A program made the translations under genes and the position numbers. A DNA stretch of 64,000 nucleotides from the NCBI GenBank assembly GCA_002030045.1, contig LQBI01000031.1, forward strand, positions 124,001-188,000, given 5' to 3'. Below, piece after piece: positions 1 to 64,000 of this stretch. The notes beneath the pieces are model-generated. The model worked only from the letters and a program-made list of their open reading frames with translations. It made no database searches and was not told where the DNA came from. Within the stretch, counting starts at the first letter, position 1; every line of letters begins with the position of its first letter. This stretch comes from Candidatus Aegiribacteria sp. MLS_C (GTDB lineage: Bacteria > Fermentibacterota > Fermentibacteria > Fermentibacterales > JCC-6).

Positions 1-908
1 GTGTCCATGATGTTCGGATCCTCAGGAGCCAGCTCGCTTGCCATAAGTGCTATCTCAACCGCCCGTTCAGGATGGAGCTTCCTGATGGCCAGCTCCCACG
101 CGAGACCGTTGAGGTCCTGGGCGTCCGGCTCTCCGGAGGCCAGGTAGTCCTCCATGATGTCAAGGGCGTAATCAGCCTCCGGGTATCCCGCGTCTATGTA
201 CACCGGGAACACGAACCACATGCACCACTTGGAGTATATCCTCCCCAGGTCGCCGATGGGGTCCCGGGCGTCGGCGACCCTTATGTCAACGAGCAGGTCG
301 CTGCTTCCCTGGTAGCCGCCGTCCCGGCGGTAGACCACCAGGGCCGCAGACTGCCTTCCCCTGCTGTCGCCGCCGGCCGCATCGCCCGCCGCCAGGGCCG
401 CAAGGAGCCTGTCCCCCAGCGGTCCCTGATCGCTCAGGAAGGCGTCCTCCATCTCCTGCACAACTTCGGGGCCGGTCAGGATGTTGCCCTGTATGGCGTA
501 GCCGGGACCGGTAACGCTCCCGGCCCAGTCGATGGTACCGCTTCCGGTGAAGGAGGCGGAGCCGCCCCTTGCATCGACTATCCCCAGCTGCCTCACAGAG
601 CTGTCCGGATCCGAGGAGATCAGGCTGTCCAGGGTCTCCTGTGCGGAGGTACCGGTCATGAGCAGCCCGACTCCCAGAGGTCCGAACATCGCATTGGTCT
701 GCGCCTGGGTGGCGACGGCACCCGCCCCGGGTTCTCCCCAGGGTACTATGTAGCCCACGTCCAGCACCTTCGACGCCACTCCCACTCCCAGCTCACCGGT
801 AAGGGTGTCGATGGCCACGATGGAGAAGGTGGAAGTGTAGATCTCCCCGGGAAAGCCTTCGCACGCCGGCGGGAAGGCCAGCACCAGAACAGGCAGAAAA
901 TGGATCAT
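1..908 (-). CDS. DUF1028 family secreted protein (3' end off window)
   Basis: The minus-strand frame is open from the ATG at 908 to the window edge (302 codons), so the C-terminus is missing. The N-terminus is a short hydrophobic signal-like segment. It is followed by the conserved DUF1028 pattern: STFSIVAIDTLTGELGVGVA, then VPWGEPGAGAVATQAQTN, a QGNIL motif and an AAGGDSRGRQSAAL motif. DUF1028 proteins resemble Ntn-hydrolases, but their substrate is not established. The last ~90 visible residues look helical and TPR-like, as in the long members of the family. A GGGAG sequence lies about 10 nt upstream of the ATG. Function beyond the family name is unknown. Confidence 0.9.
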   Translation of the reverse strand, partial: MIHFLPVLVLAFPPACEGFPGEIYTSTFSIVAIDTLTGELGVGVASKVLDVGYIVPWGEPGAGAVATQAQTNAMFGPLGVGLLMTGTSAQETLDSLISSDPDSSVRQLGIVDARGGSASFTGSGTIDWAGSVTGPGYAIQGNILTGPEVVQEMEDAFLSDQGPLGDRLLAALAAGDAAGGDSRGRQSAALVVYRRDGGYQGSSDLLVDIRVADARDPIGDLGRIYSKWCMWFVFPVYIDAGYPEADYALDIMEDYLASGEPDAQDLNGLAWELAIRKLHPERAVEIALMASELAPEDPNIMD

Positions 909-924
909 CGGGAACACGCTCCCT

Positions 925-1098
925 TCAAAGTCCTGCCACGGCCAGCCTCCCGGCCATCCTCCGGCTGAGCAGCACCATCAGGACGGCAAGAAGAGGGGAG
1001 ACCGTCATGGAAATGCCAAGCTGGAGTATTATAATGACGAACCATTCCTTATCCAGATTGACCTCTGGAACCCCGTCATTCCACAGTCTCAACCGCAA
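925..1098 (-). CDS. possible small one-helix membrane ORF
   Basis: A 57-codon frame starts at TTG 1098 and reads an acidic stretch followed by two hydrophobic runs (FVIIILQLGISM and LLAVLMVLL) and an Arg-rich tail, stopping 17 nt before the DUF1028 start. No convincing ribosome-binding site precedes it, and a TAG lies two codons upstream of the TTG. It may be a remnant or chance. The rest of 909-1276 holds nothing I can support. Confidence 0.2.
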   Translation of the reverse strand: MRLRLWNDGVPEVNLDKEWFVIIILQLGISMTVSPLLAVLMVLLSRRMAGRLAVAGL

Positions 1099-1276
1099 TT
1101 CCGGCTACGGGAAATGAATACATCGAACCGAAGCTTGTGTCCGAGGTGAGCCGATGAACAATCCCCGAAACAGGGACCTGGTATTTCGGAATGCTATTCT
1201 TCGGCCCGACCGAAGGGAGGGACTGCCTGATCGGATCTGAACAGGGGGTCAGTGTCGTGCCCCGGGGTTCGGATCG

Positions 1277-1651
1277 TCAGCAGCCTCCGCATTTCACGGC
1301 CATTATGACCACAACCGCAACCACCCCCAGGACGAGGAGCCAGAGTATTCCCATGAAGGAGCCGCAGCATCCGCAGCCGGTGCTGTTGATTGCCTGCTGG
1401 ATACCCTGCTGACCTTCCTCGGAAGGGGATCCCTCGAAAACACCGTCCTCCGAATCCCTCAGCTTGGGACCCGGATCATGGGAGGGTTTGGAGAAGAGAC
1501 CCGACTTGCCGCCGGGCCTCCTCTTCGATCCGCCCACCGAGAAGAAGGGTTTCTTGCTGCTCCGACCGGTACCGGAGGAACCGGATTTGAAACCGGAGAA
1601 GGAGAAACCCTTGCTGGAGCCCTTCGACGATCCCGACCTTGTCTTCTTCAA
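1277..1651 (-). CDS. Ser/Gly/Lys-rich protein with C-terminal membrane helix
   Basis: 124 residues. Residues 1-60 are low-complexity Ser/Gly/Lys (GSSKGSSKGF), the middle is acidic, and the end has a Cys-rich turn (GCGCCGS), one transmembrane helix (ILWLLVLGVVAVVVIMAV) and a final CGGC. The start is TTG at 1651; a GGAGG lies 7 nt upstream and the frame has no ATG or GTG further back, which decides the start. The topology suggests a tail-anchored protein with a basic, flexible soluble part. I do not recognise a family. Confidence 0.6.
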   Translation of the reverse strand: MKKTRSGSSKGSSKGFSFSGFKSGSSGTGRSSKKPFFSVGGSKRRPGGKSGLFSKPSHDPGPKLRDSEDGVFEGSPSEEGQQGIQQAINSTGCGCCGSFMGILWLLVLGVVAVVVIMAVKCGGC

Positions 1652-1985
1652 TCCTGGACCTCCATCGTTAGCTTCGGCATCAGAATGGATACTAGACTTG
1701 ACCCTTTTGGGTCCAGACCGGGAACTAATCCTGTCCCCGTGCGATATTCCAGTTGCAGACCCGATGGATCGAAATCCTTCAGGACCAGAACCCGGTCTGC
1801 AGAACGGCTGGCGGGCCGTTAACCCAATGGCAACTCGCCATGAGGGTCGGGGCGGTTTCGGTGCAACCCCGGAATTCCCCTCCCCGCCCGGACCATTACG
1901 GTCCGCCGGCCATGATCATCTTCAACACACGGTACATATACGGGAACAAATTCCCTTGACCGGAGTTAGATATATGACGCGAGAA

Positions 1986-2137
1986 ACCTCACCGGGGAAG
2001 GGTCCGGAAAACTGGAAGCGGTTGGAAGAACTCTCCTCCTCTCGAGAGCTGACTGGTACGGCGGAACGGGTCCATCTCCGGTGAGGTCATCATCACCGCC
2101 CCGGGACACCTCCACTCCGGGGCGGTCCTTCTTTATT
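1986..2137 (+). ncRNA. candidate structured small RNA ending in intrinsic terminator
   Basis: The segment is closed by a 13-bp stem (1986-1998 with 2075-2087, one G-U pair) around about 76 nt, which contains a further CTCTC/GAGAG hairpin. Nine nt later comes a strong terminator with its T-rich tail on the plus strand. No protein-coding gene on the plus strand ends here, so the terminator needs another transcript to serve. I cannot assign an RNA family; it lacks the conserved SRP, RNase P and tmRNA core sequences. The preceding 1652-1985 shows no gene. Confidence 0.4.
2096..2137 (+). terminator. intrinsic terminator
   Basis: CCGCCCCGG (2096-2104) pairs with CCGGGGCGG (2117-2125), loop of 12 nt, followed by TCCTTCTTTATT. 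The pyrimidine tail is on the plus strand. In the minus direction the stem also lies just after the lipoprotein stop at 2139, but without a T tract. Confidence 0.7.
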
Positions 2138-2138
2138 A

Positions 2139-3011
2139 CTACCTGTTGACCAGGACGCAGTCCTCAAGGCCGACAAGTCCGAAGGACTCGCCGGCGATTG
2201 TTCCCCTGATCCTGACACCGTCCCTCGACGCCACCATGGCCGAATCGCTCGTTTCCGGGATCGCCCCCGTCATCTCGCAGGCCACGTACTTGGTGTAGAT
2301 GTCACCGGACCCGGCAAGGTCCACCCTGACCGTAACGCCGTAATCCGTTGTGGAAGTCGTGGTCGAGTGGTAGTAACCCTCCACCACGACCCGGCGGCCG
2401 ATCCACGTGTTGAAGAGTTCGTGGAACTCAGCGACAGGGATAGGCGTCGTACCGTTGCAGGCATAGGGGCTCGTCGCGGTACCGGGAGCCGCCTCCTCCG
2501 CACCCTGGACAAGCGAGGCACCGGTGAGCATCAGGTCCCCAGTCCAGTAGTAGTCCACGGTGCCGCGTACCGTGAGCAGCCGGTCCCCGCCCACCGGAAC
2601 TCCCTGGACGGAGTCGAAGGCGAACGTGGCCAGCTCCTGGTCGCCACCGGGAGTTCCCACAAGGGCTACCTCATCCTCGATCGTCATGCTGTCGCCGTAG
2701 AAGATGCCGGGATATCCCTGCAGCGTTACCTCGAGTCCGTCCCAGGCGAAAAAGGCCTCATAGAGGGCGGCTGCACCCACCGGCGTATCTGCCGTTACCT
2801 CGGCCGGATCAAGCTTGCCCTCGGGGTAGAGGGGTTCAGGGGCAGCAGGTTCCTGTCCGGTATCCTGCTCCTGCATCGAAGCGGTCTCCGTGCTGTCCGG
2901 AGCCTCGAGTACTCCGGTGTCTCCGGAAGAATCCCCGTCGTCCTCAGGACCTCCTCCGCACGCCGGGACCATGAGCACCAGAAAAGCCATCGCAACCGCA
3001 GTTCTCTTCAT
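2139..3011 (-). CDS. lipoprotein with two OB-like domains
   Basis: 290 residues. The signal sequence ends in a lipobox (MVPAC, Cys about residue 18), so it should be lipid-anchored. A Glu/Asp/Ser-rich linker to about residue 60 follows. Two copies of a domain of roughly 90-100 residues then come: each starts with a short helix (VGAALYEAFFAWDG; VAEFHELFNTWIG), continues with strands around a VTLQGYP or VVVEGYY motif, and ends in VRGTV or IRGTI. This layout resembles the small OB-fold domains of bacterial periplasmic proteins. It is a monocistronic gene with its own ATG. Ligand and role are unknown. Confidence 0.7.
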   Translation of the reverse strand: MKRTAVAMAFLVLMVPACGGGPEDDGDSSGDTGVLEAPDSTETASMQEQDTGQEPAAPEPLYPEGKLDPAEVTADTPVGAAALYEAFFAWDGLEVTLQGYPGIFYGDSMTIEDEVALVGTPGGDQELATFAFDSVQGVPVGGDRLLTVRGTVDYYWTGDLMLTGASLVQGAEEAAPGTATSPYACNGTTPIPVAEFHELFNTWIGRRVVVEGYYHSTTTSTTDYGVTVRVDLAGSGDIYTKYVACEMTGAIPETSDSAMVASRDGVRIRGTIAGESFGLVGLEDCVLVNR

Positions 3012-3255
3012 TTCTTTCCTTCCTGATCTGCTGAGTTTTGCAGGAGGATTCTAAGTCCGCCGTGACCGGGCTGCAAGCTGCCCGGCGGAAGAATGCTTGA
3101 CCCTGAATTCGGGGCTCCGTATCCTATTCCGTGTGAGCGGGGAAGGAAGAGGTCGGGTGCGGGTACGGCACGGTTCTGGCGAGGGAAAGTGCGGAGGATG
3201 CGAAGGGGTACCAGTTCCGAAGGGAGTCATTCCTTCCGGCACCCTTTCCTGCCCG

Positions 3256-3366
3256 GTGTAACGGTGCCGTGTCTACAGATACCTCTTCGTAAGGGACGAG
3301 CCCCCGGGCAGGTGTCCCGTATGCGGCGCATCCAGCGACAGGTTCGAGGAATTCACCAGTGAGTGA
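3256..3366 (+). pseudogene. decayed rubredoxin-like zinc/iron ribbon
   Basis: One frame reads V-stop-RCRVYRYLFVRDEPPGRCPVCGA and then SSDRFEEF before a stop. It aligns closely with the rubredoxin-like domain pattern YRCxxCGYxxxGDEPPxxCPVCGA. However, the second metal Cys is Tyr (TAC), two conserved Gly are Arg (AGA, AGG) and the expected Tyr before the first Cys is TAA. Three of the four changes are G-to-A relative to the expected codons. No start codon is available in frame. I read it as a dead gene; a rare frameshifted or unusual protein is less likely. Confidence 0.5.
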
Positions 3367-3379
3367 CGGGCGGTGGGGA

Positions 3380-3601
3380 ATGTTGTACCTGAACGCGGCC
3401 GCATTGCTGCTGGCGGTTTCCGGGGTCTTCGGCGTCAGCAGGGTCAGGGGCGGAGGTCCGTTACGTTTCCGGATCGCGGAAAGGATACTGGACTAGGCAA
3501 CACTGGGCGGTCTGAACATGGAGCAGGTGACCGGGCTGCTGGCCAGGCTGAGCCTGCAGGATGCCCCGGAGCCTTTAATGGATGCCATGGGTTTGAAGTG
3601 A
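3380..3601 (+). pseudogene. short membrane ORF interrupted by in-frame TAG
   Basis: An ATG at 3380 after GGTGGGG opens a 38-codon frame with one hydrophobic helix (YLNAAALLLAVSGVFGV) and a basic tail, stopped by TAG at 3494. The same frame continues without another stop to TGA at 3599 and reads protein-like sequence (MEQVTGLLARLSLQDAPEPL). If the TAG was once TGG, the product was about 73 residues. It could instead be two tiny unrelated ORFs. Together with the preceding ribbon remnant it makes 3250-3600 look like a decaying segment. Confidence 0.3.
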
Positions 3602-3612
3602 GGGAGGTTCGA

Positions 3613-4038
3613 ATGGGATCGGAATCGCGGATCGAAGGCATTCTGGTGCCGGCGCTGACCGCAGTCCTGTTCCTGTCGGGTTGCGGCGGGGGGGAAGGCT
3701 CTTCCGAATCAGCTGAAGTAATACTTGAGGAGAGCGGCACGATAGAGGAGCGGGATACCCCCGACCCTAACCACGGCGGTCTTGCCTACGACGGCTACAC
3801 CTTCGAGGCCGGGCAGCTCGACAGGATAACCGTGAGCGTCCGGGCGGAAGGTTTCGCTCCCCTGGTCAAGCTCTACGAGGTATCGACCGGCGCGCATCTG
3901 GCGGAATGGGACTCCCGGTACTCCCAGGAGCCCTCGCTTGCCTACACGATTGCCTCGAGGGGCTCCTACGAGGTAAGGATATACTCTCCAGACGGCGTTG
4001 ACGGCGAGTACTCCCTGGAGGTTACCCGCTCCCGCTGA
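3613..4038 (+). CDS. small lipoprotein with PPC-like beta-sandwich
   Basis: 141 residues from the ATG at 3613, which has AGGGAGG 5 nt upstream; longer in-frame starts have no such site. The signal peptide ends FLSGC, giving a lipidated Cys at about residue 22. Residues 55-141 fit the bacterial pre-peptidase C-terminal (PPC) pattern: YTFEAGQLDRITVSVRAEG, then a sandwich ending GSYEVRIYSPDGVDGEYSLEV. PPC modules are usually appended to secreted enzymes; here the domain stands alone on a lipid anchor. The same fold is repeated in the protein at 9443-11005. Confidence 0.75.
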   Translation: MGSESRIEGILVPALTAVLFLSGCGGGEGSSESAEVILEESGTIEERDTPDPNHGGLAYDGYTFEAGQLDRITVSVRAEGFAPLVKLYEVSTGAHLAEWDSRYSQEPSLAYTIASRGSYEVRIYSPDGVDGEYSLEVTRSR

Positions 4039-4054
4039 GGACCATTACGGAAAA

Positions 4055-4076
4055 GGGCGGAGCCGGAGCTCCGCCC
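4055..4076 (-). terminator. terminator shared by convergent genes
   Basis: GGGCGGAGC and GCTCCGCCC pair across a 4-nt loop. The AAAA on its left gives a TTTT tail in the minus direction, serving the peptidase gene that ends at 4097. It can also stop plus-strand transcription from the lipoprotein. Confidence 0.7.
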
Positions 4077-4096
4077 TCTCCCATTGACTGAAAGCA

Positions 4097-6508
4097 CTAC
4101 CTGCAGACTATCACCCTGCCGGTGTGGATACCGCCGGCCGGGTCCGCGGAGCGGATCATGTACACGCCCTGAGGCACTACGGAGCTGTCCCAGGTGATGG
4201 TGTGCTGACCCGCGGCCAGCGGGCCGGAATGGATTGTGGCCACCATCCTGCCCGCGGTGTCGTAGACGGACATGCTGAAGTCACCGGTGGCGGAGAGCGA
4301 GACCGGTATGGAGAGCAGTCCCGACACCGGGTTCGGCCATGGCGTGCCAACCGAGGTGACCATGGCGCCGGGTCCCTCACCGGTTCCCATGCCGTTGATG
4401 ACGCCCTCCGCGGGCAGGCAGTTGTGGGCGGTGACCATCCAGAGGATGTCGTTCAGACCACCGATGGGATCGAAGGTCAGGGTGACGCAGCCGGTGGAAT
4501 CGGTGACGCCGCTGGCCCAGAGGCTGTCGTGGTAGAGGCAGACGAGGGCGTTGTTCACCGGCGCCCTGGACAGGTCCACGTAGAAAGCTGCCTCGGTGGA
4601 TCCCACGGGCAAAGTGTAGGGTGGAACCACGGAGAGTTCCATCGGTACCTCCGTCCTCATGTCCATGGTCGGGTCGCCGAACCAGTGGAAGAGGTCGTAG
4701 GTCGTCTCTGCGTACCACTCCCAGCTTCCATAGGGGTTGAAGGGAGCCGCCACGTACATCTCCATCTTGGCGGTGGTGAGGGCCTGGCCCGCCAGGTAGT
4801 TGCCGGTGGGGTCGGTGTAGAGGGCCGGAGGTGTCGTGTACTGGTCGACGAAGGATTTGTGGTGTCCGTAGGTAAGGTAGTCGTTGAAGTAGCTGTAGCT
4901 TGAGGCAGTGGCGGCAAAGACCCCTACGGCGCCGCCCTCCATCCTGAAGAAGTTCTCGGCGAAGCAGTCGCCGGAGAACTGACCCGTGAGGCAGTTGGTG
5001 CTCATGACCATGGGGGTCATGTCGCCGTTGCTCAGGCTCGACAGGTTGCTGGTGTAGAACGGGGGATCGGCCCATCCGCTGATGGACCCGTGGTCGCGGT
5101 GCTGCACCAGGAACACCCCGCCGTTGATGGCGTCGGTGATGCCCGCGGCGTTGCCGTCCCAGACTATGTCTCCGGGTACCATCTGTCCGGCGCTGGGAAG
5201 GTCGCTCCTGTAATAGTAGGGGGGCGACTGGGAGGTGTCCTTCACGTACTCGCGCTGGACCTCCTTGCCGTAGATGTTCATGTAGGTGTCGCGGACGGTT
5301 TCCAGCGTGAAGCAGAACCAGCGGGTGGCGACGGTTCCCCCGTTTGCCTGCAGCATTCCGGCGGTGAGGACGTGTCCCCAGAAGTCCGGGTCCATGAGGG
5401 GATCGAACTGCCACTTGAGTATCTTGGCCTCGACTATGGGATAATGGCTGGTCGGCGTGACGAAGCGGCTGTGGAAGATGTCCGGGAAGTAATCGGAACC
5501 GTCGACGCAGACGTACCTGTTGTCGCTGTAGCACCCGGTGGGGGCGCTGTAGCTTGTGAGGTCCCCCTGGTCGCCCACGAAGAGGACGAAGCTGGGAGGT
5601 ATTACCCAGTTGTCGTAGGCGTCCTTGATGTAGTTGTAGATCTCGGTCTGGGACCAGCTGCCGGCGGCCACGACGGCGGTGAGGTAGCCCTGCCTCATCT
5701 TGGCCTCGATGAAGGCGTCCATCATGGTGTCCACGAAGTCGTCGCCTGCTATGATGAGCAGGTCGGCGGCGGTTATGTCCCTGGCCTGCCTTATGTTCGA
5801 AGCCCTTATCGCCTCTCCGGAAGGTATATGGATCGAGGAAGCGGCTTCTCCCAGTATGCTGGAATTGACAAGGGTCCTGTAGGTATTGCGGAAGAACCTG
5901 CTCAGAAGCCTGGGATCCACCTGCACGGAGCCTCCCAGGTCAACCGTCACTCGAAGCCTCGGGTGAACGGTCATTACCTGTGTGGCTGCATTCCAGCTGA
6001 AGGGAAGGACGGTGAAGCGTCCGATGTTGACACCCCTCATGACGCCGGCTTCCTCGAAGGCCGCGTCCTGCCGGGGATAGTTTCCCTGAGCGTACATCTC
6101 AGGAAGGTAGGTGAAGGGTACCGGGTCGTAGGAGTTGTCCGACGGAATCGGCTGCATCGGCGAAGGGGAGAACCCTTCCAGCACCACCGGTTCGCCGACG
6201 GGCTCGACGGATATCGAGACGTTCGGGGCATCCGGCAGGGCTGCCAGGAAGGAAACCTTGGGAAGCATCGGGGCGCCTTCCGTCTCGGCGTAGGGGGTCA
6301 TTGAAGGTACCGAAAGCACGCTGAAGGTCTTCCCCTGCTCCGTGAAGTCGGTGTAGAAGAACCCGGGCACGGTGATGTCGACCGTGAAACCCGAAGGAGT
6401 GCATTCCACGACCTCGAGGCTGGCGTGGCCGAGGTCGGTGATTCCGAAGTCGACCCATTCGGCCAGCGACAGGGAGGAAAGCGCTAGAAGGAGGATCAAA
6501 TGTTTCAT
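4097..6508 (-). CDS. gingipain-like C25 cysteine peptidase, secreted
   Basis: 803 residues, with a clear signal peptide (1-16). Residues ~20-235 match the gingipain propeptide style, with a VSFLAALPDAPNVSISV segment. The catalytic part spans about 245-620. It contains the His region LVQHRDHGSISGW (His470/His473) and the nucleophile region MSTNCLTGQFSGD (Cys506), as expected for family C25. An Ig-like stretch follows, and the last ~80 residues form a Por/FlgD-like sorting module (SVYDTAGRMVATIHSGP; GQHTITWDSS; QGVYMIRS). The AAGGAG site is 4-5 nt before the ATG. It is predicted to be exported and attached to or released from the cell surface; the natural substrate is unknown. Confidence 0.92.
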   Translation of the reverse strand: MKHLILLLALSSLSLAEWVDFGITDLGHASLEVVECTPSGFTVDITVPGFFYTDFTEQGKTFSVLSVPSMTPYAETEGAPMLPKVSFLAALPDAPNVSISVEPVGEPVVLEGFSPSPMQPIPSDNSYDPVPFTYLPEMYAQGNYPRQDAAFEEAGVMRGVNIGRFTVLPFSWNAATQVMTVHPRLRVTVDLGGSVQVDPRLLSRFFRNTYRTLVNSSILGEAASSIHIPSGEAIRASNIRQARDITAADLLIIAGDDFVDTMMDAFIEAKMRQGYLTAVVAAGSWSQTEIYNYIKDAYDNWVIPPSFVLFVGDQGDLTSYSAPTGCYSDNRYVCVDGSDYFPDIFHSRFVTPTSHYPIVEAKILKWQFDPLMDPDFWGHVLTAGMLQANGGTVATRWFCFTLETVRDTYMNIYGKEVQREYVKDTSQSPPYYYRSDLPSAGQMVPGDIVWDGNAAGITDAINGGVFLVQHRDHGSISGWADPPFYTSNLSSLSNGDMTPMVMSTNCLTGQFSGDCFAENFFRMEGGAVGVFAATASSYSYFNDYLTYGHHKSFVDQYTTPPALYTDPTGNYLAGQALTTAKMEMYVAAPFNPYGSWEWYAETTYDLFHWFGDPTMDMRTEVPMELSVVPPYTLPVGSTEAAFYVDLSRAPVNNALVCLYHDSLWASGVTDSTGCVTLTFDPIGGLNDILWMVTAHNCLPAEGVINGMGTGEGPGAMVTSVGTPWPNPVSGLLSIPVSLSATGDFSMSVYDTAGRMVATIHSGPLAAGQHTITWDSSVVPQGVYMIRSADPAGGIHTGRVIVCR

Positions 6509-6599
6509 CTTGCTCCTTAACGTTCTTGGTGTGTGTTCCCAACCGGTATAGAAGGAGTGTACGGGGCTGACGGTTACCGTTTTCGTCAGGATTATAAGA

Positions 6600-6830
6600 G
6601 ACTGCCGGGGTGAGGTAAAGTAAGATATTGCGAGTCAATCATATACAGTTATACAAATGTTTTTTCGAATCTTACAGTAATAGAACACGTTTGAATGTTA
6701 TGAATACATTTGATAAGGATTAAAACATGCTGTTTATACCCTCTATCATGAATGAGGAATTTAGAATGGCTATTAGCATTATTATTAGTAAAATTTTATA
6801 TTATCAGTGAAAATGTTCTCGAAGTATCTT
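6600..6830. other. AT-rich intergenic island
   Basis: About 230 nt are strikingly AT-rich against GC-rich surroundings, with runs such as TTATTATTAGTAAAATTTTATATTA split by stops in every frame. I find no gene in it. It lies between the divergent peptidase gene and the homocysteine operon, so it may hold promoters or upstream activating DNA, or be a scar of transfer. Confidence 0.5.
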
Positions 6831-6838
6831 CCAGGGCA

Positions 6839-6867
6839 TTGACCGCACCGGGACACTTGTCGAATAT
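6839..6867 (+). promoter_or_regulatory. candidate sigma-70-type promoter of homocysteine operon leader
   Basis: TTGACC (6839-6844), 17-nt spacer, GAATAT (6862-6867). The -35 is good and the -10 weak. The implied transcript would begin near 6875, directly at the base of the leader RNA structure that starts at 6880. Confidence 0.35.
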
Positions 6868-6891
6868 TCCCGGCTGATCGGAGGAGCAGTG

Positions 6892-6960
6892 ATGATACCA
6901 AACGCAACATGGAACTCCCGAATGATAATGCCCCGGCCCCGTCAGGGCGCTGCCGGGTAG
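6892..6960 (+). CDS. possible 22-residue leader peptide
   Basis: ATG 6892 has an excellent GGAGGAG 5 nt upstream and runs to TAG 6958-6960, two nt before the complementary strand of that ribosome-binding site. The peptide holds three Met including a Met-Ile-Met, and one Trp, so translation could in principle sense amino-acid supply for a methionine-related operon. It may equally be chance inside a structured RNA. Confidence 0.3.
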   Translation: MIPNATWNSRMIMPRPRQGAAG

Positions 6961-6985
6961 ACGCTCCTCCACACCTCCGCTGAAA

Positions 6986-7012
6986 CCCCGCAGCCTCTCT
7001 GCGGGGCTTTTT
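6986..7012 (+). terminator. intrinsic terminator ahead of homocysteine operon
   Basis: CCCCGCAG (6986-6993) pairs with CTGCGGGG (6999-7006) over a 5-nt loop, then CTTTTTC. It lies only 42 nt before the first operon start codon and after no complete plus-strand gene other than the tiny leader ORF, which is the position expected of an attenuator. Confidence 0.75.
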
Positions 7013-7054
7013 CGTTTCCGGGAAGAAGTTTTAACGGGATGAGCGGAGGTAGCG

Positions 7055-7792
7055 ATGTATACCCACAGGTTCTACAGGACCTGGGTCTCCCACGGAGACC
7101 TCTGCAGGTTCAGGATAGTAAGGCACGAAAGCGATCTGCACATTGCAGCGGACTGCGATCTCTCCATGGCGGCCTGCGATGCCCTCCACAGGGTCCGCAG
7201 GGAACTGGAGGGCTACGCAGACGGCAATGAAGCCTTCCTCCATTCCCTGGTACCGGTTACGGTCCCGCCGTCGGCTCCTGAGGTGGCGGTGAGAATGGCT
7301 GAAGCGTCCTCCCTCTGGGGAGTGGGACCCATGGCCTCGGTGGCGGGTGCGGTCGCCGAGAGCGTGGGCCGGGCGCTGGAGGAATGGACGGATACGGTGA
7401 TAGTGGAGAACGGCGGGGACATCTTCGCGAGGAGCGCCGGGACATTGAATTTCGTCCTCTACGCCGGGGAGGACTCCCCGTTCAGCGGCAGGATAGGTTT
7501 CCGTATCCACGCCCCGGACGGGAAGGGCGTCTGCACCTCTTCTGGCACGGTGGGCCATTCCCTCTCCTTCGGAAGGGCCGGAGCAGTCACAGTGGTTGCA
7601 GGGGACTGCGCCGAGGCCGACGCAGCCGCCACGGCCATAGCCAACATGATATCAGCCCCCGGGGATCTCGAGGAAACCCTGGAAAGGGTCAGTCTGAGGG
7701 GAAGCGTCGAAGGCGTGGTGGCCTGCTGCGGCAGGTCCATCGTCTCCAGGGGGGTAAGGCTTCTGCCGGTGGAGGGAAGGGAGGGGGCATGA
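7055..7792 (+). CDS. UPF0280 (COG2122) protein, homocysteine synthesis from sulfide
   Basis: 245 residues, full length for UPF0280, an ApbE-like fold. Visible family motifs are VENGGDIF, a GTVGHSLSFG segment and ADAAATAIANMI. In methanogens a COG2122 protein works with the NIL-4Fe-4S and COG1900 proteins in making homocysteine from aspartate semialdehyde and sulfide; exactly these three are adjacent here in order. The GGAGG is 5 nt before the ATG at 7055. The stop overlaps the next start as ATGA. Biochemical role of this particular member is not proven. Confidence 0.88.
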   Translation: MYTHRFYRTWVSHGDLCRFRIVRHESDLHIAADCDLSMAACDALHRVRRELEGYADGNEAFLHSLVPVTVPPSAPEVAVRMAEASSLWGVGPMASVAGAVAESVGRALEEWTDTVIVENGGDIFARSAGTLNFVLYAGEDSPFSGRIGFRIHAPDGKGVCTSSGTVGHSLSFGRAGAVTVVAGDCAEADAAATAIANMISAPGDLEETLERVSLRGSVEGVVACCGRSIVSRGVRLLPVEGREGA

Positions 7793-8226
7793 CGGTTTCC
7801 ATCAGCGTGCTGCTGAGCTTCCCCGGGGAATGCGTCGGCGAACCGGTGATATCCGGTCTTGTGCGGGAGTGCGGTCTCGAGGTGAACATCCTCCACGCAC
7901 GCATAAGTCCCAGCGAGGAGGGAAGGATGCTGGCCAGGCTGGAGGGGACGGAGGATCTGATGGAAAGGGGCTTGGACTACCTTTCCCGACGGGGGGTCGG
8001 AGTAACCGTTCCGGGAACCGGCTTCATCTGGGACGAGGATCTCTGCGTGCACTGCGGAGCCTGTGCCGGCATCTGCCCCGGGGGGGCGTTCACCGTCGAT
8101 CACGACACTCTCCTGGTTTCCTTCGATATGTCCGGCTGCATCCTGTGCGGGCTCTGCATGGAGGTCTGCTACTACGGGGCCGTCCAGTCGGTGGAGGATC
8201 ACATGAAAGGAGGAAGCGGGAAATGA
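7789..8226 (+). CDS. NIL domain, 2x[4Fe-4S] ferredoxin protein
   Basis: 145 residues from ATG 7789, inside the ATGA overlap with the UPF0280 gene. Residues 2-78 form an NIL-type ligand-binding domain. Cys 86, 89, 92, 96 and 117, 120, 123, 127 make two [4Fe-4S] binding motifs (CVHCGACAGICP and CILCGLCMEVC). It is thought to supply electrons to the COG1900 partner in sulfide-dependent homocysteine formation. The NIL domain may respond to an amino acid, since the same domain sits on methionine transporter ATPases. Confidence 0.9.
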   Translation: MTVSISVLLSFPGECVGEPVISGLVRECGLEVNILHARISPSEEGRMLARLEGTEDLMERGLDYLSRRGVGVTVPGTGFIWDEDLCVHCGACAGICPGGAFTVDHDTLLVSFDMSGCILCGLCMEVCYYGAVQSVEDHMKGGSGK

Positions 8227-9362
8227 TGAGGAGCTGGGAGGGAATAAACGAGAGGATCGACTCGGGAAGGGTAACAGTGGTCACAGCGGAGGAGATGACG
8301 GAGATGTCCGCCTCCATTGGGGTTGCAGAGGCCTTCAGGAGAGTGGACGTCGTTACCACCGGCACATTCTCCCCCATGTGCTCCAGCGGTGTCCTTCTCA
8401 ACACTGGACACCATTCACCGCGGCTCAATTACCGGAGGGCCTGGCTGAACGGTGTGCCCGCCTACTCGGGTCTGGCCGCCGTGGACCTGTACGTCGGCGC
8501 TACGGCCCGAAGGGAGTCCGGGGACCGTGGAGAGGGCGGAGAATACGGGGGAGGCCATCTGATCGAGGACCTGGTCGCGGGAAGGCAGGTGAGGCTGACC
8601 GCGGAAGGCCACGGCACCGACTGCTATCCGGGAAGGGCCGTTGAGAAGATCATCGGCCTTCAGGAGCTGAGGGACGCGTTCCTGGTCAACCCGAGGAACT
8701 GCTACCAGAACTACAACGTGGCGGTGAACCGCTCGAAGGAGAGGACCGTCCACACATACATGGGACCCCTGCTGCCGGACATGAGGAACGCCTCGTACAG
8801 CAGCGCCGGCCAGCTGTCGCCGCTGATGAACGATCCGGAGTACAGGACCATCGGAATAGGCTCCAGGGTGTTCCTGGGAGGAGGCATCGGGTACGTATCC
8901 TTCAGGGGAACGCAGCACGATCCATCGGTACGGAGGACCGAGGGCGGAATACCGGAGGGAGGCGCCGGAACACTGTTCCTCACCGGGGATCTCAAAGGGA
9001 TGTCCCGCGAGTTCCTAAGAGGAGTTAGAATACCAGGTTACGGTGTATCCCTTGCCGTGGGAGTAGGGACCGCCATACCTCTCCTGGACGAGGAGATGGC
9101 CCGCTGCGCAAGCGTGTCGGACAGGGAGATACCGGCCCCCGTGGTGGACTACTCCGGCGACTACCCGGAAATGAACGGGCGTATAGTGGGAACCACGGAC
9201 TACGCGGCACTCAGGTCCGGCGAGATATCGCTCCTGAACAGGAGGGTAAGGACGGTGCCCCTCTCCAGCTACCCGATGGCGAGAAGGATCGCGCTTAAGC
9301 TCCGCAGCATGGTGGAGCAAGGGCTCTTCAGGCTCTGCAGACCCTCGGCGCCGCTGGAATAG
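8223..9362 (+). CDS. COG1900/DUF39 homocysteine biosynthesis protein
   Basis: 379 residues from ATG 8223 (8226 is an alternative), with AGGAGG upstream. The sequence carries the DUF39 features SPMCSSGVLLNTGHHSPR and GHGTDCYPGRA. Cys53 and Cys134 lie where archaeal homologues have their functionally important cysteines. The protein catalyses or takes part in sulfide insertion into an aspartate-semialdehyde-derived intermediate. It closes the three-gene operon; a methionine synthase is not in the window. No terminator is obvious before the next gene. Confidence 0.9.
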   Translation: MMRSWEGINERIDSGRVTVVTAEEMTEMSASIGVAEAFRRVDVVTTGTFSPMCSSGVLLNTGHHSPRLNYRRAWLNGVPAYSGLAAVDLYVGATARRESGDRGEGGEYGGGHLIEDLVAGRQVRLTAEGHGTDCYPGRAVEKIIGLQELRDAFLVNPRNCYQNYNVAVNRSKERTVHTYMGPLLPDMRNASYSSAGQLSPLMNDPEYRTIGIGSRVFLGGGIGYVSFRGTQHDPSVRRTEGGIPEGGAGTLFLTGDLKGMSREFLRGVRIPGYGVSLAVGVGTAIPLLDEEMARCASVSDREIPAPVVDYSGDYPEMNGRIVGTTDYAALRSGEISLLNRRVRTVPLSSYPMARRIALKLRSMVEQGLFRLCRPSAPLE

Positions 9363-9442
9363 AGTGTTCGCGGAATAGCATGTTCAGACCCCCTGTATTA
9401 TCATAGTCGTCGGAAAACAAGAAACCGAGGGGAGATCCTTTC

Positions 9443-11005
9443 ATGAAGAATTACGTTTGCGCCCTTGCGGCTGCCGTTATGCTGGTCGTCTCGTGCGGGA
9501 CCGGAGTCGTGGCTCCCGGAAACGAGATGAGGTGTTCGCTCCCGGAGAAGACACATACGCTTTCCGACGCCTGGCATGATGGGGAGAGCATCCTCCTCTC
9601 CCTCGGGATGCCCATGGCCATGGACGTCTATACGGAGGCCCACGGAATATCCGGCAGCGGCATAATGGTCATCGACGTCAGGAGCCACGATTTCGACCCG
9701 ATTGCAGCGGTCATCGACGGACAGGGGAGCCTTGTGGCCCTGTGCGATGACTGGAAGGACAGCAGCAACGCCAGAATAGTCCTGAACGGTGCCCCTTCGG
9801 GAGGCCGGCTGCTTGTCTTCTCACCGGATGATTCCCGGGGGCTGTATGACGTGGTTGTGAGGGAAGGAACACAGCAGGACCTGGAAGCCTTCTCAGGCGC
9901 CATGGACCTCTCCTCCGGCCAGGTGAGAGGATGGATGGAGGCCGGTTCCTACAACCCGGTCCTGGAGACCGTCCTCAGGGAGAGCCTGGAGCAGAACGTC
10001 TACAACTACAACTATTCCCAGGCCCAGCTCTTCCCGTTCTCGCTGGACGGGGAGGAACTGGTGTCCCTGAGCCTGGAGTCAGTCGAGTTCGACACCTACC
10101 TGGTGCTGGTGTCAGTAGAGGATGGTTCCTACGGTTTCGTGGCATACAACGACGATTACAGCGGGTCCGACTCCCGGATCATCAGCAGCCTGGAGGCCGG
10201 GGACTACCTGGCCGTGGTGATGCCCTACGCGACTGGCGAAACGGGGGAGTTCGCACTTCGACTGGAGAAGATGGACAGCGGTGCCCTTGAGGCATCCGGT
10301 GTGGATGCCGGCGAGCAGGGCGTCGAATACTCGGGCATGATTCGGGAAGACGCCAGCCTGGCGCTGGCCTGGTGGCCGGACATGGCGGACAGCTGGGAGG
10401 TGCCGTCCTTCCTCGATCCCTTCAGCCCGGTCGCCGGTTTCACTTTTACGGTCCATGAACCTTCGGTCTACAGCCTGGAGGCCCGGGGGGAAATCGACGT
10501 CTGCCTGACCCTGCTGAGGGAACAGGACGGGTACATGGAACTTGCGGGCTCAAACGACGACAACATCGACATGGGAACCGACTCGAGGATAACGGGTCCC
10601 CTGGTACCCGGCGAGTACACGGCACTGGTTTCGGCCTACAGCGGCGGCGAAGGAGGCCCGGTGACCTTCTCATGGCGGATGGAGGACTCGATTATCGAAT
10701 CCCTCACACCGGGAAGGCCGGTGGATGCTTACGCCCCCTACGAGACCCCCAGTCTCATCTACAGTCTGGAGGCCGTTCCCGGAAGGACCTATTCGATCTC
10801 CGTCGAGAGCGTCGATCTCGACCCGGTGACGACCCTTTACCTGCCCGACGGCCAGAGCATGTACGACGACGACGGAGGGGAGGGGACCAACTCCCTCCTC
10901 ACGTTCACTCCCGCACCCGCTCAGGCGGGTACATGCTTCCTTGTGGTGGAGAAGTACTCGGAAGGCACCGGGACCTTCAGCATACTGCTGGAGCAGCAGA
11001 GGTAG
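9443..11005 (+). CDS. lipoprotein built of PPC-like repeats
   Basis: 520 residues. The signal ends VVSC (Cys about 18), a lipobox. At least three PPC-like beta-sandwich units follow. Each has a strand such as FDTYLVLVSVEDG, ICDVCLT or VDLDPVTTLYL style, then DDD/NDD acidic turns (SNDDN, NDDYSGSDSRI, DDDGGEGTNS) and SxxxGxYxxxV. The acidic turns could bind calcium. No enzymatic domain is visible. GAGGGGA precedes the ATG. Its role is probably structural or adhesive at the cell envelope. Confidence 0.75.
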   Translation: MKNYVCALAAAVMLVVSCGTGVVAPGNEMRCSLPEKTHTLSDAWHDGESILLSLGMPMAMDVYTEAHGISGSGIMVIDVRSHDFDPIAAVIDGQGSLVALCDDWKDSSNARIVLNGAPSGGRLLVFSPDDSRGLYDVVVREGTQQDLEAFSGAMDLSSGQVRGWMEAGSYNPVLETVLRESLEQNVYNYNYSQAQLFPFSLDGEELVSLSLESVEFDTYLVLVSVEDGSYGFVAYNDDYSGSDSRIISSLEAGDYLAVVMPYATGETGEFALRLEKMDSGALEASGVDAGEQGVEYSGMIREDASLALAWWPDMADSWEVPSFLDPFSPVAGFTFTVHEPSVYSLEARGEIDVCLTLLREQDGYMELAGSNDDNIDMGTDSRITGPLVPGEYTALVSAYSGGEGGPVTFSWRMEDSIIESLTPGRPVDAYAPYETPSLIYSLEAVPGRTYSISVESVDLDPVTTLYLPDGQSMYDDDGGEGTNSLLTFTPAPAQAGTCFLVVEKYSEGTGTFSILLEQQR

Positions 11006-11044
11006 GTCTTCCGCCCGTGACCCGGCGGGGCGGCAGCCTGGCTG

Positions 11045-12283
11045 CTACTCCCTTTCGGGAAGAAGCGAGCGCATGTTGACCGTGGAGGGTATCACCGGGT
11101 AGTCTATCACGACCCTGTAGGTCCTGAAGAGATTCGGGTCCCAGTCCAGCCTTGCGAACACATCCTCCATCATCTCGGTGTACCATGGAAGATATGGTGA
11201 GTACATGGCCCGGACGCCGAATCCCAGCTTCTGTATGGATGCCTCTATCGGAAGACAGCTGTTGGGATTGCGGAATTCCGCCGCCCTGGCCCAGTCGTAG
11301 CCGGTGAACTCCCCGAAGACGAACAACTCCGGATCCATGGGGCCTATCAGGTCCCTGTGGACTATCTGGTCGAAGACCAGCCGTTCCACAGGCGTCCTGG
11401 ACCTGACCAGCACCTCCCGGTACCTGTCCTCCCTGGTCCTGTAGCTTGAGAACACGCTCCTGGCAACCTGTGCGGTAATGCAGGTCATTGCCTCGGTATT
11501 GCCTATGGGAGCTTCCTCCAGTTCGTGGACCACCCGTCCCTCGCATTTCCTGGAGCTTACCACGTTGGGCAGGGGCGCGGAGCAGAAGCTGTAGTAGAAA
11601 GGGACGCCCATGTGGTTCTCCGTACCCTCCGGGCATGCCTCCAGGGGCTGCACCTGTACGAAGCTCTTCGGGACGTTCTCGTCGTCGGTGAAGTACGCCC
11701 ACTCCAGGAGCCAGGGCACGTTGGGCCTGTTCCTGCGGAAATCGACGAACCCCCTGATACTGGCGATGTCATGGTACAGGCCGTCATCCGAAGGACAGAA
11801 GACCCATGTGCAGAGCTGGGTGGCGGCCTGTACTCCCAGCAGGTGGCTGTAGGCGGTGAAAGCGGCCTTCTGCTGGGACAGGAACGCCTTCGACCTGCCC
11901 TTGTCGGAGCAGGCCAGGAGCATAAGGTCGAACTCCTTCCTGCTGTCCGCATGCTTTTCAACCATCTCGTCGAAGGCCTGGCACGCTTCCCTTGCCCGTT
12001 TCAGGAGCTTCTTCGAAGTGCCGAGCTTCTTGCACAGCTTCATGAAGTTGCGGCAGGCGGCCTTGCCCGGCACGAACTGGGCGGCAAGGAAGGGGTCATC
12101 CTCGCAGATCACGTTGTAGATCTTCCATCCCAGCTTCTTGTCTATGTTCAGCTTCTTGTAGACGTCCCGCGGGTTGTCAACGGATATGTCGAGCCCGTGG
12201 AGTATCTCTCCGAGGATGTTCTTCATCATGACTACCGTGGAACTGATGTCCTCACCGAAACACATGCTGTCGTAGTTCTCCAT
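11045..12283 (-). CDS. hypothetical 412-residue cytoplasmic protein
   Basis: The start is taken at ATG 12283 after an AGGAAAGGAAA run; the frame extends 35 codons upstream, but that part is Cys/Pro-poor filler without a binding site. There is no signal peptide or membrane helix. The first ~130 residues are helical and Lys-rich (DVYKKLNIDKKLGWKIYNVI) and look like a DNA-binding or helical bundle module. The remainder is mixed, with many Trp, Tyr and Cys. I do not recognise a family. Upstream, TTGTTT and CATAGT with a 17-nt spacer could be its promoter, divergent from the candidate selenoprotein. Confidence 0.65.
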   Translation of the reverse strand: MENYDSMCFGEDISSTVVMMKNILGEILHGLDISVDNPRDVYKKLNIDKKLGWKIYNVICEDDPFLAAQFVPGKAACRNFMKLCKKLGTSKKLLKRAREACQAFDEMVEKHADSRKEFDLMLLACSDKGRSKAFLSQQKAAFTAYSHLLGVQAATQLCTWVFCPSDDGLYHDIASIRGFVDFRRNRPNVPWLLEWAYFTDDENVPKSFVQVQPLEACPEGTENHMGVPFYYSFCSAPLPNVVSSRKCEGRVVHELEEAPIGNTEAMTCITAQVARSVFSSYRTREDRYREVLVRSRTPVERLVFDQIVHRDLIGPMDPELFVFGEFTGYDWARAAEFRNPNSCLPIEASIQKLGFGVRAMYSPYLPWYTEMMEDVFARLDWDPNLFRTYRVVIDYPVIPSTVNMRSLLPERE

Positions 12284-12381
12284 AATCCGTTTTCCTTTCC
12301 TGAACAGGCATTTACTATGTTCGATCCGGTCAGGCGAAACAAGACTCCGGCAGCAGCAGCAATGGGGGACAATTGCAGTTC

Positions 12382-12410
12382 TTGACACGTTTCTGGAAAC
12401 AGTCGATATT
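12382..12410 (+). promoter_or_regulatory. candidate promoter of the selenoprotein gene
   Basis: TTGACA (12382-12387), 17-nt spacer, GATATT (12405-12410). The -35 is perfect. It predicts a 5' untranslated region of about 100 nt before ATG 12520. Confidence 0.5.
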
Positions 12411-12519
12411 TACCTCCGTAGCCAGGACTGACAGGGAATTGCCGGTCCGGGAACCCGAAGGCGTTGCTGCTGTTCCTTTTCATAGTCATCCTGTATGTTA
12501 TTGCTCGAAAGGAGAAGAC

Positions 12520-13518
12520 ATGAGATTCACTCTTGTATTACTTTCCATTCTGGCGGCTGTGGCCCTCTCGGCCGAGAGGACCGTACTCTGGGAGTACTTC
12601 ACCCAGACCGGTTGACCCACCTGCTACAGCAGCTGGTCAGCTGTTAAGAGTGCCATCAACCCCTTCCTCACCTCCGGCGATGTAGCTCCACTCTACATCT
12701 TCTACAACGGTCCCGCCGCATGTGCCTTCAACTCGACCAGGTTCAGCTTCTACGGCGTCGGGGCGACACCCACGGTCAAGATCGACGGGCTCGCGTCCGG
12801 CTATGCGCCCTCGGGATACGCGACAGCCATCAACAACAGGCTGGCGGTCCCCTCCTACGTGGACATCGACGTTACAATGGTGGGCGATGCCTCCGGCGGC
12901 ACCGCGTACATCAGTGTCACAGCCGAGGAGGAGCCCTCCCAGACCTATCCTATCAAGGTCTGGTGCGTGATCACCGAGGACCACGACATTGCCGCCGGAA
13001 CAGGCTGGGGCGGGTACACGAACATGGAGATGATGTGGCTTCCCCGTGCATGGCCACTGGGGACCCAGGGCCAGGCGCTGAACTTCACGGGCCCGTACCC
13101 GCAGACCCTGAGCGTGGCCGGGGACTACACCCTCGACCCCTCACAGCACCAGTTCGACAACCTGAACGTGACCACCTTCGTCCAGTACACATCCGGCACA
13201 AGGGAGTGTCTCAACGCCGACCATATGGACATGCCCGACACGGCTACCGGAGTCTACGGCGACGAGGAGGGTTACTCACCAGTCACGCTCCTCACCGCAG
13301 GGCCCAACCCTTCCAACGGGGCCGTCACCATCAGCTGCGGGCTTCCCGCAGGAGTGGCCGGGACGGTAAGGGTATTCGATATAACCGGCAGGATCGTGAA
13401 TTCCTTCCCCGCCGGGGATGCCGTCGAAACCCAGCTGGCGGAAAGCGGCGTCTACTTCGTGCACCTGAGCACTACCGGAGGGGAATCGGTCAGGAGACAG
13501 ATCACCGTAATAAGGTAG
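12520..13518 (+). CDS. secreted thioredoxin-like selenoprotein (TGA read as Sec)
   Basis: ATG 12520 has AAAGGAG 5 nt upstream. Residues 1-17 are a signal peptide, and EYFTQTG leads to TGA at 12613-12615. The same frame then continues for 300 codons without a stop. TGA occupies the first position of a redox motif (Sec32-Pro-Thr-Cys35), just where Omp28/thioredoxin-like FCB proteins have CxxC. The cis-Pro loop GATPTVKIDG follows. A Por-type sorting module closes the protein (VRVFDITGRIVNSF; ESGVYFVHLS). A hairpin fitting bacterial SECIS rules follows the TGA. Total length with Sec is 332. It is likely an exported thiol oxidoreductase. The alternative is a nonsense mutation of a Cys codon. Confidence 0.8.
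12613..12645 (+). promoter_or_regulatory. candidate bacterial SECIS element
   Basis: After TGA 12613-12615, a 7-bp stem AGCAGCT (12628-12634) pairs with AGCTGTT (12639-12645; one G-U) around the tetraloop GGTC (12635-12638). The loop begins 19 nt after the TGA and has G in its first two positions. Published bacterial SECIS rules ask for a short stem, a loop with an early G, and roughly 16-37 nt spacing; all are met. Confidence 0.7.
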
Positions 13519-13539
13519 CAAGGCAGTTATCACTGTGGA

Positions 13540-13575
13540 GAAGGGGCGGCCGGTCCGGACGCCCCTTCGACTTTT
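13540..13575 (+). terminator. intrinsic terminator of selenoprotein gene
   Basis: GAAGGGGCG (13540-13548) and CGCCCCTTC (13560-13568) with an 11-nt loop, then GACTTTT. It ends just before the stop of the convergent gene at 13588. Confidence 0.75.
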
Positions 13576-13587
13576 CATTCCATTCGG

Positions 13588-14010
13588 TCAGTCGTAGGTG
13601 GAGAACGCATCCCGTTCGCCGGGACTCATGCCCCAGGCGGGCATCAGGGACAGTATCTCGAGGTCGGGGTCGTCACCGAGCCTGTAGAAGGCATCGCCGT
13701 CCAGGAATATCCTCCCGTTCTTTCCACCGGTCTCCGTCAGCACCATCGAGATCTCCCGCATACCCATGTCCACGGGGCTGCCGTCCAGTCTCACGGCCTC
13801 CCGCCTGTTCAGTACCAGTTCATCGGCAGTCGAATACCATTCGCCCGTGTAGACGATACCCTCGTTGATGGACCGGAGGAAGGCGTACTCCCCCGTCTCC
13901 CAGAAGAAGTAGCAGCTGCCGTAACCGTCGGAAACGTCGGGTTCCGAGTTCCAGAACCCCTCCAGCTCCGCAGGGGTCATTGCAAGTAGCGCGGCAAGGA
14001 ACAGCATCAT
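13588..14010 (-). CDS. small secreted lipocalin-like hypothetical protein
   Basis: 140 residues. The N-terminus is hydrophobic and ends near AMTPAELEG, a probable signal peptide. The mature part begins GFWNSEP and has alternating strand patterns (SCYFFWETGEYAFL; YTGEWYSTADELVLN; RIFLDGDAFYRL), like the small lipocalin/DUF-type barrels that start with a G-x-W motif. It follows nifU by 14 nt on the same strand and may be cotranscribed, but a link to Fe-S assembly is not indicated by sequence. Confidence 0.6.
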   Translation of the reverse strand: MMLFLAALLAMTPAELEGFWNSEPDVSDGYGSCYFFWETGEYAFLRSINEGIVYTGEWYSTADELVLNRREAVRLDGSPVDMGMREISMVLTETGGKNGRIFLDGDAFYRLGDDPDLEILSLMPAWGMSPGERDAFSTYD

Positions 14011-14024
14011 GTTACCCTCCCAGG

Positions 14025-14630
14025 TCAGGTGTTGCAGAAATGCTTATCCAGGTAGTAGGCCAGAAGCCTCCTGGCCTCCTCCTCGCACTCTCCGCAGGAG
14101 GTGCCCACCTTGGTCTTCTCCTGCAGCTGGTAGTAGTTCCTGGCTCCCTCAAGGACCGCGTGCTCTATCTCGTCCTCGGTGATGTTGAGGCACTGGCAGA
14201 CCACCCGTGAGCCGGTGTCGTGGACCCTGTCCTCCATACCGATGGAGCGGTAGTAGTTGTCTATAGCCCTGCGCAGGGCCTTGTCGCCGAGGACGGAGCA
14301 GTGTACCTTGTTCTCGGGGAGCCCGCCGAGCTGCTCTATGATGTCCCTGTTGGAGATTCTGTATGCGTCCTCGAGTTTCATGCCCTTCACCATCTCGGAG
14401 AGGACGGATGTGCTGGCTATGGCGCTGGCGCACCCGAAGGTCTTCCACCGGCAGTCCGTGATGGTCATCGATTCGGGGTCTATCTTCAGGTAGAAGGTCA
14501 TCTCGTCGCCGCACTTGATGTTGCCGGTGGTTCCCTTCGCGTCGTACTCGAAGCCCTCCTCGTCGTACATGATGTTCTTCGGGTCCATGAAGTGCTCCTT
14601 GACCCGGTCCGAGTACAGCCAGTCGCTCAT
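14025..14630 (-). CDS. nifU: NifU-type Fe-S scaffold (IscU + BFD [2Fe-2S] domain)
   Basis: 201 residues. Residues 1-~130 form the IscU scaffold, with its three cluster Cys in GNIKCGD, FGCASAIAST and HCSVLG. Residues ~140-195 form a BFD-like [2Fe-2S] domain (VVCQCLNIT and TSCGEC), as in the middle domain of NifU; the C-terminal Nfu domain is absent. It assembles clusters from sulfur delivered by the cysteine desulfurase encoded immediately upstream. The two genes overlap by 4 nt (ATGA). Confidence 0.92.
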   Translation of the reverse strand: MSDWLYSDRVKEHFMDPKNIMYDEEGFEYDAKGTTGNIKCGDEMTFYLKIDPESMTITDCRWKTFGCASAIASTSVLSEMVKGMKLEDAYRISNRDIIEQLGGLPENKVHCSVLGDKALRRAIDNYYRSIGMEDRVHDTGSRVVCQCLNITEDEIEHAVLEGARNYYQLQEKTKVGTSCGECEEEARRLLAYYLDKHFCNT

Positions 14631-15811
14631 CTGCAGCTCCCGCCCCAGGCAGTGGACATCTTCCTCAGTCTCCGCACCACGCCCGGAAGGACCTCGAGCA
14701 CCCTCTCGACGTCGTCCTCCGTTGTGGACCTCCCCATGCTGATGCGAAGGGATCCGTGACTGTACTCAACGGGAAGACCCATCTCGAGGAGCACATGGGA
14801 AGGGTCAAGGGACCCCGACGCGCATGCGGAACCGGTGGAGACCTCTATGCCCTCCATGTCGAGATACAGCAGCATGGCCTCCCCCTCGACGCCGGCGAAG
14901 GAGACGTTCAGCGTCGAATGTACGCAGTGTTCCGGGAAGCTGTTGAAGTGAATGTCGTCTATCCTTTCAATTATTCCTTCCCTGAGCCTGCGGTTGAGGG
15001 CCTCAAGCTTCCTTCCCTCGGCTTCCATCTCCAGTCCCCTCATTTCCGCAGCGATTCCGAATCCCGTTATTCCCAGGGTGTTCTCGGTGCCCGCCCGTCG
15101 TCCCATTTCCTGGTGGCCGCCTCGGATCAGGGGACAGAAGGGCGTGCCCCTCCTTACATAAAGAGCGCCCACCCCCTTGGGTCCGTATATCTTGTGGGCC
15201 GAGACCGTCAGGAAGTCCACTTCCAGTTCTCTAACGTCAACCGGTATCTTGCCCACGGCCTGTACGGCATCGGTGTGGAAGAGGGCTCCCGCCCTGTGGG
15301 CGAGGTCCAACGCCGTACGAACATCCTGTATCGCACCTGTCTCGTTGTTCACCATCATGATGGAAACCAGCGACGTATCCCTGGCGAGGGCCTCCTCGAG
15401 GTCCTCCATCCTGAGCAGGCCACGTTCATCGACGCCTATCCTGGCCACGCTTGCGCCGCGGTTCTCAAGACATTTGGAGGTCTCGAGGATACACGGGTGC
15501 TCGATGGTGGAAGTGACCAGCTGGCTCTCGACCGAAGGATGGATGCCGCACTGCGCCCCGGTGCAGCCGAGGATTGACAGGACGGTGTTGTTGGCCTCGG
15601 AGCCGCTGCCCACGAACATCATATCCCCGGGTTCCGCGTTTATCAGCGCCGCCACCCTGCCCCTTGCCTCCTCAAGCAGAGCCCTGGCCTCCCTGCCGTC
15701 GGCGTGGAGGCTGGATGGATTCCCGTAGAGGTCCATGGAGTCTATGATCGACTTCCTGACCTCGGGATGCAGTGGAGTCGTCGCGTTATGGTCCAGGTAG
15801 ATCCTCTTCAT
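14627..15811 (-). CDS. nifS: cysteine desulfurase, NifS/IscS family
   Basis: 394 residues from ATG 15811 (GGAGAG just upstream); an in-frame start nine codons earlier lacks a site. This PLP enzyme converts Cys to Ala plus enzyme-bound persulfide. The N-terminal IYLDHNATTP, PLP Lys207 (SAHKIYG) and catalytic Cys330 (STGSACASGS) are intact. It donates sulfur to the adjacent scaffold. It could also mobilise selenium from selenocysteine, which would be relevant to the nearby candidate selenoprotein, though the sequence does not show that. Confidence 0.95.
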   Translation of the reverse strand: MKRIYLDHNATTPLHPEVRKSIIDSMDLYGNPSSLHADGREARALLEEARGRVAALINAEPGDMMFVGSGSEANNTVLSILGCTGAQCGIHPSVESQLVTSTIEHPCILETSKCLENRGASVARIGVDERGLLRMEDLEEALARDTSLVSIMMVNNETGAIQDVRTALDLAHRAGALFHTDAVQAVGKIPVDVRELEVDFLTVSAHKIYGPKGVGALYVRRGTPFCPLIRGGHQEMGRRAGTENTLGITGFGIAAEMRGLEMEAEGRKLEALNRRLREGIIERIDDIHFNSFPEHCVHSTLNVSFAGVEGEAMLLYLDMEGIEVSTGSACASGSLDPSHVLLEMGLPVEYSHGSLRISMGRSTTEDDVERVLEVLPGVVRRLRKMSTAWGGSCR

Positions 15812-15980
15812 CTTCTCTCCAGGTTCATGAAACCTCATATCCGTCGACGCCCCGTGATTATGTGCCTGCCCAACGTGAAATGCAACCGCTCATAGCCGGT
15901 TCCCCTCCATTGTCCCCGGAGCGGACCTTGGACATGTTTTCCTTCTTGGCGGTAAAAAAAAGGAAGGAACGGGGTCTCCC

Positions 15981-17870
15981 ATGAACAGGAACAACAGTCT
16001 CAGGGACAGGTTGAGCTACGCTTTCGACACCATGATGTCCCGGGGGACGTCCGGTCTGATGATCTGGCTGGGTGTCCTCTCGGTGGTGCTGATAGTCGCC
16101 TTTTCGCTTGTGGTCATCCTGACACGGACAGCCCCCGAGGGGGAGAACTTTCTCGAGATTACCTGGATGAGCCTCATGAGGACCCTGGATCCCGGTACCA
16201 TGGGTGGAGACCAGGGAACCCCCCTCTTCCTCATGGCGATGCTGTGCGTCACGCTGGGGGGCATCTTCATAATAAGCACCCTGATAGGCATAGTGACCAC
16301 CAGCCTCGAGGCGAAGCTGGAATCGCTCCGCAAGGGCAGGTCCAGGGTGATGGAGAGCGGGCATACCGTGATCCTGGGATGGTCCGAGCAGGTCTTCACC
16401 ATAGTTTCGGAACTGACCATAGCCAACGAGAACCAGAAGAACCCGTGCGTGGCGATACTGGCAGAGATGGACAAGGTGGAGATGGAGGACGAGATAAGGA
16501 GCAAGGTCCCAGACACTCGAAACACCAGGGTGGTGTGCCGGACCGGCAGTCCCATGGAACCCGCCGATCTTGCCATAATGAGCCTCGGCACCTCGAAGTC
16601 CATAATAGTGCTCTCGCCGGAGGGGGACGATCCCGACCCCGAAGTGATCAAGGTCATGCTGGCAATAGTGAACGATCCGGAACTATCCTCCGTGGACCTC
16701 AACGTCGTGTCCCTGGTGAGGGACCCGGAGAATCTCCAGGTCGCAAGGATCGTTGGAAGGGACAGGGCGGAGATCGTCCTGGCCGGCGACCTGGTTGCCA
16801 GGATGGCGGCCCAGACCTGTCTTCAGTCGGGCCTCTCCGTGGTGTACCAGGAACTCCTGGACTACGGCGGTGATGAGATCTACTTCCACATGGAACCATC
16901 ACTGGCCGGAAGCAGGTTCAGGGAGGTCCTCTTCATGTACGAGAACAGCACCATAATGGGAATCAAACCCGCAGATGGTCCCCCGGTGCTGAACCCGCCC
17001 ATGGACACCGTCCTCGAGGAGGGCGACAGCCTCATCGCCATTTCCGAGGACGACGACACCGTGGTGCTTTCCGGAAGGGAGACCTTCGACGTATCCGAGG
17101 GTGCTATTCGAAGCGACAGTCCCGTTGAGAACACCCCGACCAGGATCATAATGCTCGGCTGGAACTGGAGGGCTCCCATCATAATCAGGGAGCTGGACAG
17201 CTACCTGATGCCGGGATCCTACTTGCGCGTAGTGGCCAGGGGGGAGATGTGTGACTTCGGCGGACAGGAACCGGGACTGGAAAACCTCGAGCTGGAGTTC
17301 ACGCCGGCGGACACCACCGATCGTAAGATCCTGGAAAGTCTGGATATAGCGGGCTTCAACCACATCATCCTGCTCTGCTACACCGATCACCTGGAGGCAC
17401 AGGAGGCCGACTCGGCCACACTGATGACGCTCCTCCACATCCGGGACATAACCGGGGGCTCGAAGGCCGGGTACACGATAGTAAGCGAAATGAAGGACAT
17501 TCGGAACAGGAACCTGGCCGAGGTGACCGGAGCCGATGATTACATAGTCAGCGACCAGATGCTGAGCCTGCTTCTGACGCAGATATCAGAGAACCGGTAT
17601 CTAAGCGGCGTGTTCTGGGACCTCTTCGACCCGGAGGGATCGGAGATCTATCTCAAGCCGGTGAGCAGGTTCGTCAGTCCAGGCGAGCCCGTGAACTTCT
17701 ATACGGTTGTGGAGAGCGCGGCCCGCAGGGGAGAGGTGGCCCTGGGGTACCGTATCGCCGCTCTCAGGGATGATGCCGAGAGTTCCTACGGAGTGGTCGT
17801 CAATCCCGACAAGGGGAAGACGGTGGTCTTCGATGACAAGGACATGGTGATAGTTCTGGCGGAGGACTGA
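15981..17870 (+). CDS. CASTOR/POLLUX-like ion channel with two RCK domains
   Basis: 629 residues. Two transmembrane helices (about 26-48 and 84-107) flank a pore-like loop with FLEITWMSLMRTLDPGTMGG, as in the CASTOR/POLLUX/DMI1 family. Two regulator-of-conductance (RCK, TrkA-N-like) domains follow (from about 128, HTVILGWSEQVFTIVSEL, and about 388, RIIMLGWNWRAPIIIREL). Bacterial members are probably ligand-gated cation channels of the inner membrane. The gene stands alone, with a predicted plus-strand start after GGAACGGGG. Confidence 0.88.
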   Translation: MNRNNSLRDRLSYAFDTMMSRGTSGLMIWLGVLSVVLIVAFSLVVILTRTAPEGENFLEITWMSLMRTLDPGTMGGDQGTPLFLMAMLCVTLGGIFIISTLIGIVTTSLEAKLESLRKGRSRVMESGHTVILGWSEQVFTIVSELTIANENQKNPCVAILAEMDKVEMEDEIRSKVPDTRNTRVVCRTGSPMEPADLAIMSLGTSKSIIVLSPEGDDPDPEVIKVMLAIVNDPELSSVDLNVVSLVRDPENLQVARIVGRDRAEIVLAGDLVARMAAQTCLQSGLSVVYQELLDYGGDEIYFHMEPSLAGSRFREVLFMYENSTIMGIKPADGPPVLNPPMDTVLEEGDSLIAISEDDDTVVLSGRETFDVSEGAIRSDSPVENTPTRIIMLGWNWRAPIIIRELDSYLMPGSYLRVVARGEMCDFGGQEPGLENLELEFTPADTTDRKILESLDIAGFNHIILLCYTDHLEAQEADSATLMTLLHIRDITGGSKAGYTIVSEMKDIRNRNLAEVTGADDYIVSDQMLSLLLTQISENRYLSGVFWDLFDPEGSEIYLKPVSRFVSPGEPVNFYTVVESAARRGEVALGYRIAALRDDAESSYGVVVNPDKGKTVVFDDKDMVIVLAED

Positions 17871-17939
17871 CACCGTCCTGCATCGGAATCCGGGGGCCTC
17901 GCGTCCCCTCGGCGACGGCCGGACGGGGGACCTTCGGCT

Positions 17940-18722
17940 TCACTCTTCCCGGGCGGCACCTTCAAGGAGTTCCCGGCACCATTCCTCTGCCTCGTCCAGC
18001 AATGCCGGCAGAGCATCAGGGCTCGAAGGGTACAGCAGCCTCTCGAGCCTGGTGTTAACTCCATCTGGATAGTCCCTGTCGGCGTACCTTATTCCGAAAT
18101 CGAACCTTTCCGGCCTGTATTTCAGGTTCAGGAGCCCCGCCAGCTTTCCCGATAAGAACCTCTGGTACTGCGCGACGGCGTCGATGGCGTTGCCTCTGGC
18201 GATCTGCTTGCGTGTCTCGACCAGGGTGAGAGGCAGTGTCGCACCTAGCATACCGAGGAAACCGGAACGCCTGCGACTCAGTTCCAGGGGGTCCGATCCC
18301 TCCCCGGTGACAATTCCGTCCCGGTCAAGCCATACCAGGGCCTTCCCGTGACGGTCGGGCTCCAGGAGCCTTTCGTTCGAGGACAGCTTCTCCACCAGCA
18401 GGTCTATGTAATACAGGGGGGGGCAGTCCTCGATGAAGTAGAAACACTGCCCGTGACCGTGCCAGCAGGGTTCCGGCATTCGGAAACGGCGGGTTATTCC
18501 GTACTCCGCCTCCAGAAAGGACTCGAACAGTCTGAAAGCTTCCTCGACCCTGTCGTCCTCGACCACCATCACCAGGTCAAGGTCCGAGTAGTCATCCAGG
18601 AAGCCTGTGGCAGCGGAACCCCCTTCCCACATAGCCCGCACCCATGCAAATGTATCGAAGACGCCCAGTATTCCCTTCCTCATCCTTTCCCGGAAGGGAG
18701 CTGTGCCTCTGCAGCCGTTCAT
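17940..18722 (-). CDS. nucleotidyltransferase-fold protein
   Basis: 260 residues. The N-terminal half has the polymerase-beta-type motif WEGGSAATGFLDDYSDLDLVMV: a Gly-Ser followed by DxD-type metal ligands. A third acidic residue is likely in YYIDLLVEK. The C-terminal half is helical (LVETRKQIARGNAIDAVAQYQ), resembling aminoglycoside-adenylyltransferase-like proteins. Substrate is unknown; antibiotic modification should not be assumed. It is followed on the same strand, 20 nt further upstream in genome order, by the chalcone-isomerase-like gene. Confidence 0.75.
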   Translation of the reverse strand: MNGCRGTAPFRERMRKGILGVFDTFAWVRAMWEGGSAATGFLDDYSDLDLVMVVEDDRVEEAFRLFESFLEAEYGITRRFRMPEPCWHGHGQCFYFIEDCPPLYYIDLLVEKLSSNERLLEPDRHGKALVWLDRDGIVTGEGSDPLELSRRRSGFLGMLGATLPLTLVETRKQIARGNAIDAVAQYQRFLSGKLAGLLNLKYRPERFDFGIRYADRDYPDGVNTRLERLLYPSSPDALPALLDEAEEWCRELLEGAAREE

Positions 18723-18743
18723 TTCAGGGGGATACAGTGTCCG

Positions 18744-19313
18744 TCAGTCCCGACCCAGGAGACCATCCCTGAGACCTCCGTTCGGAGGATCGTCCCCCAG
18801 CCAGATGAGGAAGAACACCTCCTGGAAATCGCTGCCTTCTATCGTTCCCATCACGGTACCCTTCACCGATACCTCCAGTCCTGTCCCGGGACGGTAAGTG
18901 AAGGTCATTCGGTCACCTTCGCTCATCGGGCTCATCCAGGAATTCAGGGTGATCACCCTGTCCTCGTACCGGGGGAGGTCATTCCCGGCGTTCTTGATGA
19001 ACCCCTCGGCCCAGGCGGAGGTGATGTCGGACTCCCCCACGTCCCTGACGAAATGGAGGACCAGTCTTTTCGTCTCCTCGGAAGCGCATATCGCGGGACC
19101 GTTGCCGCCGGGGTTCTCCAGGTACAGAGCAGCCACGTAAACGTTGACCCTGAAGAGAGTGGCTTCCCTGGTCCCCAGTCCGTTGAGGGCAAGTTCGGTG
19201 CCGTCCACGGTGATGTTGTCCGGGTAGGACACCCCGTCGCGCTCCATGGCCCCAAGGCCGGAGGCCGTAACTGCAAGGACTGCTGCAAGGAGCGTGGAAG
19301 CTGCTGGTCTCAT
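18744..19313 (-). CDS. secreted chalcone-isomerase-like protein
   Basis: 189 residues. A signal peptide ends near SGLGAME. The mature domain starts DGVSYPDNITVDGTELALNG and continues FRVNVYVAALYLENP, RLVLHFVRDV and FTYRPGTGLEVSVKG, the bacterial CHI-like domain pattern. Bacterial members are exported and not known to isomerise chalcones; a role in binding lipids or fatty acids is only inferred from the fold. It lies just downstream of the hybrid kinase gene on the same strand (12-nt gap), so the two may be cotranscribed. Confidence 0.82.
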   Translation of the reverse strand: MRPAASTLLAAVLAVTASGLGAMERDGVSYPDNITVDGTELALNGLGTREATLFRVNVYVAALYLENPGGNGPAICASEETKRLVLHFVRDVGESDITSAWAEGFIKNAGNDLPRYEDRVITLNSWMSPMSEGDRMTFTYRPGTGLEVSVKGTVMGTIEGSDFQEVFFLIWLGDDPPNGGLRDGLLGRD

Positions 19314-19325
19314 GTTCCTCCCGAT

Positions 19326-21629
19326 CTAGTGCTGTTCCGAGAACAGCTCGTTCATGGCAGTAAGCAGCTGGGCCATTGAATAGGGTTTCAGGAGGAACCT
19401 CGAGTTTTCCCTGAACCTTTCCAGTGCGTCGCTGCTCTTCTCCCTGCTGTACCCGCTGCAGAAGATGATGGGCATTTCAGGTCGGACCTCCCTTATCTTT
19501 TCGGCGGCCATGAAACCATTCATGACGGGCATCACCGCGTCCATTATCATGAGGTCCACGCTGTCCGGAGAATCGGTGACAAGCAGGACAGCCTCCTCAC
19601 CGTCCGCTGCCGTTATCACCTCGTGGCCGGCCTCCGAGAGCACTTCGCAGGCAAGGTTCCTCACATCGTCGTCGTCCTCCGCTATGATGATGGTGAGGGA
19701 TACGGCCTCCTCGACCTCGTACTCCTGAGGTATCTCCTCTATCTCTATGTTGCGGTCGGCCGCCGGCAGGTAGACCCTGAACACGGAACCCTCGCCGGGA
19801 ACGCTTTCGGCCCTTATGAGACCGTCATGCTGCGTGACGATGCCGTATACCGTGGAGAGGCCCAGACCCGTGCCGGCGGTTATACCCTTGGTACTGAAGA
19901 AGGGCTCGAAGATCCTGGAAAGGGTGTCCTCGTCCATACCATGACCGGTGTCGGCGATGGATACCATTCCGTAGTAACCCGGCCTGGCCGATGGATTGGT
20001 CTCACAGAACTCGCTGTCCAGGTAGACCCTGTCCGTCCGTACCGTTATCCTGCCGCCTTCGGGCATCGCATCCCTTGCATTGAGGCATATATTGAGCAGG
20101 ACCTGTCCCGCCATGGAATGATCGGCGTTAACGTACACGGGATCCGTACAGGTCTCGAGAATGATGCCGATATTCTCGCCTATGATCCTCTTCAGCATTT
20201 TGAGGTGTTCCGAGATCACCTGGTTGAGATCCATTATACTTGTCACGATGACCTGGTTCCTGCTGAACAGCAGCAGCTGATGGACCAGTTCTTCGGCCCT
20301 CTCCCCGGCCTTCGATATCTGACGGACCATCTCCCTCACCGGGTGGTCCTCCTCGAGAGCGGCATCCGCCAGTTCCGTATAGCCGTTTATGACCTGCAGG
20401 ATGTTGTTGAAGTCGTGTGCCACGCCCCCCGCCAGCTGGCCCACAGCATCCATCTTCTGGGACTGCCTGAACTGGTTCTCAAGCTGAATGCGCTCGGACA
20501 GGTCCCTCACAAGGACGATGTAGGATCTTTCGCCATCGAAGCGGATCTCAGAGACGTTCAGTTCGACCGGGATCTTCTCCCCGTCCTTGCGCAGTATCTC
20601 CACGTCGTATATCGGAGGGACTTTCTTGCCGGCTATCCTGTTGGTCATGTTCCTCAGCACCAGTGCCTCGTGATCGTGGGAAACGAAGTTCAGGACGCTG
20701 TTGCCCAGCAGTTCCCCGCGGTCGTAGCCCGTCAGGGTCGTCGCTGTGCGGTTGACGAAGACGATGATACCGTCGCGGTGGATCACGATGGCGTCGTTGC
20801 TGTTTTCCACCAGGGTACGGTACTTCTCCTCGCTCTCTCTCAGGGACTCGATTGTCTGCACGGTGTCCGTAATGTCCGTGCATACTAGCTGCAGGACCGG
20901 ATGATGGCCGTGTTCGGACACAAGTATGCTGACCATCGCCCGGACGGTTACTCCATCGGCGTTCAGCATGCTGTACCGGGCAGTTCCGGATGGGTCGCCG
21001 GAACCATCCAGCATGCGCATTCTTCCGGTCAGGTCATTCCAGGATGGTTCAGAGAAGACCAGTCTTACTTCCGATGCCTCCATCGAGGTCAGCACGGAGG
21101 TCTCCAGGCCCAGCATCCTCCCCGCGGATTCGCTGGCGTACTCGATGACGGGAGGGTCTCCGCCGATGATCATGGTGCCGTGGTCGGAGTCCTCCATGAT
21201 ACGCCTGAACAGATCCGCATCCCTGACCAGGTCCTCGGGATACTCCACGGGGTTTTCCAGCAGGTGTCCCGAGACCATGACGCACATCACAATGCCGTCC
21301 TCGTCCCTGATCACCCTGTTGAGGAAGGTCGCCGGGATGCTCCCGCCGTCGGCGAGTATGGAGTACTCCTGCCGGAATGTCCCGGATCCCCTTTCGGTTA
21401 AGAGGTCGCTGAATGCCCTGGAAGCTGCGTCCCCTGATTCCGGGTCCACAAGGTCGGAGAACCAGTTCATGCCGACTATCTCCTCAGCGCTCCGGCCCAG
21501 TATGTCGCACATCTGCCGGTTGACGGTGATTATCTTGCCGCTGCGCGAGGTGAAGAGCAGAATGCTGTCGGCTTCCCTCAGTATGTCCTCCCCGGACATG
21601 TATTTCAGGACTGTACTGGAATCGCTCAT
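19326..21629 (-). CDS. PAS-PAS-PAS hybrid histidine kinase with receiver
   Basis: 767 residues from ATG 21629 (AGGAG 8 nt upstream). No membrane helix or signal peptide is seen, so it is cytosolic. Three PAS-like domains (about 10-120, 150-260, 270-390) lead to a HisKA H-box (GGVAHDFNNILQ). An HATPase with N box (ICLNARDAMPEGG) and G boxes (DTGHGM, GTGLGL) follows, then a C-terminal receiver with acidic DDD and phospho-acceptor Asp in MIMDAVMP and Lys in LLKPYS. No output domain is attached and no dedicated response regulator is adjacent. The signal is unknown. Confidence 0.92.
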   Translation of the reverse strand: MSDSSTVLKYMSGEDILREADSILLFTSRSGKIITVNRQMCDILGRSAEEIVGMNWFSDLVDPESGDAASRAFSDLLTERGSGTFRQEYSILADGGSIPATFLNRVIRDEDGIVMCVMVSGHLLENPVEYPEDLVRDADLFRRIMEDSDHGTMIIGGDPPVIEYASESAGRMLGLETSVLTSMEASEVRLVFSEPSWNDLTGRMRMLDGSGDPSGTARYSMLNADGVTVRAMVSILVSEHGHHPVLQLVCTDITDTVQTIESLRESEEKYRTLVENSNDAIVIHRDGIIVFVNRTATTLTGYDRGELLGNSVLNFVSHDHEALVLRNMTNRIAGKKVPPIYDVEILRKDGEKIPVELNVSEIRFDGERSYIVLVRDLSERIQLENQFRQSQKMDAVGQLAGGVAHDFNNILQVINGYTELADAALEEDHPVREMVRQISKAGERAEELVHQLLLFSRNQVIVTSIMDLNQVISEHLKMLKRIIGENIGIILETCTDPVYVNADHSMAGQVLLNICLNARDAMPEGGRITVRTDRVYLDSEFCETNPSARPGYYGMVSIADTGHGMDEDTLSRIFEPFFSTKGITAGTGLGLSTVYGIVTQHDGLIRAESVPGEGSVFRVYLPAADRNIEIEEIPQEYEVEEAVSLTIIIAEDDDDVRNLACEVLSEAGHEVITAADGEEAVLLVTDSPDSVDLMIMDAVMPVMNGFMAAEKIREVRPEMPIIFCSGYSREKSSDALERFRENSRFLLKPYSMAQLLTAMNELFSEQH

Positions 21630-21781
21630 TTCCCACTCCTGGTTTGAACGGTACCCAGGGTCTGGCCTGAGACGCTGTTCCTGTACCGATAATACTAACT
21701 CAGCTCCACCAGTCAATTCCGAAAAGCACTTTTAATCATGGTTGGGAACTGTATGTGGCCGGCATGTACCGTCGAAGGCGA

Positions 21782-22663
21782 CTAGAGAGTGACTATAGCG
21801 ACCCCGGCAACGGCCAGCAGCGCACCGGCCAGCTCCGGGATCCGGACCCTCCGTCCCATGATGAACTTCTCGGGTACCATTATGAATACAGGCACCATGG
21901 CCATTATGGTGGACGCTATTCCAACCCGTATGAGCCTGACGGCCACCAGGGAGAGGGATACCCCCAGGAATGGACCGAAGAAGGATCCCAGTCCTACCAT
22001 CCTCATGGCCGTGCCGTTCCCGGCCGCCTCCCTCAGCCTGCGGCGGAGACCTGACAGGGGGAGTGCAAGGGCGAAGACCGCCAGGGCGGCGATCAGCCTG
22101 ATCTGGTTCGCCGCGAAGGGATCGTAGTCCCCCATACCGTACTTGCTCAGGACCAGGCCCGCCGCCTGGCCCACTGTCCCGCCCAGGGCCAGCAGTATGC
22201 CGCCGGCGGGGTGTGCCAGCCTTACCCTGCTGGATTCCCTCACCACTATCACCATACCTATTCCCGAGACGGTGACGAGTATGCCCAGCCAGTGTCCCGG
22301 CGACAGCGATTCGTTCAGGAAGACCCGGCCGGCAAGGGCCGTGACCGGAGGCACCAGCGCGTAGATGACCATCGATATCCGGCTGCCTATGAGCACGAAG
22401 GCCCGGAAGAGGAAAAGGTCTCCTGCCACGAAGCCTACGAGCCCGGAGAGTCCGAGCCAGAACCACCTCGAGGTTCCAGCGTCGACAGGCAGAGGGAGAC
22501 CCCTGGTCAAGGTGGTGTAGATCGACAGCAGTACGAAACCCGCAGCCAGCCGCATGATGTTCACAGGGAGGGATCCCACCCTCCTGCCGGCGGCCTCGAA
22601 GGAAATCACCGTGACGGTCCAGCAGACCGCAGTGCCAAGCGCCGCCAGTTCTCCGGACCCCAT
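21782..22663 (-). CDS. EamA/DMT family transporter
   Basis: About 293 residues from ATG 22663, which has GGAGG 4 nt upstream; an ATG six codons earlier is the alternative. Ten hydrophobic helices are arranged as two EamA repeats, with typical motifs at the repeat ends (SRISMVIYALVPPVTAL; GIASTIMAMVPVFIM, PELAGALLAVAGVAIV). It is an inner-membrane drug/metabolite transporter, most likely exporting a small metabolite; substrate cannot be read from sequence. Confidence 0.88.
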   Translation of the reverse strand: MGSGELAALGTAVCWTVTVISFEAAGRRVGSLPVNIMRLAAGFVLLSIYTTLTRGLPLPVDAGTSRWFWLGLSGLVGFVAGDLFLFRAFVLIGSRISMVIYALVPPVTALAGRVFLNESLSPGHWLGILVTVSGIGMVIVVRESSRVRLAHPAGGILLALGGTVGQAAGLVLSKYGMGDYDPFAANQIRLIAALAVFALALPLSGLRRRLREAAGNGTAMRMVGLGSFFGPFLGVSLSLVAVRLIRVGIASTIMAMVPVFIMVPEKFIMGRRVRIPELAGALLAVAGVAIVTL

Positions 22664-22805
22664 CGATCCTCCGTCCAGCATGCACGTTACAGGCCGGTAT
22701 TATACGATGAACCCTGCGGAAAGGGGTTTCCTGTGCTCCAGCTTCCGAGTTAAATTGCTCAGACTGTGAACGAAGAAGTCCCTCGCTCTGCAGGAGGAAG
22801 GTCCA

Positions 22806-25800
22806 ATGGAAACTTCCGGCTACGGCTCCCCAGTCTCTGAAGCGGCGGCCGCACTTGAGGAGAGCCTTTCCATGTACTCACGCGGAAGCAGGTTCCTTGC
22901 CGGAAGGACTGACCGCCTGGTGGACGGGGAGAGAAGGAAAGTCGCCGTTCTCTTCCTGGGGATCGCCCTGGAAGCAGGCTCCGGCGGAACCACCGATCAC
23001 GATCTCTTCCATGGAGTCCTGGCCGGAATAATGGACTTCCTGTCTTCGGTGGTGGAATCCTTCGGAGGCTACGTGGACAAGAGCGAGGGTGCAAGGCTCA
23101 TGGCCCTCTTCGGGGCCAGGTCCGCCGCCGAGAACGACAGCGCGCGAGCCGTGGGATGCGGCCTCAGGATGGTGGAGATCCTCCGGGAGGTCGGTCCCGC
23201 GCTCCCTGAAGGCAGTTCGCTCCAGGCCGGGGCCGGGATCAATTCCGGCACCGTCGTTGTCGCCCCGGACCCTGCAGGACACCTCACCGCCACCGGTTCC
23301 ACAGTCAATCTGGCCTCCAGGATAGAGGAGATGGCGGAGCCGGGCACCGTATTCGTATCGAGTGGCGTACGGGAGGAATGCGGCGACCTCTTCGAATTCG
23401 ATTCAAGGGGCAGCTTCGCTGTGAGGGGGACCTCGTCCACCGTATGCATCTACCAGCCTGCCGGTCCCGGGAGACTGCGGAAGGAGAGGTGGGAGAGGGC
23501 GGCACGCCTGTCCGGAATACCCATCTTCGGCAGGGAAAGGGAACTGGAAAGACTGGAGGAGCTTGTGGGAAGGGCTTTCGGGGATACCCCCGGAACCGTC
23601 CTGGCAAGGATCAGGGGAGAGGCCGGCATAGGCAAGTCCAGGCTCCTGCACCACCTTCTGGAGAGCATCGGGGGCGTCGCCGTACTTCACGGTCACACGG
23701 AACACTTTTCCCGGACCCCCTTCTCGATCTGGCTAGATATTCTCAGGGGGTATCTCCGGACAATGGACGACTCCGAGGGGGTCATAGCCGACAAGCTTGC
23801 CATTCTGGCGGACGGATGCCCCGACGGAAGACTGGCTGCCAAGGTGAGGGAGGAGATACCCAGGCTCACTGCATTCCTTCTGTACGGAGGACCTGATGCC
23901 GGCGGCGGCAGCCCGGAGGAGAGCCGTGCCCTGGCGGTCGCGATACGCCTTGTACTAAGCGCGCTCTCCGCTTCCGGTCCCCTGCTGCTGGCGCTGGAGG
24001 ACCTTCACTGGATGGACGAGGCCTCCGCCAGGGTGCTTCAGCTCTTCACCGGTTCAGTTGGAGACGGTGCCGGCGTTATGATAGCCGCCACCGAGAGACC
24101 CCCGGAGAGCGGACCGGCGATTGAGGAGAAGGGATGGGAGATCATGGAACTGGATCCCCTCGGGTCGAGCCCCATCGCGGCGATCTGCGACCATCTGCTT
24201 TCCGACGGGGGGGAACCCGCGGACATGGATCCCTGTCTCACGGACTTCCTGCACAACGGCGCCAGGGGCAACCCGTTCTACGCCGAGGAGCTGGTCCTGA
24301 GCCTGCACGAGATCGGCGGCATCGTCCGCGGCAGTGACGGAAGATGGAGACTCACCACCGGCGTCGCTGACATCGGCGTCCCTCCCGGCGTCGCCGCCCT
24401 GATCCAGTCGAGGGTGGACATGCTGCCCGGGGAGGAAAGGAGGATACTCCAGATCGCGTCGGTAATAGGTACGGCGTTCAGAAAGGGTCTCCTGAAGAAG
24501 GTAACCTCCGGGCTCGGTCTTCGGGAGTATCCGGAAGTATCGGTACAGAAGCTGGTGGAAAAGGGCTTCCTGATTCCGGAGAATGGCGGGAGGCTGTCCT
24601 TCAGGCACGACCTCGTGAGGTCCTCGGTCTACGGAACTACCCTGATGCACAACAGGAGGATCGTGCACGGCATCACCGCCGAGGCCTGCGAGGAACTCTA
24701 TTCTGATGAAACCGGAATGATGGCGACCGTGGTCTTCGACCACTGGAGACTTGCCGGCAGGAGCGGGAAGATGCTGGAGTGGTCGGACAGGGCACTTGCC
24801 GGGGCAAGGGACGGGGACCTCGTTTCCGAGATAATACGAATAGCCGGGCACGTGCTGGAGGTTACCGGCAGGGATTCGTCCGACGGCGAGTGGTCCTCGA
24901 GGATGTTCGCGATGGAATTGATGCAGGCGGCGCTGGGCAGGTCGGGCAACCTTTCCGAAGCCCTGGATGTCACCGAGGAATTCCTCGCGGAGGCCTCGGC
25001 CGGGGGCAGACCGGACTGGGAAGCGGTGGCGCTGAGAGCCAGGGGAATCCATCTGAACGAGATGGGCAGGCACGAGGAGATCGAAGCAGTGTACGCCCGT
25101 GCTCTGGAGATGGCCCGGGTGGCCGGCGACGGAATGCTCATCGCCCGGGTCCACGGCAGCATCGCCAACTTCTACTCGGATACCGGCAGGAACGACCTGG
25201 CCCTGGAGAACTACAGGGCCGCAAGGGAGATACTTGTACGGGAGGGCAGCAGGGAACAGCTTGCATCTGCCCTCTGCAACACCGCCAACCTGATGGTCCG
25301 CCTGGGGAGGAGGGAGGAGGCCGCGAAGGAGTTCCTGGAGTCCATACGCATATGCAGGGAGAGAGGGATGAGGGCCTCGCTGGGCTATTCGCTCAACGGC
25401 TACGCCATCCTCCTGGCGATGGAGAACAGGCTGGAGGAGGCTGAGAAGGTATTCGAGGAGGCGCTTGACTGCCAGAGGGACATAGGTAACAGACCCCTGG
25501 AGTCAAGTATAACGGGCAACCTCGGTGTGCTGACCAGGATGCTCGGGGATCTCCCCCGATCCCTGGAGTACAGGGAGTCCGCCCTGCGGATGGTCCGTTC
25601 CTGCGGCAGCCGCAGGTCGCTGGCCATAGCACTGGTGAACATGGCAAGTATCCACAGGCTGATGGAGAACAAGGAAGCCGCTCTAAGCTACTGCGGCGAG
25701 GCCCGTTCGGTGGCGGAGAGCATCCGGGACCCTGCCAGTCTCTGTCATGCGGTGAGCATCCAGGGCATGCTGTACCTGGCCATGGGTCGAAGAAAAGACG

Positions 25801-25961
25801 CCATGGAAGCCTGCGAGGAGGCAATCCGCCTGGTGGAGTCCCACGGCATCTCTTCGGGCACACTTGAAGACCTGGATGATTTCCTGGGCATTATGATGGA
25901 ATACGGTCTGCCGTGCAGGAGGCCGTCCAACTGGGAAGACGGAGGGACCGGAGAGCTCTAG
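22806..25961 (+). CDS. class III cyclase-like domain, AAA ATPase, TPR regulator
   Basis: 1051 residues. Residues ~40-215 are a class III nucleotide cyclase-like domain (KVAVLFLGIA; GGYVDKSEGARLMALFG; STVNLASRIEEMAEPG). The two metal-binding Asp expected in LFxDI and GD/GDE are replaced (LFLGI, GAR), so it is probably catalytically dead. From ~240 a P-loop ATPase follows (RGEAGIGKSRLLHH; Walker B LLLALEDLHWMD). From ~640 a long tetratricopeptide array runs to the end. This architecture resembles bacterial adenylate-cyclase/LuxR-type signal ATPases. Its stop overlaps that of the convergent gene in the palindrome CTAG (25958-25961). Confidence 0.88.
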   Translation: METSGYGSPVSEAAAALEESLSMYSRGSRFLAGRTDRLVDGERRKVAVLFLGIALEAGSGGTTDHDLFHGVLAGIMDFLSSVVESFGGYVDKSEGARLMALFGARSAAENDSARAVGCGLRMVEILREVGPALPEGSSLQAGAGINSGTVVVAPDPAGHLTATGSTVNLASRIEEMAEPGTVFVSSGVREECGDLFEFDSRGSFAVRGTSSTVCIYQPAGPGRLRKERWERAARLSGIPIFGRERELERLEELVGRAFGDTPGTVLARIRGEAGIGKSRLLHHLLESIGGVAVLHGHTEHFSRTPFSIWLDILRGYLRTMDDSEGVIADKLAILADGCPDGRLAAKVREEIPRLTAFLLYGGPDAGGGSPEESRALAVAIRLVLSALSASGPLLLALEDLHWMDEASARVLQLFTGSVGDGAGVMIAATERPPESGPAIEEKGWEIMELDPLGSSPIAAICDHLLSDGGEPADMDPCLTDFLHNGARGNPFYAEELVLSLHEIGGIVRGSDGRWRLTTGVADIGVPPGVAALIQSRVDMLPGEERRILQIASVIGTAFRKGLLKKVTSGLGLREYPEVSVQKLVEKGFLIPENGGRLSFRHDLVRSSVYGTTLMHNRRIVHGITAEACEELYSDETGMMATVVFDHWRLAGRSGKMLEWSDRALAGARDGDLVSEIIRIAGHVLEVTGRDSSDGEWSSRMFAMELMQAALGRSGNLSEALDVTEEFLAEASAGGRPDWEAVALRARGIHLNEMGRHEEIEAVYARALEMARVAGDGMLIARVHGSIANFYSDTGRNDLALENYRAAREILVREGSREQLASALCNTANLMVRLGRREEAAKEFLESIRICRERGMRASLGYSLNGYAILLAMENRLEEAEKVFEEALDCQRDIGNRPLESSITGNLGVLTRMLGDLPRSLEYRESALRMVRSCGSRRSLAIALVNMASIHRLMENKEAALSYCGEARSVAESIRDPASLCHAVSIQGMLYLAMGRRKDAMEACEEAIRLVESHGISSGTLEDLDDFLGIMMEYGLPCRRPSNWEDGGTGEL

Positions 25962-26788
25962 TGTTCGATGAACCCGCTCCCGTCCCATGCATGGACCGTG
26001 GAGTATGTATCCGTGAGAACGTAGTCCTCCGTCCCCTCTTCCCACTGGGATACCTCTGTCAGCACCCGTACCTCTTCGGGTCTGCCGGAGCTGTCCGCGG
26101 GCAGGACGAATGACTGTACGAACCTGTATTCGGAAGCCTCGAACTGCGAATCGGCCGACGGGCCCATTATCAGCTCATCCCCGGTCCAGCAGAGGAGAAT
26201 GTCCCGGTTGAGGAAACCGCAGGCCTCGTAGATGAAAGACAGCCTGACGATGTCCCTCAGGCCCCTCAACCCTTCGGGTACGGCAGGAGCGCTCCTGACC
26301 GAATAGCTGTAGGGGACCTGTCCGAAACCGCCGTCGGGCGGGCTGAATACGATTTCGCTGACCATCCTTCCGGAAACCAGGACCCTGGCGGCAGAGCTGA
26401 AGGAGCAAGTCCCGGGGTCGTAACCCGTAATTCCGTACAGGAAGAGCGTATCTCCTCCCAGCGGCTGGAACGCAAGTGCCAGGGACGTGCCGGTCATCCA
26501 GCCTTCGCACACGCCCCTTTCCCGAGGAACGGACACACTGTACCAGTACGTGGCGGTGCCGTTCTCCAGGAGAATATCTCCTCCAGAACCGGTTATTTCC
26601 ACCTCGGTGCCCGCCGGAAGCATGTCGACCGAAGCCGACCCTGTATCCGCATCCTCGTATACCACAGCGCCATCGGAGAGAGTCAGGGCACTCCCATCGG
26701 TGAAATCGCCGTGCCAGTAATCCGCCCTCGAGAAGCCTGTTGCCGTCGACAACACCACCAGGCACAGGACGACAGTTCTATGAATCAT
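25958..26788 (-). CDS. secreted protein with bacterial SH3-like segment
   Basis: 276 residues from ATG 26788 with GGAGGAG upstream; the frame extends nine codons more without a site. The signal peptide ends near GFSRA. Residues ~25-110 read like an SH3b module (ALTLSDGAVVYEDADTGSASVDMLPAGTEVEITG; WYSVSVPRERGVCEGWMTG). The remainder is a mixed beta domain of unknown type ending DAWDG-like. It lies 23 nt after the hybrid kinase stop on the same strand, suggesting one operon. It could be an envelope sensor partner of that kinase, but this rests on position only. Confidence 0.7.
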   Translation of the reverse strand: MIHRTVVLCLVVLSTATGFSRADYWHGDFTDGSALTLSDGAVVYEDADTGSASVDMLPAGTEVEITGSGGDILLENGTATYWYSVSVPRERGVCEGWMTGTSLALAFQPLGGDTLFLYGITGYDPGTCSFSSAARVLVSGRMVSEIVFSPPDGGFGQVPYSYSVRSAPAVPEGLRGLRDIVRLSFIYEACGFLNRDILLCWTGDELIMGPSADSQFEASEYRFVQSFVLPADSSGRPEEVRVLTEVSQWEEGTEDYVLTDTYSTVHAWDGSGFIEH

Positions 26789-26811
26789 GCTCCTCCGTCC
26801 GATTCCCTTGC

Positions 26812-29223
26812 TCATTCCTCCAGGATGCTGCCGAGGAGGTCTGATATCTGGTTCAGTGAATAGGGCTTGGTTATCACACCGGAGAATCCGTGGCTTGAGT
26901 AATCGCTCATAATGGATGCATTGGAGTAACCGCTGGAGACTATGGCCCTGACACCGGGATCCATCTGCAGCAGTTCCCTGACAGTCTCTGTCCCTCCCAT
27001 GCCGTCGGGCACTGTAAGGTCGAGGATGACCGCGTAGTACGGGCGGTGGTCCTCCATCGCCTTCCTGTACATGTCCAGCGTCTCAGAACCCTCCGATGCG
27101 GTATCCACCTCGTACCCGAGTTCCTTCAGAAGAGCGCCGGCGGTGTCCCTGATCATCTTCTGGTCGTCCATGATGAGGATCCTCCTGCCAACGCCCTGAT
27201 TCTTTCCGCCCTGTGCCACCGGAATGTCCTCCACGTCGTCATCAGCGGCGGGCAGATACACCGTGAACTCCGTCCCCCTTCCCAGTTCGGTGTCCACCCT
27301 TATGTGTCCCCCGTGCTTCCTGACCATCGAATAGGCGGTGGCGAGACCAAGACCGCTTCCGTTGCTCCTTGTTGTGAAGAAGGGGTCGAATATTCTGTCG
27401 AGATGATCCTGCTGTATGCCGTAGCCGTCGTCCCTGATGAAGACCTTCACGTACTGGCCCGGAGCGACCCCGGAAGGATCTCCACTGTCCAACGTATCCG
27501 CCTCCGCGCCGATGTGGACCCTTCCGCCCCCCGGCATCGACTGGACCGCGTTGATTATGATGTTGCTGAATACCTGCACCAGCTGGTCGCTGTCGGCGGT
27601 TACCGCAGGGAGTCCCGGCGGCACATCGAACTCCGCCGTGACGTTGGATCCGCTCAGGACGAAGGATGCCGCTTCCCTGAGCAGTCTGTCGACGGCCACC
27701 TTCTTCTTGACCGGGTTGCCTCCCCTGGAGAATGTGAGCAGCTGCCTCGTCAGGTTCGAGGCCTTGCTGGCGGCGTGCTCGGAGCCTGTGAGGATCTCGT
27801 AGAGGTCGCTCCCCGGTTCCACCATGGTCCTGGCAAGGGAGATGTTCCCGATTATGGCCGTGAGGAAGTTGTTGAAGTCGTGGGCGATCCCGCCGGCCAG
27901 GAGCCCCAGCGACTCCAGCTTCTCTATCCTCCTCTGCTCCTCCTCGAGCTTCTTGATGTCGGTTATGTCCCTGGCCACGCCGAGGACTGCTTCCTCTCCC
28001 GCGTAGGCGATGTCCCTCACGGAGAACTCCACTGACCTTATGTCGCTGTCGCTCCTGAGTACCCTGAGCTGGAACACGTTCGGGATCTCCGCGAGCCCTT
28101 CCAGCGGCTTGCCGTCAGGGCCGACACTTTCCCGGTCGTCAGGATGGAGGAGCTGCCGGAAGCTCATTCCCAGCATCTCCTCCCGCGTACGGAGAGCGAT
28201 GTCGCACATCCTGTCGTTGACGAAGAGGAAGCGGTCCCCTCCGTAGATGTAGATTCCGTCATGGCTCTGCTCGACCAGGGTCCTGTACTTCCTCTCGCTT
28301 TCCTCCAGTTCAGCGGTCCTGTCCCTGACCAGCTCCTCCAGCCGGAACCGGTGGTTGGCCAGTTCCTCCTCGACCTGCTTTCGTCCGGTGATGTCCCTGA
28401 CCGTCGCCTGCAGCAGCTGTCTGCCCCTGATCTGGATCCTGCTGAGGAGAACCGTTGCGGGAAAATCCTCGCCGTTGACCCTTCGGTGGGTCCACTCGAA
28501 GAAGTTCGAGCCATTCTCCATCGCCCTGTCGATCATCTCCTTCGCCTTGATGGCGGATATCTGGCCGTCAGGCTGGTATTCCGGCGAGAGTTTCCACGGC
28601 TGATGCGAGGTGAAATCCGCCTCGCTCCTGCATCCGAACATCTCTATGGTCGCGGGGTTGCCGGCGGTGAAGCTCCAGTCAGGAGGTTCGAGGGTCATTA
28701 TGGCGTCTCGCGAGTTCTCGAAGAGGGAGCGGTATTTCTCCTCGTTCTCCCTCTGTATCTTCTCGGCCTTCTTCTGTTCAGTTATGTCGATGAAGCTGAG
28801 CAGCAGGAGTCTGCTGGAATCGGTTGTACTGTGAACGTCGGAGGCGTTCAGGGACATTATCCTCTCACCGATGTTCAGGAGGTTGAGGTTGGCCTCGTAA
28901 CCGTCGAAATCCCTGTGTATCGAGAGTAACTCGTCAAGAAGCTCCCTGAGGCCCTCAAGGTCAAGGATGCCTCCGCCGATGGAGAAGACGGGCTCTCCCT
29001 TGACCTTCTTCGCCTCGATACCGAACATTTCGGTGAAGCTGGTGTTGCTGAACACAACATTGAGCGACGAGTCCAGGACCAGGATGGGTTCGGTTATGGC
29101 AGAAATGATCGATGAAAGGAAATCGATGCATTCGTCGGTGCTCATGCCCTCTATGGGGCAGGAACGGCATTCATCCTCCGGTCCCTCGCCGAGTATTTCG
29201 CCAGCCTTTTCGGGATTCACCAT
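26812..29223 (-). CDS. multi-PAS hybrid histidine kinase with receiver
   Basis: 803 residues, cytosolic. It has PAS domains at about 32-150, 165-280 and 320-440, separated by coiled-coil linkers (EKIQRENEEKYRSLFENS; LVRDRTAELEESERKYRTL). The HisKA box LLAGGIAHDFNNFLT comes next, then HATPase (IIINAVQSMPGGG, RDDGYGIQ, GSGLGLATAYSM). The C-terminal receiver has acidic MDD, phospho-Asp in AVILDLTVPDGMGG and Lys in ITKPYSLN. The N-terminal Cys cluster DECRSCPIEGMSTDEC could bind a metal. It resembles the kinase at 19326-21629 in layout but is not a close copy. The gene for an SH3-like secreted protein follows. Confidence 0.92.
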   Translation of the reverse strand: MVNPEKAGEILGEGPEDECRSCPIEGMSTDECIDFLSSIISAITEPILVLDSSLNVVFSNTSFTEMFGIEAKKVKGEPVFSIGGGILDLEGLRELLDELLSIHRDFDGYEANLNLLNIGERIMSLNASDVHSTTDSSRLLLLSFIDITEQKKAEKIQRENEEKYRSLFENSRDAIMTLEPPDWSFTAGNPATIEMFGCRSEADFTSHQPWKLSPEYQPDGQISAIKAKEMIDRAMENGSNFFEWTHRRVNGEDFPATVLLSRIQIRGRQLLQATVRDITGRKQVEEELANHRFRLEELVRDRTAELEESERKYRTLVEQSHDGIYIYGGDRFLFVNDRMCDIALRTREEMLGMSFRQLLHPDDRESVGPDGKPLEGLAEIPNVFQLRVLRSDSDIRSVEFSVRDIAYAGEEAVLGVARDITDIKKLEEEQRRIEKLESLGLLAGGIAHDFNNFLTAIIGNISLARTMVEPGSDLYEILTGSEHAASKASNLTRQLLTFSRGGNPVKKKVAVDRLLREAASFVLSGSNVTAEFDVPPGLPAVTADSDQLVQVFSNIIINAVQSMPGGGRVHIGAEADTLDSGDPSGVAPGQYVKVFIRDDGYGIQQDHLDRIFDPFFTTRSNGSGLGLATAYSMVRKHGGHIRVDTELGRGTEFTVYLPAADDDVEDIPVAQGGKNQGVGRRILIMDDQKMIRDTAGALLKELGYEVDTASEGSETLDMYRKAMEDHRPYYAVILDLTVPDGMGGTETVRELLQMDPGVRAIVSSGYSNASIMSDYSSHGFSGVITKPYSLNQISDLLGSILEE

Positions 29224-29455
29224 GCCGAACGCCCCTGTCTGCCTTGTATCGACCGAACTCGGTCATCATATAATAGCTGCCCCTGAGGCGGAGCAAGTAC
29301 TACGGATATACCCCGCGATTCCTTGCCGCAGCCTGCCGGCGGATTATCTTCCCTTATGCCTTCATTCCTAAAGGGAGGGCTGTGGACGGGTTGCTTACGG
29401 TCTTCGGGTCAGGGAGTTCTACGGGGAGACTGTCGCCTCCGGGACCCGAGTACCC

Positions 29456-29803
29456 GTGGAGTCCCTCTCCACTTCGCTTCCCGGGGGCCCTGAGAACTGG
29501 AGGGACGCGGCTGGATCACTCCTGGAGAGGCTGCAGGAGGACGGTGTGTACCACCCTTCGACCATGGCTTCGATATCCGTCTCTGAAGAGGCTGCCTGCG
29601 CACCGGCCGACTGCTGCGATACGGTCATCAGGGAAGTCCACGGGCCCGGAGGGGAGGGAGATCCGAACACCGCCCCGGTCCTGGACCGCTTCAGGGTTTG
29701 CAGTAGGTGCGGCGGGATCCTGTGGTGGCATCCCCTCCGCGGTGAGTACATGCCCCATTCCAGCCTGCTCAAGCGTACGCGGCGGGGAACGGCGGCTACG
29801 TAA
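29456..29803 (+). CDS. small Cys-rich zinc-ribbon-like ORF
   Basis: 115 residues from GTG 29456. The end has a ribbon-like RVCSRCGGILWWHP, and the middle a CAPADCC segment. The frame is open back to 29357 and still reads protein-like sequence (YGLRVREFYGETVASGTRV) but offers no ATG, GTG or TTG there, so either the start is at 29456 without a clear ribosome-binding site or the 5' end is damaged. 29224-29455 has no other candidate. Function unknown. Confidence 0.4.
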   Translation: MESLSTSLPGGPENWRDAAGSLLERLQEDGVYHPSTMASISVSEEAACAPADCCDTVIREVHGPGGEGDPNTAPVLDRFRVCSRCGGILWWHPLRGEYMPHSSLLKRTRRGTAAT

Positions 29804-29822
29804 ACTAAGCCCCGGTCAGCAG

Positions 29823-29851
29823 TTGACGATAAAGGGCGGTCCGGTCATACT
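29823..29851 (+). promoter_or_regulatory. candidate birA promoter
   Basis: TTGACG (29823-29828), 17-nt spacer, CATACT (29846-29851). The predicted transcript start, about 29858, is followed at 29862-29871 by the perfect palindrome TGTTCGAACA, a position suited to a repressor operator. It does not resemble the Escherichia coli BirA operator. Confidence 0.45.
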
Positions 29852-29899
29852 ACTTACTGCTTGTTCGAACAGCAGAACCCGTTCCGGAGCGGCGGACAT

Positions 29900-30883
29900 A
29901 TGGGCAAGAGTGCCAGCAGGATCCTGAGCATACTGCGGGAAAGCGACGGCTACGTCTCCGGTCAGGAGATATCCGACATGCTCGGTATCTCGAGGACCGC
30001 AGTATGGAAGAACATAAACAGCCTCAGGGATTACGGTTACACGATCGACGCAGTCTCCAACAGGGGCTACCGCCTCCTTCGGGGAGTGGACATTCCCACC
30101 GCCGACGAGATAGGCCGGCAATGCGCAGCCTCGGTATTCGGAAGGGAGATCGTGTACATGGCATCGTTATCCTCCACGAACAACCTGGCCATGATGCTGG
30201 CTGCCCAGGGGGCGGAGCACGGTACTGTGGTCACTTCCGACGAGCAGACCTCCGGAAAAGGAAGGATGGGGCGCGACTGGTATTCGCCGCCCGGGACGAA
30301 CCTGTACATATCGGTGGTCCTCAGACCGCCTGTTTTTCCTGCCGAGGCGTCGCAGATACCCATCCTGGCGGTCCTGGCGGAAATGCGGGCCATGCGCAGG
30401 CTCTGCCCCGGCCTGGATCTGGCCGTCAAGTGGCCCAACGACGTGTACTGCAGTGGGAGGAAGGTCTGCGGTACTCTCTGCGAGATGAAGGCCGAGACGG
30501 ACAGCGTGGAACACCTTGTGGTCGGTACGGGCATCAATGTGAACGCCAACCCTTCCGACCACGACATGCCGCTGACCGCCACATCCCTCTTCATGGAGAC
30601 CGGACAGAAACAGTCAAGGGCCGAACTGGCAGCCCGGTTCCTCGAGGACTTCGAGCGTGTCTACGAGCGATGGCTTTCCGAATGCAGCCTCGAGCCCTTC
30701 ATGATGGAATGGAACTCGGCGTCCCTGCTCCTGGGCCGGCGGGTGGACGTACGGACGGCCAGCAAGGTCATCACCGGAATATCGATGGGTATTGCGGAGA
30801 ATGGCGCATTGAAGCTGCAGCTCAAGGATGGCACGAAGAGGCTGGTCTACGCCGGCGACGCTACCCTGCACGGAAGTTTCTGA
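29900..30883 (+). CDS. birA: biotin--protein ligase / biotin repressor BirA
   Basis: 327 residues from ATG 29900. Residues 5-60 form a winged helix (ILRESDGYVSGQEISDMLG; SRTAVWKNINSL), as in the bifunctional repressor type. The catalytic domain has the biotin/ATP loop SGKGRMGRDWYSPPGTNLY, VKWPNDVYCSGRKVCG and GTGINVNANP. A C-terminal SH3-like domain ends VYAGDATL. It makes biotinyl-AMP and loads biotin onto carboxylase carrier protein. The DNA-binding domain suggests it also represses biotin genes, none of which are nearby. Confidence 0.94.
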   Translation: MGKSASRILSILRESDGYVSGQEISDMLGISRTAVWKNINSLRDYGYTIDAVSNRGYRLLRGVDIPTADEIGRQCAASVFGREIVYMASLSSTNNLAMMLAAQGAEHGTVVTSDEQTSGKGRMGRDWYSPPGTNLYISVVLRPPVFPAEASQIPILAVLAEMRAMRRLCPGLDLAVKWPNDVYCSGRKVCGTLCEMKAETDSVEHLVVGTGINVNANPSDHDMPLTATSLFMETGQKQSRAELAARFLEDFERVYERWLSECSLEPFMMEWNSASLLLGRRVDVRTASKVITGISMGIAENGALKLQLKDGTKRLVYAGDATLHGSF

Positions 30884-30945
30884 ACTTTCCGTTATGGTTG
30901 CCCCCGGGACCGGGGGGAACAATATTCATTCTTTGAGATATCACC

Positions 30946-31416
30946 ATGTTGGACACGATGAAACGAGAGGGGGTATTCGGCTTGAGCCTGGTAATGATAG
31001 CGGCTCTTCTGATAGGCGTAGTTGCTGATGACTTCGAACTCCCGCCGGACATAGTCTACGGCACCATGAACAGGACCGGCAGGCTGGCGGAGGTCGATGC
31101 CGGAGGACTGCAGGTAGTCCTCTCAGTCAGGGAAGGGGATCACGAGACTTTCTGGTCCTTCGATCCTCTGCTGAACAGTTTCCTGTCCCTTCACACGGAT
31201 GAGCAGGCAGTCCTGGAGATCGAGGACGTCGAGACCTGGATGCCGGAGGAAGAAGCCATGGTCAGGTTGCTGCGAGTGGTGGACGCCACCATTGGAGAGA
31301 TCACCTTCCGTGCATGGAGCGATTCCCTGGAAGCAGGGGGTACCCCGGGCGAAGTACTCGAGGACCCGGGAACTCCCCGGGGCGAGGATGACTGCGAGGG
31401 GGACGGAGGAAGATGA
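30946..31416 (+). CDS. hypothetical exported or membrane-anchored protein
   Basis: 156 residues. A basic start (MLDTMKREG; a second ATG at 30958 is possible) precedes one hydrophobic segment (FGLSLVMIAALLIGVVA), which is a signal peptide or anchor. The remainder is acidic, with a beta-rich core and an Asp/Gly/Glu-rich tail (GEDDCEGDGG). It starts 62 nt after birA with no clear ribosome-binding site, so expression is uncertain. No family recognised. It converges with the Hdr-like operon. Confidence 0.5.
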   Translation: MLDTMKREGVFGLSLVMIAALLIGVVADDFELPPDIVYGTMNRTGRLAEVDAGGLQVVLSVREGDHETFWSFDPLLNSFLSLHTDEQAVLEIEDVETWMPEEEAMVRLLRVVDATIGEITFRAWSDSLEAGGTPGEVLEDPGTPRGEDDCEGDGGR

Positions 31417-31427
31417 CCGGCTGACGC

Positions 31428-32534
31428 TCAGTCGGTGATCTCTTCCAGTTCATCTGCACGGTAGGTCGACAGGGGCGTCGGATCCTCCATGTTCCTGCCC
31501 GGATGGTATTCCAGTGCGGGCTGCACCAGCGATCCCGCCCTTATGAATAGATCGGCCACGGGTATTCCCACGGGACACGCATCGCTGCACTGCCCGCATC
31601 CGGTGCAGTACGGGGCTATGTGGTTCAGCCTTCCCAGGTGGAACTGCAGTGTGCCGGGTGGCACTCTCAATGCACCCCTTCTTTCGGCCTCGTGCCCTAT
31701 CAGCGAAGGTGGATAGATTGTCCTCGCGGTCTCGTAATCGCACAGCAGGCAGGTGCACAGGGGACACGCCTGCCGGCATGCCCTGCAGCCTATGCATTTG
31801 GCGAACAGGCTTACCAGTTCCTCCAGACCGCTGCCGGCGGACGGGCCCTTCTCAATGAAGTCCTGCCGCTGAAGGGACCTGCGCCGGGCGACAGCCCTGG
31901 TGAGCTGCTCCAGGGACGGCCCCTGGACGATCTCGAAACCGGTAAGGTCTTCGGCCATGGACGCCGCCGCCTCGGACCTCAGGAGTATTCGAGTGTCTTC
32001 CGGGCTTTCATCCGCTTCCAGAAGCAGGACCATGTCGGCAGGGTCCCCGGGGACGAAATCGGTGCAGACCGAGCATGCGGTCCTGTAACCGGATCCGCCG
32101 CCGCTCTTTCCTGAGTCATTTCCCGAGGCCTTGCCGGAGTCTCCGACCCCGGGGCAGGTGCAGCTGATGAAGAACATGTTCTCCACGCTGCCCTGTGACT
32201 GTTTCACGTTCTCGATAAAGGCCCTCAGCTCGCAGGGTCTTATGATGACGGCGACCTTCTCCTCGAGCGGCCGCGATACCGTCAGCTGGGAGAGTGCCCT
32301 TGCGGCCTGGACCGGCATCAGGGGATGGAACGGGACCGCTTCCTCGACAAGTCTCGGATCCGATATGAGGGAATAGCTGAAGCTCTCGTTGCCGGGGATG
32401 CTGCGAAGCGAGAAGACGGCCTTCACGGAACCGCTGACCAGGAGCTGCCTCAGGATGCTGCGAACCCCCTCGACGTGGTCTCCGGGACACCGGATGTACC
32501 GCCCGCCCGCCGTTGCCTCAGTCCTCGAACTCAT
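31428..32534 (-). CDS. FrhB/AsrA-like 2x[4Fe-4S] electron-transfer subunit, copy 2
   Basis: 368 residues. The N-terminal ~120 residues carry the FrhB/FdhB/AsrA-type pattern VAVIIRPCELRAFIENVKQ and FFISCTCPG. A variable loop with more Cys follows, then two [4Fe-4S] motifs, CIGCRACRQACPLC and CTGCGQCSDACP. A Gly/Ser/Asp-rich insert sits near residue 130. It shares its layout with the preceding gene product, indicating tandem duplication. It is predicted to pass electrons between the HdrA-like flavoproteins and an unknown donor or acceptor. It overlaps the upstream gene by 17 nt and ends the operon. Confidence 0.82.
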   Translation of the reverse strand: MSSRTEATAGGRYIRCPGDHVEGVRSILRQLLVSGSVKAVFSLRSIPGNESFSYSLISDPRLVEEAVPFHPLMPVQAARALSQLTVSRPLEEKVAVIIRPCELRAFIENVKQSQGSVENMFFISCTCPGVGDSGKASGNDSGKSGGGSGYRTACSVCTDFVPGDPADMVLLLEADESPEDTRILLRSEAAASMAEDLTGFEIVQGPSLEQLTRAVARRRSLQRQDFIEKGPSAGSGLEELVSLFAKCIGCRACRQACPLCTCLLCDYETARTIYPPSLIGHEAERRGALRVPPGTLQFHLGRLNHIAPYCTGCGQCSDACPVGIPVADLFIRAGSLVQPALEYHPGRNMEDPTPLSTYRADELEEITD

Positions 32535-33576
32535 GCAGTTCCTCCTCGACGAAGGTGTTCAGCGGAAGAGGCTCCTCCGGGTCCTTTCCCGCCCTGTAGT
32601 CGAAGAGCGCGGAAGTGCCGGCGCCTACCATGCTGACAAGTCTTCCAACGGGGATCCCTGCGGGGCAGGCGTCCTCGCACATACCGCAGCCGACGCAGGA
32701 AATGCTCATATGGGCCATTCGGCCGATGTGGAACAGAAGGGTATCGGAGACCAGCCTGGCCGCCCCTGACCTTCGGGACCGGTCGAGGTGCGAGGATGCC
32801 GGACTGCGTCTGTCCTTCATGTCGATGAAGCACTGCCTGCAGTAGCATATAGGACATACCGTCCTGCAGGCCCTGCATCCGATGCAGTCGGCGAAGAAGT
32901 CCGACAGCCGGCCTATGCCCGCCACCTGTTGCCTCAGTTCTGTCCTCGCCCCCTCCGCGGTACCGAGCCTGAGTGCCCTGAGTTCTTCCGTTCTTTTCGA
33001 CCATTCGTCCAGGCTGCCCTGTTCCTCGAGACCCAGCGAGGACGCGAGTTCCCCGCCCTTAGCCGTCAGCGGGAGCAGGAGGTTCGAATCAGCGGACCTG
33101 ACGATGCAGGCGTCGCCGCAGGCGGTGAATTCGGAGCACTGCCTGCAGGCAGGTCGCAGGTTTGCCGGATCGCATTCTTCGGGTTCCGCCGCGCCGTCGT
33201 AGAGGTCCAGCTGAATGACACCGGGACAGTCCATGGTGACCAGCGTAAGGTTCGCGTGGTCGATCTGACGGAGTTTCATCACCTCCACCGCCGCCCTTGC
33301 CTCGCAGGGCCGCATTATGGCCAGTATTCTGCGGGATGAGGGCTCTCCGGCCGCCGAGGACAGGGCCCTGGCCCCCTGTACGGTCATTACCGGCGGCAGG
33401 GGTTCCGCCGAGGTCAGAGCGTCAGGCGTTCCCGCCAGTATCCAGCTGTAGCTGTCCCCGGGACCCCTTGACGGAACCATCACGAAGTCGGCGTACCCCT
33501 CCCTGAGAGCGGAGTATGCCAGCTCAAGGAGCGCTTCGCGAAGCGGCAGGCCGGGGCTGGTGACGAGGCCCCTCAT
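32518..33576 (-). CDS. FrhB/AsrA-like 2x[4Fe-4S] electron-transfer subunit, copy 1
   Basis: 352 residues from ATG 33576, in an ATGA overlap with the HdrA-like gene; the frame extends 29 codons earlier inside that gene without support. It has RILAIMRPCEARAAVEVMK and VTMDCPG, then a Cys-rich loop (CRQCSEFTACGDAC). The two cluster motifs are CIGCRACRTVCPICYC and CVGCGMCEDACP. The same order occurs in sulfhydrogenase beta subunits and anaerobic sulfite reductase A. It lies in the middle of the sulfur/Hdr-like operon. Confidence 0.84.
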   Translation of the reverse strand: MRGLVTSPGLPLREALLELAYSALREGYADFVMVPSRGPGDSYSWILAGTPDALTSAEPLPPVMTVQGARALSSAAGEPSSRRILAIMRPCEARAAVEVMKLRQIDHANLTLVTMDCPGVIQLDLYDGAAEPEECDPANLRPACRQCSEFTACGDACIVRSADSNLLLPLTAKGGELASSLGLEEQGSLDEWSKRTEELRALRLGTAEGARTELRQQVAGIGRLSDFFADCIGCRACRTVCPICYCRQCFIDMKDRRSPASSHLDRSRRSGAARLVSDTLLFHIGRMAHMSISCVGCGMCEDACPAGIPVGRLVSMVGAGTSALFDYRAGKDPEEPLPLNTFVEEELHEFED

Positions 33577-34787
33577 CTCAGGGCTCCCTCCACCTGCGAC
33601 CGGATCTGTTCGGGAGTGAAGTGCAGCGACCGTATGGCTCCGGAAGGACACGCCGCGGCGCAATTACCGCAACCCTTGCATAGAACGCCGTTGACGGTGC
33701 ACACGAACCTCTCCTCATCGAAGGAAATGGCTCCGAAACCGCAGACGTCCATGCACTGCCGGCATCCGCGGCAGAGTGTCTCGTTTATGACGGACCTCCT
33801 TGGTTCCGTCATGACCTCCCTGCCGGGGACCAGGGCTGAGAGGATGCCGCCTGCCACAGCCTCGGCGCTTCTGACCGAGTCGCCGGGACCGCAGGGGCCT
33901 CCTGCGCAGCCCGCTATGTACACGCCGTCGATGGCGGTGGAGAACGGATCGAGGAAAGTGTGCCTTCGTGAAGGGAAACCTGACTGTCCAGCCGATAGAC
34001 GCAGCATTCCAGCTATTCCAGAGAATCCTTTCGACGGCCGGTACTTCCCGTCTTCCATCTCGCAGCCGGTTGCCAGTACCAGTGCACCGACCCTGAGAGG
34101 TTCGTCGAGGCTGGTGACGGAAACAATGAAATTCCCGAAGAAACCGACTATTTCCTGGGGCTCGCTTCCGGTCAGGACCTCGATGGAACTGGTTCGACCG
34201 ACCTCCTCGGCCAGTTCCGCGGTAACGGCCAGGTCCCTGCCCTCCGGGCTGCCGCCCAGCTCCGGCTCCCTCTCCAGGAGGACTACCCTTCTGCCGGCTT
34301 CCGCGAGTATCAGGGAGGCTATCATGCCGGTGAGCCCTCCTCCTATCACGAGCACGCCGGGATCGCAGACTATGCTGCTGGTCTCCAGGGCTTCATGGCG
34401 GGCCGCCCTCTCCACGGCGGCCCTGATCATCCTGAGGGCTTTCCAGGTGGCCAGGTCGCGGTCTGATGTAACCCATGCCACATGTTCACGGATGTTTGCC
34501 ATTTCCATCATGAAGGGGTTCAGACCCGCCGCAGCGCATACGGCCATGAAGGTCCTCTCGTGCTCCCTGGGAGAACAGGCGGCCACCACCAGCCTTTCGA
34601 GACGGTTCGCCCTTATCCTCTCCGCGAGGTACTCCCTTCCTTTGGGGGAGCAGAGCAGACCGTAGGTCTCCGCGACCACCACTCCCGGCATGACGGATGC
34701 CTCCTCCGCGAGCCTGCCGATATCGACCCTGTCGCTGATGTTGTTCCCGCAGCTGCATATGAAGACTCCGGTCCGAGGAAGAATCAT
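33573..34787 (-). CDS. HdrA-like flavoprotein with N-terminal Cys domain
   Basis: 404 residues from ATG 34787 (ATGA overlap with the upstream gene). The N-terminal part matches HdrA: GVFICSCGNNISDRVDI, LLCSPKGREYL, VVAACSPREHERTF and NIREHVAWVT. A dinucleotide-binding fold follows (VLVIGGGLTGMIASLILAE, VVLLEREPELGG). Two C-terminal [4Fe-4S] motifs are CRGCRQCMDVCGF and CKGCGNCAAACPSG. HdrA-type proteins bind FAD and can bifurcate electrons. Compared with full HdrA it is short. With its neighbour it resembles the QmoA/QmoB pair of sulfate reducers. Confidence 0.88.
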   Translation of the reverse strand: MILPRTGVFICSCGNNISDRVDIGRLAEEASVMPGVVVAETYGLLCSPKGREYLAERIRANRLERLVVAACSPREHERTFMAVCAAAGLNPFMMEMANIREHVAWVTSDRDLATWKALRMIRAAVERAARHEALETSSIVCDPGVLVIGGGLTGMIASLILAEAGRRVVLLEREPELGGSPEGRDLAVTAELAEEVGRTSSIEVLTGSEPQEIVGFFGNFIVSVTSLDEPLRVGALVLATGCEMEDGKYRPSKGFSGIAGMLRLSAGQSGFPSRRHTFLDPFSTAIDGVYIAGCAGGPCGPGDSVRSAEAVAGGILSALVPGREVMTEPRRSVINETLCRGCRQCMDVCGFGAISFDEERFVCTVNGVLCKGCGNCAAACPSGAIRSLHFTPEQIRSQVEGALR

Positions 34788-36055
34788 TCCGGTCTCCTGT
34801 TCGCGGATGAAAGTATCCTGCCTGCGGCCCCGGCGGCCGATTCCACCGAGGCGGCCACTCCCGCGGGACCCGATGCGCACCCTATCGAAAGGATTCCGGG
34901 CGCCGAGGTCAGTACCGATGAACGATGGGGGCCTGGATTGTGAACATACCCCGAATCGTCCGTTGAAACGCCGGTCAGGGCGGCCATTCCGGCGGTTCCC
35001 TCCGAAGGGACCATGACCGGACCCAGGATGACCATGTCCATCTTCCTTCTCTGTTCTTCCTCCCCGGCATTCCAGACAACTTCGGTCCCGTCCTTCGAAC
35101 TCCTCAGCGAGACCGGTCCCGAATGGACCGCAAGCTCGGAGTCCACGTCTTTCCAGGACAGGTGGTGAGGGTCATCGATGGGATCGGGCGAGTAGCTTCC
35201 GTCAAGCAGAACGAGAGGTCTGATCCCCGGCAGTTTCTTCGAAATGTAGTGCAGGAACTTCAGACCGCACAGGGTGCTGATGGCCGAATGGGGGCCGATG
35301 CCTCCCGCATGGACCACCAGGGCAACGGATCCGGGTTCCCTGCCGTCCTTCATGAGCAGTTCGCCGGAAGTGGGACCGTTGGAGGCGTACAGCCTCTCGA
35401 ACTCCGATGCCGTGAATACTCCGGGACCCGAGGATCCGGCCTGTTCCGGGTAGCGGTCGCCGGCGGTGTCGTAACCGGTGGCTATGACAACGTCCGAAAC
35501 CTCGAACCTGTGCTCGGTGTCCGCCTGCTCGTAATCGACGGCTTCGAATACGCAGGCTTCCCTGCAGAGGGAACATTCCGCCCCCTCCGTCCATCTGAGG
35601 CAAGCGTTCCTGTCGATCCAGGGAACATTGGGCAGGGCCCCGGCGCAGGGAACGGAGATGGCACTCCGTCTAGACATGCCCTCCTCGAACCGGTTGTCGA
35701 GGCTGACAGGGCAGGCGTTCCAGCACTCCGCGCAGCCTATGCAGGCTTCGGCGTCCACGGATGAGGCCCTCTGCAGCACCACGGCGACGAAACCGCCGTC
35801 CTTCCTCTCCAGGGAGACGACACTGCTTAGCATCAGCAGCTCTATGCCGGTGTTCCTGAGCACCTCCTGCTGCATCGGGGATACCATGCAGGTGGCGCAT
35901 TCCATGGAGGGATACACGTCCTCGCAGCGGATCAGCCTGCCTCCGATGACGGAGCTGTTCTCCACCAGGAAGACCCTCCTGTCCGCCGCGGCCAGCATGA
36001 GGGATGCCTTCATCCCGGCAACGCCGGCTCCTATTACAAGGACTCCGTCAGCCAC
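34784..36055 (-). CDS. HdrA/QmoA-like flavoprotein
   Basis: 423 residues. The start is GTG 36055, overlapping by one base the stop of the mvhD-like gene. The FAD-binding fold is VLVIGAGVAGMKASLMLAA and VFLVENSSVIGGRL. Cys motif YPSMECATCMVSP corresponds to the HdrA cluster region. The ferredoxin-type motif is CIGCAECWNACPVS, followed by CSLCREACVF. It lacks the N-terminal HdrA domain, as QmoA does. It would share electrons with the MvhD-like subunit and the partner flavoprotein. Its last bases overlap the next start as ATGA. Confidence 0.88.
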   Translation of the reverse strand: MADGVLVIGAGVAGMKASLMLAAADRRVFLVENSSVIGGRLIRCEDVYPSMECATCMVSPMQQEVLRNTGIELLMLSSVVSLERKDGGFVAVVLQRASSVDAEACIGCAECWNACPVSLDNRFEEGMSRRSAISVPCAGALPNVPWIDRNACLRWTEGAECSLCREACVFEAVDYEQADTEHRFEVSDVVIATGYDTAGDRYPEQAGSSGPGVFTASEFERLYASNGPTSGELLMKDGREPGSVALVVHAGGIGPHSAISTLCGLKFLHYISKKLPGIRPLVLLDGSYSPDPIDDPHHLSWKDVDSELAVHSGPVSLRSSKDGTEVVWNAGEEEQRRKMDMVILGPVMVPSEGTAGMAALTGVSTDDSGYVHNPGPHRSSVLTSAPGILSIGCASGPAGVAASVESAAGAAGRILSSANRRPE

Positions 36056-36477
36056 TATATCAGGGTTTCCCTGGACACCGGGTTGGGGCCGAGGGCCCTT
36101 ATCTTCTCGGTGAACTCCTCGACCACCTTCCTGAACCTGACGCCCTCCGAGGCGGATATCCAGGAGAGTCGAAGCCTCTCGGACTCGAGACCCAGGCTCT
36201 CCATCACCTTCTTGAGAACGGCGAACCTCCGCCTGGCGAAGTAGTTGCCCTTGTCGTAGTGGCAGTCCCCCGGGTGGCAGCCGGCAATGAGCACGCCGTC
36301 AGCTCCCCGGAGGAAGGCGTCGGTAACCATCTCCGGATCGACCCTGCTGCTGCACATCACCCTGATGGGAACAAGGTTGGGCGGCATCTCCAGCCTGCTT
36401 GTGCCGGCCAGGTCCGCTCCGGCGTAAGAGCACCAGTTGCACAGGAAACCGACTATTCGGGGCTCGAAATCGCTCAT
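36055..36477 (-). CDS. mvhD: MvhD/FlpD-like [2Fe-2S] hydrogenase-linker subunit
   Basis: 140 residues, the normal length for the family. The Cys motifs are FLCNWCSYAGADLAG, RVMCSSRVDP and GVLIAGCHPGDCHYDKGN. In methanogens MvhD connects a hydrogenase or formate dehydrogenase to HdrA; in Qmo complexes it is fused to QmoB. No hydrogenase genes occur in this window, so the electron source is unknown. It follows tusA by 14 nt. Confidence 0.92.
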   Translation of the reverse strand: MSDFEPRIVGFLCNWCSYAGADLAGTSRLEMPPNLVPIRVMCSSRVDPEMVTDAFLRGADGVLIAGCHPGDCHYDKGNYFARRRFAVLKKVMESLGLESERLRLSWISASEGVRFRKVVEEFTEKIRALGPNPVSRETLI

Positions 36478-36491
36478 TTAAGATCCGCCTG

Positions 36492-36716
36492 TCAGAACTG
36501 TATCTGCGCCCTGTGCCTGCCTTCGCCCTCGTCGGCACAGAACAGGAGGGTACGGCCGGTCCTGTCGCACCAGGCCCTTATGTCATCGGGGAATGACGGG
36601 CAGTCGGCCAGGACTTCCAGCATGTCGCCCTCCTCCAGTTCCTTTGCCTTTACGGCTATCTTCAGAATGGGCTGGGGGCACTTCAGGCCCATGGCATCCA
36701 GTGTATGGTCGGCCAT
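36492..36716 (-). CDS. tusA: TusA/SirA-like sulfur carrier
   Basis: 74 residues, full length. The active-site motif is GLKCPQPILK with Cys13, which carries persulfide in TusA. TusA-like proteins hand sulfane sulfur between enzymes. Here the partners are the DsrE-like protein encoded just upstream and the Hdr-like proteins downstream, as in sulfur-oxidising and sulfur-respiring operons. Direction of the sulfur flow cannot be told from sequence. Confidence 0.93.
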   Translation of the reverse strand: MADHTLDAMGLKCPQPILKIAVKAKELEEGDMLEVLADCPSFPDDIRAWCDRTGRTLLFCADEGEGRHRAQIQF

Positions 36717-36732
36717 TTCAGAATCCTTTCCG

Positions 36733-37086
36733 CTAGAATGAGAAGGTTACGCCGGCGTCCCGTATGTCGGCCATGAAACTTGTGGCGCCGCCGATCTCGA
36801 TATCGTCCCTCAGGTCCCCGGGAGTGACGTCCTTGGCCTCCAGGGCCAGTTCGCACAGTATGAACCTTCCTCCAAGGGCCTTTATCCCCTCCAGGAGTTC
36901 TCTCATGGGCGGCATTCCCTTGGCCGTGATACCCTCCAGGTATCCCGGCTTCAGTGCGGGAACTGCCGTAGGACAGAAGAAGAACACGACGCTGTCGCCG
37001 GAGGCCGCCGCCGCCGATCCCATTATGAAGCTTGGATAGAGATTCGAGTTCTCGCTCCCGTTGACCACTATCGCCACTTTGCCCAT
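36733..37086 (-). CDS. DsrE-family protein
   Basis: 117 residues. The DsrE/F fold is evident: VAIVVNGSENSNLYPSFIMGSAAAASGDSV, then FFFCPTAVPAL, and a central Cys in FILCELALEAKDV. DsrE-family proteins form hexamers and accept persulfide on a Cys. An ArsR regulator lies 21 nt upstream and tusA 16 nt downstream. It is closest in style to the DsrE2/peroxiredoxin-like group found with hdr-like genes. Confidence 0.88.
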   Translation of the reverse strand: MGKVAIVVNGSENSNLYPSFIMGSAAAASGDSVVFFFCPTAVPALKPGYLEGITAKGMPPMRELLEGIKALGGRFILCELALEAKDVTPGDLRDDIEIGGATSFMADIRDAGVTFSF

Positions 37087-37107
37087 AAAAGGCTCCTCTC
37101 GCTTATT

Positions 37108-37476
37108 CTAGGACCCAATACCGTCGAGTCTGTTCTTCAGGGCTTTGCTGAAACTGCTCCTGGCCTCTTCTATGCCGGTCTCGGGCCAGTCAGCGGAAAG
37201 GGCTTCAAGGACCGCCTTCACAAGGCCCGGCCAGCGCAGGTAGTAGCATCTGTAGGGTCCGTCACGCTCCGCAAGGATGAGACCCGAGTTCTTAAGTACG
37301 GAAAGATGCTGGGAGATGTTCGGCTGCTTCGCGCCGAGTATCTCGTGAATAGCCGTCACGCACCTGGGGTTCCTGAGGAGTTCCTCCAGTATTCGGAGCC
37401 TGACCGGATTGGCCATGGCCTTCAGGAACTCGGCGAGCCTCTTCGTGGATATGGTTCCGTATTCGAGGTCCTTCAT
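37108..37476 (-). CDS. ArsR-family repressor, likely sulfur-responsive
   Basis: 122 residues. The winged helix covers about 15-85 (ANPVRLRILEELLRN; GAKQPNISQHLSVLKNSGLI). It lacks the ELCVCDL metal-site motif of arsenic and cadmium sensors, but has Cys39 in NPRCVTAI and Cys77 in YRCYYLR. SqrR/BigR/YgaV-type relatives sense persulfide through two Cys. As first gene of the sulfur/Hdr operon it probably represses that operon. The cysteine pairing is my inference. Confidence 0.88.
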   Translation of the reverse strand: MKDLEYGTISTKRLAEFLKAMANPVRLRILEELLRNPRCVTAIHEILGAKQPNISQHLSVLKNSGLILAERDGPYRCYYLRWPGLVKAVLEALSADWPETGIEEARSSFSKALKNRLDGIGS

Positions 37477-37586
37477 CTATTCAACACCATGCATTCCGGA
37501 AGTGGAATATTCGAATAACCGAATACGGAACGCTAGCCCGAAGCGTCGCTACTGTCAAGAACCGGGCGGGTCCGGGTCCGGTCGCG

Positions 37587-37671
37587 GCCGGGCCTCAGTG
37601 ACTGCTTGGCCTCAGCGTCCGTTTGGCCTCAACGGCCGCTTGGCCTCAGCGTCCGTTTGGCCTCAACGGCC
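37587..37671. repeat. 17-bp tandem repeat (five units), core GGCCTCA
   Basis: Units begin at 37587, 37604, 37621, 37638 and 37655. The second and fourth are GCTTGGCCTCAGCGTCC, and the third and fifth are GTTTGGCCTCAACGGCC, giving a perfect 34-bp dimer repeated twice. The first unit is diverged. The last unit contains the stop codon of the GGDEF gene (37663). It lies between that gene and the ArsR promoter region. Confidence 0.85.
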
Positions 37672-38970
37672 GCTGCGAAGCAGGATGTCGTCCTCCGAGA
37701 TCCGGCTCCTCCGCTGCTGCTTGTCCTCGTACATCAGCGAGTCGGCGCAGCTGAGCAGGCGGCCTATCTGGGTCTGGTAGTGCAGTACCGTCGAATGGTA
37801 GCCTATGCTGAGGGACAGCATGAAAGGCAGCGGCTTGGATGCAACTATCTCGTCGATCCTGGAGTCTATCCGCTGTCTTATGGACTCAACGGCGAAACCT
37901 TCGGTGTCCATGAAGAGGACCACGAACTCGTCCCCTCCAAGCCTGGCGATGATGTCGGATTCACGGAAGCAGCTCCTGAGCACCCTGGCGGTGGTCTCGA
38001 TGGCACTGTCCCCCGCTGCGTGCCCCAGCTCGTCGTTGATGAGCTTGAGATAGTCAAGGTCCACGTACAATAGCCCTATCTCGGGCTGTTTCCTCCTGCT
38101 GGAGTCAAGCAGCTGCCGTCCCAGGGTCATGAAACCCCTTCGGTTGTACAGACCGGTGAGACTGTCGTGCAGGGAGAGTTCGGTCAGTCTCTTCTCGAGC
38201 CTGACCCTGTTGGTGATGTCGAGGAAGGACAGTACATGGCAGGCCTCGTCCTCCTCCGTAGCTTCCACGGTTATGGCGCTGGCGGAGGCGGTGAAGGTGG
38301 TGCTGTCCCTGCGCTGGCACTCTATCTCCCCCTCCCATTTTCCCTTGGAGGCCATTATTTCCTCCATGTCGTCGAAGTCGCCTATGAGGGAGAACAGGTC
38401 GGCCACTTCCATCCTCAGTATCTCCGCCCTTCCGTACCGCCAGTAGTTCAGGGATTCCGCATTGGCGTAGCATATCCTCCAGGAGGGATCGGCTATCAGC
38501 ATGGCGCTCAGGGCGCTGTCCAGGGCCCTGTTCTTCTTCATCATCTCCCTCTGGAACCTGCGTCTCTCCGATGTCTCGCGCAGCGTCATCAGTATGGAAC
38601 TGAAGCCATTGCTCTCTACCAGACTGGTGGTCATGTCCATCGATTTGAGGCTTCCGTCGGCGCACCTCACCTTCCTGTCCAGGAAGACCCCGTCCAGTAT
38701 GGAGGGCACACCTCCGTCCATGCCGGAGCGACGGTCTTCGCCGGTGTCGGGGAGCAGCAGACCCACTTCCGTTCCCAACAGGTCCTTGCGCGGGTAGCCC
38801 AGGATGTTTTCGGCAGCGTCGCTGACCCTCTTGATGATCCCGTTCTGGGCGTCCACGACTACCAGTACGTCGATGGAATTGCGGAAGACCAGCTCCAGGC
38901 TCTGCAGCCTGCGCTTCAGTACCGCGATCTCTCTCCCGAGTGTGCCCGCGTCCTTCTCTTCACTGTCCAT
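37663..38970 (-). CDS. PAS-PAS-GGDEF diguanylate cyclase
   Basis: 435 residues, no membrane helix. A short coiled coil (8-28) is followed by PAS domains at about 28-145 and 150-265. The GGDEF domain (270-430) has the intact active site RLGGDEFVVL, SLHDSLTGLYNRRGF and YVDLDYLKLINDELGH. It should make cyclic di-GMP from GTP. No inhibitory RxxD motif stands in the usual place directly before the catalytic loop. Its last codons and stop lie in the 17-bp repeat, so copy-number change would alter the C-terminus. Confidence 0.93.
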   Translation of the reverse strand: MDSEEKDAGTLGREIAVLKRRLQSLELVFRNSIDVLVVVDAQNGIIKRVSDAAENILGYPRKDLLGTEVGLLLPDTGEDRRSGMDGGVPSILDGVFLDRKVRCADGSLKSMDMTTSLVESNGFSSILMTLRETSERRRFQREMMKKNRALDSALSAMLIADPSWRICYANAESLNYWRYGRAEILRMEVADLFSLIGDFDDMEEIMASKGKWEGEIECQRRDSTTFTASASAITVEATEEDEACHVLSFLDITNRVRLEKRLTELSLHDSLTGLYNRRGFMTLGRQLLDSSRRKQPEIGLLYVDLDYLKLINDELGHAAGDSAIETTARVLRSCFRESDIIARLGGDEFVVLFMDTEGFAVESIRQRIDSRIDEIVASKPLPFMLSLSIGYHSTVLHYQTQIGRLLSCADSLMYEDKQQRRSRISEDDILLRSGR

Positions 38971-39209
38971 GTTCCCGCTTCCCGCATAGTTACGGCTGCA
39001 ACCGAGGAATGAACCGGCCGGGTCCGGCAGGTCCTAAGATAGCCGGCGGCAGGTCCCGCCGGGAGTCCGAACGAATCTGCATTCCTGCACCGGACCGGCT
39101 GAGAGCCATTTGACCGGATGCCGGCGGTTGACGGCCCTGTCCGGACCCTGCATTCTCGCACCTGCGTGAATCATGGCTAATATAAAAAGCACCGGCGGGA
39201 GGTTGGTGA

Positions 39210-39620
39210 ATGGGCGCGAGATTTGAACTTGAACCCGGAGAGAACGTCCTGGCGGATACCAGGAGGCACGGTCTCCAGGGGAAGAGGATCAAGTTCCCCG
39301 TCATCACGAGATGTGTGCTGACGGACCGGCGGTTCGTATTCTTCGATCTCGGAAGGATGGCACCGTTCTACATGCAGCTCGGTTTCCTGCTCAGACCACT
39401 GGTGAAGGGTGCTCCGGTAAGCCTTCCACTGGATGGGATGAGGGTATCCAGGGGTGTGTACTTCAGGAACAGGAACCTGCTGGAACTCGAATCGCAGAAT
39501 GGAAGTTCAGTACTGCTGGACAGGTTCGAGAAATCCCTGGAATGGCTGCGTGAAATCCTTCATAACAGTGGATATGGACTGACGCCGACAGGGGGGGAGG
39601 AATGGATGGTCGCTCTGTGA
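39210..39620 (+). CDS. PH/GRAM-like domain protein
   Basis: 136 residues with GGAGG ahead of the ATG. It reads as a compact beta domain: FELEPGENVLADTRRHGL, ITRCVLTDRRFVFFDL, VSLPLDGMRVSRGVYF and a final helix SLEWLREILHN, the pattern of bacterial PH-like (GRAM-related) domains. One weak hydrophobic stretch (FYMQLGFLLRPL) may touch the membrane. Function unknown. Confidence 0.7.
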   Translation: MGARFELEPGENVLADTRRHGLQGKRIKFPVITRCVLTDRRFVFFDLGRMAPFYMQLGFLLRPLVKGAPVSLPLDGMRVSRGVYFRNRNLLELESQNGSSVLLDRFEKSLEWLREILHNSGYGLTPTGGEEWMVAL

Positions 39621-39626
39621 GGACTC

Positions 39627-39962
39627 TCAGGGCCGCTTCATCGCCCTTCCCCTGACGGCTTCCACCGGGTACCTCTCCTCGTTGAGTTCCAGTTTCCTGT
39701 TGACCGTTTCCTCTATGTTGAGACCCAGTTCGCTGGCAAGGATGGTGAGGAATATGGCTATGTCGGCCATCTCCTCTCCAATGGCCCTTATGGCATCCTC
39801 CGGCATTCTCCTCGACTCCTCGGAGGTCCTCCACAGGAAATTCTCGAGAAGCTCTCCGGATTCTATCGCTATCGCCTCGGCCAGATTCTTCGGATCGTGG
39901 AACTGTTTCCAGTCCCTCAGATCGCGGAACTCCAGTATCCTGTCCCTGAGTCTGTCCAGCAT
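39627..39962 (-). CDS. MazG-like nucleotide pyrophosphohydrolase
   Basis: 111 residues, the length of the single-domain MazG-like (RS21-C6/iMazG) group. The metal site is in ESGELLENFLW (EExxE-like) and EEMADIAIFL (ExxD). It hydrolyses non-canonical or excess NTPs or dNTPs to monophosphates. The gene stands alone, convergent with the PH-like gene. Confidence 0.9.
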   Translation of the reverse strand: MLDRLRDRILEFRDLRDWKQFHDPKNLAEAIAIESGELLENFLWRTSEESRRMPEDAIRAIGEEMADIAIFLTILASELGLNIEETVNRKLELNEERYPVEAVRGRAMKRP

Positions 39963-40017
39963 CCTGTTACCTCCGTAGCAGGTTGAATGCCGTGCCGGTA
40001 AGGCCGGCCGGCGGACC

Positions 40018-40701
40018 TCATTCCACAGGCTCGACGATGACTTCGGTCACCTGCAAGCGGCCGTCCACAAGTTCCATTACCGTGGTCACCATGGAGTCGG
40101 CACCGTCGTACTCGGTTGTCACGGACCTGGTTCTGACGGGAACGCCGTCTTCCACGGTGTATTCATCGGTGCCGTACATGCCCATTCCGCCCCTGTGAAA
40201 ACATGTTATCATCCCTTCGACGGGATCGAAGGAAGGGGAGACGAGACCCGCATCCTCCCACTCCAGGGACCTCTGGAAGGTTCCCTCCCCGGGCCGGAAG
40301 AGGAAGAAGTACCAGTAGGTATTGGGCCCGGCTGTGGGTGACATCATCAACCTGAGGTCACTGTATCCGTCGAAATCCATGTCTTCCGATACCAGGTAGC
40401 CCTCCGTCCCCAGGCCGCTGCCGTAGTAGGCTTCGATACCCTCGAAGAAGGAACGGCATCCCGATTCCAGCCCGGTGAACGAGATGGTATGGCCCATACG
40501 GAAACCCTGCGGGACCTCGGGGGGGCCGGTCCAGTAGAGGTCCGCCCGGAAATCCTCCACGCCGTCCCTCACTGAAAGGGTGCAGCTTGTAACGCCGGTC
40601 GCGTCCGAAGGGGGCTGGATCCCTCCTGCCAGAACGTGGTGCATGAACGGTGAACCGGTCGGCAACCATGCGGCCAGGACGCAGAGCTGAATGAAGCGCA
40701 T
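40018..40701 (-). CDS. secreted XAC2610-like protein
   Basis: 227 residues from ATG 40701 (GGAGG 8 nt upstream; the frame extends 26 codons further without support). A signal peptide ends near TGSPF. The central motif VSEDMDFDGYSDLRLM is the calcium-type DxDxDG loop that typifies XAC2610-related and FG-GAP-like proteins. NTYWYFFLFRPGEGTFQRS, typical of the XAC2610 group, follows. Its role is unknown; many such proteins are envelope or inhibitor-like. Confidence 0.78.
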   Translation of the reverse strand: MRFIQLCVLAAWLPTGSPFMHHVLAGGIQPPSDATGVTSCTLSVRDGVEDFRADLYWTGPPEVPQGFRMGHTISFTGLESGCRSFFEGIEAYYGSGLGTEGYLVSEDMDFDGYSDLRLMMSPTAGPNTYWYFFLFRPGEGTFQRSLEWEDAGLVSPSFDPVEGMITCFHRGGMGMYGTDEYTVEDGVPVRTRSVTTEYDGADSMVTTVMELVDGRLQVTEVIVEPVE

Positions 40702-40892
40702 TCGGATTCCTCCATGTCGATGCTGCCGGAACCTACCAGCGGCAGTCGTCAATGTAAGCCTCCCTCCGCCGGCGGGCAAGTCCCCGGCACGGTGACGGAG
40801 GAGGAGGCGGTGACGGAGGTAGGCTCGGGAGTTAGTTTTCCTCTGCGCGGACGATGTATCCCCGGGAGATCTTGCGGAACGGGAGGAAGAGC

Positions 40893-41720
40893 ATGCTCGG
40901 CAATCCGGTACTGGACTGCATCATGGGGAGGAGATCCATAAGGAAATACAGGGAGGAGCAGCCTGAGGACGAGGTACTGGAGGCGGTGGTGAGAGCCGGC
41001 CAGCAGGCTCCCTTCGCCATGCAGATGGGAAGCCTCCTGCTTTCCAGGGACATTGACGCCAACGTATTCAGGGCTCCTCTGATGTTCACGGTATGCGCCG
41101 ACGTACACCGGATGGAGAAGGTGATGGAGGCCAGGGGCTGGAAGAGGACGGCGTCGGATGCCTACACGCTGCTCTTCGCCGTCCAGGATGCATCCTACAT
41201 GGCACAGAACATGGTCATAGCCGGCGAGAGCCTGGGGCTCGGGAGCTGCTACATCGGGGCGGCACCGTTCATGGTGTCCAGGATAAGGGAACGGTACGGG
41301 CTTCCCGACAGGGTATTCCCGCTGGTCCTCCTTACGATGGGGTATCCCGCGGAGGACCCGCCGGTCAGACCCCGCTACCCCCTCGAGTTCCATCTCTTCG
41401 AGGATTCCTACCCGGAGATGGACCGTGAAACGGTTCGGCGTGCGATGGAAATCATGGACTCCGGGTATCTGGAACAGGACTACTACAGGAAGGCCAACTA
41501 CATGATCGCTCTCCCGGAGGGAATGGAGGAGACCTTCGACTTCGACAGCTACTCCTGGACCGAGCACATTTCACGAAAACTGGGTCTCTGGGGAGGCGAT
41601 CACGAAGAAGTGCTCAGGAACGTGCGGCGTTGCGGTTTCAGGGTATGCGGCGAGGTTGAGGATAGCACCGACCCTCAGGCGGAGGGAGATCGGAAGACGG
41701 GACGCGGGAGAACTGACTGA
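40893..41720 (+). CDS. nitroreductase-family flavoprotein
   Basis: 275 residues from ATG 40893 (GGAGG 6 nt upstream; 40854 is an in-frame alternative). The FMN-binding N-terminus is MGRRSIRKYREEQPEDEVLEAVVRAGQQAP, shown here in parts: RRSIRKY and AGQQAPFAMQ. ASYMAQNMVIAGESLGLGSCYIG is the family helix with a Cys, and VLLTMGYPAED the end motif. It is an FMN-dependent NAD(P)H oxidoreductase; substrate undefined. The C-terminal ~80 residues extend beyond the core and have a charged tail. Confidence 0.88.
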   Translation: MLGNPVLDCIMGRRSIRKYREEQPEDEVLEAVVRAGQQAPFAMQMGSLLLSRDIDANVFRAPLMFTVCADVHRMEKVMEARGWKRTASDAYTLLFAVQDASYMAQNMVIAGESLGLGSCYIGAAPFMVSRIRERYGLPDRVFPLVLLTMGYPAEDPPVRPRYPLEFHLFEDSYPEMDRETVRRAMEIMDSGYLEQDYYRKANYMIALPEGMEETFDFDSYSWTEHISRKLGLWGGDHEEVLRNVRRCGFRVCGEVEDSTDPQAEGDRKTGRGRTD

Positions 41721-41736
41721 TTAACGGGAGACATTC

Positions 41737-42762
41737 ATGATGCGCAGGAGCGCGATGAACACGGTTATGGTCCTTTCCATTTCGGCTGTGACGGCGGCGG
41801 CGGTCCTGCTATCATTTCTTCCGGCCTGCGGCGGGGCAGCAGGTCCGGAGGAGGAGGGGATCGACCGTCGGCAGGAGATGAGACAGCTGGTGACGGACAT
41901 TGCGGAATACTCCAGGGGTCTCTCCCCGGGTTTCATCATCGTGCTCCAGAACGGCCAGGAGCTTCTCACTGAGGACGGCGAGCCCGAAGGTCCCCTATGC
42001 CAGCCCTACGCCTCGTCAATAGACGGACAGGGAAGGGAGGACCTCTACTTCGGGTACGACGAGGACGATGTGCCCACTCCTCCGGATGAGACCGACTGGA
42101 TGGTGTCCTTCCTGGACCTGGCCGAGCAGAACGGGGTGGAGGTACTGGTGACGGACTACTGCTGGACGACTCAGCATGTGGACAGTTCCTACGCGTGGAA
42201 CCAGTCCCGCGGATACACTTCCTTCGCCGCGGACAGCCGCGACCTGGATCGTATTCCCGCCTATCCTCCGCAGCCCTGGAACCACGACGGCGATCCGGTT
42301 ACCGCCCTTTCCGAGGCGGGGAACTTCCTGTACCTGATCGACGACGGTCAGTACTCATCGGTTTCGGAGTTCGTCGGCCAGCTCTCGGCAACCGATTACG
42401 ACCTGTTCATACTCGACCTGTTCTGCTGCGGCGAAAGCCTGGACCGGGACGACCTGGCCCTCCTGGGCGTGAAACCGAACGGACAGCCGAGGCTGGTGCT
42501 CTGCTACGTCAGCATAGGCGAGGCCGAGGATTACCGCTGGTACTGGGACCCGGAATGGGAGACCGACCCGCCTTCATGGCTCGGGCCCGAGAATCCCCAG
42601 TGGCCCGGCAACTACCTGGTGGAGTACTGGGATCCCGAATGGGCGGCCATTCTCTACGGCAGTGACAGTTCATACGTGGACATGGTGGTCACTGCAGGTT
42701 TCGACGGCGTCTACCTGGACAAGATAGATTCCTTCGAGGATTACGAGCAGGCGACTTTCTGA
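41737..42762 (+). CDS. GH114/TM1410-like lipoprotein (endo-polygalactosaminidase family)
   Basis: 341 residues with a lipobox SFLPAC (Cys about 31). The TIM-barrel family features are FVGQLSATDYDLFILDLFCCGESL, VLCYVSIGEAEDYRWYWD, WLGPENPQWPGNYLVEYWDPEW and the final GFDGVYLDKIDSFEDY. The acidic residues in SIGEAEDYR and VYLDKID correspond to the family active site. Relatives cleave alpha-1,4-galactosaminan. It starts 16 nt after the nitroreductase and may share its transcript. Confidence 0.87.
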   Translation: MMRRSAMNTVMVLSISAVTAAAVLLSFLPACGGAAGPEEEGIDRRQEMRQLVTDIAEYSRGLSPGFIIVLQNGQELLTEDGEPEGPLCQPYASSIDGQGREDLYFGYDEDDVPTPPDETDWMVSFLDLAEQNGVEVLVTDYCWTTQHVDSSYAWNQSRGYTSFAADSRDLDRIPAYPPQPWNHDGDPVTALSEAGNFLYLIDDGQYSSVSEFVGQLSATDYDLFILDLFCCGESLDRDDLALLGVKPNGQPRLVLCYVSIGEAEDYRWYWDPEWETDPPSWLGPENPQWPGNYLVEYWDPEWAAILYGSDSSYVDMVVTAGFDGVYLDKIDSFEDYEQATF

Positions 42763-42806
42763 AGGAGAGGGTTCAATAAAGCAAGGTCATTCATGATGAT
42801 GGCCTA

Positions 42807-43214
42807 ATGGCGTTTTCTCCCTGTGCCGGGGGACTCCCGTACGGTGGGGAAGGCGCTGTGCTGGTCACCGACTTCGCTGCCGGGACCTCACTGGTGATGG
42901 ACTCCTGGATAGGCCTGCATCTCAGGTTCGATTCCAGGAAGTCATTCCCGGATGATACCGACACGGTGCTGAGGATATGCCTCGGACTCGGCGGGGAGCC
43001 CGGGCTCTACTCGACTGGAGCCGCCGCGGCGGCCGGTGCCGTTGCCTGGCAGCTGTCCAGGATGGACTGACCGCTTCAAAACTGGGACGGCACGGGAGAG
43101 GGAGGCTCCAGACTGCCCGTAGGAAGGTACATCATCTACCTGTCATCGAGAGCTGAAGACACCGGAGAATACCGCGAGGACTTCGGAGTGGTGGTCCTGG
43201 CCAGGCATCTGTGA
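42807..43214 (+). pseudogene. broken end of a secreted protein with FlgD-like module
   Basis: The frame from ATG 42807 stops at TGA 43068-43070, yet continues open to TGA 43212-43214. The part after the first TGA is a textbook FlgD/Por-like end: NWDGTGEGG, LPVGRYIIYLSSRAEDTG, FGVVVLAR. The part before (GLPYGGEGAVLVTDFAAGTS; STGAAAAAGAVAWQLSRMD) looks like the tail of a larger domain, with no signal peptide, and a TAA cuts the frame upstream. TGG-to-TGA is the simplest cause. Unlike the gene at 12520, no CxxC context or SECIS-like hairpin is seen. Confidence 0.6.
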
Positions 43215-43311
43215 GGCCTGGTCCAGCAACCCCTGAGCGACCCGTCGAAACTCTCACGAGCATTGAACAGATATAGATGAACGATAACCCGAATGCCTGG
43301 TTAGCTTGCTG

Positions 43312-43438
43312 CAGCATAACACCGTGGATTCCGGTGTTAACTAGCACAAGTGTATTGCCCTTGAACGTGTTATCGATATTGACTCGCATATATCAATGCT
43401 TTTATTCTCTGTCAGCATAACCGGGCAACGGTGTTAAC
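43312..43438. repeat. pair of short inverted-repeat elements
   Basis: Two copies of CAGCATAAC...CGGTGTTAAC, at 43312-43341 and 43413-43438. The first folds with AACACCG/CGGTGTT (loop TGGATTC). Both lie in the AT-rich DNA ahead of the toxin-antitoxin genes. They are not integron attC sites by consensus. They could be operators or remnants of a small mobile element. The rest of 43215-43494 has no gene. Confidence 0.45.
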
Positions 43439-43459
43439 CTGCTGAGAATGGTAATGGGA

Positions 43460-43488
43460 TTGACGAATGTATATGATGAAAGTATACA
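43460..43488 (+). promoter_or_regulatory. promoter of brnTA
   Basis: TTGACG (43460-43465), 17-nt spacer, TATACA (43483-43488): the best sigma-70-like match in the window. Transcription would begin at about 43495, on the first possible start codon of brnT. Confidence 0.6.
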
Positions 43489-43494
43489 TGTGAT

Positions 43495-43797
43495 ATGGTA
43501 AGGCCAAGAGGCCAATTGAAAGAATGCACCGGATTCCAATGGGATGAAGGGAACGCAACGAAGAATTGGGACAAGCACGATGTATCTCAATCCGAATGCG
43601 AACAGGTATTCTTCAATCGACCGCTCATTTTGCGAAGAGATTCGAAGCATTCCGCAATGGAATCGAGATTCTATGTACTTGGCCATACTGATTTGGGCAG
43701 ACTCCTCTTCATGGTTTTTACCATTCGGGGAGACAGAATCAGAATCATATCCGCAAGGGACATGACTTCAAGTGAAGAACGAAGGTATAGAGAATGA
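43495..43797 (+). CDS. brnT: BrnT-family ribonuclease toxin
   Basis: 100 residues from ATG 43495. The RelE-like BrnT pattern is clear: FQWDEGNATKNWDKHDVS, CEQVFFNRPLIL, SRFYVLGHTDLGRLLFMVFT, RGDRIRIISARDMTSSEERRY. BrnT cleaves RNA and slows growth until bound by its antitoxin. Since the transcript probably starts at the ATG, translation may be leaderless or may begin at TTG 43516 after AAGAGG, which gives the usual family N-terminus. Base composition is much more AT-rich than the neighbours, pointing to recent acquisition. Confidence 0.9.
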   Translation: MVRPRGQLKECTGFQWDEGNATKNWDKHDVSQSECEQVFFNRPLILRRDSKHSAMESRFYVLGHTDLGRLLFMVFTIRGDRIRIISARDMTSSEERRYRE

Positions 43798-44069
43798 AGA
43801 GAATCCCGAAATTCAGAACAGAAGCGGAAGAGAGAGAATTCTGGAGAACACATGACTCCAATGATTACCTCTCCTGGGAAGATGCAACAGAAATCACGCT
43901 GTCAAAGCTCAAGCCATCGACAAAAACAATATCTCTTCGCTTGCCGGAATCAATGATAGAAGAATTAAAAATCCTCGCGAACAAGCAGGACATACCATAC
44001 CAATCTCTTCTCAAGGTCTTTCTTGCTGAACGCCTGGAAGCTGAGATGGAAAGTATCCGAGCAAATTAG
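43794..44069 (+). CDS. brnA: BrnA-family CopG-type antitoxin
   Basis: 91 residues, overlapping brnT by 4 nt (ATGA). The N-terminus PKFRTEAEEREFWRTHDSNDY is the toxin-wrapping part known from BrnA/CopG antitoxins. The C-terminal ribbon-helix-helix is TKTISLRLPESMIEELKILA. It neutralises the toxin and represses the shared promoter. Toxin-first order is normal for this family. 44070-44256 shows no gene. Confidence 0.9.
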   Translation: MKRIPKFRTEAEEREFWRTHDSNDYLSWEDATEITLSKLKPSTKTISLRLPESMIEELKILANKQDIPYQSLLKVFLAERLEAEMESIRAN

Positions 44070-44256
44070 TGCAGAACAACAAAATTCAGTAGAACTGCGC
44101 ACTGGTGTCTGAAGATCATGCTTTGGCAGTCTACTGATTTTGAGCGTTGGGCCAGGATGATTGGCTTAAACCTCGACCTCCCTGTTCGATTATAGTTCCG
44201 CATCCGGGTTTCACACTGAAATCGATGGTATATTCACAGATCGCAGGGAGGAAGAC

Positions 44257-44727
44257 ATGAAGACCTGGCTGGCTCTGCTCCTCTGGATAACGGTATCGCT
44301 GGTCCCCGGTTTCGCGGGCTCCCAGTTCCAGCCCGGGGAATGGTACGCCTCGCTTGAAAAACCGTCCTGGAATCCTCCGGGATGGGTTTTCGGTCCTGTC
44401 TGGACGACCCTCTACGTTCTCATGGGCATATCGGCATGGCTGGTATGGAAGCAGAGCGGTTTCAGCGGAGCGGGTCCCGCCCTCTGGATATTCCTCGGTC
44501 AGCTTGTGCTGAACGGGCTCTGGTCGTACCTTTTCTTCGGCATCAACTCTCCACTGTCGGCTTTCATCGAGATAATCGCACTGTGGCTGGCCATACTGGT
44601 CACTACCGTGCTGTTCTGGAGGGTGAGGCCGCTGGCGGGGTCCCTTCTGCTGCCCTACCTCGCCTGGGTGGGTTTCGCCTCGGTACTGAACTTCACTCTA
44701 TGGAGGCTCAACCAGCCGGTTACCTGA
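44257..44727 (+). CDS. tspO: TspO/MBR family tryptophan-rich sensory protein
   Basis: 156 residues with five transmembrane helices. Family motifs are WYASLEKPSWNPPGWVFGPVWTTLY (shown as KPSWNPPGWVFGPVW), LNGLWSYLFFG and the final WVGFASVLNFTLWRLN. TspO binds tetrapyrroles and sterol-like ligands in the membrane. A GGGAGG precedes the ATG. The gene is alone, convergent with the SDR gene. Confidence 0.95.
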   Translation: MKTWLALLLWITVSLVPGFAGSQFQPGEWYASLEKPSWNPPGWVFGPVWTTLYVLMGISAWLVWKQSGFSGAGPALWIFLGQLVLNGLWSYLFFGINSPLSAFIEIIALWLAILVTTVLFWRVRPLAGSLLLPYLAWVGFASVLNFTLWRLNQPVT

Positions 44728-44739
44728 GAGGGCCGGGCT

Positions 44740-45891
44740 TCATATCCGCAGACCTGAACCCCAGCCGCACTCCACCGCGAAGTCCATGCATCTGCCGAAG
44801 GACTCGCTGTCCAGCCCGGGGCATTCCACGCCGGTGCCGCGGAGGACGGACCTGGTGCGTCGGTCGTCGAACCTCCTCCTGTCGGTCATATAGGGATAGT
44901 AGAGCTTGATATAGCCGTCCAGCAGCACCTCCAGCGGCGAAGGCCCTCCGGCCCTCCTCCCGAGAACGGTCCGAAGACCGCGGATGCCGAACTTGCTTCC
45001 CGTCATTTCCACGAGTTCGTCAAGCGTGTTCTCCCTCCGGTTCACGATATGGAAGACGCCGGTCTCCCCGGATTCCATGATGCGGAGTACCGAAGCGACC
45101 AGGTAGTCGACAGGTATCAGGTTCATCCAGCCTCCGCGATGGGGTATCGTAAGGGGAATGACCGTCTTCCCGGATTCGTCGATCCCGATGCCCAGTCTCC
45201 GCGCCCTGGACCCTCCCGAGGTCTCCAGGTCCCTTCTGAAGGTATCCCTGAGGAAGACCATTATTCGAACAGGGTAGTAAAGGGCGTTGAACCTCAGGCT
45301 CCTGCCTGTTGTGGAATCCCCGTAGACGATTGAGGGACGGTAGATGGTGAGCTTTCGGCCGGCATCCCCGCACAGCCCGGTTATCATTCTCTCGGCAAGG
45401 TGCTTCGATCTCTCGTACTCGTTGTGGAACCCCTCCGCATCGGCCAGCTCCTCCGTGTAGGTCCCCTCACCGCTGCCCACGGCGTATGCGGTGCTCATGT
45501 GATGGAAGTGAGAATCCCCGCCCAGGGTCCGGAAGAGGTTGAGTAGGCCGTCCACGTTGGTCCTTCTGACCTGTTCGCTCCGCCTTGCCGCGAAAGAGGT
45601 GTCAGCGGCGCAGTGCAGGATATGGTCAGCCCTGCTCCCCAGCCGCCGCGCTTCGGACCTTCCCATTCCAAGGTCCGGGTCGTCCAGGCTTGCCTCCACC
45701 ACCTCGGGACCTTTCCCGGGACCGATCCCGAAGAATTCCATAAGGTTCCGGATCCTGCTCCCGGGATCCCTGCCGTTCCCCGACCTCGCAAGTGCTATCA
45801 CGCTGCACCCGGCCCCGAGGAGCCCGGCGGTGAGGAATCCCCCTATGAAACCGGTTGCTCCGGTGACTATGACGACAGGTCCGGCTGTCAT
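44740..45891 (-). CDS. NAD(P)-dependent reductase, fatty acyl/thioester reductase-like SDR
   Basis: 383 residues. The Rossmann start is VVIVTGATGFIGGFLTAGLL. The extended-SDR catalytic motifs are FHHMSTAYAVG and YERSKHLAERM (Tyr/Lys), followed by IYRPSIVYGDS. The NLFRTLGG and male-sterility-type substrate region place it near thioester/acyl reductases rather than sugar epimerases. The start overlaps the FAD-oxidase stop by 4 nt, so they are one transcript. Confidence 0.85.
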   Translation of the reverse strand: MTAGPVVIVTGATGFIGGFLTAGLLGAGCSVIALARSGNGRDPGSRIRNLMEFFGIGPGKGPEVVEASLDDPDLGMGRSEARRLGSRADHILHCAADTSFAARRSEQVRRTNVDGLLNLFRTLGGDSHFHHMSTAYAVGSGEGTYTEELADAEGFHNEYERSKHLAERMITGLCGDAGRKLTIYRPSIVYGDSTTGRSLRFNALYYPVRIMVFLRDTFRRDLETSGGSRARRLGIGIDESGKTVIPLTIPHRGGWMNLIPVDYLVASVLRIMESGETGVFHIVNRRENTLDELVEMTGSKFGIRGLRTVLGRRAGGPSPLEVLLDGYIKLYYPYMTDRRRFDDRRTRSVLRGTGVECPGLDSESFGRCMDFAVECGWGSGLRI

Positions 45892-47741
45892 TCCCCGATG
45901 GCCCTGCGGTAGAGGAAGGTCTCCTTCCTGCAGAAACCCTGGTTGAACAGGTACCTGATCCAGAGGAACCTGGGATCCTTCGACTGCAGCTCCTCCAGCA
46001 TCCCGGCCGCCTCGGCCATGGCTCCCTGCATGCGGCGGACCTGCTCAGGGTCGGTGTGGTCGAGGTACATGTCCCACTCCATGACTCCCCGCCTTCCGCG
46101 GTCCAGGGGGGTGATGAAGCCGAATTCCCCCCTGACGCCGGCACTGGCGGCCACGTCCGCGAAGGCGAGATCGAGGTCCCTGACGGCCTCGGCGTCGTCC
46201 ATGGGTACGTAGACGATGAAGGCCACTACGTGTCCCTCGCGGCCCATCCTGGAGCTGACGCTCCTCACGGCGTTCATCATGAAGATGTCGGTCATCGAGG
46301 GATCCCGGTAAACTTCTCGGTATAGTTCCCTCAGGTCCTCATCCACGGCGGATGCGAGTTTTTCCGGCGACGGTCCCAGGACCGCCTCCAGCACCGGGAG
46401 CATCTCCGGTCTTGCCAGGAGCGTGTATGGCGGTTCGTCACCCTCCAGACCGGCCAGGATGTCGGAGATCCCGTCGTCGGAAAGCGATGGGAGGCCAAGG
46501 ATCAGGCATCGCATCACTTCCTGCGAGAGGACCGCGTCAGCGGCCCTGGAGGCTGACTCCAGGGTCCCGCCGTCACCCAGGACCACCACGGAGTACTCGA
46601 TGCCCAGCTTCCCGGGCAGTATTTTCCGAAGGGCTTCAGCCTGTGCCGCGACGGGGGCTATGAACGAGGACAGGTACTCGGTTCCCAGCATGCCTATGCC
46701 CAGTCCCGTGCCGGACGCGTTGAGTTCCCTGGCGTACTCCAGAGCGCTTTCGAAATCCCCGAAGGGCACTAAGATGCCCGATTCGTCCCCCGAAAGGGGG
46801 TGAAGGCGTACGGTTGCCTCGGTGCATATTCCGGGAGCCCCGCGTTCCTCCATTCGAAAGAACGAGAGGTCCGGCCCTCCTTCCGCGCATAACCGGAAGA
46901 CCTCCCCCTCTGGAGATACGAACTCGGCGTCCAGGACGTTGTCCCTGCAGGTCCCCAGGGAGCTTGAGAAGAGGGAGAATATACCGGAGCAGACCATGTT
47001 GGCGCAGTAGAGGGCCGCAGGTTCGGCTGCGTTCACCAGGAAACCCCTGGCCAGGGCCGCTCTCTGCAGGTCGTGGGAACTGACACCGGCCCCCACCCTG
47101 ACGCACCAGTCCTCCTCGTCGAACTCCATCCACCTCATCCTGGCGGTGTCGATGACCAGTCCGGGGGTGAGGACGAAACCCATCACCGATGAACCGTTCC
47201 CCCTGACCGCGTAATCGATGCCTTTATTCATGCAGTGCCGCACTATCGAAGCCGTCTCGGCGGCAGTGGCAGGAAGCGCCACGTAGCGTGGCACAGTGCG
47301 CCGCGAGATTGGGCAGGGGTCGTCGGAATAGGCCTCCAGGTGCGCCGGGTCGTTGCTGGCCCATTCATCCCCCACTATTTCCCTCAGCCCGTCCAGGAAG
47401 GGGTCGGAAGGCACCTCCTCCGGTTCCCGCGTACCGGTCAGCCGCTCCACAAGTTCCCTGAGGGCGGAAGCGGCGGCCGATGGTCTCAGGCCCTGGACGA
47501 AGTGGCATTGCATATCGCATTCGCCGCAGAGCGTGCAGGACCGCGCCACCTCGGCGAGTACGGGAGTGAGCGGAAGCCGCCCGGAGGCGGCGGCGGCGTA
47601 GAGGTCCATCCTGCCCTGGGGGTAGAATGACACGTAATAGCGGCCCGCCGCTCCAGGGCAGAGGCCCCTTCCAAGGTAGTCTATCTTGCACATGGCGTAG
47701 TGCCGGCAGCTCCTGGCTGTTTCGAGGGGGCCGAGGCTCAT
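45888..47741 (-). CDS. FAD-linked oxidase with N-terminal Fe-S motif
   Basis: 617 residues from ATG 47741, in an ATGA overlap with the DUF523 gene; a longer frame (47774) lies inside that gene. An N-terminal Cys-rich part (CRHYAMCKIDYLGRGLC; CTLCGECDMQC) could hold one [4Fe-4S] cluster. A PCMH-type FAD-binding domain follows (ALPATAAETASIVRHCMNKGIDYAVRG, GNGSSVMGF), then a GlcD/D-lactate-dehydrogenase-like cap. It should oxidise a 2-hydroxy acid or similar, passing electrons through the cluster. Substrate unknown. Confidence 0.85.
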   Translation of the reverse strand: MSLGPLETARSCRHYAMCKIDYLGRGLCPGAAGRYYVSFYPQGRMDLYAAAASGRLPLTPVLAEVARSCTLCGECDMQCHFVQGLRPSAAASALRELVERLTGTREPEEVPSDPFLDGLREIVGDEWASNDPAHLEAYSDDPCPISRRTVPRYVALPATAAETASIVRHCMNKGIDYAVRGNGSSVMGFVLTPGLVIDTARMRWMEFDEEDWCVRVGAGVSSHDLQRAALARGFLVNAAEPAALYCANMVCSGIFSLFSSSLGTCRDNVLDAEFVSPEGEVFRLCAEGGPDLSFFRMEERGAPGICTEATVRLHPLSGDESGILVPFGDFESALEYARELNASGTGLGIGMLGTEYLSSFIAPVAAQAEALRKILPGKLGIEYSVVVLGDGGTLESASRAADAVLSQEVMRCLILGLPSLSDDGISDILAGLEGDEPPYTLLARPEMLPVLEAVLGPSPEKLASAVDEDLRELYREVYRDPSMTDIFMMNAVRSVSSRMGREGHVVAFIVYVPMDDAEAVRDLDLAFADVAASAGVRGEFGFITPLDRGRRGVMEWDMYLDHTDPEQVRRMQGAMAEAAGMLEELQSKDPRFLWIRYLFNQGFCRKETFLYRRAIGE

Positions 47742-48721
47742 CGCCAGTACTCGTCCTTCCCGAGTCCTCCGCACCTGTCGAGCAGTTCCTCCGGATAGGG
47801 ATGGAAGAACGTCTGGTCCCGCAGGTAATCAACATGGAACCTCACGATCCAGCTCTCCAGGAGCTTGATGCAGGTGACCAGGGGTGTTCTGCCCTCCCTG
47901 TACATCTCCAGGTGGTCCAGGAAGAAACCCCTCTCCTCCGGCGAGATATGGTCGGACACGTAGCCGAAGGCGTGCTGCAGCACGTTGATGTTGGCCCGGT
48001 AGGAGGGGCCTCTCGAAAGGGCGGACCGAAGAACCCCGCCGTAGAGTTCCACCGTCCTCTCCAGCCCGGCGGATCTCTGAGCGGCCACTATCCTTCCCAG
48101 TTCCCTCATCCGCTCCTGGTCGTACGCCATCAGCAGCAGCTTGTTCCTGCTCTGGAAATCAACCAGTTCGGAAGCTCTGCCGATTCCGCCGATCCTCCTG
48201 AAGTCGGCCAGGGTGAAGAGTTTCCTAAGGAAATGGTCCCTTATCTCCACGTTGTGGAGCCTTCCCTCGTCTTCCACCGCCAGCCCCGGGAAGCGCCTTG
48301 CCACCTCGCCCCCGAACAGGCCGGCGCCCCTGCCGGTGATAAGGCTCTGACCGTCCTCCCTGTACTGCTTCACATCCCTCATTCCGCAGGAGGGCGACCT
48401 TGATTTGAGAAGGAAACCGTCCACCTCGCCAAGGTCCTCCAGGAACCTCTCGACGTACTCCAGCATGCTTCCGGTATGGTCGAGGCCGGTGGCGGGCTGG
48501 AACATCCTCTGTTCACCGTCATGGACGATTATGCGCACCGGATGTCTGGGAATGCCCAGTCCGATGTCGGCTTCCGGACAGGGGGTTACGAACTCCACGA
48601 AGAGCTCCAGGGCCTCGACCAGCGGATCGCTCAGCTTCTGGCCGTTGTAGCGGCAGCTGTCGAAACCTAGGCACCTGCTGCACACCAGCCTGGGCCTGAC
48701 CGGCCATTCGATCTTGGGCAT
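47738..48721 (-). CDS. DUF523-DUF1722 protein
   Basis: About 327 residues from ATG 48721 (AGGAAAGG upstream). A GTG at 48760, which overlaps the esterase stop as GTGA, would add 13 residues. DUF523 covers about 10-150 (LVCSRCLGFDSCRYNG; VTPCPEADIGLGIPRHPVRI; LLKSRSPSCG) and DUF1722 the rest (LADFRRIGGIGRASELVDFQSRNKLLLMAY). DUF523 has conserved Cys that suggest a metal or Fe-S site. Such fusions occur near photolyase or thiol genes in other bacteria, but function is unproven. Confidence 0.9.
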   Translation of the reverse strand: MPKIEWPVRPRLVCSRCLGFDSCRYNGQKLSDPLVEALELFVEFVTPCPEADIGLGIPRHPVRIIVHDGEQRMFQPATGLDHTGSMLEYVERFLEDLGEVDGFLLKSRSPSCGMRDVKQYREDGQSLITGRGAGLFGGEVARRFPGLAVEDEGRLHNVEIRDHFLRKLFTLADFRRIGGIGRASELVDFQSRNKLLLMAYDQERMRELGRIVAAQRSAGLERTVELYGGVLRSALSRGPSYRANINVLQHAFGYVSDHISPEERGFFLDHLEMYREGRTPLVTCIKLLESWIVRFHVDYLRDQTFFHPYPEELLDRCGGLGKDEYWR

Positions 48722-48756
48722 ACCGGCCTTTCCTTTCAGGGTCTGGATGGACGACT

Positions 48757-49605
48757 TCACGTGCTCCCCGGGGAGCCGCTGTCCCGGGACCTGTCACGAC
48801 CGGGCATGCAGGGTCCGAGATGTGTCGACAGGAAGTCGGAGACCTCGCGGAAGGCCTTCAACGCCTCCGGCGAGAGTTCACCGTTCCTGTCCGGTCTTAC
48901 GAAGGCGTGGGGCTGTCCTTCGAAGAGGCAGAGCCTGACCTCTGTTCCTTCTGCTGCAAGCGCCTCGTGAAGGATCTTCGACTGCTCCACCGGAACCATT
49001 CGGTCCGAGCAGCCATGGATTATCATGAAAGGAGGGGTGTCCTGGCTGACCAGCAGGGCGGGTGAAGCCGATTCGACTGTTGCCCGGGGAGGCCTCATCC
49101 GGCCGAACAGTATGTACTGGCCCACTCTTCTCCTTCCCGGACCCAGGTGGGAGGGGCCGAAGAAGTCGACCACGCACCTGATGTGCTTCGCCGTTTCGGG
49201 CCGGGTGCCCAGCAGGGCGGCAAGATGGGCGCCTGCGGAGTACCCTACGGCCCCTATCCTCGAAACGTCTACGCCCAGGTCTTCACCCCCTTCCAGGACC
49301 CATTCGAGGAGTGTGCGCACGTCCTCCCAGCACGCCGGCCACCTGTTCCTCCCCCTCCTCGCCAGCCTGTAGTTGGCGGTGAAGACCACGAACCCCCTGG
49401 AGGCGAGACCTCTTGACGCTCCGGCCAGCATGTCCTTGTCGCCCTTCCTCCAGGCTCCTCCATGCAGGTGCAGAACGGCCGGAAGCCGCTCATCCGATGA
49501 GGACCGCCCGACGGCAGGTCTGTATATGTCCACGGCCTGCTCTTCGAGGTCCCCATACCGTACATCGGAAAGGACGTCACATTCGAACCTGGCTTCGATA
49601 CCCAT
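48757..49605 (-). CDS. alpha/beta hydrolase, carboxylesterase-like
   Basis: About 282 residues from ATG 49605 (GGAGGAGAGG upstream); longer starts at 49626 or 49662 are possible. The hormone-sensitive-lipase-type oxyanion motif HLHGGAWRKGD, nucleophile GYSAGAHLA, acid region HGCSDRMVPVEQ and His in GQPHAFV form the triad. There is no signal peptide, so it acts in the cytosol on small esters or acylated compounds. It leads the four-gene run down to the SDR. Confidence 0.88.
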   Translation of the reverse strand: MGIEARFECDVLSDVRYGDLEEQAVDIYRPAVGRSSSDERLPAVLHLHGGAWRKGDKDMLAGASRGLASRGFVVFTANYRLARRGRNRWPACWEDVRTLLEWVLEGGEDLGVDVSRIGAVGYSAGAHLAALLGTRPETAKHIRCVVDFFGPSHLGPGRRRVGQYILFGRMRPPRATVESASPALLVSQDTPPFMIIHGCSDRMVPVEQSKILHEALAAEGTEVRLCLFEGQPHAFVRPDRNGELSPEALKAFREVSDFLSTHLGPCMPGRDRSRDSGSPGST

Positions 49606-49725
49606 GTACCGGACCCTCTCCTCCATTACCGCCGGGTCTGCGCGGGTTACCGGATGCAACACCTGGATGATTGACTAAGATAGCCGGGGTTTTCAGGGGA
49701 GGTCAACTAGCTGTCATGAAAGGAG

Positions 49726-49766
49726 GGCGGACCGGTCGCCGAGAGGGGAGGAGCGACCGGTCCGCC
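49726..49766 (-). terminator. strong hairpin after pstS
   Basis: GGCGGACCGGTCGC (49726-49739) pairs perfectly with GCGACCGGTCCGCC (49753-49766), a 14-bp stem with a 13-nt loop. It lies 20 nt after the pstS stop. The tail in the minus direction is only CTCCTTTC, so it may act as terminator or 3'-end protector. Confidence 0.7.
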
Positions 49767-49786
49767 ATGAAACCCGTCCGGCTGGA

Positions 49787-50587
49787 TCAGCCGGCGGGGA
49801 GGTAACCCTCTTCGAGTACGATGGCCTGACCTTCGGGTCCGAGTATGAACTCGAGCCATTCGGCCACGGCACCGGTGGGTTGACCCCTGGTGATCATGTT
49901 CAGCGGACGGACCACGGGGTATTCCCCGGAAACGGCGTTCTCAACGGTGGCGTCCACTCCGTCGACGGCAAGGGGCTCGACGGAATCGTCAATGTAGCCG
50001 AAGGATAGGAAACCGATGGAGTAGGGGGTGGTGGACACGGTGGTCCTCACGGCGCCGTTGGAGGGCAGGAGTATGGCGCTGAGGCAGATCAGGACCTCGT
50101 CCATCACCATCTCCTCGAAGGCGGCCCTGGTGCCGGACCCCTCTTCCCTGGCGACGACGGTTATCATCTGGTCCGGGCCGCCGACCTGGCTCCAGCTGGT
50201 TATTTCGCCTGAGAAGATTCCCCTTACCTCTTCGATGGTCAGACCGGCCACTGGTACGCCGGGGTTTACGGCTATGGCTATTCCGTCCCTGGCTATGGTG
50301 TGCACTACGATCTCGGGGTTCTCGGCGAATTCCGACTCCTTGACCTCCCTGGAGGCTGCTCCGATGTCGGCCGTGCCGTCCGCCGCGGAACGCACGCCTA
50401 CGCTGCTGCCGCCTCCCTGGATGGTTATGCGCACCGAGGGGTCCACCTGCTCGTAAGCCTCGGCAAGACTCTCGGCCAGTGGCTGGACGGTGGTGGAGCC
50501 CACCACCTCTATGTCGGCAGCTGCTGCCCCCGGAACGGGAGCAACGAAGGAGAGAACCGTCAGGAGAACTATTGACAGTCTTGACAT
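49787..50587 (-). CDS. pstS: phosphate-binding protein PstS
   Basis: 266 residues. A signal peptide ends at AAAADI. The phosphate-binding motifs are VVGSTTVQPLAESLAEAY, GGGSSVGVRSAADGTADIG (Thr/Ser/Asp ligands), and the REEGSGTRAAFEE helix. It captures phosphate in the periplasm for the PstCAB importer, which is not encoded nearby. A Pho-box-like array lies upstream, consistent with phosphate control. Confidence 0.94.
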   Translation of the reverse strand: MSRLSIVLLTVLSFVAPVPGAAAADIEVVGSTTVQPLAESLAEAYEQVDPSVRITIQGGGSSVGVRSAADGTADIGAASREVKESEFAENPEIVVHTIARDGIAIAVNPGVPVAGLTIEEVRGIFSGEITSWSQVGGPDQMITVVAREEGSGTRAAFEEMVMDEVLICLSAILLPSNGAVRTTVSTTPYSIGFLSFGYIDDSVEPLAVDGVDATVENAVSGEYPVVRPLNMITRGQPTGAVAEWLEFILGPEGQAIVLEEGYLPAG

Positions 50588-50650
50588 GTTTCACCTTTCC
50601 TTCTGTGACGGGTTGAAGGATACCGGGCTTTGGCCACCCGGCGACCATGG

Positions 50651-50709
50651 ATTATGGTTGGAGCGATGATGTAGCCCGGGTGTTAAGCGGGTATTTTGCA
50701 GGTGTTAAG
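50651..50709 (-). promoter_or_regulatory. Pho-box-like operator (3 x 11 bp) and -10 of pstS
   Basis: Read on the minus strand, three contiguous 11-mers: CTTAACACCTG (50709-50699), CAAAATACCCG (50698-50688), CTTAACACCCG (50687-50677). Direct 11-bp repeats with TTAACA cores are how PhoB/PhoP sites are built. CATAAT (50656-50651) is a suitable -10; the nearest repeat overlaps where a -35 would lie. The same array is 36 nt from the start of the divergent beta-helix gene, so it may control both. Confidence 0.65.
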
Positions 50710-50744
50710 AAGAAGCTAAGGAGTCAGCCCGGGAGGGGGCCCGA

Positions 50745-52247
50745 ATGCGTTCGACAGTTGTCCTGCTGTGTATTGCGGTATGTCCTGTGATGTCGGTCAC
50801 CTACTACGTGTCCAACGGGGGCAACGATTCCTGGAGCGGCACCAGCCCGGATTCGGCCTTCGCCACCCTTCAGCATGCGGCCGACCTGGTGGCACCTGGC
50901 GACAGCGTCCTGGCACTTGACGGCTACTACGCGGGGTTCGACCTGAGGTCCGGCGGTACAGGTACTTCCCCCGTAGTGTTCGCCGCCATGGATGACGACG
51001 CCTGGATAGACCAGCGGAACCCCGTCACCGAGGACGGAATAAACCTTGAGGGAGCGGACTGGGTGGTGGTGGACGGTTTCAATCTTGCGGAGCTTCCCCG
51101 CAACGGTGTCAGAGTGGCCCTCTCGGACCATGTGACCGTCAGGGAGTGCTACTGCGAGGGATGCTTCGAGAGAGGGATCTTCACCGCTTTCGCCGAGTAT
51201 TTGACCATAGAGCACAACGAGTGCTGCGGAAGCGTGGACGAGCACGGCATCTACCATTCCAACAGCGGCGACCACCCGGTGATAAGGTACAACGTGTGCT
51301 ATAACAACAACGGTTGCGGAATACACATGAACGGTGACCTGAGCTCCGGCGGGGACGGCATCATCTCCGATGCCGTGGTCCAGGGGAACGTAGTGTACGG
51401 CAACGGTCAGGGAGGCGGCTCGGGGATCAACTGCGACGGAGTGGTGGAGTCGGTCATCTTCAACAACCTGCTCTACATGAACCACTCCGGCGGATTAAGC
51501 CTCTACATGATCGACGGGGCAACCGGCTCGCATCACGTTGAGGTGTACAACAACACCATCGTGCAGCCCGACGACGGCAGGTGGGGGATCAACATCAACT
51601 CGGGCTCCACCAATGCGGCGGTTCTGAACAACATCGTGCTGACGGCGCACCCCTGGAGGGGCAGCGTATCCCTGGATGCCTCCTCCCAGGAGGGTTTTCA
51701 GAGCGGGTGGAACCTCACGGAGGACAGGTTCAGCGTGGACGGCGGCGATACGGTGATCCCTCTCTCCGAATGGCAGTCCCTGGGCTACGGCGTCTCCACC
51801 GAGGTCTGTGCGGGCTGGAACCAGACCTTCGTAAACTGGCAGGGTGACGACTACCACAACGCTCAGGGTTCCCAGGCGTTGGATTCGGGGACCTCCCAGG
51901 TGCAGCCTCCGGTGATGGACGACCTGGAAGGCGTTCCCAGACCCCAGTGCGGTAGCTTCGACCGGGGATGCTACGAATCCTGGCCCCAGGGGACGGAGGA
52001 TCCCGCCTCCGGGCAGTCACCGTCTCCCCGTTTCCTTCGCGGCCCCGGGTATGTGCTCTTCACGGGTCTTCCTGAAGGGTCCGAGGTCCTGGTGCTGGAC
52101 CTGTCGGGAAGGCTCCGGGCGGAACTGTACGAGCGGGAGGGCACCGCACTTTGGGTCTGCGGTCACCTGCCCGGGGGTGTGTACCTTTTCGGAGTGCGTT
52201 CCCGGGAGGGCGGCCTGGACTCCACCGGTCGCCTGGCGCTCATATGA
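50745..52247 (+). CDS. secreted right-handed parallel beta-helix protein
   Basis: 500 residues. After the signal peptide, YYVSNGGNDSWSGTSPDSAFATLQHAA is the usual start of pectate-lyase-like beta-helix proteins (shown in part: SNGGNDSWSGTSPDSAF). Asn-ladder repeats follow (NGVRVALSDHVTVREC; HNECCGSVDEHGIYHSN; GNVVYGNGQGGGSGI; YNNTIVQPDDGRWGI). A C-terminal module (SEVLVLDLSGRLRAEL; GHLPGGVYLFGVRS) is a Por-like sorting end. It may bind or cut polysaccharide; no lyase catalytic set is evident. The nearby Pho-like site raises the chance of phosphate-starvation expression. Confidence 0.82.
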   Translation: MRSTVVLLCIAVCPVMSVTYYVSNGGNDSWSGTSPDSAFATLQHAADLVAPGDSVLALDGYYAGFDLRSGGTGTSPVVFAAMDDDAWIDQRNPVTEDGINLEGADWVVVDGFNLAELPRNGVRVALSDHVTVRECYCEGCFERGIFTAFAEYLTIEHNECCGSVDEHGIYHSNSGDHPVIRYNVCYNNNGCGIHMNGDLSSGGDGIISDAVVQGNVVYGNGQGGGSGINCDGVVESVIFNNLLYMNHSGGLSLYMIDGATGSHHVEVYNNTIVQPDDGRWGININSGSTNAAVLNNIVLTAHPWRGSVSLDASSQEGFQSGWNLTEDRFSVDGGDTVIPLSEWQSLGYGVSTEVCAGWNQTFVNWQGDDYHNAQGSQALDSGTSQVQPPVMDDLEGVPRPQCGSFDRGCYESWPQGTEDPASGQSPSPRFLRGPGYVLFTGLPEGSEVLVLDLSGRLRAELYEREGTALWVCGHLPGGVYLFGVRSREGGLDSTGRLALI

Positions 52248-52329
52248 CCCGGTCCGGGGCTTGCAGCCCGCTTCCCCGGCGGGTAGTATCCCAGTTCACC
52301 ATCACCATGAACCCTGATTGGAGACGGCA

Positions 52330-53496
52330 ATGGGAGTTCTGAATCACCGGTCACTGATCCGCTCATCATCCGCGGCAGCGGCTGTGGCGGTCATTCTCCT
52401 GATGATCCTGGCAGGCTGCGGTGGAGAAGAAGTCCCGGAAACTGCCACCTCCGCCGACAGCACCGTTACAGTAGTTGACGGTCTCGGCCGCACCGTCACC
52501 GTCCCCTTCGACCCGGAACACGTGATATGCTCGGGACCCGGCTGCCTCAGGCTGCTGGTCTACCTGCAGGCCCAGGACCGGGCTGTTGCGGTGGACGATA
52601 TGGAGGGTAGACGCGCCACCTTCGAGGCCAGGCCCTACTTCCTGGCGAACCCGCAGCTGGCGGAGCTGCCTGTCTTCGGAGAGTTCAGGGGACACGACAA
52701 TCCCGAACTGATAATAGCGCTGGACCCCAGGCCCCAGGTCATATTCAAGACATTTCCTCTCATGGGGACCGATCCCCTGGAGCTGGAGGAGAAGACCGGC
52801 ATACCGGTAGTGGTGCTTGAGTACGGCAGTGTATGGCCCGACCGCGAGGATTTCGGCCGGTCGCTGAGGATCATGGGGGAAGTTCTGGACCGCGGGGAGA
52901 GGGCGGAAGAGGTCATCGCCTTCATCGACTCGACAATCTCAGACCTGGCGGAGCGCACATCCGGCATACCTGATGACCTGCGGAGGAGCTGTTTCGTGGG
53001 GGGCATAGCCTATCGCGGCCCCCACGGCTTCCAGTCCACGGAACCGGGTTATCCGCCGTTCATCTTAGCCGGCGCCCGCAACGTCTCGATGCCGGAGGAC
53101 CCAGGAACGCTTACAGGGGAGCACGCCGACGTGGCAAAGGAGCAGATACTGGCATGGGACCCGGAGGTGATCTTCGTGGACGGTTCCACCCTCGAAGCCG
53201 ATCCCGGGGCCAGCGCCCTCCACCAGCTCCGTACCGACCCCGCCTACTCCTCTCTCTCGGCAGTGAGAACCGGTGAGGTATACTGCCTTCTGCCCTACAA
53301 CTGGTACACATGGAACCTCGGCTCCATCCTGGCCGATGCCTACTTCATCGGGAAGGTCCTCTACCCGGAGAGCTTCGAAGACGTGGACCCCGCCGAAAAG
53401 GCAGACGAGATCTACCGTTTTCTGGTGGGGGCGGAGGTCTTCCTGCAGCTCAAGGGATCATTCGAGGGAATGGTCTTCGAGAGGGTGGAACTCTGA
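52330..53496 (+). CDS. metal/corrinoid ABC transporter substrate-binding lipoprotein
   Basis: 388 residues from ATG 52330 (GGAG 6 nt upstream). The lipobox is MILAGC (about Cys30). The periplasmic-binding type III (FepB/BtuF) pattern is VTVVDGLGRTVTVPFDPEHVICSG, IALDPRPQVIFKT, ILAWDPEVIFVDGS and LPYNWYTWNLGSILADAYFIGKVL. No cobalamin riboswitch is present in the 82-nt upstream gap. Ligand could be ferric siderophore, cobalamin or another metal complex. It is the first gene of a four-gene set. Confidence 0.9.
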   Translation: MGVLNHRSLIRSSSAAAAVAVILLMILAGCGGEEVPETATSADSTVTVVDGLGRTVTVPFDPEHVICSGPGCLRLLVYLQAQDRAVAVDDMEGRRATFEARPYFLANPQLAELPVFGEFRGHDNPELIIALDPRPQVIFKTFPLMGTDPLELEEKTGIPVVVLEYGSVWPDREDFGRSLRIMGEVLDRGERAEEVIAFIDSTISDLAERTSGIPDDLRRSCFVGGIAYRGPHGFQSTEPGYPPFILAGARNVSMPEDPGTLTGEHADVAKEQILAWDPEVIFVDGSTLEADPGASALHQLRTDPAYSSLSAVRTGEVYCLLPYNWYTWNLGSILADAYFIGKVLYPESFEDVDPAEKADEIYRFLVGAEVFLQLKGSFEGMVFERVEL

Positions 53497-53514
53497 CAGC
53501 GCAGGGAGGCCGCC

Positions 53515-54585
53515 GTGCACCTTGAGGACGGCAGGGTCCCGGAGGAGTACACGAAGTACACCGGCAGGAAGCTGCTGCTGAACCTGGCGGGGCTTCTGGT
53601 ACTGTTCCTTCTCTTCATCGTCTCCATCTCGGTGGGGGCCGTGCCCATACCGCTGGGACAGGTGCTCAGGGCCCTGTTCACCGGAGGCGCATCCCACCAG
53701 GTGAATATGATTGTGATGAACATCAGGCTTCCGCAGGCCCTTGCCGCGGTGGCGGCGGGGGCCGGGCTGTCGGTCTCCGGGGCCGCCATGCAGTCCATTC
53801 TCCGCAATCCCCTGGGTTCACCCTTCACACTGGGCATATCCAACGCCGCAGCTTTCGGGGCCGCATTCTCTGTGATGGTCCTGGGAGGCGGGGCGATGCA
53901 GAGCACAGCAGCCGGGGCCGTTTCCATAACGAATCCCTATATGACCACGGCGGCGGCCTTCATCGCCTGCCTGACCGCGGCGGCGGTCATACTGGCGGTG
54001 GCCAGGGCGGCCAGGGTGTCCCCGGAGGTGATGGTCCTGACCGGAGTAGCGCTGGGCTCACTGTTCACCGCCGGGACCATGTTCCTGCAGTACTTCGCCG
54101 ACGACGTGCAACTGGCGGCCATTGTCTTCTGGACCTTCGGGGACCTGGCCAGGGCAAGCTGGAGGGAACTCCTCATCATGTCGTCGGTCACCCTGGTCTC
54201 ATCGGTGTATTTCCTTCTGAACAGCTGGAGCTACAACGCAATGGACGCCGGCGACGAGACAGCCGCCAGCCTGGGCCTTCCCGTATCGAGGAAGAGGCTG
54301 GCGGGGATGCTGGTGGCCTCCCTGGTGACCGCCACCATCATCTCATTCGTGGGAGTGATAGGTTTCGTCGGACTGGTGGGACCTCACATGGTGAGGAGGG
54401 TCCTGGGCGACGACCACAGATACCTCGTGCCCGGGTCCATGCTTGCCGGGGCAATTCTCCTGCTTGCCGCCGATACGGTGGCGCGGACCGTAATGTCGCC
54501 CCAGGTCCTTCCGGTGGCGATACTCACCGCTTTCGTGGGCGCCCCGGTGTTCGTGTTCCTTCTCATAAGGGGATACAGGAGATGA
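53515..54585 (+). CDS. FecCD-family ABC permease
   Basis: 356 residues. The start is GTG 53515 with AGGGAGG upstream. Nine to ten helices include the FecCD signatures VMNIRLPQALAAVAAGAGLSVSGAAMQSILRNPLGSP (seen as RLPQALAAVAAGAGLSVSG) and GVIGFVGLVGPHMVRRVLGDDHR. It forms the membrane channel for the binding protein encoded before it. Its stop overlaps the ATPase start by 4 nt. Confidence 0.94.
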   Translation: MHLEDGRVPEEYTKYTGRKLLLNLAGLLVLFLLFIVSISVGAVPIPLGQVLRALFTGGASHQVNMIVMNIRLPQALAAVAAGAGLSVSGAAMQSILRNPLGSPFTLGISNAAAFGAAFSVMVLGGGAMQSTAAGAVSITNPYMTTAAAFIACLTAAAVILAVARAARVSPEVMVLTGVALGSLFTAGTMFLQYFADDVQLAAIVFWTFGDLARASWRELLIMSSVTLVSSVYFLLNSWSYNAMDAGDETAASLGLPVSRKRLAGMLVASLVTATIISFVGVIGFVGLVGPHMVRRVLGDDHRYLVPGSMLAGAILLLAADTVARTVMSPQVLPVAILTAFVGAPVFVFLLIRGYRR

Positions 54586-55376
54586 TACTCAGCGTTGAAG
54601 GGCTCTCGTTCAGCTACGGTGACCTCAAGGTCCTAAGGGACGTCTCCTTCGGTGTGCGCACCCACGAGGTTGTTGCGGTGATGGGGCCGAACGGGTCCGG
54701 GAAGACGACACTGCTCAGGTGCATGAACAGGCTGCTGACACCCGACGGAGGAAGGATCAGGCTGCTGGGGCGGGACATGGAGGAGTACTCGAGGAGGGAA
54801 GTAGCCTGCAGTATGTCCTACGTAGCACAGCGGAGCGAGCCCGGAAGGGTAACCGCCTTCGATGCGGTGCTGCTGGGTCGGAAACCGCACATCGGCTGGA
54901 GGGTGAGCAGGAGGGACCTGGAACTTACGCAGGCCGCTCTGCACCGGCTGGACCTGGAGCACCTTTCCCTCAGGTACACGGACAGCATGAGCGGGGGCGA
55001 GTACCAGAAGGTGTGCATAGCCAGAGCGCTGGTTGGACAGCCCGGAGTGATGCTGCTGGACGAGCCTACAGCGTCCCTGGACCTCAGGAACCAGCTGTCG
55101 ATCCTTCGGCTGCTCAGGACCATCGTGAGAGGACACGATATGTGCGCGGTGGTGACCATGCACGACCTGAACCTGGCTTTCCGCTATGCCGACCGGTTCC
55201 TGTTCCTGAAGGACGGCGGCATCATGGCCTCGGTGGACAGGGCCGGAATAACGGAATCGGTCATAGAGGAGGCATACGGAGTTCCCGTGAGTGTCAGTTG
55301 GCATCAGGACCATCCATTCGTGCTCCCCCTGGACGACAACTCCGGGGACGCTCCGGAAACCGCCCATGACCATTGA
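54582..55376 (+). CDS. FecE-family ABC transporter ATPase
   Basis: 264 residues. Walker A is GPNGSGKTT (about 35-43), signature [17 protein letters not shown], Walker [13 protein letters not shown], and the H-loop His in TMHDLN. It powers the FecCD-type importer. The C-terminal ~40 residues are Asp/His-rich (WHQDHPF; ETAHDH), which could be metal-sensitive. It overlaps the YyaL-type gene by 11 nt. Confidence 0.95.
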
Positions 55377-57402
55377 GGATGACCGGGGACATTCCGGATT
55401 ATCCCTGCTCCGGAACCGGCTCTCCGAAGAGACCAGCCCCTATCTTCTCCAGCACGCGGACAACCCGGTACACTGGCAGCCCTGGGACGACAGGGCCTTT
55501 CAGGCGGCCAGGGAGACGGACAGGCCGATCTTCCTGTCCATAGGCTATTCGACCTGCCACTGGTGCCACGTTATGGAGAAGGAGTCCTTCGAGAACGGCG
55601 CCGTGGCCGCCCTGATGAACGATGCCTTCGTCTGCGTAAAGGTCGACCGGGAGGAACGGCCCGACATAGACGGCGTCTACATGCGCTATGCGGCAGCGAT
55701 GATCGGTAGCGGTGGATGGCCCCTGAACATGGTCATGACCCCCGACGGGAAACCCTTCTTCGCCGCCACGTACATTCCTGCCGGCTCCTCCTTCGGAAGG
55801 GTTGGAATGCTGGAACTCGTTCCTCTCATCGACAACGCCTGGAGGAACAGGCGGGAGGAGGTGGTCTCGGCGGCGGGGTCCCTTGCCGGATCGCTTTTCG
55901 GTGAGGTCCAGGTACCGCCTCGGGCGGACGCCCCCGAGGACCCCGCCGGATCGGTCTTCCGGCGGCTCAGGTCATCCTACGACAGCCGATGGGGCGGCTT
56001 CGGCGAGGCTCCCAAGTTCCCGGCTGCACACAATATGCTCTTCCTTCTCAGGTACTTCCGCTACAGAGGGGATACCGAGGCAATGGAGATGGCCTGCAGG
56101 ACCCTTGCCGCGATCAGGTACGGGGGCATCTGGGACCAGCTGGGAGGGGGCCTTCACAGGTATTCCACCGACAGGGAGTGGCACGTTCCCCATTTCGAGA
56201 AGATGCTGTACGACCAGTCCGTCACCGCACTGGCGGCATTGGAGGCCTTCCAGGCAACCGGCGGCGGTCTGTACCGTGAGATGGCCGCCGGGCTGCTGGA
56301 TTTCGTAATGGACAGGATGAGATCCCCGGACGGGGGTTTCTTCTCGGCCCTGGACGCCGACAGCCCTGATGGTGAGGGAGCCTACTACGCCTGGCGGATG
56401 GATGAACTGGCGGCGCTGCTGGGTCCCGGCAGGGCCTCCGGTATAGCCGAGTTGTGGGGGATCGACAGGGAAGGGGACCTGGATGGGATCCCGGGCGGGA
56501 ACATCCCCAGACTGCGGTTCCCCCCTCCCGGACAGCTTCCTCCTTCGCCCCCTCCGGCCCCCGACCCCGAGGTTAGAAGGATCCTTCTCGAGCACAGGGG
56601 CAGGAGGCCCGCACCCATGATGGACCGCAAGGTCCAGGCCGACTGGAACGGAATGACGGCGGCGGCCCTTGCCAGGGGTTCCCGCGTGCTGTCGAGGCCG
56701 GACTTCCTGGAGGCTGCAAGGGAATGCATCGGGTTCATGACCCGCAGCATGGTGACGGACGACGGCAAACTGATGCACAGCTGGACCTCCGGGTCCCCCG
56801 GCTGCTACGGTTACCTGGACGATTACGCATACGTCATATGGGCCTGCATCGAGCTTCACAACGCGACCCTGGAGGACGGGTTCGCGAATATGGCCCTGTC
56901 CCTGCAGGCCGTGCAGGACAGCATGTTCAGGGACCCTTCCGCCGGATGGTACAGGTTCTCCGGAGGGGAAGGCGAAGGCATCCCGATCCCGGGAACGGTG
57001 GAGACCCATGACGGTGCGGTCCCCTCGGGCAGCTCCGTGACTCTGATGAACCTCTACAGGCTCCGGGGAATGACCGGTGAGGACCTTTTCGAGGAGAGGG
57101 CAGAAGCGCTGGCTGAATCCCTCTCCGGGGCCCTGAGGTCGGCTCCCTCCTCGCATACAATGCTGGCCGCCGCAATGCTCTCCGGGCCGGCTCACGCCGA
57201 CATAACTCTCGCGGGACGACCCGGGGACGCAGCCCTGCACTCGATGCTGGAGGCCGCATGGTCGGTGTTCCTTCCAGACATGACCGTCTCGCTGGACGGG
57301 AGCGATGGCCCGGCATCCGCCCGAGTGTGCTTCCGGGGGACCTGTCTGCCTTCCGCGGGCTCTTCGAACGAGCTGGCGAGGCTTCTCGACGGACTGCGCT
57401 GA
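55366..57402 (+). CDS. YyaL-type thioredoxin-fold / (alpha/alpha)6-barrel protein
   Basis: 678 residues from ATG 55366. The DUF255 thioredoxin-like part (about 15-180) has [35 protein letters not shown] with Cys64 and Cys67, and [10 protein letters not shown]. The C-terminal part is a glycosidase-like helical barrel ([24 protein letters not shown], seen in pieces) as in human SPATA20 and bacterial YyaL. The reaction is not established. It is translationally joined to the ABC ATPase, though the family is not usually a transporter component. Confidence 0.9.
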
Positions 57403-57490
57403 GTTCGGATTCGTGATCGGGATGCCGGAGCCGGCTGCGATTGCAGGGTTCGCCCCGCGGATATAGATTCTGGACGGGAAGGAGCGGGCG

Positions 57491-58171
57491 ATGAACATCG
57501 CGGCATCCCTGCTGATGTGCCTCATCCAGGGAACGGTGCTCTTCCGGGACGACTTCGACGACGGCGACGCCGAGGGCTGGCACGAGATCAGCATGGTGAA
57601 CTATGACGTTGTCGGCGGCATGTACAGGATGTACGGCGGCTACGAGGAGAACCACGGCATCTCGTTCAACGGAGACCTGGAGGGCTGCATGAGCACTCCC
57701 GACTACTCCGTCCGATGCCGCATGGTGCCGGAGACAGGGGTGTTCTTCGGAATGATGTGCAGGTTCTCCGAAGATACCGAATACAGGATCATGCTGGTCC
57801 TGAGCCACCAGCACCAGAGCCTCCGCTTCTACAGGTGGGACGCCGCGGGGATCTCTCTGCTGGACGATGCACCCTTTACAGTAGAGCTGATGCATGAATA
57901 CTGGATGAGGTGCGAGGTCCGGGGGGACTCTTTCAGGGGAAGGGCCTGGACCGGCGGCGTCTCGGCAGAACCTTTCCTGTGGATGGTGGAGATGCAGGAC
58001 ACGCTCTCCCTTCCGGGTTCGGCGGCCCTCTTCTGCGCCGGGATCCCCTGCGACCGCGTATCGATGAGCTGCAGGTTCGATGACGTGATGGTCACCGACT
58101 GTCCCGCCGGCCTCCGCCAGGATACATGGGCCGGAATAAAGGAGACGGGTCGGCGTACCGGAAGGAGATGA
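57491..58171 (+). CDS. secreted concanavalin-like domain protein
   Basis: 226 residues. A short signal peptide (MNIAASLLMCLIQGTV) leads to LFRDDFDDGDAEGWHEI, a start typical of LamG/3-keto-disaccharide-hydrolase-like jelly rolls. Strand patterns VRCRMVPETGVFFGMMCRF and YRIMLVLSHQHQSLRFYRW follow. No catalytic residues are evident. An AAGGAG site lies 7 nt before the ATG. The next gene begins 7 nt after the stop, so both are one unit. Confidence 0.72.
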   Translation: MNIAASLLMCLIQGTVLFRDDFDDGDAEGWHEISMVNYDVVGGMYRMYGGYEENHGISFNGDLEGCMSTPDYSVRCRMVPETGVFFGMMCRFSEDTEYRIMLVLSHQHQSLRFYRWDAAGISLLDDAPFTVELMHEYWMRCEVRGDSFRGRAWTGGVSAEPFLWMVEMQDTLSLPGSAALFCAGIPCDRVSMSCRFDDVMVTDCPAGLRQDTWAGIKETGRRTGRR

Positions 58172-58178
58172 TCCAGAA

Positions 58179-59690
58179 ATGTACCTTATACTGATGATAT
58201 TGACCGCGAGCGCTCCGGACACGCTCTGGTGGAACGTGACCAGCGGCGGGGTCTACTCCATTGTGGAGATCGGGGACCTTAACGGGGACGGGACCCGGGA
58301 CGTTGCCTGCGGAGTTAACTTCTGGGACGACCAGCCGACACTGTGGTGCCTGTCCGGCGCGGACGGTGCAACCATCTGGAGTTCGGACCAGTACAAGGGG
58401 ATCTACCAGGACGAGGGCCTCGCCGGGGTACCTGACATGGACGGGGACGGGTACAACGACATCCTGCTGGCCACCCCCGGCGGCTACGCCCCTCCGGGAA
58501 GGTGCCTGATACTGGTATCCGGTGTCGACGGTTCGCTGGTATGGCAGTGGAGCGCCTACGAGAACATGCCCTCGGGTGCCGGGTGGGGCTACAGCTGCTG
58601 CATAATGGAAGACCAGACCGGCGACGGGCTGCCGGAGTGCATCGGAGGTTTCGGCTCCACGGGTTCCTCCAATACATCGGCAGCCGCCTGCCTCGACGGC
58701 GCCACCGGCGACACCCTCTGGACCAGGACCGTGGCGGACGCGGTGGAGGACGTACTTGCGGTCCCGGACGTCAACCAGGACGGAGTGCAGGAGGTGGTGC
58801 TGGGAATAGGGGGCAACCACTACACGGACTATACCATAGAGCTCCTGGACGGGTCGGATGGTACAATGCTCTGGAGCCGCATGGGAGGCGGTGATGTGAT
58901 GTGCGTCGATGCCATGGACAGGGAGGACACGCTGCCCTGGATAGTCACCAGCTCCTTCGACGGGGAGGTCACCTGCTACGACCTGGGCGGTACCCTTATC
59001 TGGGACCGTGACATTGGAGGCATGCTCCTTGATGTGGAAGCCGGCCCCGACCTTGACGGGGACGGCATCCCCGAAGTGGCCCTCGCGGGGGACAACGCAG
59101 GAACGATGTGCCTTGACGGCGCCACGGGCAACACCCTCTGGACCTACCCCTCCGGTTCCAATACATGGAGCGTGGCATGGGCCGATTCCGTCTACACCGG
59201 CGGGTTCTACGTGCCCTGCATCGTCGGCGGCAGCGTCAACGGGTACCGGATCACCTTGAACGATGCCCTGACCGGCGGACTGCAGTGGGAGCAGCCCTTC
59301 ACCGAAAGGGTCTACAGCGTGAGTTCCTTCGTTCTTGACGGAGTATCTTCCTCGCCGGCAGTCTTCGCCGGGCTGCAGGACCAGCAGCCGCAGCCCTACC
59401 ACGCCTGGGCCTTCCTCTCGTCCACCGGTACATCAGTGGGACATGGTGCGGAGGGAGCCTTCGCGGGAAGGCTCATCCTGAGGAATCCCGTGCGCGGTTC
59501 GCTGTCCCTGAGCGTACCCTCCGGTGAATGGGTGTGTTCCGTCTACGACCTGACCGGACGGCTCCTGGCCAGGGAGACCGTGGAAGGGGATACGGAACTG
59601 GACGTCTCCGGCTGGAACCCCGGCTGCTACCTGCTGGTCGCCTCCTGTGGAGACAGTGAGATGAGGGGCTCCTTCACGGTACTGGAGTAG
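58179..59690 (+). CDS. secreted beta-propeller (FG-GAP/PQQ-like) protein with sorting module
   Basis: 503 residues. A very short signal-like start (MYLILMILTASA) is followed by about seven blades. These mix FG-GAP calcium loops (GDLNGDGTRD, PDMDGDGYND, PDVNQDGVQE, PDLDGDGIPE) with PQQ-type endings (LDGATGDTLWTR, LDGATGNTLWTY). The last ~75 residues are a Por/FlgD-like module (CSVYDLTGRLLARE; WNPGCYLLVAS). It is probably displayed on the surface, perhaps binding ligands or polymers. No enzyme signature. Confidence 0.83.
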   Translation: MYLILMILTASAPDTLWWNVTSGGVYSIVEIGDLNGDGTRDVACGVNFWDDQPTLWCLSGADGATIWSSDQYKGIYQDEGLAGVPDMDGDGYNDILLATPGGYAPPGRCLILVSGVDGSLVWQWSAYENMPSGAGWGYSCCIMEDQTGDGLPECIGGFGSTGSSNTSAAACLDGATGDTLWTRTVADAVEDVLAVPDVNQDGVQEVVLGIGGNHYTDYTIELLDGSDGTMLWSRMGGGDVMCVDAMDREDTLPWIVTSSFDGEVTCYDLGGTLIWDRDIGGMLLDVEAGPDLDGDGIPEVALAGDNAGTMCLDGATGNTLWTYPSGSNTWSVAWADSVYTGGFYVPCIVGGSVNGYRITLNDALTGGLQWEQPFTERVYSVSSFVLDGVSSSPAVFAGLQDQQPQPYHAWAFLSSTGTSVGHGAEGAFAGRLILRNPVRGSLSLSVPSGEWVCSVYDLTGRLLARETVEGDTELDVSGWNPGCYLLVASCGDSEMRGSFTVLE

Positions 59691-59863
59691 CTTCAGAAAA
59701 CCGGGACAGATTCCGCCAGCTGACCTGGATCAGAGAAGCAGGGATTCCTTCCGGACCCGCCTTTCCCCGTGTTTTCCGAACTCTAGTTCCATCATCAGGA
59801 ATCTCCGTCCGAATCCCTTCGGCATCCCGGGCCTGAATGCGCAGCGGTCTGTCTGCCGGGGGA

Positions 59864-59891
59864 TTGACACGAGTCCCTGTATACATATGTT
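59864..59891 (+). promoter_or_regulatory. candidate promoter
   Basis: TTGACA (59864-59869), 16-nt spacer, TATGTT (59886-59891), ahead of the gene at 59924. It is one of few perfect -35 boxes in the window. The gap 59691-59863 has no gene. Confidence 0.5.
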
Positions 59892-59923
59892 TACCTACAT
59901 GGAAACCCGTGGAAGGAGATGCC

Positions 59924-60421
59924 ATGTACAAGGACGGGACAGCGGAAGCAAAGCGTTCGACCAGGGGGTTCTTCATCGTTCACCATGAGATGTCGGGCGT
60001 AGATGACAGGCTTGCGGAAGTCAGGATAAGCGAGACATTCCCCTCCCCCCTGGAATGTCTGGCCGACATGAGGGGAAGGCGAATACCCGCCATTCTGCGC
60101 GAAGCATCGGGACTGGCCGGCGAGACTGATATACAGGTGCTGCTCGACGGGTGCGGCTACTCAGTCTCCTTCGTGGCGGAGGAACTCCTGGGCATGATAG
60201 ACGACTGCCTGTCATCGGGAGGCTGCTCTCCGGAGGAGCTGAGGATGATGAGGGAGGTTTACAACTCACTTTCATCCTTCCACCGCGGCCGTTCGCGCAG
60301 CATCAGGTACTGGGGACATGTTCGAAGGATGTCGGGTATCGAGGTATCTCAACGGTCCGGACATTCAATATCGTCTCCCGCGGCCGTTGACGCTTCCTTG
60401 CAAGGCATGATGGCGGTATGA
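59924..60421 (+). CDS. hypothetical soluble protein, 165 residues
   Basis: The start is ATG 59924 with AAGGAG 6-7 nt upstream; an in-frame start at 59837 lies before the promoter. There is no signal peptide or membrane segment. The first 80 residues are mixed alpha/beta (RGFFIVHHEMSGVDDRLAEV); the later part is helical and acidic (EELLGMIDDCLSSGGCSPEEL), followed by an Arg-rich stretch (HRGRSRSIRYWGHVRRM). The basic end could bind nucleic acid. No family recognised. Confidence 0.6.
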   Translation: MYKDGTAEAKRSTRGFFIVHHEMSGVDDRLAEVRISETFPSPLECLADMRGRRIPAILREASGLAGETDIQVLLDGCGYSVSFVAEELLGMIDDCLSSGGCSPEELRMMREVYNSLSSFHRGRSRSIRYWGHVRRMSGIEVSQRSGHSISSPAAVDASLQGMMAV

Positions 60422-60483
60422 CCTTCAGTACGATGAAGCTGCCGGTGAACTGACGTTTCCGCCAGTCGACCTGCGGTCCCACT

Positions 60484-61104
60484 TCAGAACAGTGCGCTGA
60501 ACAGTGCCAGCCTCCCCGGGATCAGGGTCTCGCCCCCTGCCATGAAGGTGAAGCTCTCCGACAGGGAGGTGATGGCAACGGAGTTCCTGATGTCCACGCC
60601 GGACAGGACCTGGCCCCAGGTGACCAGGGGTCCGTACCCTCCGCCCGAGAGTCCCTTGTTGAAGGCGGCCAGAACCCCGAGCCCCGTTATTCTCCTCCAG
60701 CTGAACCTCCGCTCGGACTTCCTGCCCGCAAGGATGAGGATTCCCATGGACGTGACTATCAGTCCGATGAACAGCTTCAGGAGGGACTTTGGTATGTTTA
60801 CCGCAACGAGAACAGCCGCCACAGCACCGGTCAGGCTGCAGACCGCCAGGACAAAGGCGATTCTCGAGGCCTTTGACCTGGGCATGTATCCAAGCAGTAT
60901 CATCTTGTTCACCAGCCGGTGCCCGGTGTCGTTGCGGAAATCGAAGACCACGTTCCCTTCCCTGTGGTGGAAGAAGGCAGCCAGCCCTCCTGTTACCAGC
61001 TCCGAGGCCGGTATGGCCGGTACGACTGACAGGGGGCCGAATCCCATCATCAGCTGGATCGGAGTAAGCGTCGTGCCGTATCCCATGCCCAGGGATGAGT
61101 CCAT
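60484..61104 (-). CDS. TauE/SafE-family permease, short N-terminus
   Basis: 206 residues from ATG 61104, with seven or so helices. The family pattern is SSLGMGYGTTLTP and GFGPLSVVPAIPASELVTGG, with the second repeat GLSGGGYGPLVTWGQVLSG. TauE/SafE proteins move sulfite, organosulfonates or sulfur compounds. Homologues usually begin some 10-20 residues earlier; the frame is open back to 61152 and reads family-like FPTAIICES, but offers no ATG, GTG or TTG. A CTG at 61152 may be used, or the listed ATG. The regulator encoded just before it is likely cotranscribed. Confidence 0.85.
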   Translation of the reverse strand: MDSSLGMGYGTTLTPIQLMMGFGPLSVVPAIPASELVTGGLAAFFHHREGNVVFDFRNDTGHRLVNKMILLGYMPRSKASRIAFVLAVCSLTGAVAAVLVAVNIPKSLLKLFIGLIVTSMGILILAGRKSERRFSWRRITGLGVLAAFNKGLSGGGYGPLVTWGQVLSGVDIRNSVAITSLSESFTFMAGGETLIPGRLALFSALF

Positions 61105-61160
61105 GGACTCGCAGATGATTGCTGTGGGAAAGGGTACCGGGATCTCCGGCAGACCTTACA

Positions 61161-61388
61161 TCAGACATCCTTTACGGCGAAAGGCTCCCCTGCCTGTTCA
61201 TCATCGGCTTTCCTCACCCTGGATATGCTCAGCCTGCCGTCGTTGAACAGCACCCAGCGGACCCTGTCGCCGTCGAGGATACCCAGTTTGTCGACTATGT
61301 CCTTGGGAATGGTCAGCCGCCGCCTGCTGTTCCTTATGGTCACAGATGTCTCTCCGACGAATGCGACTTCGTTCAGGTCGATCTGCAT
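61161..61388 (-). CDS. AbrB/SpoVT-type DNA-binding protein
   Basis: 75 residues. The swapped-hairpin AbrB domain is in the middle: SRRRLTIPKDIVDKLGILDGDRVRWVL. Such proteins are transition-state regulators or antitoxins; no toxin gene is adjacent. It lies directly before the TauE/SafE gene (stop within 9 nt of the earliest possible permease start), so it may regulate that permease. The divergent region 61389-61572 separates it from the next gene. Confidence 0.88.
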   Translation of the reverse strand: MQIDLNEVAFVGETSVTIRNSRRRLTIPKDIVDKLGILDGDRVRWVLFNDGRLSISRVRKADDEQAGEPFAVKDV

Positions 61389-61572
61389 TCGGACCTCCCG
61401 ATAATGAGTTTGGAGTAATTCCTAAATATATTGGTATGGTACTCATGCCCGAAACCACCGTCCATGTCTTCGGAACAGCCGTCCGGCATAACTCCCGCAG
61501 GGGATTGCGAATATATTCTTCCATCGATGGGATAACGATCAGCTCAGACGTTCCCGTTCCCGGGAGGCATGC

Positions 61573-64000
61573 ATGCAGGACAGGAGACTGGACGAAGTCG
61601 TGGGCCGGAGGGGCGATGAGACGGTTCCCTTCTACTCACTCATGTCCAGGAGGATCAGGAACGTGCTCCTCGTGTCCAGCCTGTACGATTCCTACACCCT
61701 GGAGGAGGACGGAAGGTTCACAGAGGTCCTGTTCTCGGAGTACCTGAGCCTCAATCTGAGGTACGCCCCGCGCATAGTCAGGGTATCAACCGGCGAGGAG
61801 GCCCTCGAGAGACTGGGAACAGAGGACTTCGACCTGGTCATCTCAATGCTGAACATCGGTTCGATGCATTTCGACCAGCTTGGAAAGGCCATCAAGGAAA
61901 GGGTTCCGGGACTTCCCTTCGTTGTCCTTGCCTACACGGGCAGAGACCTGAGGGTATTCGAGGAGAAGGGCAGGCTGGAGAGCGTCGACCAGGTTTTCAT
62001 CTGGCAGGGCGACGTGAGGCTCTTCCTTGCAATAATCAAGTCGGTGGAGGACAGGCTCAACGCTGAACACGATTCCAGCGTGGCCGGGGTCAAATGCATC
62101 ATCCTGGTGGAGGATTCGATACGCTTCTGCTCGTCCTACCTGCCCATGCTCTACACCGAGCTGATGGAGCAGACGCAGATGCTGATGACAGAGGGCGTCA
62201 ACCAGATGCAGAAGCTGATGAGGATGAGGGCGCGGCCCAAGATACTGCACGCGGACGACTACGAGGGCGGTCTCCAGCTCTACAGGTCCTTCAGGGAGAA
62301 CCTTCTGGGCGTCATACTGGACGTGAGGTTCAGGAAGGACGGCGTCGAGTACCCCAGGGCGGGATTCCAGCTGGCGGAGGAGATACGCTCCGGAAGTCCG
62401 GAGTGCCCCATACTGTTCCAGTCCTCCGAGGAGATAAACAGGCAGCTGGCAGCCAGGATCGGGGCAGCATTCATAAACAAGAACTCCCCCACACTGCTGG
62501 CGGACCTCAGGAAGTTCATGCAGGACTACCTGGGTTTCGGTGATTTCGTGTTCAGGAGTCCCGAGGGCGTCGAGGAGGCCAGGGCCGGCGACCTAAGGGA
62601 GATGAGACGGGTGCTGAGGAAGGTATCCGATGCAAGTCTCTTCTACCACGCGGAGAGGAACGATTTCTCCACGTGGCTAATGGCCAGGACGGAGTTCGAC
62701 CTGGCCAACGCGCTGAGACCCCAGAAAGTCGACGATTTCCGCTCCGCCGCGGACCTCAGGGAGTATCTCATTTCCTCGCTCACCCTCTGGATGGAACGTT
62801 CCAGGGCCGGCCAGGTGGAGGAATTCTCCAGGGATACCTTCGACTACTTCACCGAGTTCACCAAGATAGGTCCCGGATCCCTTGGCGGCAAAGGCAGAGG
62901 GCTGGCCTTCGTGAATGCGCTGCTTAACATGTACAGGATAGACCAGGGTTTCGAGGAAGTGTACATTCACGTGCCGCCGACAGCGGTGGTGGCCACCGGT
63001 GTCTTCGACAGCTTCATGGAGAATCCGGGACTTGGCGGGCTGGTATTCGGCGGCATGGGGACTGAGGGGGGTCCCTTCGACAGGGAGTGGGACAGGAGCG
63101 TAGCGGCCGCTTTCCTGGATGCGCCGATGCCTGGCGATGCAGTGGACATGATTCGGACTTTTCTCAAGAAGGTCGACTACCCACTTGCAGTCAGGTCTTC
63201 CAGTCTCCTCGAGGACAGTCCGGCACATCCTTTCGCAGGCATATACAGAACCTACATGCTGCCCAACAACTCTCCGGACATCGAAGTCAGGCTTCTCCAG
63301 CTTCTGAACGCCATCAGGCTGGTCTACGCCTCGACCTTCTACAGAGAGTCGATAGCCTATATGGAGAGCACTCCGAACAGGCTGGAAGAAGAGAAGATGG
63401 CGGTTGTGATACAGCGGGTCGTGGCCAGGAAGCACGGCGAATCCTTCTATCCGAATCTCGCCGGTGTAGCCAAGTCGTACAACTACTACCCCCTGGACGG
63501 CATGGGGGAGGAGAGCGGTGTCGTCTCCGTGGCCCTGGGCCTGGGAAGCACCGTGGTGGACGGCGGCAGGTGCGTAAGGTTCTCGCCTGATTCACCCGGC
63601 AGGCTCTACCAGTTCTCCAGTACCGAAGAGTTCCTGAGGAACTCGCAGAGGGAGTTCCTGGCCCTGGACCTGGCGGGAGGGGCCACGGTGGACCTGGAGG
63701 ACCCCGGGAGGGACGTACACCTCGTTAAACTGGACCTGGAGAGGGCTGAGTCCGACGGGACCCTCCCGCCGGTGGGGTCGGTCTACTCGGCTGAGAACGA
63801 TATGATAATGGACGGCACTTTCCGTCCCGGTGCCAGGCTCATCACCATGGCCGGAGTGCTCAAGGGCGACTACTTCCCGCTGGCGCCTCTGCTACGGAGG
63901 CTTCTCGAAGTCGGGAAACTGGCCTTTTCCGGGGATATTGAACTGGAGTTCGCCGTTAACCTCGGCAACGTCAGAAAGGGAGAAAAACACGAGTTCGGGT
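61573..64000 (+). CDS. receiver-receiver-PEP/pyruvate-binding fusion (3' end off window)
   Basis: At least 809 residues from ATG 61573 (GGGAGG 5 nt upstream). Receiver 1 (about 28-165) is degenerate, with Ser91 where the phospho-Asp should be (LVISMLN). Receiver 2 (about 174-320) keeps acidic Glu180/Asp181, Asp250 in VILDVRF and Lys303. From ~355 a PPDK/PEP-synthase N-terminal ATP-grasp domain follows (KIGPGSLGGKGRGLAFVNALL, seen as PGSLGGKGRGLAF; PLAVRSSSLLEDSPAHPFAG). The phospho-histidine and catalytic parts are not in view. It suggests a phosphotransfer enzyme gated by receiver domains. Confidence 0.85.
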   Translation, partial: MQDRRLDEVVGRRGDETVPFYSLMSRRIRNVLLVSSLYDSYTLEEDGRFTEVLFSEYLSLNLRYAPRIVRVSTGEEALERLGTEDFDLVISMLNIGSMHFDQLGKAIKERVPGLPFVVLAYTGRDLRVFEEKGRLESVDQVFIWQGDVRLFLAIIKSVEDRLNAEHDSSVAGVKCIILVEDSIRFCSSYLPMLYTELMEQTQMLMTEGVNQMQKLMRMRARPKILHADDYEGGLQLYRSFRENLLGVILDVRFRKDGVEYPRAGFQLAEEIRSGSPECPILFQSSEEINRQLAARIGAAFINKNSPTLLADLRKFMQDYLGFGDFVFRSPEGVEEARAGDLREMRRVLRKVSDASLFYHAERNDFSTWLMARTEFDLANALRPQKVDDFRSAADLREYLISSLTLWMERSRAGQVEEFSRDTFDYFTEFTKIGPGSLGGKGRGLAFVNALLNMYRIDQGFEEVYIHVPPTAVVATGVFDSFMENPGLGGLVFGGMGTEGGPFDREWDRSVAAAFLDAPMPGDAVDMIRTFLKKVDYPLAVRSSSLLEDSPAHPFAGIYRTYMLPNNSPDIEVRLLQLLNAIRLVYASTFYRESIAYMESTPNRLEEEKMAVVIQRVVARKHGESFYPNLAGVAKSYNYYPLDGMGEESGVVSVALGLGSTVVDGGRCVRFSPDSPGRLYQFSSTEEFLRNSQREFLALDLAGGATVDLEDPGRDVHLVKLDLERAESDGTLPPVGSVYSAENDMIMDGTFRPGARLITMAGVLKGDYFPLAPLLRRLLEVGKLAFSGDIELEFAVNLGNVRKGEKHEFG

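Follow-up and report, generated by a model that had tools for sequence, protein, structure and literature searches.

The window analyzed in this study is a stretch of 64,000 nucleotides from Candidatus Aegiribacteria sp. MLS_C, an uncultured member of the phylum Fermentibacterota. The features found at the locus are listed in Table 1. The reading frame at 12520-13518 begins with ATG at 12520, contains a single in-frame TGA at codon 32 (12613-12615), and ends with TAG at 13516-13518. The TGA occupies the first cysteine position of a redox motif, U-P-T-C, which is of the thioredoxin-type UxxC form, and it is followed by 300 sense codons; a preliminary description of this DNA had stated these points, and they are read directly from the sequence. 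The N-terminus of the product is hydrophobic and is followed by an ER/DR pair, a pattern kept in the family members listed, and it is likely to be a signal peptide. The same description had claimed an intact promoter and an intact terminator, and our scans did not bear out either claim. That is, the promoter scan found one promoter-like site against 0.5 expected by chance, so that the match at 12382-12410 is not above chance, and the terminator scan, by its own rule, called none at the hairpin of 13540-13568, of which the tail has four T residues.

Table 1. Features at the locus (positions are those of the window)
Feature	Position	Strand	Basis or remark
Divergent conserved neighbor, 447 aa, no Pfam match	11045..12388	-	Retained next to the Sec gene within the genus, 57-86% identity
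Weak sigma-70-like promoter match, TTGACA-17-GATATT	12382..12410	+	Scan, not above chance
Ribosome-binding site AAAGGAG, 5 nt 5' of ATG	12508..12514	+	Sequence
Predicted selenoprotein gene, 332 residues, Sec at residue 32	12520..13518	+	Full-length homologues with one TGA
Predicted domains of this gene: HBP35/Omp28-like Trx domain, beta domain, type IX sorting tail	12520..13518		
Probable signal peptide, MRFTLVLLSILAAVALSA	12520..12573	+	Sequence
TGA predicted to encode selenocysteine 32, which opens the UxxC motif	12613..12615	+	Sec/Cys exchange among homologues
Partner cysteine 35 of UxxC	12622..12624	+	Invariant, 30 aligned members
Predicted bacterial SECIS hairpin, 7-bp stem, loop GGTC (12635-12638)	12628..12645	+	Pairing and covariation in Sec genes
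Proline 84, presumed cis-Pro of Trx fold (TPT)	12769..12771	+	Invariant, 30 aligned members
Predicted type IX secretion C-terminal sorting domain (TIGR04183 / PF18962)	13303..13503	+	Profile matches over cut-off
Possible terminator, GC-rich 9-bp hairpin, T tail of 4	13540..13568	+	Sequence only
Convergent NifU-like and NifS-like (aminotransferase class V) genes	14025..15838	-	Conserved neighbors across the genus

In order to clarify how the TGA is read, we compared the gene with its homologues. In a search of 146 genomes, homologues with exactly one TGA turned up in 27 of the 42 that belong to the same order, including the genome that carries the window, which excludes a sequencing error at this codon. 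In all fetched homologues that cover the position, the aligned codon was TGA in 53 distinct loci, of which 48 belong to the same order and five to distant genomes, it was TGC or TGT in 37, and no other codon was found; a cysteine aligned to the TGA, for which the preliminary description had asked, thus exists in many homologues. The second cysteine of the motif was kept in the homologues that were read. In an alignment of 30 members, residue 32 (Sec in 29, Cys in one), Cys-35, Pro-84, and Gly-90 are invariant. Against the nearest relative, the 300 gap-free codons after the TGA gave a dN of 0.151 and a dS of 1.283 (dN/dS about 0.12), and third-position changes predominate after the TGA in all pairs compared. 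These results indicate that purifying selection persists beyond the TGA.

The hairpin 3' of the TGA was then considered. Its arms, 12628-12634 and 12639-12645, form seven pairs; with the T of the TGA counted as 0, positions 15-21 pair with 26-32 and the loop lies at 22-25. In the gap-free alignment of 44 Sec genes, 96.1% of the cells in the stem columns are paired, and in 30 cells both sides of the pair are changed. Covariation scores 0.383, a value that was reached in none of 500 shuffles, and the values for slid versions of the stem were at most 0.101. The number of pairs changed on both sides (four) and the number of pair types (nine) were not above those of shuffles, and therefore it is the other three measures that support the SECIS. 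When given no guidance, RNAalifold picks exactly the stem at 12628-12645. In contrast, the same columns in 34 Cys paralogues are paired in 37.4% of cells and show no covariation. The 7-bp hairpin with a GGTC loop at the proper spacing and with the loop G, as first described, is thus seen to covary in the Sec genes and to be lost in the Cys paralogues. The loop is GGTC in 26 genes and otherwise CGGG, CGGT, GGCC, GGGC, GGAC, or AGGT. In four Sec genes (L042, L073, L075, and L077) the 5' arm appears, by eye, to be shifted two bases further on, with the loop AGGY; the counts of pairing, covariation, and loops cover the Sec genes other than these four and the five distant ones. The stem overlaps the coding sequence, and where the stem varies so does the peptide (SSWSAV to SSAGAV), in agreement with a constraint acting on the RNA. 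A search of Rfam gave no SECIS match. A model built on the hairpin scored 60 bits at its own gene when run against the whole genome, and the next score was 16 bits (E 1); that is, this search found no further gene of the same SECIS type in the genome.

The genome that carries the window (2.98 Mb, 98% complete) has as its closest named relatives Candidatus Fermentibacteria, Aegiribacteria, and Sabulitectum, of the former Hyd24-12 division. The search for sel genes, which had been proposed as a check, found all four: selA (511 bits), selB (298 bits for the N-terminal part, and 319.9 when the neighbor in frame is included), the tRNA-Sec encoded by selC (75 bits, anticodon TCA), and selD (323 bits). 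Neither the absence of sel genes nor the absence of an aligned Cys, which the preliminary description had named as grounds for rejection, is thus seen here. Nearly every genome of the order has selA, the exceptions being four genomes of which the completeness does not exceed 77%. The selD of the same genome (L143:1501-2424) itself contains Sec, in GPCAGUAGK, and ordinary annotation may therefore truncate this gene too.

Standard annotation would end the ORF at residue 31 or begin it downstream, in line with the gene being a pseudogene or the TGA an error for a Cys codon, and this reading, refuted by the occurrence of the TGA in 27 genomes, by the low dN/dS after it, and by the covariation of the SECIS, has a negligible chance of being correct. 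Another explanation is that the TGA is read through as some other amino acid, by suppression or an altered code, with no selenium involved. The frame would indeed stay open with any residue at this codon. However, Cys is the sole replacement among the homologues, the genome has the sel genes including the tRNA-Sec with anticodon UCA, and a covarying SECIS follows the TGA. In addition, neighboring genes use TGA as a true stop, the NifU-like and NifS-like genes both ending in it, and there is thus no general recoding of TGA. We therefore regard readthrough without selenium as very improbable. Taken comprehensively, the in-frame TGA very probably codes for selenocysteine, and the identification of 12520-13518 as a selenoprotein gene is a secure computational prediction, of which we are close to certain. 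The preliminary description was thus correct in its main points.

In a tree of 84 rows, the Sec copies of Fermentibacterota cluster together, as 43 Sec rows with a single Cys row nested among them (support of the whole group 82, not starred), and the Cys paralogues form a separate group of 33 rows. The tree requires four changes between Sec and Cys, against a mean of 27 after shuffling. The nested Cys row is L076 (G026:C28:15056-16027), the lone copy with TGC inside the Sec clade, which is without the conserved hairpin and is a probable reversion from Sec to Cys. The genome carrying the window has one Sec copy and one Cys paralogue, and certain genomes within the order have tandem sets of two or three Sec copies (G021, G022, G039, G040; L067, L068, L026, L036). 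The presence of Sec and Cys paralogues in the same genomes offers a natural comparison of Sec with Cys on one fold. A homologue in Candidatus Sabulitectum silens (L064:3001-4249) is split into pieces in different frames, probably broken by frameshifts or assembly errors.

As to the fold, the thioredoxin domain was not recognized in Pfam or in sequence searches of the PDB, and the fold search alone revealed it. The AlphaFold2 model, made from an alignment of 11 sequences, has a mean pLDDT of 76. Its best match is HBP35 of Porphyromonas gingivalis (PDB 5y1a), with a Foldseek E-value of 2.8e-13 and a structural Z of 22.5 (223 residues, rmsd 2.8) over residues 16-244; the next best match has a Z of 15.8. 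According to the model, the two proteins would have the same arrangement of a thioredoxin domain, a beta domain, and a type IX sorting tail. In contrast, HBP35 has CxxC with two active cysteines and the product studied here has UxxC; HBP35 belongs to Bacteroidota and shares 15% identity with the product, and neither phmmer nor a profile search of PDB sequences detected homology between them. We therefore infer a shared function from the fold and the architecture. The thioredoxin activity of HBP35 is abolished by mutation of its two active-site cysteines (PMC2907840), and the Por (type IX) system sorts HBP35 to the surface (PMC3120885).

A known feature of HBP35 is hemin binding, and the protein aids growth when hemin is scarce (PMC2907840). 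Since HBP35 is the nearest solved fold, the selenoprotein might mainly bind heme or a metal and not act on disulfides. We think this improbable, because the UxxC motif, the invariant Pro-84, and the exchange of Sec and Cys would all indicate redox catalysis.

The type-IX-like sorting end that had been described before is upheld by the profile searches. The C-terminal domain scores 34.4 bits with TIGR04183 (cut-off 23) and 31.9 bits with PF18962 (cut-off 27), and all 30 family members scanned match TIGR04183. The genome encodes SprA, a type IX translocon protein (403 bits summed, cut-off 200). In the model, the structural matches to the tail include the ends of PorZ (Z 8.8) and PorU (Z 8.1), along with many other Ig-like domains of similar Z. 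Considering that the search for type IX machinery in this genome covered SprA alone, the selenoprotein might be periplasmic or be secreted by another route, its C-terminal domain being merely an Ig-like adhesion domain. The TIGR04183 match throughout the family and, in the predicted structure, the apparent resemblance of the tail to the C-terminal domains of PorZ and PorU speak against this, and we regard it as unlikely, although it has more in its favor than the heme-binding or readthrough explanations. Sorting by the type IX system is thus the reading that we prefer. Omp28-like selenoprotein candidates were also seen in distant genomes (L113, L114, L115, L116, L117, and L125). Three of the four distant candidates scanned (L113, L117, and L125) exceed the cut-off of TIGR04183 with their type IX tails, and the combination of Sec with type IX therefore extends beyond the same order. 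Judged from the sequences, the predicted UxxC/type IX arrangement is conserved across the whole phylum.

We next compared the product with known families. Pfam searched with the product alone gave no match to Omp28 (PF11551); 16 of 30 members matched it at E <= 0.01, and eight matched NF033782 (Omp28 lipoprotein). As to Omp28, the earlier description is borne out by Pfam in these members of the family but not in the product alone. Neither PF11551 nor NF033782 is a selenoprotein family. Ocean metagenomes led in 2008 to the first prediction of GOS_C, a UxxC protein of the thioredoxin fold (PMC2398784), and it is NF045500 in the 2026 inventory of 119 selenoprotein families and subfamilies, in which outer-membrane selenoproteins are already listed (PMC13188914). 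The view that an exported selenoprotein of this kind would be unusual is right only in part, given these precedents, of which GOS_C is distantly related. GOS_C/NF045500 and the product have in common the thioredoxin fold, UxxC, likeness to Omp28, and a predicted SECIS, but the product scores 13.5 bits with NF045500, the Omp28-related selenoprotein model of NCBI (cut-off 200), a member that exceeds the cut-off occurs in none of the 146 genomes, and the matches of 12 of 30 family members are weak (relatives up to E 5.9e-10). By these profile scores, the product is a distant relative of GOS_C and not a member. Sec-containing thioredoxin and thiol-disulfide isomerase-like selenoproteins likewise have UxxC on a thioredoxin fold, but they are not described in PMC13188914 as type-IX-sorted, HBP35-like proteins. 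Among the papers found, none connected selenoproteins to Omp28 or to Fermentibacteria, and the only one with both a selenoprotein and type IX secretion was unrelated.

The action of this gene can be considered as follows. At codon 32, ribosomes with SelB and Sec-tRNA(UCA) would read the UGA as selenocysteine under the direction of the hairpin, whose start lies 15 nt 3' of the U of this codon. The selenoprotein would be exported by its signal peptide, and the type IX system would carry it over the outer membrane through the C-terminal domain, so that it would then be displayed on the surface or released. In the thioredoxin fold, Sec may be the attacking residue and Cys-35 the resolving residue, with Pro-84 as the cis-Pro, and the fold may reduce or isomerize disulfides or related sulfur species, as HBP35 does with CxxC. 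The insertion of Sec, the surface location, the catalytic activity, and the substrate are what we infer here, and we consider the explanation as a whole, namely a Sec protein with a surface location and a redox function, to be quite probable. The family seems best read as a subfamily, found throughout the phylum, of surface thiol-disulfide oxidoreductases that resemble HBP35 and Omp28 and have Sec as the attacking residue.

We speculate, tentatively, that Fermentibacterota may send surface selenoenzymes out by the type IX system to act outside the cell on disulfides, polysulfides, or other sulfur species, and that selenium rather than sulfur may serve as the catalytic atom in a redox process that these anaerobes carry out extracellularly. 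Because such enzymes would act outside the cell, they would have to be kept reduced by electrons passing across the cell envelope. Selenocysteine is costly, and if a phylum-wide, duplicated, surface-sorted family does exist, the export of selenium chemistry would pay for an anaerobic fermenter. The family would tie Sec to type IX secretion, and it is easily missed, because ordinary annotation truncates its genes at the TGA.

With regard to the neighborhood, the NifS-like desulfurase encoded downstream could possibly be linked to the supply of selenium, which is only a guess. Further along the window, 15981-17870 encodes a bacterial protein homologous to the CASTOR/POLLUX ion channel of plants (PF06241, E 2e-27).
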